IMG/VR virus record: IMGVR_UViG_3300034104_000085
Span: 1-26,321 of that record
Length of the DNA: 26,321 nucleotides
Origin: a virus
Reading direction: 5' to 3' (one strand)
Shown: piece by piece, positions 1 through 26,321 of the stretch
How positions within the stretch are numbered: position 1 is the first letter of the stretch
Layout: each line of letters begins with the position of its first letter
Program-made: the position numbers and the translations under genes
Notes under the pieces: generated by a model
Databases searched by the model: none
The model's input: only the letters and a program-made list of their open reading frames with translations
Told to the model about the DNA's origin: nothing

Positions 1-18
1 AGCTTTTGTATTTGGCAT
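1..18 (-). CDS. 5' end of a gene truncated by the window edge
   Basis: Only the first six codons are present, reading MPNTKA leftward from an ATG at 18-16. The start is supported by an AAAGGA Shine-Dalgarno-like sequence about nine bases upstream, just after the U-tract of the terminator at 33-56. The gene therefore seems to begin a new unit after the coat operon ends. Nothing can be said about its function. Confidence 0.45.
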
Positions 19-32
19 GATTTTTTTTCCTT

Positions 33-56
33 TAAAAAATAGGGGCCGAAGCCCCC
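33..56 (-). terminator. Rho-independent terminator at the end of the structural operon
   Basis: Read on the minus strand, a stem GGGGC / GCCCC closes a TTCG tetraloop and is followed by T-ATTTTTT. A stable GC stem with a UUCG loop and U-run is a classic intrinsic terminator. It lies right behind the stop codon of the gene at 65-493, so it should end the long leftward structural transcript. Confidence 0.85.
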
Positions 57-64
57 ATTTAGGT

Positions 65-493
65 TTAAGACACGCGGTAAATTGAGTACGCTGCGTCACC
101 TGTTTTGCGGAAACGGAACGTGCCAGATGTGTTGCTGGTTTTGGTCAGCGCATCTTGGATCACGTCGTTACCGACTAGGGTGTTGCCCGTGCCAGCGGTA
201 AAGGTCACGTCATTTGCTGCATCGTCACCAATGTTGATAAACGAGCAGTCAAACGTCGAGCCGACTTTAAGGCTGGGAAACGCTGCGTCAATCAGCGCTC
301 CAGTGGGGAACACATAAGTGCCAGCGCTAGTGCTGCCAGCGTCCATCGTGCACACACCGGCAGCCAAATTGGCCGCAGTGATGGTAACAGACGCGCCAGT
401 TAGCGCAACAGGAGTGCTAGTGTTAGAAAAGCTGATTTCGCCAAGATTGCCGTCACCAAGTTGGTAACCGCCTGCGCCGTTAGGTAATGCCAT
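65..493 (-). CDS. Small structural protein, possible capsid decoration protein
   Basis: 142 residues, rich in Gly, Ala, Ser and Thr, with almost no lysine and alternating hydrophobic/polar stretches typical of beta-sandwich virion proteins (for example TFDCSFINIGDDAANDV). No signal peptide or TM segment is visible. It starts 28 bases behind the coat stop codon with a good AAGGA ribosome site and is the last gene before the terminator. A gene directly downstream of the coat that encodes a small beta-rich protein is often a head decoration or head-fibre protein; that role is inferred from position and composition only, not from a recognised family. Confidence 0.6.
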   Translation of the reverse strand: MALPNGAGGYQLGDGNLGEISFSNTSTPVALTGASVTITAANLAAGVCTMDAGSTSAGTYVFPTGALIDAAFPSLKVGSTFDCSFINIGDDAANDVTFTAGTGNTLVGNDVIQDALTKTSNTSGTFRFRKTGDAAYSIYRVS

Positions 494-521
494 GATAATT
501 TTCCTTCAAAAAAGTTTCTGA

Positions 522-1730
522 TCAACCCCAGATGCGGCAGGCCATCTGTGGACGAATGGTGCTGAAGCCATACAAAACGTCAATACGGCAAGGCATACGG
601 TCGTTGTTGATGTCGTACTGACGAACAACGCGCAAGCTGATACCGTTATGAACTGCGCGAGCAGCCATATCGACGCCTTGGGGCAACAACAAATCGGCGG
701 TCGCAAAAGTGATCGCGTCTTTGTGGTAGACCAAGTTTTGTGCGTAAGCAGTAGAAGCAGCGCCCACGAATGTCACGGCCTTGCTGTTGCCAGGTAAAAC
801 ATTCATAGTAGCCAGCGCGTGATTGGCAGAGTACATAGGCGCAACAGTCACAGTCCAAGTGCCAGCCACAGCAGTGGCAGCGGCCAAAGCTACGAATTGG
901 AACAAAGAACCAGTGGTTTCACGGGTCTGTGGGTTGACAGCAAAGCAATCAGCAATAGTAAACACGTCGCCAGCGGCGATGGTAGTGGTCACAGAGCCTT
1001 GGGCCAGAGTCAAAGTGGAAGAGCCTTCAGAAGTCACAGCGGCGCTGGTGCTGGTAGATGCAGAAGCATCACGTGAGCCAGTGGTGTGCTGTTTGATGGA
1101 CTGAGACATGTTCACTTCGTCGAAGCCCAACACGCCAGTGCCCATCATGCCGTTCTTGAACTGCTTGCTGATGGTGTCGGTGGGGTTGAACAAACCTTTC
1201 ATGCCTTCGACCAAGCCAGCGTTAGCGGCAGGGTTGACGGTGGCGTAACGTGGTGACATCACGGCAGCGTTTTCGTTCAGCTTCTGTTGGGCTTGCAACA
1301 AGACCAAAGAAGTAGAAGGAGTGGTGCCAGGGGTGCCAACGGTGTTGCCGATGGTTTTGTAAGCGTTGGCGACGTCAGCATCAATGCTGGAGGCCAATTG
1401 GCTGATACGAGGCTTCAACACACGCTCTGCGAAGTCATCCAATTGCATGGTCAATTCAGCAGATGTGAAGTTGACACCAATGTGCTTTTGGCTGGCCACA
1501 GACAAAGTGGTGAACTGTTCGTTGTCGTCCTGAACTTGCAGGGCGGCACCGTCGGTCACCAAAGCGCGGTCGGGCAGGCGGATACGCAGGGTAGAACCAA
1601 TTTTGGCACCTTCAACAGCGAAGCTGTCGTCGTACTGACGGTTCACGTTACGGGTGAGCACCAGGTTGTTCTCGAGGATCTCGAGAGCTTTGCGGGTGAT
1701 CATGTCGATCGTTAAGATACTATTAGACAT
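522..1730 (-). CDS. Major capsid protein, P22 coat (gp5)-like
   Basis: 402 residues, close to P22 coat (430). Family-like features are the N-terminal helix leading to TRNVNRQYDDSFAV, then GSTLRIRLPDR, the VNFTSAELTMQLDDFAERVLKP segment, and the C-terminal DINNDRMPCRIDVLYGFSTI followed by RPQMACRIWG. P22-type coats likewise end on a strand carrying R-x-D-x-L-Y-G. The middle (about 215-300) is a Thr/Ser/Ala-rich insertion-like region, comparable in place to the I-domain of P22 coat. The start is supported by GAAGGA nine bases upstream. It follows the scaffold gene directly, as in P22. It should form the icosahedral shell; the family call is from recognition of motifs, not alignment. Confidence 0.85.
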   Translation of the reverse strand: MSNSILTIDMITRKALEILENNLVLTRNVNRQYDDSFAVEGAKIGSTLRIRLPDRALVTDGAALQVQDDNEQFTTLSVASQKHIGVNFTSAELTMQLDDFAERVLKPRISQLASSIDADVANAYKTIGNTVGTPGTTPSTSLVLLQAQQKLNENAAVMSPRYATVNPAANAGLVEGMKGLFNPTDTISKQFKNGMMGTGVLGFDEVNMSQSIKQHTTGSRDASASTSTSAAVTSEGSSTLTLAQGSVTTTIAAGDVFTIADCFAVNPQTRETTGSLFQFVALAAATAVAGTWTVTVAPMYSANHALATMNVLPGNSKAVTFVGAASTAYAQNLVYHKDAITFATADLLLPQGVDMAARAVHNGISLRVVRQYDINNDRMPCRIDVLYGFSTIRPQMACRIWG

Positions 1731-1753
1731 GGAAAAAATCCTTCAAAAATTGT

Positions 1754-2542
1754 TTAGCGGTTTGCCTGTGCTTGCCATTTTTTCATCTGCCGTGCTCTTT
1801 CAGCTTCAATCCACTGCGAATCGGTCATGGTCTTGGTAGACCGTGGATCCGTAGTGTCATAGGCCGGTGATCCAGTGGATCGAGCAGTAACAGGCGAAAT
1901 CGGTGCTGGCGCAGACGTGGTTCTTTTCATGGGTGGATCGGTGGCCAATTTGGCCTCAATTCGCCCAATTTCTTTGGCTTGCAAGATCGGCGCAAGACGA
2001 GAGATACGATCGGCTTCCTTAGGGTTAGCACCGAGGTAGTAAGCTACTTCAGGGCCAATGTCCGAGGATTGGATCGTCTGAGCCATCACGGTCGTGATTG
2101 GGAGCTTGGGGTTGTACGCGACTTGTTCAAAGTCATCGTATTTCGTCCGAGCTTCTTCTTCCTTTTCGTGATAAGTCTCAAGGATCGCAGATTGCTGCCG
2201 TGCTTGCTCTCGCTGGGCGAGCAGTTGTTCGGCTTTCTGGTATGCCAATGCGTCTGCATAGGCTTCAGGGCTTTCAAACTGATCGACTGGCGGGACGTCT
2301 GCTGGCGCTCTCAGCGTCTGGGCTTCCGCTTGACGTTGAGACTGCTCTCTTTCCCACTTACGTTGCTCTCTTGCAAGTCGTTTGCCGATGGCTGCATCAA
2401 GTTCTTCTTGGGTAAAAACCCGTGAAGGCTCTTTTGCTTCTTCAGCGACTTCCGGCGTTTGATTTGCTTCCTGAGTGGCCGTCACTTCTGGAGCTGGCGC
2501 GGAGTCTACTTCCGCTAAGGGTTGTTGGACTTCTTCAGTCAT
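1754..2542 (-). CDS. Scaffolding protein
   Basis: 262 residues, very acidic at the N-terminus, then a long charged helical stretch with FTQEELDAAIGKRLAREQRK, a motif typical of phage scaffolds, and further Gln/Glu/Lys-rich coiled-coil sequence to about residue 130. The C-terminal third is basic and Pro/Ser/Thr-rich and ends MKKWQAQANR; P22 scaffold also uses a basic C-terminal element to bind coat. It lies immediately upstream of the coat gene with 23 bases between them. Its role would be to direct procapsid assembly and then leave. The ribosome site is weak, and a stem-loop sits just upstream at 2563-2578. Confidence 0.8.
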   Translation of the reverse strand: MTEEVQQPLAEVDSAPAPEVTATQEANQTPEVAEEAKEPSRVFTQEELDAAIGKRLAREQRKWEREQSQRQAEAQTLRAPADVPPVDQFESPEAYADALAYQKAEQLLAQREQARQQSAILETYHEKEEEARTKYDDFEQVAYNPKLPITTVMAQTIQSSDIGPEVAYYLGANPKEADRISRLAPILQAKEIGRIEAKLATDPPMKRTTSAPAPISPVTARSTGSPAYDTTDPRSTKTMTDSQWIEAERARQMKKWQAQANR

Positions 2543-2562
2543 TTTTGAATCTCAATGATTCC

Positions 2563-2578
2563 CTGGTGAACGCACCAG
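2563..2578 (-). other. Stem-loop in the leader of the scaffold gene
   Basis: A perfect six-base-pair inverted repeat (CTGGTG / CACCAG) with a four-base loop lies about 20 bases before the scaffold ATG. No U-run follows on either strand, so it is not a standard intrinsic terminator. It could be an mRNA processing or translation-control hairpin in the scaffold/coat transcript; this is inference. Confidence 0.4.
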
Positions 2579-2592
2579 TACGGTTTTCAGCA

Positions 2593-2832
2593 TTATGCTT
2601 GAATTTGGGCTGTTTGGTAAGCGGCGATGACTTCAGGCGTGTGTACCACAGCACAGATGGCTTGAACCTTGGCATCCTCGGAGCTGTAGTCATTGCCAGG
2701 TGCTACGACATGGCGGTGAAACGTTGCACTAATTTCTGAACCGTTCTCAATGATGGAAATTTTTTGACGTACTTGAACGCATCCGTTTTCCAAAACTTCT
2801 ATGCGGTCAACTAGCACTACTTTTTCCAGCAT
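2593..2832 (-). CDS. Small conserved-looking phage protein of unknown function
   Basis: 79 residues starting MLEKVVLVDRIEVLENGCVQ. The reading frame is open upstream, but this ATG is preferred because AAGGAAAAC lies just before it and the upstream part is antisense-like sequence inside the fibre gene. The protein alternates beta-type strands with polar turns and contains DYSSEDAKVQ near the middle. It begins 10 bases after the fibre stop codon, so it is probably co-translated with the tail fibre. A fibre-associated or assembly role is possible; no family could be named. Confidence 0.75.
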   Translation of the reverse strand: MLEKVVLVDRIEVLENGCVQVRQKISIIENGSEISATFHRHVVAPGNDYSSEDAKVQAICAVVHTPEVIAAYQTAQIQA

Positions 2833-2842
2833 GATGTTTTCC

Positions 2843-3913
2843 TTATACAAAATAGGTAATCGACATATAAATGTCATTGTTGTTTGCGCCAGTTCCAACA
2901 TCCGATGGGGCAATATTAAAATCCCGACCATTAACTGATGTTCTGTAATACAAGCCAATTGTTGTTGCGCCATTGCCAACAAAACCCGACAATGGGAAGT
3001 CGCCACCCCAATTAAATGTGGATGTTGCAATACCCGTACCGCCAGTATCCGTTCCGCAAGCAAAAGGCAACCCACCAATTGTTATTGATCCCGATGCTGC
3101 ACCAACTGTAATGGCCGATGTTCGCAAAAAGAAACGCGCCGTTACTTGACGGCCTATTTTGGTGTATTTTCCAGATTGGGTGTTGTATGTAATTGATGTA
3201 AAACCTGTTCCAGTAGGCACTAAAGTTGGCGTCCAATCACCTTCTTCATAGTCAGCAAACAACTCGCTTGTGCCTGTGCCTGGCGTGGCTGAAAAGTCAA
3301 TGCCTTTACCAGATGTGCCGATGACCACATTTCCATTAAATGTGACATCTGCGGAATTTCCAGCCGCAGCGTAAAAAGCGGCAGTTCCCGCAGAGCCAGG
3401 ATTAGTGCCAACCCTCAACTGATTGCCTAAATTCCACATTTGAAATGTCGAGCCGCCAACGGCTGTATCTTGCAAATCAATTCTAGGATATTGTTTAGAA
3501 CCTTTTAAAACAATATATGACGTATCTGCCGCCGACCCGTTGACTTGAATGTAATTTCCAGTCTGTGACGTAGTGCCAATTTCCAATGCAACAGTTGGCG
3601 CTGAATTCTTAATGCCAAGCCTTGTATTGGTGTTGTCCCAAAAAAAGTTAGTATTGTTTTGGCTGTAAACGCCTGAAGCGCCAGCAAACACAACGGAGCC
3701 AGCAGTAAACGCCGTTGCCGTTCCTGTACCGCCACTTGTGACAGCCAAAGGTGTTGTAGTCAATGACAGTGAGGCCGCGCTAACTGTACGGCCTGCTGTC
3801 AAATTAGCAACGCTGACTTGTTCGGTAATGCCACCTTGAACAACAGGCAATACCTCAGTACCCGCCAAAGGCGTGGTAGCTGAAGGTAAAGCTGATATTT
3901 TGCTATTAGCCAT
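2843..3913 (-). CDS. Tail fibre-like protein
   Basis: 356 residues. The N-terminus MANSKISALPSATTPLAGTE is a motif often seen at the start of phage fibre and appendage proteins. It is followed by Ser/Thr/Gly-rich repeats, then VTSGGTGTATAFTAGSVVFA and RLGIKNSAPTVALEIGT, typical of triple-stranded beta fibre shafts. The C-terminal domain (about 215-356) starts DYEEGDWTPTLVPTGTGFTS, a widespread fibre-tip module, followed by GKYTKIGRQVTARFF. No chaperone/peptidase domain is visible. The protein should contribute to host recognition alongside the spike. The start lacks a clear ribosome site. Confidence 0.8.
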   Translation of the reverse strand: MANSKISALPSATTPLAGTEVLPVVQGGITEQVSVANLTAGRTVSAASLSLTTTPLAVTSGGTGTATAFTAGSVVFAGASGVYSQNNTNFFWDNTNTRLGIKNSAPTVALEIGTTSQTGNYIQVNGSAADTSYIVLKGSKQYPRIDLQDTAVGGSTFQMWNLGNQLRVGTNPGSAGTAAFYAAAGNSADVTFNGNVVIGTSGKGIDFSATPGTGTSELFADYEEGDWTPTLVPTGTGFTSITYNTQSGKYTKIGRQVTARFFLRTSAITVGAASGSITIGGLPFACGTDTGGTGIATSTFNWGGDFPLSGFVGNGATTIGLYYRTSVNGRDFNIAPSDVGTGANNNDIYMSITYFV

Positions 3914-3952
3914 TGATTTTAAAATTAATGGTGATGCTTAACTCAAACATCA

Positions 3953-4174
3953 TTAGCAATCTTTTGCTTGTGCGTATTGCTGCAGAGATTTCAAATGTGC
4001 ATAGGCTTGTGCATCCCAACGATTGTCGCCGTTAGGATTGAAAACAAATCCTTTCTCGCTGACAATTTTTTCTGCGGTTGCGTTTTCGTACCCACGCAAA
4101 ACAAACACCAGTTGGTTTTTGTTGCCGCCAAAGTTTTCCACTTTGCAATATTGGTTGTCAATTTCAAGTGCCAT
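3953..4174 (-). CDS. Small phage protein of unknown function between spike and fibre
   Basis: 73 residues, beginning MALEIDNQYCKVENFGGNKN and ending in a helix with LKSLQQYAQAKDC. It has two cysteines and no TM segment. A strong AAAGGA ribosome site and an 11-base gap behind the spike stop codon support it as real. No family recognised; its place between the two receptor-binding proteins suggests an appendage or assembly role, which is only inference. Confidence 0.7.
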   Translation of the reverse strand: MALEIDNQYCKVENFGGNKNQLVFVLRGYENATAEKIVSEKGFVFNPNGDNRWDAQAYAHLKSLQQYAQAKDC

Positions 4175-4185
4175 TTTGATTTCCT

Positions 4186-6585
4186 TTAATTCATTTCGCC
4201 GTAATTTCCAAAATCCCGCAATTGTTCATACTTGTATGTAAACCGTGTGCTTGCCAAGTTTATTGCGCCAGCAGTTGGGTTGTACAACTGCACAATTGCG
4301 TTACCTGTTTGCACTTGCACACTTATAATCAATCCATCCAAATATCTGTTTGGAAAAATGCTTAAAGATGCCCCGCTTGCTTGTGAAGTTGGATACGGCA
4401 CATAAAATTCATAAGCTGAACCCGCTGAAATGCTTGGCAAATCATATGTAACATCGCTTTCAAACAAATTGGAAACGCTTGAACAAGTTAAAACCCCTGA
4501 TCCTTCTAAATCGTACAACACACCTTTACCCGACAAAGAATTGCCCCGATAAATAATCTCTGAGTCTGATACTTGACAAATTCCGCGAATAGATATTCCT
4601 GAAGAATTTGGATTGCGAATAAAGTTATTGCTTATTTGACCAGTCGGGGCCTCGCCGCCGCTTAATTGTTCGATACGAATTCCAGCACCATTATCATCCG
4701 ATGGAATTGAAAGGTTTGCACCACTCCATGCAATCACGCTGCTTGAGTCGCTGACTGTCCAATTAGTTGAAAGCATTCGTGTTGGGTAACGATAAGTCAC
4801 TACAAATGCAGTTCCATTGTTGCTGAACGAGGCAAATTGCAAACGACCATTTGGCATTACCGATGCCGTACCAGTGTCCCTAGCGGTGACAAGAATTGTT
4901 TGCAAGTTTGTAATTGTTGCCGCTTGGTTTGCGCCAATTAGCACATTAATTGCCGTGTTGCTATTGATAGCGCTTGGCGATGCCGAAAATGTACAAACAA
5001 CACCATTCAACGTAATTGTGTCAGCCGCTGTTGGGTTGCCGCTAAATGTCGCAGTTGCAGTTGGAAATGCCGTGGTGTTAAATGGATCAATCTGCCAAAT
5101 TGAATTTCCATCTACCAATGAATTTGCGCAAGAAAACAAGACAATGCCGTTTGAACCTGCTTCATTAATACTATTTCCAGTTACAACGCAGTTATTTATT
5201 TGTAAGCATTCAATAGCGCCTAAACTTTCATCAACGTTTTTACCACCACAATAAGTTAAACTATTGCCAGATACCGTAATTCCATCACCAGTATCTCCAC
5301 CAGCACGAACTTGTCCATCAATAACAATTCCACGCTGTAAACCATTGCGAGATACAAAAATTAACGGGTCATTTTCAATAGAATTTCCCACTACCGCAGA
5401 ACGTCTAACACCCGCATCATTTGCTGCAACTGCGCCAGGGTAAGCAACCATTGCAATTCCAGTTTGGCAATTACGAACCGTATTGCCTGTTACCGAAATG
5501 TTGTAGCCGCCATGTGTATCAATGCCTTCCCATGTTTTGACGTTGTAAACATAGTTACCAGTTACCGCAACATCATGGGATACTGGGCGACCAACGGTAT
5601 TTCCACTGCCGTTGCAAGTAATTGCAATTCCATATGCGTTGTCACCTGATCCAATCACACCAGTTGGATGAAGATCACCAATTCGATTGTTTGAAATTAC
5701 GCCTTGATTGCTTGATAAAGTAGTTACGCCCGAATATCCAATGTTGGATATGTCGCAATTAACAACGTAAAAGTTTTGGCACATCCGAAAAACAATTGAT
5801 TCGCCTTGCCAATCAACAATAGTGGCATCTTGAATGCCCACGTTCTCAATGTAGGTCGGTGGCGTTACTGAATTGTTTTCAACACCGTAAAACGTAATTC
5901 CATAATCCCCGACGTTTGACGTTGGCGCAACTTCTTTCCAAGTCCCACCCAAAATTTTTACGTTGCTGGCGGTGATGCTGATTGCATCGTTTTGGTAACC
6001 ACCACTGCGAGTTCCGTTAAACCGAATCGTTGCACCATATGCAGAAATGGTCATGGCTTTGTTAACAACCAAGCGTGAAGCGCAATAATATGTGTACCCT
6101 GCTGGAAAGTACAATAAGCCGCCTGTTGGTGTGGCATTAATTGCTAACTGAATAGCGTCTGTGTCATTAGTAACATTGTCTCCAACAGCACCAAAGTCTC
6201 TAACGCTGACATTTTCACGCAATTTTGTTTGCACTGTGGTGGCTACAGCGCCAGTCCCAGCAGGATCATAAGTAATACCTACAGCGTTTGATGTAACGCC
6301 TGTAATATTGTCCCAAGTAGCAATTAAAACATCCGTGCTGGTATACAAAACAAATTTGTAATTGCTTCCCACAGTCAACCATATTTCACCAGTAGCAACA
6401 CGGCCCGCTGAGTTTAAAATAATTGGGTTGGTGTGCGCGGTGCTTCCCGACGAAGATGTGTAAGTAGCTTGTGGTGTGGTTGTACCTGCGGCATAAGAAT
6501 ACAGCTTTCCCCCCGCCAACGGAACGCCACTGTCGTTAAAAAATTGTTGGCCTGCTCCAGCAAGCGCAGAAAGGTTGACGGCCAT
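4186..6585 (-). CDS. Tail spike with pectate-lyase-like beta-helix and an inserted domain
   Basis: 799 residues. Residues 1-97 match the head-binding style of podovirus spikes (FFNDSGVPLAGGKLYSYAAG, then SNYKFVLY). A linker leads to LRENVSVRDFGAVGDNVTND, the usual entry to a right-handed beta-helix (Pectate_lyase_3 type), with many N-x-I/V turns such as VTGNYVYNV, VTGNTVRN and VVGNSI. Around residues 500-628 the helix is interrupted by a different module (ATATFSGNPTAADTITLNGV and following), after which the helix pattern resumes at GAGIRIEQL. The C-terminal 100 residues form a separate beta domain. Such spikes bind and often cut capsule or LPS polysaccharide; the substrate and catalytic residues cannot be assigned. 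AAGGA supports the start. Confidence 0.85.
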   Translation of the reverse strand: MAVNLSALAGAGQQFFNDSGVPLAGGKLYSYAAGTTTPQATYTSSSGSTAHTNPIILNSAGRVATGEIWLTVGSNYKFVLYTSTDVLIATWDNITGVTSNAVGITYDPAGTGAVATTVQTKLRENVSVRDFGAVGDNVTNDTDAIQLAINATPTGGLLYFPAGYTYYCASRLVVNKAMTISAYGATIRFNGTRSGGYQNDAISITASNVKILGGTWKEVAPTSNVGDYGITFYGVENNSVTPPTYIENVGIQDATIVDWQGESIVFRMCQNFYVVNCDISNIGYSGVTTLSSNQGVISNNRIGDLHPTGVIGSGDNAYGIAITCNGSGNTVGRPVSHDVAVTGNYVYNVKTWEGIDTHGGYNISVTGNTVRNCQTGIAMVAYPGAVAANDAGVRRSAVVGNSIENDPLIFVSRNGLQRGIVIDGQVRAGGDTGDGITVSGNSLTYCGGKNVDESLGAIECLQINNCVVTGNSINEAGSNGIVLFSCANSLVDGNSIWQIDPFNTTAFPTATATFSGNPTAADTITLNGVVCTFSASPSAINSNTAINVLIGANQAATITNLQTILVTARDTGTASVMPNGRLQFASFSNNGTAFVVTYRYPTRMLSTNWTVSDSSSVIAWSGANLSIPSDDNGAGIRIEQLSGGEAPTGQISNNFIRNPNSSGISIRGICQVSDSEIIYRGNSLSGKGVLYDLEGSGVLTCSSVSNLFESDVTYDLPSISAGSAYEFYVPYPTSQASGASLSIFPNRYLDGLIISVQVQTGNAIVQLYNPTAGAINLASTRFTYKYEQLRDFGNYGEMN

Positions 6586-6594
6586 GTTTTGTCC

Positions 6595-6870
6595 TTATTC
6601 GTAAATAACAGTCATGGATACATCGCCAGATATGACAACATACAGACCTTTGTTGAATGCAATTCCACCAATATCACCACTTAACATCCGAACAGATGCC
6701 GAAGTAGGTGTGAATTGATGAATTAATTCTGGATCGGCTGTGCTTGCCGTGGCTGAGTCATACATCGTAACTCGCGGCACAGTGGCAGCCGAGCTAATGA
6801 AAAAACCTTTGATCTTGCCAAAGCCTACTTTGAGTTGGGTAGATGCCGTAATGTGTTTGTATTGTGACAT
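6595..6870 (-). CDS. Small beta-rich virion-type protein, paralogue B
   Basis: 91 residues from MSQYKHITASTQLKVGFGKI. This start was chosen over one nine codons earlier because it aligns with the start of the neighbouring paralogue (6876-7157) and lies just after that gene's stop codon. The two share KVG-GK-KG-F-S, then YD-AT-ST-DP, FTP-S, LSGD, FNKGLY and a final V-YE. Predicted all-beta, with no TM or signal peptide. Location between the portal and the spike suggests a head fibre, decoration or connector-accessory protein; the family is not recognised. The ribosome site is weak, so translation may depend on coupling to paralogue A. Confidence 0.75.
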   Translation of the reverse strand: MSQYKHITASTQLKVGFGKIKGFFISSAATVPRVTMYDSATASTADPELIHQFTPTSASVRMLSGDIGGIAFNKGLYVVISGDVSMTVIYE

Positions 6871-6875
6871 GGCTT

Positions 6876-7157
6876 TTACTCGTAAAAGACCGTGCAATTG
6901 ACAGTTGTACCGCCTTTGTCAAAGTACAGGCCCTTGTTGAAAAAAATACCTGCATCATCTCCACTCAACAAATACATGGTGTTACTCGATGGTGTAAAAG
7001 TCGCCAAAATTGTTGGGTCGCTTGTGCTAGACGTAGCGGTATCGTAAACAGCAAGCGTTGGTGTGCCAGAAGCAGTGCTTACAAAAATACCTTTGAGCTT
7101 TCCCGCCCCAACCTTAATCTGAGCGTCAGCATTGTTAATGTGAAAATACTGTGCCAT
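6876..7157 (-). CDS. Small beta-rich virion-type protein, paralogue A
   Basis: 93 residues, MAQYFHINNADAQIKVGAGK and onward, ending CTVFYE. Roughly half its positions match paralogue B immediately downstream, so the pair arose by tandem duplication. It has a good AAGGA ribosome site, unlike B, suggesting that A is translated independently. Conserved core motifs are LSGDDAGIFFNKGLYF and YDTATSSTSDP. A virion role is inferred from position within the structural operon. Confidence 0.78.
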   Translation of the reverse strand: MAQYFHINNADAQIKVGAGKLKGIFVSTASGTPTLAVYDTATSSTSDPTILATFTPSSNTMYLLSGDDAGIFFNKGLYFDKGGTTVNCTVFYE

Positions 7158-7166
7158 GATGTGTCC

Positions 7167-7529
7167 TTATGCCAAAGATTTGAGTTTGTAGAGGGTTCGC
7201 AAATAGATCTCAACGATATTATCAATCAATTGCTGCAACGCAGTATCAGTTTTGTCGCAGATTTCGTATCTGCCTTCTTCAATCTGCTTAAGTGAGTCTT
7301 CCAAGAATTCAATGATGTTGGACGTTTTTTTAGCTGAATGCAGTGTGATAGGGCCAATCAAACCGTGACGGCCTTGGTAAGTTTCAGCAAAGTCGTCAGC
7401 CGCGCCAACAATGCGCTCATAGAAGATGTTGAGCGCTTTATGTTTGCTAAAGCTACGGGTGTTCAAATGAACACTGTGCGCTACATCTCTTGCCAAAAAC
7501 AACAAGCCTAAAAAATCAGCAGCTTTCAT
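7167..7529 (-). CDS. Dps/ferritin-like phage protein (DUF5856-like)
   Basis: 120 residues, mainly helical. The N-terminal half carries H18, H21 and H30 in AHSVHLNTRSFSKHKALNIF, then D45/D46 and E49 in ADDFAETYQG. This spacing recalls the iron-binding helix pairs of Dps-type ferritin-like proteins and the phage family I know as DUF5856. Its ATG overlaps the portal stop codon (ATGA), so it is translationally coupled to the portal and would be made in the virion-assembly phase. Known relatives in phages are uncharacterised; iron binding, DNA binding or a purely structural role are all possible. Family recall is moderately sure. Confidence 0.65.
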   Translation of the reverse strand: MKAADFLGLLFLARDVAHSVHLNTRSFSKHKALNIFYERIVGAADDFAETYQGRHGLIGPITLHSAKKTSNIIEFLEDSLKQIEEGRYEICDKTDTALQQLIDNIVEIYLRTLYKLKSLA

Positions 7530-9730
7530 TGGGGCATTCCTTGTGGTGGCATGGGTTCCATTTCTGGTTGCGGAGGCATCATCTCCATAGGCATGGACTC
7601 TTCACGCATTTCAGGCATCTGGTTCATCATGCTCTGTGATTCCATCGCCGCAGCAACTACGCCCATAGCAATGTCTTGAATCTGTTGCTCAGTCATGCCA
7701 GCTTGCACCGCAGCAATCCGCTTGGTTTCAGCTTCATACAGCTTGACTTGAGCTTCAAAGTCTTTGCGCTCCATGTCTTGCATCTCAATTGATTTGCCGA
7801 CATTTTGGATCATCTGGTGCATCTGTTCCATCTCAGCACCCATCGCTTGCATCTGCTGTTCGGCCATTTGCAGCTCTGGTGACTTGTCACCGTCTTCCAT
7901 GAGCTTGGGATCAATGGTCTTGGCAAACCGCTTGGCCATCTCTTGAGCGCCTGGCCAGTCCATGTTCTTGACGAACAAGTCGCCAGCCACAGCCCACAGG
8001 CTTGGGTTGCCTTGCAGCAACTGGGCCATAGCTTCCAAGGCTTCTTGACGCTTGGTCGCGTAGCCTGGGCCGGTGGCCACCACCACGTCGTACTTGCCGA
8101 CGTTGGGGTTGTAGATCTTGTCGATCACGATGTCAGGATTGTTTGCATCAGTAATCTTCTTGACCGGCTCTTGCTGAGACGGGTCAATCTTGACCATCTT
8201 GGTTTCGCCGTCCACGCCAATGATGCGAGCCACGCGCTGGGTGTCGTAAATCTTGGGGATCAAGTCCACGAGCTGGCGCACGATGTGACGCACACCACGG
8301 GCCAAGTTGTCGCCATAGTGGTAAGTACCTACATCGCCTTCACGCTGACGCGCAAGAATCGCTTTTCCTGAGCGTTCGTTGCTTCCCATGCCCAAAGATG
8401 CGTTGTATTGGCCAGTAGACGCCTTGATGTCTTCAGATGCGCCCGCTTTGGCCTGCAACAGGCCGCTGGAGGCCATTGGTGGCTGTGCCCGCTGGGGTAG
8501 TGGCAACATACCGCCTGCACCGTCTGTGACGTCTGGATTGACCTCCAGATAGGGCCAATTGTTGGTGTTGGCGGTCTTCCACTGGTTTTCGTAGCCTTCG
8601 AACTGGCCACCGTAGCCAATGAATGGCGCTTTGGGGGCCAAGGCCAGCATCTCTGCCTCTTGGCTCACCCAGTAGTTGTACATACGCTGGGCGTCCTTGG
8701 CGTTACGCACAAGGCCCGACACGTACAACCGGCCATCGACTTCAAACTCATTGCCGACGATGCGGACTACTGGGATGTATTTCCCCGCCCAATCACGTTC
8801 TTCAAGAATTTCATAGCCGTTGATCTTGCAGTATTTAATCTTGACACGATCCGATTCACGAGTTCTTTTAGGCTTGCCATAAATTGCTTTCAGTTGTTTG
8901 TCTTCTGGGGTGCCTTCAAAGGCGGTCACGTTCCCAGGGTACAAGTTAAGCGTTGCTCTGTCGTAGTCCAGATAGTAGTAGTCAGCAACGCGGATGGTGT
9001 CTTCAGTGAGCCATTGGCTCAGATTTTGGTCGCCCACACCCAGCGTTTGCAAGGTGGTAATAGGCGCAGAGTCGGGGTACATCCGCTCATAGTCGTCGCG
9101 GCTGATGTCTTCGGTGACAAAGCACCACTTGGCATCTGCGCCGGTCGGGTCTTGAATGGTTGGATCCATGTAGACCGAGAAGCTGTTACGCACACGGCCA
9201 ATCTTGATGTCTTGGTCGAATGTGTTTTCGTCGCAGTACTCGGTCAGGATGCGGATGTAACCTTCGCCGTAGGAGACTTGGTTTTCGCAGGCCGTGTCGT
9301 AAGCGACATCTGCGTCGGAGATGTATTCGATGTGTCTGACCATTCCATTGAAGATTTCTGCAACTTCAACATCTGCGTGGTCGTCGGCTGGAATAACTTT
9401 GCCACTTGGGCGGTTTTGCCTTTGGTCATTGGTCACCTGCCTTACGTGCTGGGGCAACTTGTTAACCGTCAAGCACGGTCTGGCGTTGATCGTCTGGCCC
9501 TGCACAGCGCCACGGGTGGCCAACACGTCCGCTGGCCACTGCCAGTGGTTGTCGGGCGAGCCAGCGTAGAACTTCAGGTCGTCGATCTCATCTTCACGAC
9601 TCTCAGACAAAGCAGCAATGGCCATGTCCAAACGCGAGCGAGCAGTCGCCAAGACACTAGATGTTGTGTCCTTTTGCTTGCCACCGTTGGCCACAGCACC
9701 GGCTGCGGCGATGCCTGTGTAATCAGCCAT
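7526..9730 (-). CDS. Portal protein, P22 portal-like
   Basis: 734 residues, near P22 portal length (725). Typical features in order are the early DDLKFYAGSPDNHWQW, then RPCLTVNKLPQHVRQVTNDQ (a hallmark of this family), YGEGYIRILTEY, VYMDPTIQDPTGADAKWCF, the RDWAGKYIPVV crown/wing strand, VSGLVRNAKDAQRMYNYW and GMGSNERSGKAI. From about residue 610 a long Gln/Met/Glu coiled coil follows, comparable in place to the P22 portal barrel, and the last about 45 residues are Met/Pro-rich. It forms the dodecameric DNA gateway of the head. Its ATG shares a base with the stop codon of the preceding small gene. Confidence 0.92.
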   Translation of the reverse strand: MADYTGIAAAGAVANGGKQKDTTSSVLATARSRLDMAIAALSESREDEIDDLKFYAGSPDNHWQWPADVLATRGAVQGQTINARPCLTVNKLPQHVRQVTNDQRQNRPSGKVIPADDHADVEVAEIFNGMVRHIEYISDADVAYDTACENQVSYGEGYIRILTEYCDENTFDQDIKIGRVRNSFSVYMDPTIQDPTGADAKWCFVTEDISRDDYERMYPDSAPITTLQTLGVGDQNLSQWLTEDTIRVADYYYLDYDRATLNLYPGNVTAFEGTPEDKQLKAIYGKPKRTRESDRVKIKYCKINGYEILEERDWAGKYIPVVRIVGNEFEVDGRLYVSGLVRNAKDAQRMYNYWVSQEAEMLALAPKAPFIGYGGQFEGYENQWKTANTNNWPYLEVNPDVTDGAGGMLPLPQRAQPPMASSGLLQAKAGASEDIKASTGQYNASLGMGSNERSGKAILARQREGDVGTYHYGDNLARGVRHIVRQLVDLIPKIYDTQRVARIIGVDGETKMVKIDPSQQEPVKKITDANNPDIVIDKIYNPNVGKYDVVVATGPGYATKRQEALEAMAQLLQGNPSLWAVAGDLFVKNMDWPGAQEMAKRFAKTIDPKLMEDGDKSPELQMAEQQMQAMGAEMEQMHQMIQNVGKSIEMQDMERKDFEAQVKLYEAETKRIAAVQAGMTEQQIQDIAMGVVAAAMESQSMMNQMPEMREESMPMEMMPPQPEMEPMPPQGMPQ

Positions 9731-9867
9731 TATTTTTTCTTCTTTTCTGCTTCGCGCTTAACGCTGTAAGCAATTGCGACCGCTTGCTTGACTGGCTTGC
9801 CAGCAGCAACTTCGGCCTTAATGTTCTTGCGGAATGCTTCGGGTGTTTTGGATTTAACGAGTGGCAT
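9730..9867 (-). CDS. Tiny lysine-rich protein upstream of the portal
   Basis: 45 residues: MPLVKSKTPEAFRKNIKAEV, then a Gly-Lys-Pro turn and QAVAIAYSVKREAEKKKK. An ATG further upstream is possible, but this start follows the neighbouring stop codon by one base and fits the MPLVKSK opening I recall from similar short phage proteins near packaging genes. Very basic (about a quarter Lys/Arg), with one helix and a Lys tail. Possibly a virion-packaged DNA-binding peptide; function unknown. Confidence 0.75.
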   Translation of the reverse strand: MPLVKSKTPEAFRKNIKAEVAAGKPVKQAVAIAYSVKREAEKKKK

Positions 9868-9868
9868 G

Positions 9869-10021
9869 TTATTTCTTCTTCGCTGTTTTAGCAGACTCTT
9901 TGAAATCTTTGGCCGTTGGCGCATTCTTGCTGCCAGGCTTGTTCATCTTCTCGCCAGAGCCAGCTTTGATACGCGCTTGCTTGGCATGGATGTTTGCGTA
10001 AAGTCCAGGTTTAGTCGCCAT
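9869..10021 (-). CDS. Tiny basic protein between terminase and portal
   Basis: 50 residues reading MATKPGLYANIHAKQARIKA, then GSGEKMNKPGSKNAPTAKDF and a Lys-rich end. It fills the gap between its neighbours exactly: two bases after the upstream stop codon and one base before the downstream ATG. The GLYANIHAKQARIKAGSGEKM core is a pattern I recall from short phage proteins of unknown function. Strongly basic and probably unstructured at both ends. Confidence rests on the tight packing and codon-like composition. Confidence 0.75.
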   Translation of the reverse strand: MATKPGLYANIHAKQARIKAGSGEKMNKPGSKNAPTAKDFKESAKTAKKK

Positions 10022-10023
10022 GA

Positions 10024-10278
10024 TCAGCACTTCCATCGTTTAAGAGCCGCTTTGGCGCGTTCGCCATCTTTGGCGTTCGCAGCTACTGCGCCCATTCTTG
10101 CACAAAACGAAGCCTTGCGGCCCTTATCTGCTTCAGTCTTAGGATTGGGTGCTGGCGCTTTGAGGTTAGAACCCGTGGCAGCGTTGTACTTCTCGCGCCC
10201 TTTGGCGGTCAGCCCTGCGCCTTTGCTTACCGGCAGTTTCTCGCCGCGGCCAACTGATAGAGACACGTTTTTCTTCAT
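10024..10278 (-). CDS. Small basic protein (DUF6321-like) coupled to the large terminase
   Basis: 84 residues from MKKNVSLSVGRGEKLPVSKG. The start is the ATG that overlaps the terminase stop codon (ATGA); a start four codons earlier is less likely. It contains GLTAKGREKYNAATGSNLKA and RKASFCARMGAV, a pattern I associate with a small phage family of unknown function (DUF6321-like, moderate recall). Basic, with two cysteines near the C-terminus. First of three consecutive tiny basic genes between terminase and portal; a virion or packaging accessory role is inferred. Confidence 0.75.
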   Translation of the reverse strand: MKKNVSLSVGRGEKLPVSKGAGLTAKGREKYNAATGSNLKAPAPNPKTEADKGRKASFCARMGAVAANAKDGERAKAALKRWKC

Positions 10279-11798
10279 GCGCCCATCCATCCTGTAGAGA
10301 CTGCGCTTTGAGAAGAAGATCGCCTTATTGTAGGCTCTTTATATTCTCTGTGCGCCACGGGGAAAGCAAACGTAACTGCAAGCGCATCAGCCGCATCAGG
10401 AGAAGCTAAACCTCTTGCTCGCATCTCTTTCTTGCCTTCCAAAAATATAGTTCCTGAAGAATTTGGTTTCTTCGTTGGACCCGTAAAATCAGCCTTCAAT
10501 TGCCGATCTGACGGGATACTAGCAGATTTCAGCCAATTACGCATCTCATTCCACATCTCTGCTCGCTTATTTCCAAATGCCTGCGAGTGCTTGGCCTTGC
10601 CTCCAAAGTTCACACCTCGGACCTTGTACCTCTGCTCAGTCAACCGGTCTAGTATCCCATACCCCAAACCACCCTCATCAATCACAGTCAAGGTTGGTTT
10701 GTATTCCTCAATGGCGTCAATCACTCTGCCCACAATTTCCATCGTATCTTCGCCCTTATAGCGCTTGATGGCCACAATGTCTCTACCCTGCCTCACCACA
10801 ATCACGGTCGAATCTGCCCCACCTCGAGCTGGGTCAACTCCAAGGATGATTGGCGCCGTCAAATCCTTGTACCTTGGCCTCTTCATCGCATCATCCACGA
10901 TCACAGGGCTAATAAACTGGTCTTCGCCAGCTGAAGGAAACTCGCCATAGACCTCAACCTTGGCTTGGCTGCTGTCCTCGCCATATTCAGCAATGATCTG
11001 CTCATAAATCGACTTGTCGGTGTCTTCCACTGTCCTGGCATCCACAATTTTGGACGTCCAAAAGTCCCGTTTGGCGTGAAAACACTCAAAAAAGTATCCC
11101 TCATTGCGCCGTGGGTTGGAAAATGCAAACCAGTACCGGTCCGGCGTGTTCTCAGTAAAGAATCCGGCTCCTACCTCCCAAATCGGGTTGGGGATACCGC
11201 TGGACTCATCAAAAATCAACATCATCCCGTCTTGATTGTGCACACCAGCGTAAGAATCGGGGTTTTCTGCGCTCCACAGCTTGCCCTCGCAAGCCCAATA
11301 ACGGGTGCCTTTTCGCAAATCTCGCTCCACCAGCTCAGTCAACCACTGCGCCGGCACCAGTTTGGTAGCCGAAATCTCCCACCAGTGCGAATTGATGAGC
11401 ATTGCAGCCCATTTGGTCAACTCGGCCCAAGTCACTGAGCGCAGCTGGTTCTCACTGTTGGCACTAACAACAACTGAACCACCAATGCGGGTGGTGAGCA
11501 TCCACAAAATCAACCAGCTAACTAGGGCTGACTTGCCAATACCTCGGCCAGAAGACACCGCCATGCGGATGGTGTCATAGTCAACCAAACCCTTTTGCTT
11601 CTTGATGTGCTGAGTAATGTCTCTGAGCACCTCCCTCTGCCATTTGCGTGGGCCGGTGAACTTCTCCAGCGGCGTATTCTTCTGGCCCCAAGGAAAAGCA
11701 AAAAGCACAAAAGCCTCCGGATCATCAGCAATGGCCGGTGACCATAGCTCCACCATCAGCTTTTGTTCTTCTTCGGATTTGTATATCGTGGTTTGCAT
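10275..11798 (-). CDS. terL: Terminase large subunit
   Basis: 507 residues. The N-terminal ATPase has Walker A GRGIGKS (84-90) and Walker B LIFDE (194-198). The C-terminal RNase H-like nuclease has its first acidic residue in LGVDPARGG (D322), a second acidic motif VIDEGGLGY (D374/E375) and a third SPDAADAL (D468/D471). This is the motor that translocates DNA through the portal and cuts concatemers. The ATG has no convincing ribosome site; an ATG at residue 15 is an alternative. Its 5' end abuts the oppositely directed promoter at 11793-11820, so the two transcription units could interfere. It is separated from the small subunit by the 540-residue gene. Confidence 0.95.
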   Translation of the reverse strand: MQTTIYKSEEEQKLMVELWSPAIADDPEAFVLFAFPWGQKNTPLEKFTGPRKWQREVLRDITQHIKKQKGLVDYDTIRMAVSSGRGIGKSALVSWLILWMLTTRIGGSVVVSANSENQLRSVTWAELTKWAAMLINSHWWEISATKLVPAQWLTELVERDLRKGTRYWACEGKLWSAENPDSYAGVHNQDGMMLIFDESSGIPNPIWEVGAGFFTENTPDRYWFAFSNPRRNEGYFFECFHAKRDFWTSKIVDARTVEDTDKSIYEQIIAEYGEDSSQAKVEVYGEFPSAGEDQFISPVIVDDAMKRPRYKDLTAPIILGVDPARGGADSTVIVVRQGRDIVAIKRYKGEDTMEIVGRVIDAIEEYKPTLTVIDEGGLGYGILDRLTEQRYKVRGVNFGGKAKHSQAFGNKRAEMWNEMRNWLKSASIPSDRQLKADFTGPTKKPNSSGTIFLEGKKEMRARGLASPDAADALAVTFAFPVAHREYKEPTIRRSSSQSAVSTGWMGA

Positions 11799-11820
11799 TT
11801 ATCTAGCTATCTGATAGAAT
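11793..11820 (+). promoter_or_regulatory. Sigma70-type promoter with extended -10 for the counter-oriented gene
   Basis: TTGCAT (11793-11798), a 16-base spacer and TAGAAT (11815-11820), preceded by TG one base upstream (TGA-TAGAAT, extended -10). Transcription would begin around 11827 and reach a GGAGG site at 11829-11833 and the ATG at 11840, giving a very short leader. It faces against the structural operon and overlaps the terminase start codon. Confidence 0.6.
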
Positions 11821-11839
11821 GTTGCTTTGGAGGCCAACA

Positions 11840-12028
11840 ATGAAAAAAGTAGTTGCATACTGTGGTTTTAATTTTTCCAACAATTCTGCTTATTTGCGGA
11901 TGCCAGAAGCGTTTTGGTGTCAACCAGATAAACAGCGCCTTGAAATCGTAAACCAATTGATCGAAGAATTGACCAAAGAAAAAGACCATCTTGAGTCGAT
12001 CAATCAACTTGATACCCAAGGTATCTAG
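11840..12028 (+). CDS. Counter-oriented small gene, moron-like, unknown function
   Basis: 62 residues, MKKVVAYCGFNFSNNSAYLR and onward. The C-terminal half is a charged helix with IVNQLIEELTKEKDHLESIN. No TM or signal. It is the only plus-strand gene in the structural region. A strong GGAGG ribosome site six bases before the ATG and a good promoter directly upstream support it. Its last 29 bases overlap the 3' end of the convergent 540-residue gene. A single promoter-gene unit inserted between late genes is the layout of a phage moron, a class that often affects the host or excludes other phages; that function is inference. An opposing frame over the same bases has no start signals and was rejected. 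Confidence 0.7.
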   Translation: MKKVVAYCGFNFSNNSAYLRMPEAFWCQPDKQRLEIVNQLIEELTKEKDHLESINQLDTQGI

Positions 12029-13622
12029 CAATATTGTCAATTGCTTCTTGATCTAATTTTTCCCCAGTATGGCTTTTAAGCAATGATGTGCGGATGTTGC
12101 TCAATGTCTTACCCTGCGCTTGGCGCTCTTTAAACAACTTAGGCATCATTAAATAATCCGGCACACCAACCACCTGTCCTTGTGCATTTTGTAACGATCC
12201 CATAACTTGCGCTTTAAGGCCGGCATTGTATGAACCATGTTGAAAGTTTGGTGTGACCATTTGAGTTTTGGGCTGTACGCTTAACAGCGTATGCGCCATG
12301 CCAGTCTCTGCACCTGGCTCGCTCATCACGTTATAAACATCTTGCCACCGCGGGAATCCTTGCTTTTCCATTGCATAAGTTGATCCAACTTCGCCAATTG
12401 CTTTTCGAATATTGCCAGCGGTGTAATCCTCAGTGCCGTTGGCCATAATGTCCCGAATATTGGGACTATCCAAGCCAGGGAATTTTTTATATGGGTATGT
12501 AATTTCTCCAGTAACTGGATTTTTTACTTTTGTATTTCTAACCGCATCTCTGTAAGAAGTGAGCGCCTCTCTAGATGGCTTTAAATAATTTAAAGACCCA
12601 ACATATGCTTCAGCCACATGATGCGAAAAATTCAAACCAGTTGGCGCAAGATTCATCTGCACACCTACGGTATCACCCAATTCGCTGTATGTATTTAAGT
12701 TGTTGATCTTTGATATTTGCGCCGTTTCATTAGAAGCACCGCCAACACCTTGCTGTAAATTTTCTTGAATGTACGGGTAACGCCTGCCGCCTTGACGCTG
12801 CACAAACGCTGGTGTCGCATCTCTCAAACCTTGCGTTAACGGTACACCAGCAAGCTGGGTTACATCACCACCAGTTGCAGACGTATCCCACAAAATCGGC
12901 ACTACATATTTATCTAACAATTGATTGGGATTGACTCCCATTTCTTGCGCCACATTCAATGATGGCTGCACAATGTCACCAGTGCCAAACAATCTAGCCT
13001 GCTCTCGCCGCATTACTTGGGGCGTATCCAATATTGATTTGTACTTTGTCAGCGCAGCCTTTTCCGCGGGAGTCAGCATCGCTTCAGTCTTGCCAGGGAA
13101 CAACGCTTCAACAGCTTTTAACTTGCCAACACGTTCGGCCATATTGGCTGTTGTACCCTGCGCCATACCCTGCAATATCTCAGCAGGCAAACCACCCTGC
13201 TCCATCATCTGAGGAATCACCCTCTCAGCATAACGCTCACCAGCTCTGCCTGCTTGCATCGCTGCTTGTCTTGCAGCTCTTGCCGCCTGAAGACTCGCCA
13301 TCGTTACAGGCTTTGCTGTAGGTGCTACCGCCATTGCAGCTTCTAACGCCTCTGGCCTCACCCGTGTTGTTCCACCCAAACCACCAGCGCCAGTTGTCAA
13401 TGGCTCACCATACGACAACCGGTCCAATGTCTGACTAATTGCAGGGACACTAAGAAATTGCGCCGCGCCTTGCATCTGCTGAGTTCTCTCAGGCGCATAA
13501 CTCTGCGCCAAAAAATCAGCCAATGCGCCCAGATACTCATTCCTTGGCACCGGACCAATAGACCCCTGATACGCCAACATATTCGCTGGGCGCTGCGTAA
13601 GTGCATTGTTGTAGGTCGGCAT
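12000..13622 (-). CDS. Large protein of unknown function between the terminase subunits
   Basis: 540 residues. The N-terminal part includes NEYLGALADFLAQSYAPE and a long Ala/Arg helix around residues 105-150. The central part has ARLFGTGDIVQPSLNVAQEM, and the later part has VAEAYVGSLNYLKPSREAL, YPYKKFPGLDSPNI and MEKQGFPRWQDVYNVMS, which look like a conserved globular domain. No TM, signal peptide or recognisable catalytic motif. In the late operon it could be a virion-internal protein delivered with DNA, or an enzyme of the large polyvalent-protein type; neither can be shown. No clear ribosome site precedes the ATG, and the leader is the A/T-rich stretch at 13625-13660. Confidence 0.85.
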   Translation of the reverse strand: MPTYNNALTQRPANMLAYQGSIGPVPRNEYLGALADFLAQSYAPERTQQMQGAAQFLSVPAISQTLDRLSYGEPLTTGAGGLGGTTRVRPEALEAAMAVAPTAKPVTMASLQAARAARQAAMQAGRAGERYAERVIPQMMEQGGLPAEILQGMAQGTTANMAERVGKLKAVEALFPGKTEAMLTPAEKAALTKYKSILDTPQVMRREQARLFGTGDIVQPSLNVAQEMGVNPNQLLDKYVVPILWDTSATGGDVTQLAGVPLTQGLRDATPAFVQRQGGRRYPYIQENLQQGVGGASNETAQISKINNLNTYSELGDTVGVQMNLAPTGLNFSHHVAEAYVGSLNYLKPSREALTSYRDAVRNTKVKNPVTGEITYPYKKFPGLDSPNIRDIMANGTEDYTAGNIRKAIGEVGSTYAMEKQGFPRWQDVYNVMSEPGAETGMAHTLLSVQPKTQMVTPNFQHGSYNAGLKAQVMGSLQNAQGQVVGVPDYLMMPKLFKERQAQGKTLSNIRTSLLKSHTGEKLDQEAIDNIARYLGYQVD

Positions 13623-13971
13623 GGGTCAAATATACATTAAAAAATAAAAAAAATTGTGTGCGATGCCACCCGTTCCGGTGCCCTTTCGCCGCGGCCCTAC
13701 CCCCCCGCCCGAAAAATTGGCAGGTGGGGCCATGGGCGCCGGCTGGACCTGACGGCCAATGACCCTAGTTATCCACAGGCCGAGGGCTAGATTCTGCGGC
13801 TTTTGTCCACAGATCCTGTCGGTTTGGGTTGGCCTTGGCCATTTGGTTTGTATAACCTGTGCACAACCCACTTTGTGGTTAACATAATAGTCATTGTGTA
13901 AAACCAACTATGTCAGCAATCTGTAAGACAGTATATAAATCAACAACTTACTCTCAAAAGATATGCACATA
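13623..13971. other. Non-coding region with DnaA-box cluster, candidate replication origin
   Basis: About 350 bases without a credible gene. It contains a perfect DnaA box TTATCCACA (13769-13777), TTGTCCACA (13803-13811), TTGTGCACA on the minus strand (13858-13866) and TTTTACACA on the minus strand (13895-13903), four sites in 135 bases. A/T-rich tracts at 13625-13660 and 13875-13970 could serve as an unwinding element. A seven-C tract and very GC-rich stretch lie at 13690-13745. Because it also borders the small terminase gene, a packaging site is a second possibility. Origin function is inferred from motifs only. Confidence 0.55.
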
Positions 13972-14484
13972 TTACTTTGGCTCTATATCTGTCACGTCAT
14001 CCGACTTGGCCATACCAATCTGAACGCGAGCCTGCGCCTGCTCGAGCGCTTGAATGACGCTGATCCGGTTATCGCTGACGCTGACATCGAGCCGGTCACC
14101 GTATGTCCTCGGCTTGAGTTTGCTGGCCACCCATTTGCGAGCATCGACCTGAAGGCGCTTCTGGTTCACCCAGGCGCTCATTGCAGTGCCTTCCAAGCCA
14201 TCTGGCGGCTCTGCATCAGCCAGCTCAACAATCTCCTCTGCCAGACGGTCTGCGCGGTCTTCTACGGCCTTTTCGTAGGCTTCCTTGTACTCTGGGTTGG
14301 TTCGGATCATCAGCTTGGCCAAACCATAGCTAGGCATTCCTTCCAAACGCAAAGCGCCAGACAAGCTTTTGCCGCCAGCAACTTCATCAATGATCCGCTG
14401 CCAGATCGGGTTTTCGATGGGGAACTCCACCGGCCTGCCCATGACTGCGCCGCTTTTCGTCGTTTTTTCTGCCAAAGTTTTCAT
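13972..14484 (-). CDS. terS: Terminase small subunit
   Basis: 170 residues from MKTLAEKTTKSGAVMGRPVE. It has an N-terminal helix-turn-helix-like region (WQRIIDEVAGGKSLSGALRL), PEYKEAYEKAVEDRADRLAE, and the family-typical RLQVDARKWVASKLKPRTYG. Small subunits of this kind recognise the packaging site and regulate the motor. The frame is open to an ATG at 14547, but the start at 14484 overlaps the stop codon of the 49-residue gene upstream (ATGA), which favours it. The non-coding DnaA-box region follows downstream. Confidence 0.85.
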   Translation of the reverse strand: MKTLAEKTTKSGAVMGRPVEFPIENPIWQRIIDEVAGGKSLSGALRLEGMPSYGLAKLMIRTNPEYKEAYEKAVEDRADRLAEEIVELADAEPPDGLEGTAMSAWVNQKRLQVDARKWVASKLKPRTYGDRLDVSVSDNRISVIQALEQAQARVQIGMAKSDDVTDIEPK

Positions 14485-14630
14485 GCCTGCCCCGTGCGCG
14501 CGCGCGTAATTGGAAAAATTGTCGCCGAGAATCGCCCACCCCGACATTCCCGCACATCCTGATTAGCCAAAAAATCGGGGTACTCACAACCTGCTTTCCC
14601 CCAAAGTAGCAACTGCATTGCCATTGTCAT
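14481..14630 (-). CDS. 49-residue gene coupled at both ends, unknown function
   Basis: Reads MTMAMQLLLWGKAGCEYPDF, then LANQDVRECRGGRFSATIFP and a short Arg/Thr tail. Its ATG overlaps the RusA stop codon (ATGA) and its own stop codon overlaps the small-terminase ATG (ATGA), a double coupling hard to explain unless it is translated. Two cysteines and a central basic patch are present, with no TM segment. No family recognised. The 3' part contains an alternating CG run. If the small terminase used the longer start, the two genes would overlap extensively. Confidence 0.6.
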   Translation of the reverse strand: MTMAMQLLLWGKAGCEYPDFLANQDVRECRGGRFSATIFPITRARTGQA

Positions 14631-14965
14631 GCTATCACCTCAATTTCAACCGCATAGACTTTGGGTCCATCTTTGCGCTGGTTGTACTGCCAATCCAAAT
14701 CTTTGTGGCCATCGTCAACGCCAAGCCAATCAGCCACTCCGTCCCGCACAGCTTTGAAGGCTGACTGAAGGTTGTCACCGTCTAGTGCCCTTGGTGCGAT
14801 TCTGGTGAGCACCAGTGTGCATGGTGGAGCTGGTGGTGCTGCAATAGACGCCAATGCGTTAAACGCTTTGGACCGGTGACTTTTAGCCAATTTTGCCTTC
14901 ACAGCCCAATGTAACCTTAAGTTTGCCACCGACACAATCTTAATCGGGACCCTAATTTCAATCAT
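14627..14965 (-). CDS. RusA-like Holliday junction endonuclease
   Basis: 112 residues, about the size of RusA (120). It carries the family core LDGDNLQSAFKAVRDGVADW (D62, D64, N65, K71, D75) followed by GVDDG (D84, D85), the acidic set that binds metal in RusA-fold resolvases. The N-terminal LRLHWAVKAKLAKSHR is likewise typical. It would resolve branched intermediates before packaging or during recombination. Its ATG directly follows the stop codon of the repeat-encoded frame upstream and its stop codon is shared with the next ATG, so it belongs to the primase-helicase-terminase operon. Confidence 0.88.
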   Translation of the reverse strand: MIEIRVPIKIVSVANLRLHWAVKAKLAKSHRSKAFNALASIAAPPAPPCTLVLTRIAPRALDGDNLQSAFKAVRDGVADWLGVDDGHKDLDWQYNQRKDGPKVYAVEIEVIA

Positions 14966-15154
14966 TCACTTGTCCCTTTCCCGTCTTTCCCACTTCCCTG
15001 TCCTTCCGATCCCATCCGGCCCATCCGCCATCCGATCCTTCCTGTGTCTATAGACACAGGAGGAAGGATTCGGATGATTGGCGGGGTGGGAATCCGGATG
15101 ACTTCGGATGGTTTCGGATGATTCGGATGATAATTCGGATGCATCCTTACTCAT
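14966..15154 (-). CDS. Possible small gene made largely of DNA repeats
   Basis: 62 residues starting MSKDASELSSESSETIRSHP, with an ATG overlapping the primase-helicase stop codon (ATGA) and a stop codon abutting the RusA ATG. The perfect fit favours translation, but the first half is simply the TTCGGATGA repeat read in one frame and the second is low-complexity Arg/Gly/Asp sequence. A second frame over the same bases (14962-15144) is in phase with the primase-helicase and resembles its C-terminus. It may be a spacer with coupling codons rather than a functional protein. Confidence 0.35.
   Translation of the reverse strand: MSKDASELSSESSETIRSHPDSHPANHPNPSSCVYRHRKDRMADGPDGIGRTGKWERRERDK
15040..15061. 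repeat. 22-base perfect palindrome
   Basis: TCCTGTGTCTA followed by its exact reverse complement. The match continues outward on both sides (ATCCTTCC / GGAAGGAT) with a three-base offset, giving a hairpin arm of about 19 bases. No U-run follows on either strand, so it is not an obvious terminator. It sits beside the TTCGGAT array, in the order seen in some iteron origins; it could be a protein-binding site, a cruciform or an mRNA hairpin. Confidence 0.7.
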
Positions 15155-15186
15155 CCGATTCGGATAACTTCGGATGATTTCGGATG
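15071..15186. repeat. Iteron-like array of TTCGGAT(G)A repeats
   Basis: CGGAT occurs at 15071, 15095, 15105, 15115, 15124, 15136, 15161, 15171 and 15181, mostly as TTCGGATGA, with an inverted copy at 15152 and three more inverted CATCCG copies at 15013, 15022 and 15029. Successive copies are mostly 9-12 bases apart, close to one helical turn, so a bound protein would contact one face of the DNA. The array spans the end of the primase-helicase gene, similar in concept to lambda ori inside gene O. Origin or operator function is inference. Confidence 0.65.
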
Positions 15187-17199
15187 ATCTGGGTGAGTCC
15201 TGTACCCTCCATCAGCCTCCACCACCATCCCTTTGGCAATCATACTTTTCACTACTTCCCAGAATCTATTGTTCTTCACACCATGCTCTTTGGCGCTCTC
15301 TCGCCACTCATCGTATTGGACCGGATAGCTTGTCAAATTGTCTTGTTCGCGCTTAACCTCGATCAGCACCAAGCACTCCATGACGATCTTTTGGTTTGGT
15401 GAGAGGTAGGTTTTCTTTTGGACTTGGCTGACTAGACCGCTGATGTCTACGCTGGTGAGGTAGGCACCTTTGACTGGCAGGTTGTGCTTGTCCAAGATGG
15501 GCAGATCAACTTGGGTGATCTGGAAGTTCTTGGCCGCTGGCATTTCCGCGTCCTTCATTTTTTTGGACTCAAACTGGATGGTCTTGGTGCCTGAGTCCAG
15601 CGCCACCTTGTACTCAGCATCGAGCGCACCACGCAGGGCTGTGGAACCTCTTGAACGCTCTTTGTCCATGGCGCCACTGTGGTGGACCACCAAGACGCAG
15701 CACTTCCATGGCTGGCGCAGGTAGGTGTCTAGGTGCTGGATGAAGGCATTCATGTCTTGGGTGCTGTTCTCATCGCCGCCCATGTTTCTGGCCACTGTAT
15801 CGATGATGATCATGCTGGGTATGCACCCTGCATCTGCTGACAGCTGCTTAACTGACTCAGCCACGATGGCCGCTTCTGTGCTGTCGTACAGCTGTGCCGC
15901 CCTATGGCTCTTGTACAGGGGCGCACCTTGCAGGCTGGTGCCGTTGCCCAGCTCCCACGCCTTGAACCGCCTAGCCAAGCCATTGTGCCCTTCGCCTGCG
16001 ATATAGAACACGGCACCCTGCTGGACTTGGTGCCCGTGCCATGGTGTTCCAGTGGCAATGCAGCAGGCTATGTCGATGGATACAAAGCTCTTGCCCCCGC
16101 CTGGGTCGCCAAACACTTGCGCCAAGCTGTCTGATTCAATGTAGTCATCCACCACCCAGTGTATTTGGGTGAGTTGCAGGTTGTCTGCTCTGGTGAACTC
16201 AAATGCCAGCTTGTCTTTCACTGGCCCAGCTACGCGCTCAATCTGTTCTTTAACGGCATCCAAGCCTTGCAGTACGTGCAGGTCGTTGAAGTCTGTTGGT
16301 TTATTTGGCAAGTCAGACTCCGCGAAGTTGGGGTAAACAATCTCACCAAACACAAGACCAGCCGCAGCTTTGCCTTTGGTGATCCCAGGGTTGCCCTCGG
16401 TGAACTGGTCATTGTCTGCGCCAATCACGATCTTGGAGCCTGGAAACATCTCCTTGGCCGCTTTGGCCACCTTGGCCAAGTTCCCACAGTCAAACGCCAC
16501 CAACGTGGTATGCCCAGTCGCTTCATGGATACTGGCGCAAGTGGCAAACCCCTCGCCAATAAAGATCACCTTACGGTTACCCCGTAGCTCGTAAAAGCCA
16601 CCCTCGATCTTGCCGCCTTTGAGGAATCTTTTGTTGCCATCAGCATCAATGGTCTGGTAGCTCAGTATCTCCCCCGCCTGATCAATCACCGGCACCACCA
16701 ACCGACCAGCACGGTCAATCTTCACCCCGTGGGCGCTAATGTGCTTTCTAACCAAGTATGGATGGTCATCGCTGGCATCTGTATAGGTCGATACCTCCTC
16801 TTCTGCCCTGTCAGCCGCTAGGGCTTGGGATGCCAATCGTTCAGCCTCTCGCTTGGCCTTGAACTCACCCACCCACTTGTCATGCTCCAACCTTTCGGTG
16901 AACGTCATCGACCGGCCAGTATCTGCCACCCACTTGGCCTCGAAAGTTGGCTCCTTCCAGCACCCACACACACCCACAGGAATCTTGCCACTCAGGTGCA
17001 ATATGTACCAACCATCCAATGCACCCTTCTTGCTCGACGCATGAGGCACCCTGTGGATCTCGCCATCAGGTATCAATTCCTTGATGGTCAATCCACTGGC
17101 CTCACAGTGCCTGCGAAAGCTCTCTACTGGGTCAACCAGGTCAGTCGATGCTGTGGCAGCTGCGAAACCGTTGGGAAATATGCTCGATAGACTGCTCAT
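15151..17199 (-). CDS. Bifunctional TOPRIM primase / RecA-fold helicase
   Basis: 682 residues from MSSLSSIFPNGF; this ATG has GGAGG seven bases upstream and overlaps the regulator stop codon, so the longer frame (17 more codons) is rejected. Residues 160-330 form a TOPRIM domain with E216 in FIGEGFAT and D262/D264 in IGADND, plus DFNDLH (303-308). From about 350 there is a RepA/DnaB-type ATPase with Walker A GDPGGGKS (364-371), Walker B IIIDT (464-468) and VVHHSG, then a C-terminal winged-helix-like stretch. An N-terminal zinc finger is not evident. It would unwind and prime phage DNA. The C-terminal tail HPDHPKSSEVIRI is encoded by the TTCGGAT repeats. Confidence 0.9.
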   Translation of the reverse strand: MSSLSSIFPNGFAAATASTDLVDPVESFRRHCEASGLTIKELIPDGEIHRVPHASSKKGALDGWYILHLSGKIPVGVCGCWKEPTFEAKWVADTGRSMTFTERLEHDKWVGEFKAKREAERLASQALAADRAEEEVSTYTDASDDHPYLVRKHISAHGVKIDRAGRLVVPVIDQAGEILSYQTIDADGNKRFLKGGKIEGGFYELRGNRKVIFIGEGFATCASIHEATGHTTLVAFDCGNLAKVAKAAKEMFPGSKIVIGADNDQFTEGNPGITKGKAAAGLVFGEIVYPNFAESDLPNKPTDFNDLHVLQGLDAVKEQIERVAGPVKDKLAFEFTRADNLQLTQIHWVVDDYIESDSLAQVFGDPGGGKSFVSIDIACCIATGTPWHGHQVQQGAVFYIAGEGHNGLARRFKAWELGNGTSLQGAPLYKSHRAAQLYDSTEAAIVAESVKQLSADAGCIPSMIIIDTVARNMGGDENSTQDMNAFIQHLDTYLRQPWKCCVLVVHHSGAMDKERSRGSTALRGALDAEYKVALDSGTKTIQFESKKMKDAEMPAAKNFQITQVDLPILDKHNLPVKGAYLTSVDISGLVSQVQKKTYLSPNQKIVMECLVLIEVKREQDNLTSYPVQYDEWRESAKEHGVKNNRFWEVVKSMIAKGMVVEADGGYRTHPDHPKSSEVIRIG

Positions 17200-17414
17200 G
17201 CTTGTGCCTCCACCAGCTCTGGCCAAATAGACTGCCAACTGCCCTGGCACAGCATCTTGCGACTCACCCGCCCCTGGCTCTCTTGCTCAATCCGCACCGC
17301 CTCCCAAGCACTCATTTCACGCCTACCAGTCAAGCACTGGTACAGGTACTGCTCACTCATGCCAACTTTTTCTGCCAGTTGTCGGCGCTCATCTGGGGTA
17401 ATTTGTGTGTTCAT
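17196..17414 (-). CDS. YdaS/Cro-like DNA-binding regulator
   Basis: 72 residues. A helix-turn-helix lies at about 8-30 (RRQLAEKVGMSEQYLYQCLT), followed by GRREMSAWEAVRIEQESQGR and the terminal GSWQSIWPEL that I recognise from YdaS-type antitoxin/Cro-like phage regulators. It is the first leftward gene after the divergent control region and is coupled by ATGA to the primase-helicase. By analogy with Cro it should bind operators, probably the CTAG-containing sites at 17426-17516, and balance leftward and rightward transcription. The ribosome site is weak. Confidence 0.82.
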   Translation of the reverse strand: MNTQITPDERRQLAEKVGMSEQYLYQCLTGRREMSAWEAVRIEQESQGRVSRKMLCQGSWQSIWPELVEAQA

Positions 17415-17476
17415 AGGGGCCTGAGTCTAGCAGATCGCTATAAATCTAGAGGCATAGGGAAAACACCTAGAAAATA

Positions 17477-17485
17477 ATCTATCAA
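17477..17485 (-). promoter_or_regulatory. Candidate leftward extended -10 promoter
   Basis: On the minus strand TGA-TAGATT forms an extended -10 match about 60 bases before the regulator ATG. There is no good -35 box. It lies just beyond the CTAGA-N4-TCTAG inverted repeat, so a repressor bound there would cover the -35 side. Weakly supported. Confidence 0.35.
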
Positions 17486-17509
17486 ACCGCTAGAAGTCTC
17501 TAGTTTTTT

Positions 17510-17518
17510 GCTAGAATT
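17510..17518 (+). promoter_or_regulatory. Candidate rightward extended -10 promoter
   Basis: TGC-TAGAAT, the same form as the promoter at 11811-11820. The -35 position has no good match and is occupied by the CTAGA-N4-TCTAG operator, which would allow direct repression. The start site would be near 17525, giving a leader of about 60 bases before the ATG at 17587. Confidence 0.5.
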
Positions 17519-17586
17519 CTGGTCATGGGCAGGGAAATAGGTTCTTGTCCATCACGCCAAATGGCCAACCAAACTAAGGAAACAAA

Positions 17587-17859
17587 ATGACAAACGCAAC
17601 ACAAACAACTGCTCAAGAAGAACGCAACATTAACATGTATGGCATCGCTGATATTGATGCCTATGTGGAATCTGTCAAAGAATCCATCACATACCAATTC
17701 ACAGGCGCAAACATGGTTGTGGCTGGCCTGATGTCTGATGCTCAAGAATTGATCGCTGGTGGCGCACAAGATCGCAGCCGTCAAACACTCAACATTGCCA
17801 AACACATTTTGTTTCTGATCATGGACGGCGAATTGGTTGGCACAGTAGAACGCATCTAA
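17587..17859 (+). CDS. First rightward early gene, unknown function
   Basis: 90 residues, MTNATQTTAQEERNINMYGI and onward, mostly helical, with a central amphipathic region (VAGLMSDAQELIAGGAQDRS) and ILFLIMDGELVGTVERI at the end. No TM, signal or known motif. AAGGA precedes the ATG. As the first gene after the rightward promoter it is likely transcribed earliest and most strongly, a position where phages often keep host-takeover proteins; that is inference. Confidence 0.78.
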   Translation: MTNATQTTAQEERNINMYGIADIDAYVESVKESITYQFTGANMVVAGLMSDAQELIAGGAQDRSRQTLNIAKHILFLIMDGELVGTVERI

Positions 17860-17866
17860 AACCCAC

Positions 17867-17880
17867 GGGGCCACGGCCCC
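17867..17880 (+). terminator. GC hairpin after the first early gene, weak terminator or attenuator
   Basis: GGGGC / GCCCC closing a CACG loop, eight bases after the stop codon of the first early gene. It resembles the stem of the strong terminator at 33-56 but is followed by CTTAACTT rather than a U-run, so it probably allows readthrough or protects the 3' end of the first message. Confidence 0.4.
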
Positions 17881-17899
17881 CTTAACTTGAAAGCACCCC

Positions 17900-17986
17900 A
17901 TGAAAGAAAAAATACTTGATGTCCTAGCAGCCGCCGCCATTGGCGTTGGCATGGCCACACTTCTTGTTGCCTGGTGGTCATCATGA
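17900..17986 (+). CDS. 28-residue single-TM micropeptide
   Basis: MKEKILDVL followed by a hydrophobic Ala/Gly/Val/Leu segment and a WWSS end. A short charged N-terminus and about 19 hydrophobic residues indicate one membrane helix. Its stop codon overlaps the next ATG (ATGA). The ribosome site is weak. A similar 28-residue TM peptide ends the same operon at 24317-24403. Function unknown. Confidence 0.55.
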   Translation: MKEKILDVLAAAAIGVGMATLLVAWWSS

Positions 17987-18216
17987 CCGAACTCCAAGAC
18001 TTTTGCCAAGAGCCACGCACCATGCAAGATCTGGTGGACGCTGGCTTTGCCACCCACACGGTCTACAACGCCGTCAAGCGCGGTGATTTGACCAACACCA
18101 ATGCCAAGGACAGCTGGGGCCGCAAACAGCGCGGCAAAGGCTTGTTTTTGTCTGCCATCACAACCACCCCTTACAACGCCGCTGCACTGGTGGCCGCTTG
18201 GAGCACACAACCATGA
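17983..18216 (+). CDS. Small helix-turn-helix-like protein
   Basis: 77 residues from MTELQDFCQEPRTMQDLVDA; the start four bases inside the micropeptide stop codon is chosen over a GTG three codons earlier. TMQDLVDAGFATHTVYNAVK looks like a DNA-reading helix-turn-helix, followed by a basic wing-like loop SWGRKQRGKGLFLSAI. It may regulate early transcription. The stop codon overlaps the next ATG (ATGA). Confidence 0.7.
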   Translation: MTELQDFCQEPRTMQDLVDAGFATHTVYNAVKRGDLTNTNAKDSWGRKQRGKGLFLSAITTTPYNAAALVAAWSTQP

Positions 18217-18491
18217 ACATCGCCCCACCCTGCCCAGATGGCCTGCTGGAACTTAACCTTGAATGCGAAGGGGTTGATCTGGTCTGCTTCTTTGAATACA
18301 CCCCTGCCGAGTCAGGTTCAAAAGACTCCATGGGCTTGCTGTATGAGCCTGACACCACCGCAGAATGCACCCTCACCAACGCTTATGTTGGCGACGTAGA
18401 CATTGCCCACCTGCTCTTGCAGTACTTGGTCAATGACCTTGAAACAACCGCACTTGAATACACACAAGAGGACCAAAATGACGATTACTGA
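18213..18491 (+). CDS. Small acidic early protein, unknown function
   Basis: 92 residues from MNIAPPCPDGLLELNLECEG, with a start that overlaps the previous stop codon (ATGA); a start five codons earlier is possible. The sequence is strongly acidic and ends QEDQNDDY. The opening strand pattern VDLVCFFEYTPAE followed by YVGDVDIAHLLLQYLVNDLE suggests a compact alpha/beta fold. High acidity could point to a DNA-mimic type protein, but that is speculation. Confidence 0.75.
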   Translation: MNIAPPCPDGLLELNLECEGVDLVCFFEYTPAESGSKDSMGLLYEPDTTAECTLTNAYVGDVDIAHLLLQYLVNDLETTALEYTQEDQNDDY

Positions 18492-18852
18492 ACTCACCGC
18501 CGCCCTGAAAGCAGCCAAAGCCGCCGAAGAAAAAGCCAAGGCCGACCGCTTGGACATTGAAGCTAAGATGGTTGCCCTCTTTGCAAAGCCTGCTACTGGC
18601 GAAGGCACCCACAATGACGAAGACTTCAGCATCACTTGGAAGCTCAACCGCACGGTTGACACTGACAAGCTGTCTGCCGCCTACGAGTCTTTGCCGGCCA
18701 ACGCCCAGCGAGCCTTTCGCTGGAAGGCCGAAGTCGAACTCAAGAACCTGCGAGCCTTGTCTGAGCTGGACCCCGTGTCCTACTCAGCAGCCGCCGAATT
18801 CATCACCAGCAAACCCGCCAAACCATCCATTGAACTGAAAGACAAACCATGA
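18478..18852 (+). CDS. Coiled-coil early protein upstream of the annealing ATPase
   Basis: 124 residues from MTITELTAALKAAKAAEEKA; AGAGGA precedes this ATG, and the longer frame upstream is rejected because it lies inside the previous gene. The N-terminal 45 residues are an Ala/Lys/Glu coiled coil, followed by a beta part (FSITWKLNRTVDTDKL) and RAFRWKAEVELKNLRALSEL. The layout recalls short phage proteins found next to Sak4-type ATPases (a DUF7173-like family, uncertain recall). The last four bases overlap the next gene. Confidence 0.75.
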   Translation: MTITELTAALKAAKAAEEKAKADRLDIEAKMVALFAKPATGEGTHNDEDFSITWKLNRTVDTDKLSAAYESLPANAQRAFRWKAEVELKNLRALSELDPVSYSAAAEFITSKPAKPSIELKDKP

Positions 18853-19595
18853 GCTTTGACCTGAAATCCATCTCTAAAACCCGCCGTGTACGCGCTCCCA
18901 AAATTGTTGTTGTTGGCCAAGGCAAGATCGGCAAGACAACCTTTGCTTCCATGGCTCCCAACGCTATTGGCATCTTGACCGAGGATGGCGCCGACGCTGT
19001 GGACGCCAACGCCTTTCCCTTGGCCACCAGCCTGGCTGACGTGTACGCCGCCATTGAGACACTGATCAGCCAAGACCACAAGTTTGAGTCATTGTTTATT
19101 GACTCGCTCGACTGGCTTGAACCCATGGTGCAAGACTATGTTTGCAAGCAGAACAATTGGAAGAACATTGAGGCACCAGGCTTTGGCAAGGGCTATGTTG
19201 CAGCCGCTGAAGAATGGCGCAACCTGTTGTCTGGCTTGGAAGTCTTGCGAGCCACCAAGGGCATGGGCATTATTTTGATTGCTCACGACAAGATCAAGCG
19301 TATCGAAGACCCGCTGACCGAGGGCTATGACTCCCACGTGCTCAAGCTCCACGACCGCGCCGCTGGCTTGGTCCAAGAATGGGCCGACATTATTGGCTAT
19401 GCCGGTTACCGCATCTTCACCAGCAAGACCGACGCTGGCTTTGGCAACAAAGAAACCAAAGCCACTACTACCGGCGAGCGCATTTTGCACGTCGAACCCC
19501 ATCCAGCTCATTGCGGTGGTAACCGCTTTGGCTTGACCAATATGTCGCTTGACTGGGCGACATTCCAGGCTGCACTCACCGTAGCTCAGTCCTGA
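18849..19595 (+). CDS. Sak4-like RecA-fold ATPase (AAA_24), ssDNA annealing/recombination
   Basis: 248 residues. Walker A GQGKIGKTT (23-31) and Walker B SLFIDSLDWL (about 81-90) define an AAA_24 core, and GIILIAHDKIKR provides a sensor-like strand. The size and LHDRAAGLVQEWADIIGYAG fit the Sak4 family, which in phages promotes single-strand annealing with an SSB partner. The next gene (DUF669) is the usual SSB-like partner, supporting the call. Start overlaps the previous stop codon. Nothing suggests inactivation. Confidence 0.87.
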   Translation: MSFDLKSISKTRRVRAPKIVVVGQGKIGKTTFASMAPNAIGILTEDGADAVDANAFPLATSLADVYAAIETLISQDHKFESLFIDSLDWLEPMVQDYVCKQNNWKNIEAPGFGKGYVAAAEEWRNLLSGLEVLRATKGMGIILIAHDKIKRIEDPLTEGYDSHVLKLHDRAAGLVQEWADIIGYAGYRIFTSKTDAGFGNKETKATTTGERILHVEPHPAHCGGNRFGLTNMSLDWATFQAALTVAQS

Positions 19596-19630
19596 TCTTC
19601 AGTCCAACCATTAACTAGGAAACACACAAA

Positions 19631-20113
19631 ATGGCACACTTTTCATTTGACGCATCGACCGTAGCACCACAGGCCGTGACTGGCCCAATCCCCGCAGGCA
19701 CTTACCTTGCCCACTGCACCGAATCTGACGTTGGACCTTTGAAGTCTGGCAACGGCACAGGCTTGAAGATGACTTTTGAGATCTTGGACGGCCAGTACAA
19801 GGGCCGCAGGGTTTGGGAGAATCTCAACATCCAGCACACCAACGAAGACACCCAGCGCATTGCTCAGAGCCAGCTTTCAGCCCTTTGCCATGCTGTGAAT
19901 GTGATCAAGCTGGAAGACACCGCAGCCCTGCACTTCAAGCCGGTCAAGATCACGGTGGTGGTGCGCGAGGCTCAAGGCCAATACCAAGCCAACAACAACA
20001 TCAAGGGCTATGAGTCTGCCGGTGGCGCGACTCCCGCCTTTGCACCGGCCAGTGAAGCCGCACCAGCTGCTGCTGCACCAGCGTCCAAAGCACCCGCTTG
20101 GGCGAAGAAGTAA
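19631..20113 (+). CDS. DUF669-type single-stranded DNA-binding protein
   Basis: 160 residues. IPAGTYLAHCTESDVGPLKS, then GTGLKMTFEILDGQYKGRRV and WENLNIQHTN are typical of DUF669 proteins with an OB-like fold. From residue 130 an Ala/Pro-rich linker leads to the end AWAKK, basic rather than the acidic tip usual for bacterial SSB. It should coat ssDNA and work with the Sak4-like ATPase and the nuclease that follow. AGGAAACACACAAA precedes the ATG. Confidence 0.85.
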   Translation: MAHFSFDASTVAPQAVTGPIPAGTYLAHCTESDVGPLKSGNGTGLKMTFEILDGQYKGRRVWENLNIQHTNEDTQRIAQSQLSALCHAVNVIKLEDTAALHFKPVKITVVVREAQGQYQANNNIKGYESAGGATPAFAPASEAAPAAAAPASKAPAWAKK

Positions 20114-20116
20114 ACC

Positions 20117-21202
20117 ATGGCCACACTCCCCGCATCTGTCGTGGACCCTGTGGCCGATGCCATCTTTGCCCATTACAAGGCAAAGTATGGCGTCGAACCC
20201 CAGCGCCCTTATCTTGGCGCCAGCGCCATTGGCAAGCCTTGCTTGCGCCAGCACTGGTATTCGTTCAGATGGTCTAAACCCGCTGAATTCTCTGGCCGCT
20301 TGTACAGGGTTTTCCAATCTGGCCATCTGCAAGAACCAAGGGTTTATGCTGATTTGCGAGGCATTGGCTGCAATGTGTATTCAGTCAACCCAACCACCAA
20401 CAAACAGTTTGGCTGGAGCGAACCCAGCACTGGCCATCATTTCAGGGGCAACGCCGATGGCATTGTGACTGGCCTGCCCCAAGCGCCAAAAGCACCGCAT
20501 ATACTGGAAATAAAGACAGCATCCGACAAGTATTTTCGGGAAATGCAGAAATCCGGCGTAAAGCAGGCCAAGCCCGAACACTGGGCACAGATGCAATCAT
20601 ATATGCACTGGTCTCTTGCTGAGTTTGGTGAGGATGGCTGCAAGCGAGCCATCTACATTGTCGTCAACAAAGACAATGACGACATTTACACCGAGCGCCT
20701 TGAGTACGACGCCGAGGCCGCTCAGGCAATCATTGACAAGGCATTGGCCATCATTACCGCTGCCGAGCCGCCAGTTGGGATTAGCACTGATCCGACCTGG
20801 TATGAATGCAAATTCTGCGACTACCACAGCATTTGCCACGGCACTGATGTACCGGCACCAACTTGCCGGTCATGCGCTCACATTACGCCTGAGTTGGATG
20901 GCAATGGCGATTGGTCATGCCACGTCCATGCTGGCAAGGTGTCCAACAGCATCCAGCGCGACGGCTGCGCCTACCACCGATACATTCCGATTCTGTTGGC
21001 CAAGAGCGCCAAGCCAATGGACGTGGACGGTGACGCTGTGGTGTACCAGATGGCTGATGGCAAGCAATTCACCAACGGTGACCCCAAGGTAAACCCTAAG
21101 CACTTTGCCAGCGCAGAAATCCATGCTGCCAAGGACAAGGCCGTGCTGGTGGATGAAGAGATTATGAAAATTCGCATTCAATTTGACGGGAAGATCGTAT
21201 GA
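20117..21202 (+). CDS. Cas4/RecB-like PD-(D/E)XK nuclease with Fe-S cluster motif
   Basis: 361 residues. GNADGIV (D114), ILEIKTAS (E131-K133) and QMQSYMHW (Q158/Q160) form the PD-(D/E)XK/RecB nuclease core. One N-terminal cysteine (C42 in GKPCLRQ) and three later ones (C231, C234, C240 in CKFCDYHSIC) match the 4Fe-4S layout of Cas4/AddB-type nucleases. A second cysteine set (C250, C253, C268, C284) follows and may bind zinc. It would resect DNA ends for the Sak4/DUF669 recombination pair. It lies in an operon three bases after the SSB-like gene and is coupled to the next gene by ATGA. No CRISPR genes are present, so Cas4 adaptation is not implied. Confidence 0.85.
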   Translation: MATLPASVVDPVADAIFAHYKAKYGVEPQRPYLGASAIGKPCLRQHWYSFRWSKPAEFSGRLYRVFQSGHLQEPRVYADLRGIGCNVYSVNPTTNKQFGWSEPSTGHHFRGNADGIVTGLPQAPKAPHILEIKTASDKYFREMQKSGVKQAKPEHWAQMQSYMHWSLAEFGEDGCKRAIYIVVNKDNDDIYTERLEYDAEAAQAIIDKALAIITAAEPPVGISTDPTWYECKFCDYHSICHGTDVPAPTCRSCAHITPELDGNGDWSCHVHAGKVSNSIQRDGCAYHRYIPILLAKSAKPMDVDGDAVVYQMADGKQFTNGDPKVNPKHFASAEIHAAKDKAVLVDEEIMKIRIQFDGKIV

Positions 21203-21363
21203 ACACGCCGCCCCCAATCCAAGAAATTACGTTGTTGGACTACTTTGCCGCCGCGGCCTTGACTGGGTTGCTTGCAAATGGTGACCGCAAGACGGCAGTG
21301 GCACAAGCTGTTGAACTGGCCAAGAAAATGATTGAGGAGACTCGCAAAAATGATTCTGCGTGA
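21199..21363 (+). CDS. 54-residue gene between nuclease and helicase
   Basis: MNTPPPIQEITLLDYFAAAA, then LTGLLANGDRKTAVAQAVEL and a Lys/Glu helix. Start overlaps the nuclease stop codon (ATGA) and the end overlaps the helicase start by 14 bases. Short proteins of this type (LDYFAAAALTGLLA) are common in phage replication modules but have no assigned role that I know. Two amphipathic helices, soluble. Confidence 0.72.
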   Translation: MNTPPPIQEITLLDYFAAAALTGLLANGDRKTAVAQAVELAKKMIEETRKNDSA

Positions 21364-23005
21364 CTATCAATCCCGCACGGTCACCGACTTGTTTGCCTGG
21401 TGGACCAAGCACCAAGACGCCAGCGACATCCCGCTGCTGGTGTTGCCGACCGCGGCAGGCAAGTCGGTGATCTGCGCTGAAATTGTGCGACAGATGTGGG
21501 CACAGTGGCCTGAGTACCACCCCCGCACGGTGGTGTTGGTGCCCAGCAAGGAGCTGGCCGAGCAGAATGCAGCCAAGTTGCAGGCACTGTTACCGGACGA
21601 CATCCACGTTGGGTTTGTCAGCGCCAGCTTGGGAAAGAAGCAGCACCAGGCTGACGTGATTGTGGCCACCATTGGTAGCATCCACAAGTCAGCCCACCTG
21701 CTGGGTGACATCAAGGCCGTGATCATTGATGAGGCCCATTTGGTGGACACCAAGGCACAAGGGATGTACCGCACATTTTTGGCCAAGCTGGGTGAGCTGT
21801 GCGACTTTCGCACGGTTGGCATGACCGCCACCCCGTTTAGGGGCAATCAGGTTTGGCTGACCGACGGGGACGATCCATTGTTCACCGGCACGGCCAGTAA
21901 GGTCACCATGGGCGAGCTGTTGGCGCAGAGGTTTATTGCGCCGCTGGTCCCGCCCACTGAGAAGATGACCACCCGCATTGATGCCAGCCAGGTTGGCATT
22001 GCCAATGGTGACTACAAAATTGGCGAGCTGTCTGCTGTGGTGGCCGGTTACCTCGAGAACGTGGCCAAAGAAGCCGTTTACATGGCCGCACAGCGCCGCA
22101 AATGGATTGCTTTCACACCGAGTGTGGCCAACGCCGAATGCCTTGCAGACAACCTTAACGGCCTTGGGATCACCGCAGCCGTTGTATGCGGGGAAACCCC
22201 TAAACAAGAGCGCCAAGACTTGATTCAAGATTTTCGGTCTGGCCAGATCCACTGCCTGGTCACTGTGCTGGCGCTGTCAGTAGGGTTTGACGTGCCCGAC
22301 GTTGATTGCATTATTTGGTGCCGTCCCACCAAGTCGCCAGTGTTGTATGTGCAGGGCATGGGCCGAGGTACCCGCATTGCTGACGGCAAAGAAAATTGTC
22401 TGGTGCTGGACTTCACCGACACGGTTGAACGCTTGGGGCCGGTGGACATCATCAAGGGACGGGCTAAACGGGCCGGTGGCAACACCGAAGGACCGTACAG
22501 CATCTGCCCTGAGTGTGGTGAACGTAATGCCGCCAAAGCCTTGATTTGCACGTCCTGTGGCGCCACGATCCGCGAGGAGGAGCCTAAGCCGGTGGATGCC
22601 AAAGTATCTTTGGCTGCGCTCTTGTCAGCGCAGGCCGAAGCCATGGTGGTTTGGCATGACGTGACCAGAGTCAAATACGCCGTCCACCGCAAAGAGGGCA
22701 AGCCTGACTCAATGAGGGTTGACTATTACAGCGGCATTTTGCAGTGCGCCAGCGAATGGGTTTGTTTTGACCATACTGGATACGCCAGCCAGAAGGCTGT
22801 GGTTTGGTGGTTGCGTCGCAGTAAGCACAGCAGCTTCCCCAGCTCAGTTGCTCACGCCATCAAAGTTTTGGAAGACTCGCCAGACTATTTGCAAACACCC
22901 CGCCGAATTGCAACACGCAAGAACGGCAAATACACCGAGGTAAAAGAGTATGAATTTGATCGAGCTGAACGCCATCAAGAGTCACTTAGCCCAGCAATTG
23001 GCTGA
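21350..23005 (+). CDS. SF2 DEAH-box helicase with zinc ribbon
   Basis: 551 residues from MILRDYQ; this start is preferred because GAGGAGA lies about 10 bases upstream. Motif Q-like RDYQ, motif I TAAGKS (34-39), motif II DEAH (127-130), motif III TATPF (159-163) and motif VI QGMGRGTR (335-342) are all intact, so an active ATPase is expected. A four-cysteine zinc ribbon follows (C386, C389, C400, C403), then a C-terminal domain of unknown type with VVWWLRRSKHSSF. RadD/SSL2-like phage helicases of this shape act in replication or branch processing. It ends the replication block; the next gene overlaps its 3' end. Confidence 0.9.
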   Translation: MILRDYQSRTVTDLFAWWTKHQDASDIPLLVLPTAAGKSVICAEIVRQMWAQWPEYHPRTVVLVPSKELAEQNAAKLQALLPDDIHVGFVSASLGKKQHQADVIVATIGSIHKSAHLLGDIKAVIIDEAHLVDTKAQGMYRTFLAKLGELCDFRTVGMTATPFRGNQVWLTDGDDPLFTGTASKVTMGELLAQRFIAPLVPPTEKMTTRIDASQVGIANGDYKIGELSAVVAGYLENVAKEAVYMAAQRRKWIAFTPSVANAECLADNLNGLGITAAVVCGETPKQERQDLIQDFRSGQIHCLVTVLALSVGFDVPDVDCIIWCRPTKSPVLYVQGMGRGTRIADGKENCLVLDFTDTVERLGPVDIIKGRAKRAGGNTEGPYSICPECGERNAAKALICTSCGATIREEEPKPVDAKVSLAALLSAQAEAMVVWHDVTRVKYAVHRKEGKPDSMRVDYYSGILQCASEWVCFDHTGYASQKAVVWWLRRSKHSSFPSSVAHAIKVLEDSPDYLQTPRRIATRKNGKYTEVKEYEFDRAERHQESLSPAIG

Positions 23006-23147
23006 TCTTGAAGGCATTGCTGTTAATTGCCGCAGTTGCACAAAGTATGACGGCCAGTGCAGCCAGTACCAAGCAGAACCACCGCAAGATTGGCTGCAGG
23101 GATTAGTTGACTGTGAGTATTGGATCTGGGACCAACTTCCTTTTTAA
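22950..23147 (+). CDS. Small cysteine-containing protein overlapping the helicase end
   Basis: 65 residues, MNLIELNAIKSHLAQQLADL then a cysteine group C27, C30, C37 and C55, possibly a zinc site, ending YWIWDQLPF. It overlaps the helicase by 56 bases in another frame. GAGGTAAAAGAGT before the ATG gives a plausible ribosome site. No family recognised. Confidence 0.72.
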   Translation: MNLIELNAIKSHLAQQLADLEGIAVNCRSCTKYDGQCSQYQAEPPQDWLQGLVDCEYWIWDQLPF

Positions 23148-23156
23148 GGAAAAAAT

Positions 23157-23369
23157 ATGAGCTGGCGCGAATCAACCCTTAAGTACATCAAAGAGCTGAT
23201 AAAACCAAAAACGATCAATGAAATCATTGCCAAGGAACTGCGTGAGGCGATCATCAAGAAGCTGGAAGCAGAATCGGCGGTCGAGTACGCAGCGTCAATC
23301 GTCACGTACAACGTTGAGCGCATCGGGCGGCTACAGCGCAGGCTTAAAGAACATGAGGGGGAAGAATGA
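23157..23369 (+). CDS. Small helical protein, unknown function
   Basis: 70 residues, MSWRESTLKYIKELIKPKTI then EIIAKELREAIIKKLEAESA and a basic C-terminal helix (VERIGRLQRRLKEHEGEE). Very high charge and helix content. A strong AAGGA site precedes the ATG, and the stop codon overlaps the next ATG (ATGA). No family recognised. Confidence 0.75.
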   Translation: MSWRESTLKYIKELIKPKTINEIIAKELREAIIKKLEAESAVEYAASIVTYNVERIGRLQRRLKEHEGEE

Positions 23370-23572
23370 TATTTGACCGATTACTTGTTGGCGCTGTGTG
23401 CTGTTGGCTAGGTGTGGCGGGCTTGTTGCCTGCTGACCCACCAAAGCCCTTGACGCCAGCGCAACTGCAAGTCAAAGCCAAACAGAAGTCAATCAGCAAC
23501 GTCTGCAAGGGCAAGCGAAAGAGCCAGACCGTGAAAGACCTGTGCAGAAGATGGGAGAACCAAAATGCTTGA
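23366..23572 (+). CDS. Small exported or membrane-anchored basic protein
   Basis: 68 residues. The first 22 (MIFDRLLVGAVCCWLGVAGL and two more) form a signal peptide or TM segment, followed by a Pro-rich stretch (PADPPKPLTPAQLQVK) and a Lys/Arg-rich part with two cysteines (C47, C60). The cysteines could form a disulfide if the domain is periplasmic. The gene is coupled by ATGA to the previous one and overlaps the next by eight bases. Function unknown; envelope location is inferred. Confidence 0.7.
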   Translation: MIFDRLLVGAVCCWLGVAGLLPADPPKPLTPAQLQVKAKQKSISNVCKGKRKSQTVKDLCRRWENQNA

Positions 23573-23732
23573 GAAGATCAGAACATTCTTTGGGAAGGTG
23601 CGTGGGCAACACGCAGAAAAGCAAACCATAGTCGTCTCAGGCGACTTGTGGAGATGTACAGAATGCAAGATGCTTTTTTTAAACCGAGTAGTGGGAGAGC
23701 AACACAAATGCCAAGACCAAAAAGTGAACTGA
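23565..23732 (+). CDS. 55-residue putative zinc-finger protein
   Basis: MLEKIRTFFGKVRGQHAEKQ, then a strand region and WRCTECKMLF with QHKC near the end (C31, C34, H47, C49), a spacing suited to one zinc ion. It overlaps the previous gene by eight bases and the next by 25. A ribosome site is not obvious, so translation is probably coupled. No family recognised. Confidence 0.62.
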   Translation: MLEKIRTFFGKVRGQHAEKQTIVVSGDLWRCTECKMLFLNRVVGEQHKCQDQKVN

Positions 23733-23860
23733 CAAGCGTGGCCAAAAACATTGGGGTGCGCTTGATCCCAGCGCACTACGAAGAGTGGAAGAAACTAGGC
23801 GGCCCCAAGTGGCTGCGCCAGCAGTTGGCCAAGAGCATTCAGGAGAAGAAAAGTGTTTGA
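23708..23860 (+). CDS. 50-residue ribbon-helix-helix-like protein
   Basis: MPRPKSELTSVAKNIGVRLI then PAHYEEWKKLGGPKWLRQQL and a Lys-rich end. A single strand (IGVRLIP) followed by two helices, with the G-G-x-x-WLR turn, fits small ribbon-helix-helix DNA-binding proteins; MPRPKSEL openings are common in such phage/plasmid proteins. The ATG inside the previous gene is chosen because the upstream part of the frame has no coding character. Likely a dimeric regulator. Confidence 0.68.
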   Translation: MPRPKSELTSVAKNIGVRLIPAHYEEWKKLGGPKWLRQQLAKSIQEKKSV

Positions 23861-24002
23861 CACGTGGAGCCGTGAGAACTTGGTAAAGTTTGCCAAGGAA
23901 GCCGACGAGAAGCTGCTGGAACAGGACGCCCGCATCCAGCAGTTGGAGCAAGACTTGAAAGACGCCATCAAGGCGTACAGGGAGCTGAACAATGGATCTT
24001 GA
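23853..24002 (+). CDS. 49-residue coiled-coil protein with GTG start
   Basis: Starts at a GTG preceded by AGGAG, overlapping the previous gene by eight bases. It reads MFDTWSRENLVKFAKEADEK followed by a heptad-type coil (LLEQDARIQQLEQDL) and ends NNGS. Its 3' end overlaps the next ATG by 11 bases. Similar 'W-R-E-N-L-x-x-F-A-x-E-A' small proteins recur in aquatic phages in my recollection, with no known role. Confidence 0.68.
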   Translation: MFDTWSRENLVKFAKEADEKLLEQDARIQQLEQDLKDAIKAYRELNNGS

Positions 24003-24183
24003 AGATGAAGCGTTCAACGAAATCGAGCGTCAGAGTAAGTGGCGCAAAGAATCAGTAAGAGTGGCGCTGAATCCCTACCGTGACCAAGTTATCGAAGAGA
24101 TAGCGCAGCACGTCCAAAAGATGACGGTGTTTGGCAAGGACACCGTTGATAGTTTTGCAATTTACATCAGGAGCCTGAAATGA
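23992..24183 (+). CDS. Small early protein, unknown function
   Basis: 63 residues, MDLEDEAFNEIERQSKWRKE then SVRVALNPYRDQVIEEIAQH and a short end (DTVDSFAIYIRSLK). Helical and mixed charge. GGGAG lies before the ATG. It is coupled at both ends (11-base overlap upstream, ATGA downstream). No family recognised. Confidence 0.72.
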   Translation: MDLEDEAFNEIERQSKWRKESVRVALNPYRDQVIEEIAQHVQKMTVFGKDTVDSFAIYIRSLK

Positions 24184-24320
24184 CCGACTACAGTGACTAC
24201 GAAACACAACGCGCAATTTTGATCGAGTACCTCCACGTGATGATCGCGCGGTGCGACTGGCACGGCGTGGCCGACGTCGCTATGGACTTGCGTGAGCTTG
24301 AGGCCGAGAACAAGTCATGA
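24180..24320 (+). CDS. 46-residue early protein, unknown function
   Basis: MTDYSDYETQRAILIEYLHV then MIARCDWHGVADVAMDLREL and EAENKS. Two helices with a conserved-looking CDWHGVADVAMDLRELEA segment, a pattern I recall from short phage proteins of unknown role. ATGA overlaps at both ends make translation likely. Confidence 0.7.
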   Translation: MTDYSDYETQRAILIEYLHVMIARCDWHGVADVAMDLRELEAENKS

Positions 24321-24403
24321 TCGAAACCATTCTTGTTCTGGCCGTAGGAGCTGTTATTGGTATTGTTGCGCTCCTTGGCGTAACCTACGTCTTGGCCGAT
24401 TAA
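24317..24403 (+). CDS. 28-residue single-TM micropeptide at the end of the early operon
   Basis: MIETILVLAVGAVIGIVALL followed by a short VTYVLAD end: essentially one membrane helix with a Gly-x-x-x-Gly-like face. It is coupled by ATGA to the previous gene, and its TAA overlaps, on the opposite strand, the TAA of the endolysin gene. Similar in length to the peptide at 17900-17986. Function unknown; a membrane-acting or regulatory peptide is possible. Confidence 0.55.
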   Translation: MIETILVLAVGAVIGIVALLGVTYVLAD

Positions 24404-24864
24404 GCAACCAACCCGTTGAGGTATGTAGTCTTGCCTGCCACCTTGGTGGCGGTCAACTCTTGCTTGCGAAGATCGGCGGGGTTATACGATACGTGCACCC
24501 AGCCGCTGTCTGGAATGCCTGGCGTGTAGAACTCCAGAATCAATTGCGTGTAGCTCAGATTGTCCATGATGAACTGAGCCAGATCGGCGTTGGCAACGCC
24601 TGGAATCTCTATATCGGCTGCTTGGCCCTTGCAATGGTCTGAGGTCAAACTTCCGCCCGTGGCCTTGTTGACGGCTGGAGCGCGAAATCCAGAGTTCACT
24701 TTCACGCCCTTGCCAAAGTGGTCACGCACGGGCTGGAGCACTTTCTCGCACAGCAGGCGCAGGTTCTCTGTGGCTTGTTCGTCAGGTGTGTTGTCCAAGT
24801 CCAGACGCAGGGCGGTCTCAGATTTGGTCAGTTCATGTAGGGAGAAGTTGGGGGAGAGGTTCAT
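24400..24864 (-). CDS. Endolysin, peptidase M15 type
   Basis: 154 residues. VNSGFRAPAVNKATGGSLTS then DHCKGQAADIEI and GWVHVSY supply the M15 zinc ligands H77, D84 and H124. The N-terminal NFSLHELTKSETA is the usual start of this phage peptidase group. No signal peptide or TM, so release needs a holin. It should cleave peptide cross-links of the cell wall. Its ATG overlaps the spanin stop codon (ATGA), and it is the last gene of the leftward lysis operon, ending convergent with the early operon. Confidence 0.9.
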   Translation of the reverse strand: MNLSPNFSLHELTKSETALRLDLDNTPDEQATENLRLLCEKVLQPVRDHFGKGVKVNSGFRAPAVNKATGGSLTSDHCKGQAADIEIPGVANADLAQFIMDNLSYTQLILEFYTPGIPDSGWVHVSYNPADLRKQELTATKVAGKTTYLNGLVA

Positions 24865-25310
24865 TGGGCGCTCCTAGCGTTGTTGTACATGGTGATGCAG
24901 GCGTTCAGTTTTTCAATTGCGCGGTTGCCTTCGTCGGTTATGGCGACAAGAGCTTTAGCAATCTCTCGGTCAAGTTCGGCTGATGGCGCTCCTCCACTAT
25001 CTCCGCCGGTAGGGCTGGGATCTGTGGCGGCTGGTACGGGGCAAGTCGCTTTGACGCGCAGCCGCATAGCACCAGAATCAATAGCAGCATCGCGCTCTTT
25101 TGTGGCCAGTTTAGCTTTTTCATTGGTCTTCCTCAGTGCATCAGCGGTGGTGGTTACGGCAGTGGCTAGAGCCTGTTCTTTGGCCCGTGCTTCGGTGTTC
25201 AAGCGGTCAACTTCCACCTGCTGAGCTTCCCTCTCAACATACTTGCCGTAAAAATACCCGCCCCCGAATGTCAGCAGCAGGGCAATCAATCCAGAGAGTA
25301 AACCCTTCAT
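24861..25310 (-). CDS. Inner-membrane spanin (Rz-like)
   Basis: 149 residues. One N-terminal TM segment (about 4-22, GLLSGLIALLLTFGGGYFYG) is followed by a long coiled coil (about 25-85), then a Cys/Pro-containing linker (TCPVPAATDPSPTGGDSGG) and a final helix. This is the type II, N-in topology of Rz proteins. The coding sequence of the outer-membrane partner lies wholly inside it in another frame. It would join with that lipoprotein to fuse the two membranes in the last step of lysis. ATGA overlaps couple it to the holin candidate and the endolysin. Confidence 0.85.
   Translation of the reverse strand: MKGLLSGLIALLLTFGGGYFYGKYVEREAQQVEVDRLNTEARAKEQALATAVTTTADALRKTNEKAKLATKERDAAIDSGAMRLRVKATCPVPAATDPSPTGGDSGGAPSAELDREIAKALVAITDEGNRAIEKLNACITMYNNARSAQ
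24938..25123 (-). CDS. Outer-membrane spanin lipoprotein (Rz1-like), embedded in Rz
   Basis: 61 residues, MKKLNWPQKSAMLLLILVLC then GCASKRLAPYQPPQIPALPA. A charged start, hydrophobic core and lipobox L-C-G-C predict signal peptidase II processing, leaving a short Pro-rich lipoprotein as in Rz1. It is entirely inside the Rz-like gene (24861-25310) in a different frame, with its own AGGAAGA ribosome site. Nested Rz/Rz1 pairs are a well-known spanin arrangement. Confidence 0.85.
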   Translation of the reverse strand: MKKLNWPQKSAMLLLILVLCGCASKRLAPYQPPQIPALPAEIVEERHQPNLTERLLKLLSP

Positions 25311-25627
25311 GGCTTTGGTGGCTCATCAGCGTCATTGGCTTCGGCATTGGCTACAGCATTGGCTACAGCCTTGATTCCTGACCGGCCAGCCACGCCACCC
25401 AAAACGCCTGTGATGAACACCATGATGGTGCTGATCTGCTGGGTATAGATTTTGTCGATGGGGGCCATGCCCGCCATTGGCTGTGTGACGTAGGTCACCG
25501 AGTACAAGAACGCCACCATAGCGCCGAACAGAATGGTCACCAGAATGATGATGACAAAGGCCCAGACACGCACTTCAATCTCTTCGGCGGTCAGGCGGTT
25601 GTTTGTTTTGTAGGCAACAGTAGGCAT
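25307..25627 (-). CDS. Holin candidate, two TM segments
   Basis: 106 residues from MPTVAYKTNNRL. TM segments at about 21-46 (VWAFVIIILVTILFGAMVAF and onward) and 65-81 (ISTIMVFITGVLGGVAG), then an Ala/Asn/Asp-rich C-terminal tail encoded by a short tandem repeat. The TGATG overlap with the upstream lipoprotein favours this ATG, though a GTG one codon earlier is nearer the AGGAG site. Position directly before the spanin and endolysin genes supports a holin; other small membrane proteins look alike, so the role is inferred. Confidence 0.72.
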   Translation of the reverse strand: MPTVAYKTNNRLTAEEIEVRVWAFVIIILVTILFGAMVAFLYSVTYVTQPMAGMAPIDKIYTQQISTIMVFITGVLGGVAGRSGIKAVANAVANAEANDADEPPKP

Positions 25628-25809
25628 CACTTTTTCTCCTGTTCAGGTTTGATAAGTTGTTCTGGGCAAGTGCCAGTGGCGGTACAGATTGGGGGTTTGC
25701 ATTCTGGGTTATTCCAGTTTGTCGGGTTTTGGCAAGGGTAACGAAAACGGTCTTCGCACCCGATCAAATACAGGGTTATCAGAAATAGTATCGCTAGGCT
25801 TCTTTTCAC
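25627..25809 (-). CDS. Small cysteine-rich lipoprotein, possible second outer spanin
   Basis: 60 residues from a GTG with AAGGG seven bases upstream (a TTG five codons earlier is the alternative). MKRSLAILFLITLYLIGC is a compact lipoprotein signal with lipobox L-I-G-C. The mature part has four more cysteines in YPCQNPTNW, NPECKPPICTATGTCPE and ends in Lys/Glu. I recall similar short lipoproteins in aquatic phages, without known function. Its first 101 bases overlap the 3' end of the TM/coiled-coil gene upstream in another frame, the architecture of overlapping Rz/Rz1 genes. Confidence 0.65.
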   Translation of the reverse strand: MKRSLAILFLITLYLIGCEDRFRYPCQNPTNWNNPECKPPICTATGTCPEQLIKPEQEKK

Positions 25810-26080
25810 GTCGTTCCCTTTCAACTTCTCGTCTTAACCGTTCGACCTTATTTACCTCTTGTTTCACCTGCTGCTTGACCTCCAAGATGTCGAGATAAAG
25901 CATTGCACCCAAGGGGAGCAGGGCCGCAATCAGAATACAGCAAAATATCCAGCCCACTATTTCTTCCCCCACTGACTTACGAACAGGAACCACAGCCAAA
26001 GGTACAGGAGGAATATAGAAGTCGCCACCACTGCTGCCAGTTTTGCTTGCAGGTTTCTTTCCTCTTGCCTGTGTAGCCAT
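25709..26080 (-). CDS. TM plus coiled-coil protein, Rz-like topology
   Basis: 123 residues. A 40-residue Lys/Ser/Pro-rich N-terminus precedes one TM segment (about 41-63, IVGWIFCCILIAALLPLGAM and onward), then a charged coiled coil (about 64-94, ILEVKQQVKQEVNKVERLRR and onward) and a Pro-rich end. The topology, membrane helix then periplasmic coil, is that expected of an inner spanin or a similar envelope-bridging protein. GAGG lies about eight bases before the ATG. It overlaps the tail-anchored gene upstream and the lipoprotein downstream. Function unproven. Confidence 0.7.
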   Translation of the reverse strand: MATQARGKKPASKTGSSGGDFYIPPVPLAVVPVRKSVGEEIVGWIFCCILIAALLPLGAMLYLDILEVKQQVKQEVNKVERLRREVERERREKKPSDTISDNPVFDRVRRPFSLPLPKPDKLE

Positions 26081-26321
26081 GCGTCTTGCCTCTTCTGCGC
26101 CTCCTCCTTGAGTCTAGCTTTTTCCTGTTCCTCTGAGATGACTTGACGCATCTCATAAGTCTGCGAATACAGATCAGCAAGGCCAGGGGTTTGGTAAACC
26201 ATGATCTCCCTGATGGTGGTCGATAACTCCTCCATCTGCTGCCTACACATCACGCGATTCATCGCGCTTTCCATCATCTGCGCGTTGCTGATGCTGGGAT
26301 CGTAGACTTTGGCCTTCTCTT
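25957..26321 (-). CDS. Tail-anchored membrane protein, 5' end beyond the window
   Basis: The frame stays open to the window edge; the visible 121 residues begin EKAKVYDPSISNAQ and continue MMESAMNRVMC. The natural look of the residues before the first ATG (26277) suggests that the true start lies outside, though 26277 remains possible. A long helical, charged region (EEQEKARLKEEAQKRQDAWL) leads to a single C-terminal TM (about the last 30 residues, ending QWGKK), so most of the protein should be cytoplasmic with a C-terminal anchor. It overlaps the TM/coiled-coil gene by 124 bases. No family recognised. Confidence 0.65.
   Translation of the reverse strand, partial: EKAKVYDPSISNAQMMESAMNRVMCRQQMEELSTTIREIMVYQTPGLADLYSQTYEMRQVISEEQEKARLKEEAQKRQDAWLHRQEERNLQAKLAAVVATSIFLLYLWLWFLFVSQWGKK

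What the first reader, a model, noticed from the sequence alone, without database searches (positions are those of the whole stretch)
11793..12028. Counter-oriented promoter-gene unit (moron candidate) between the terminase gene and a late gene
A single plus-strand gene of 62 codons interrupts a minus-strand late operon. It has an extended -10 promoter (TTGCAT, 16 bases, TGATAGAAT), a short leader and a near-consensus GGAGG site. The promoter overlaps the terminase start codon. This is the layout of a moron, a class rich in superinfection-exclusion and anti-defence genes, and the protein resembles no family I know.
Basis: partly seen in the sequence, partly recalled or inferred. Interest (0 to 1): 0.65.

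Follow-up and report, generated by a model that had tools for sequence, protein, structure and literature searches.

The report
Early partner gene of swappable phage effector
In a group of freshwater bacterial viruses, a tiny gene read in the opposite direction to its neighbours has its own switch and is always inherited with one interchangeable end-piece of the neighbouring gene, probably as a built-in antidote or keeper for a protein the virus may inject, although no experiment has yet tested this.

Summary
The 62-codon plus-strand ORF (g62, 11840-12028) is intact in all complete relatives among 27 viral-contig loci, with dN/dS about 0.05. Its TTGCAT-16-TAGAAT promoter and GGAGG site are conserved.

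"Moron" is only half right. g62 overlaps, tail to tail, a 540-aa late protein (X) that swaps C-terminal domains between TerS and TerL. g62 is present only when X carries domain CTD1. A homologous domain, CTD2, instead carries an unrelated 68-aa counter-oriented gene (g68) behind the same promoter. X proteins with metallopeptidase-like, ADP-ribosyltransferase-like or another domain have no such gene: 45/45 versus 0/34 loci, with at least 21 changes on the terminase tree. The g68/CTD2 pair also recurs, tail to tail, in unrelated phages.

Best explanation: a modular, polyvalent-type (probably virion-injected) effector whose CTD-specific partner is expressed early from a resident promoter, most likely as antidote or holder. 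Toxicity, binding and injection are inferred. Two things weaken an obligate antidote: remote homologues lack a partner, and in a marine lineage (CRP-902-like) the counter-oriented gene comes and goes beside the same protein.

The parts
11793..11820 (+). Promoter of g62: -35 TTGCAT (11793-11798, overlapping the terminase start codon), 16-nt spacer, extended -10 TGATAGAAT (11812-11820)
   Evidence: conserved in CTD1/g62 and CTD2/g68 loci, absent where X abuts TerL. Activity itself not tested.
11829..11833 (+). Shine-Dalgarno GGAGG of g62
   Evidence: conserved in most g62 relatives
11840..12028 (+). g62, 62-aa protein; AlphaFold2 model: beta hairpin (7-11, 16-20) and long helix (30-59), mean pLDDT 86
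12000..12028 (.). 29-nt tail-to-tail overlap of g62 and gene X
12000..13622 (-). Gene X (p540), 540-aa modular late protein between TerS and TerL
12003..13160 (-). C-terminal domain CTD1 of X (about residues 155-540), the part g62 tracks
   Evidence: homologous to CTD2 (hhalign E 1.9e-6)
13140..13622 (-). N-terminal domain of X (about residues 1-161), shared with X proteins that carry other C-terminal domains
10275..11798 (-). Terminase large subunit; neighbour of the cassette, not part of it
   Evidence: phrog_2, E 4.6e-45
13972..14547 (-). Terminase small subunit (Sf6 type); other neighbour of the cassette
   Evidence: PF20901, E 2.5e-26

Best explanation
g62 is the dedicated partner gene of C-terminal domain CTD1 of the adjacent late protein X. 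X sits between the terminase genes of P22-like podoviruses and is a modular effector of the polyvalent-protein kind: a conserved N-terminal part joined to interchangeable C-terminal domains. Swaps bring in a domain and, for CTD1 and CTD2, its small counter-oriented gene, placed just behind a promoter that stays on the terminase side. Proposed working: the host RNA polymerase reads g62 early, in the direction of the early genes, so g62 protein is present before X is made late. It binds CTD1 and keeps it inactive (antidote) or held until X is packaged. X is then delivered with the DNA, acts in the next cell, and newly made g62 limits that action and protects the infected cell against effectors of the same type brought by co-infecting phages. 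Shown: real gene, conserved promoter, strict linkage to the domain type, repeated swapping, partner replacement. Inferred: early timing, binding, toxicity of CTD1, packaging and injection. My odds by step: real gene 0.99; CTD-linked cassette 0.95; functional partner of the CTD 0.65; antidote or immunity specifically 0.45.
For: (1) In 79 loci with the same N-terminal domain and slot, CTD1 goes with g62 17/17, CTD2 with counter-oriented g68 28/28, and the other types with no counter-oriented gene 0/34 (Fisher 4e-23 but loci are related). (2) On a tree of 83 terminases the domain type changes at least 32 times and counter-gene presence at least 21 times; L127, L140 and L165 have identical sampled terminase sequence yet CTD2+g68 versus ART and no gene. 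(3) CTD1 and CTD2 are homologous (E 1.9e-6, 263 columns), g62 and g68 show no similarity, yet the promoter is the same letter for letter up to the swap point in L109 versus L147, and matches closely in L027 versus L229. (4) g62 stays with CTD1 although the N-terminal domain of X is of at least three kinds. (5) g68 has CTD2 on the opposite strand in 80/80 loci, including about 17 in which no homologous terminase or N-terminal domain was found, at 51-59% g68 identity, several with a different, near-consensus promoter and GGAGG; 79/79 CTD2 loci with enough downstream DNA have g68. (6) g62 dN/dS 0.047 and g68 0.16: protein-level selection. (7) Sibling X proteins carry domains named from polyvalent proteins: LPD23 (41 bits, cut-off 27) and ART-PolyVal (33 bits, cut-off 31.2); CTD1 also lies inside a 1330-aa protein with a PcfJ domain.
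Against: Remote CTD1 homologues have no partner: L072/L073 (32%) and L094/L095 (61%). In the distant CRP-902-like marine family a counter-oriented 77-aa gene next to the homologous protein is present in about half the loci and absent in others with 74-85% identical X, so such a gene can be dispensable. CTD1 and g62 overlap, so any swap that carries one carries the other: linkage alone could explain co-occurrence. g62 distances correlate with CTD1 (rho 0.60) more than with TerL (0.26), but linkage predicts that too. CTD1 has no recognised toxic activity and its model is poor (pLDDT 61). No integrase or resolvase was found in eight long relative contigs, so lysogen immunity is not the obvious need.
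Confidence: 0.55

Rival explanations
1. g62 is a free-standing moron (superinfection exclusion or anti-defence) that sits in a tolerated insertion site behind X and travels with CTD1 only because the genes overlap.
For: Own promoter, opposite strand, absent from many syntenic phages. In the CRP-902-like lineage the counter-oriented gene behind the homologous protein is present or absent beside similar X, which is moron-like behaviour.
Against: No counter-oriented gene occurs with the other domain types in the same slot (0/34), and the g68/CTD2 pairing is kept 80/80 and 79/79 down to about 51-60% identity in unrelated phages.
Confidence: 0.27
2. g62 is a packaging adaptor or chaperone that loads CTD1-type X into the head, rather than an antidote.
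For: Same linkage data; g62 is small with a long C-terminal helix.
Against: It is counter-oriented with its own promoter instead of sitting in the late operon, and the ART, metallopeptidase and X75 types manage without one.
Confidence: 0.12
3. The feature is regulatory: counter-transcription from this promoter makes antisense RNA against the X 3' end or interferes with terminase expression, and the protein is incidental.
For: Promoter overlaps the terminase start and the transcript runs into X antisense.
Against: Protein-level selection on g62 and g68 (dN/dS 0.047 and 0.16) with intact frames.
Confidence: 0.04
4. The ORF is spurious.
For: Short ORF on the strand opposite a gene's end.
Against: Frame intact in all complete relatives, strong purifying selection, other plus frames closed.
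Confidence: 0.01

Closest known systems
MuF polymorphic toxins of temperate phages (Jamet et al. 2017, PMC5576092)
   Same: Phage packaging-module protein with a conserved N-terminus and varied C-terminal effector domains; small gene following the effector gene in most toxin-bearing cases (89.4% of 191 in that paper).
   Different: No MuF domain match in X; the small gene is counter-oriented, overlapping and has its own promoter shared by two unrelated partners; no integrase or resolvase detected in relatives.
Polyvalent proteins (Iyer et al. 2017, PMC5512222)
   Same: Domains LPD23, ART-PolyVal and PcfJ in siblings or homologues; phage location near late packaging genes, as that paper describes.
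   Different: X is short (430-600 aa), with one C-terminal domain at a time. In the passages I read the paper does not describe C-terminal-domain-specific partner genes.
Lambdoid morons
   Same: Promoter plus single gene in opposite orientation between late genes.
   Different: Tied to a domain type of the neighbour; no clear terminator.
Roseobacter phage CRP-902 gp72/gp71
   Same: Homologue of the C-terminal domain family (24% identity over 90% of CTD2) followed 2 nt away by a counter-oriented 77-aa gene.
   Different: gp71 is unrelated in appearance to g62 and g68, and about half of its close relatives lack it.

Membership tests
Polymorphic toxin-immunity systems | Conserved N-terminal part with exchangeable C-terminal domains | tested here: met
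Polymorphic toxin-immunity systems | Small gene specific to the C-terminal domain type next to the effector gene | tested here: met
   CTD1/g62 17/17, CTD2/g68 28/28, others none; 80/80 and 79/79
Polymorphic toxin-immunity systems | C-terminal domain is toxic and neutralised by the small protein | not testable with these tools
   No family or fold match for CTD1; needs expression tests
MuF toxins | MuF domain in the N-terminus | tested here: not met
   No MuF match in Pfam for the window X or six sibling or homologous X proteins
MuF toxins | Carried by temperate phages | tested here: inconclusive
   No PF00589 or PF00239 match in eight long relative contigs, which may be incomplete
Polyvalent proteins | Contains domains characteristic of the class | tested here: met
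   Met for siblings sharing the N-terminal domain: LPD23, ART-PolyVal; CTD1 homologue in a 1330-aa protein with PcfJ. Window X itself has no curated match
Polyvalent proteins | Encoded near phage virion and packaging genes | tested here: met
   Between TerS and TerL
Polyvalent proteins | Packaged and injected with the DNA | not testable with these tools
   Needs virion proteomics
Moron | Own promoter, and present or absent relative to close phages | tested here: met
Moron | Own terminator | tested here: inconclusive
   Plus-strand terminator-like sites at 12350 and 12507 only, from a weak consensus scan (12 found against 6.7 expected, sd 2.4)
Moron | Independent of neighbouring genes | tested here: not met
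   Presence is fully predicted by the C-terminal domain type of X

The most novel reading that the evidence does not exclude
Phages without a detected integrase use exchangeable virion effectors with type-specific, early-expressed antidotes for phage-phage competition. g62 and g68 would mark kin: a cell infected by a CTD1 phage resists the CTD1 effector of a co-infecting sibling but not CTD2 or other types. This would be a polymorphic effector-immunity system operating between phages rather than between bacteria.
Probability: 0.2. Interest if true: 0.88.

Novelty: new variant of a known kind. Interest (0 to 1): 0.62.

Why it matters
Polyvalent proteins are predicted to be injected effectors, but I found no report of effector-specific partner genes for them in the papers I could search. 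Here one slot shows natural domain swaps in phages with nearly or fully identical terminases, with the small gene changing in step with the domain. That gives ready-made pairs (CTD1/g62, CTD2/g68) with crossed controls to test whether phages carry antidotes to their own injected proteins, and whether this decides co-infections.

Tried and rejected
Spurious ORF: rejected by codon evidence. Same-sense gene opposite g68: an antisense frame is open in near relatives but has stops in divergent ones and a higher dN/dS, so rejected. g62 in bacterial genomes: none found in one genome-contig scan. g62 and g68 as one family: no similarity. Families: PHROG matches for g62 at E about 0.05 only; HIV RNase H matches at E 0.014 over about 26 residues judged chance. 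Fold search of g62 gave only weak matches (best Z 3.6) and the CTD1 model is too poor for conclusions; no known fold is excluded by this. CTD1 was not identified in PADLOC or NCBIfam. Universality of the partner: not upheld (L072, L094, C72C1 and half of the CRP-902-like loci). Rfam and tRNA scans of the window were empty. A g62-CTD1 complex prediction could not be run with the tools given.

Full report
Observation. The described feature exists at the stated coordinates. The plus-strand ORF 11840-12028 encodes 62 aa, with TTGCAT (11793-11798), a 16-nt spacer, TGATAGAAT (11812-11820) and GGAGG (11829-11833) in front. TTGCAT is the reverse complement of the first two terminase codons. The combined promoter pattern is unique in the window and absent from 100 shuffles. 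A second exact TGNTAGAAT lies at 17509-17517, about 70 nt before the first gene of the plus-strand replication block, consistent with, but not proof of, early expression.

Coding. A scan of IMG/VR found 28 loci (one holds only the first 19 residues); g62 is 78-100% identical in them. Among 19 distinct full-length DNA sequences the frame is always open, variable sites fall mostly at third codon positions, and median dN/dS is 0.047. The promoter hexamers and the ribosome site are conserved while the flanks vary.

Genome setting. The window is from a P22-like podovirus: P22 portal, P22 coat and Sf6-type TerS. Late genes lie on the minus strand. The order is TerS, X (540 aa), TerL, with g62 counter-oriented between X and TerL and overlapping the X stop by 29 nt. 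Phages DSL-LC05 and ctNMl277 have related TerL and portal but neither X nor g62; in DSL-LC05 TerS and TerL abut.

X is modular. Searching with X and its N-terminal domain found loci in the same slot whose X shares residues 1-161 but ends differently. The C-terminal types include CTD1 (window), CTD2, a metallopeptidase-like type with LPD23 above the Pfam cut-off, an ADP-ribosyltransferase-like type (below the cut-off in three proteins, and above it in L115), and an unassigned type (X75). Conversely CTD1 is joined to at least three kinds of N-terminus, and a 61% relative of it lies in a 1330-aa protein with a PcfJ domain. LPD23, ART-PolyVal and PcfJ point to the polyvalent-protein class, predicted to be injected with DNA and encoded near late virion genes (PMC5512222). 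Packaging of X itself was not tested.

g62 follows CTD1, and CTD2 has its own partner. Of 79 classifiable loci, 17/17 CTD1 loci have g62; 28/28 CTD2 loci have a different counter-oriented gene, g68 (68 aa), in a constant gap of 214-215 nt; 3 ART, 17 metallopeptidase and 10 X75 loci have no gap and no such gene; 3 loci have a co-oriented 44-aa gene and one a larger gap of another kind. CTD1 and CTD2 are homologous (hhalign E 1.9e-6), g62 and g68 are not detectably so. The promoter segment is identical in L109 (g62) and L147 (g68) up to the point where the unrelated genes begin; window and L131/L138, and L027 and L229, show the same pattern. The promoter therefore stays while domain plus partner change. 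g68 is also under protein-level selection (dN/dS 0.16).

Independence. On a tree of 83 terminase sequences the domain type changes at least 32 times and counter-gene presence at least 21 times; L127, L140 and L165 share an identical sampled terminase but differ in type. The Fisher value 4e-23 ignores relatedness and should be read with this tree. The tree used a quick method and support is modest.

Pair kept in unrelated phages. A g68 scan returned 80 loci, all with CTD2 on the opposite strand. About 17 lie in phages in which no homologous terminase or N-terminal domain was found, with g68 at 51-59% and CTD2 at about 53-64% identity; several have a different near-consensus promoter (TTGCGT...TATAAT) and GGAGG in front of g68. 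A CTD2 scan gave 80 loci; 79 of them have g68, and the one exception ends 10 nt after CTD2. Physical overlap alone would move the genes together, but retention of both over this divergence suggests that they work together.

Limits. Remote members lack a partner: L072/L073 at 32% and L094/L095 at 61%, and C72C1 has only a co-oriented small gene. In the CRP-902-like marine lineage a third counter-oriented gene (77 aa, 2 nt from the X end) occurs in about half of the 23 loci and is missing next to X proteins of 74-85% identity. That lineage behaves more like a moron, so the antidote reading is not general for the domain family. CTD1 has no known activity, and structure models did not help (g62 pLDDT 86, weak matches; CTD1 pLDDT 61).

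Mechanism. Shown: gene, promoter conservation, domain-specific linkage, swaps. Inferred: early g62 protein meets late X and binds CTD1, keeping it inactive or held; X is delivered with DNA and acts in the next cell; new g62 then limits it. I give 0.65 to a functional partnership and 0.45 to antidote or immunity. Because no integrase or resolvase was found in eight long relative contigs, the need would be self-protection of the producing cell or protection against co-infecting kin rather than lysogen immunity; the contigs may be incomplete.

Known relatives. The closest working parallel is the MuF polymorphic toxins, for which small downstream genes were taken as immunity genes (PMC5576092). 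X lacks a MuF domain match, and the partner here is counter-oriented with its own promoter. The closest class by domain content is polyvalent proteins. I rate it a new variant of a known kind. The literature search covered open-licence papers only, so a description elsewhere cannot be excluded.

Noticed in passing
Loci L144 4001-5682, L154, L115: ART-type X proteins with a third arrangement: a co-oriented 44-aa gene (g44) between X and TerL in gaps of 130-140 nt, overlapping both neighbours by a few bases in L144.
   Followed up: partly
L147, L121 and other CTD2 loci, upstream of g68: In the podovirus lineage g68 starts only about 6-7 nt after the -10 hexamer, which would give a leaderless mRNA, whereas g62 behind the same promoter has a 19-nt leader with GGAGG.
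   Followed up: no
L318 5041-5274 and L320-L344: A counter-oriented 77-aa gene (CRP-902 gp71) 2 nt after a distant X homologue is present in about half of the marine relatives and cleanly absent in the rest: a natural presence/absence comparison.
   Followed up: partly
window 13623-13971: A 349-nt stretch between TerS and X without a convincing gene, with a minus-strand promoter-like site TTGAGA-16-TATACT (13957-13930) in front of X.
   Followed up: no
window 6595-6897 and 6876-7157 (-): Two adjacent small late genes encode clearly similar proteins (about 90 aa each), apparently a tandem duplication.
   Followed up: no
window 17509-17517 (+): The only other exact TGNTAGAAT in the window lies about 70 nt before the first plus-strand gene of the replication block (17587).
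   Followed up: partly
L009 5164-5583 (contig IMGVR_UViG_3300020043_000527): CTD1 appears cut short near the contig end while g62 is intact; assembly break or broken gene, not resolved.
   Followed up: no
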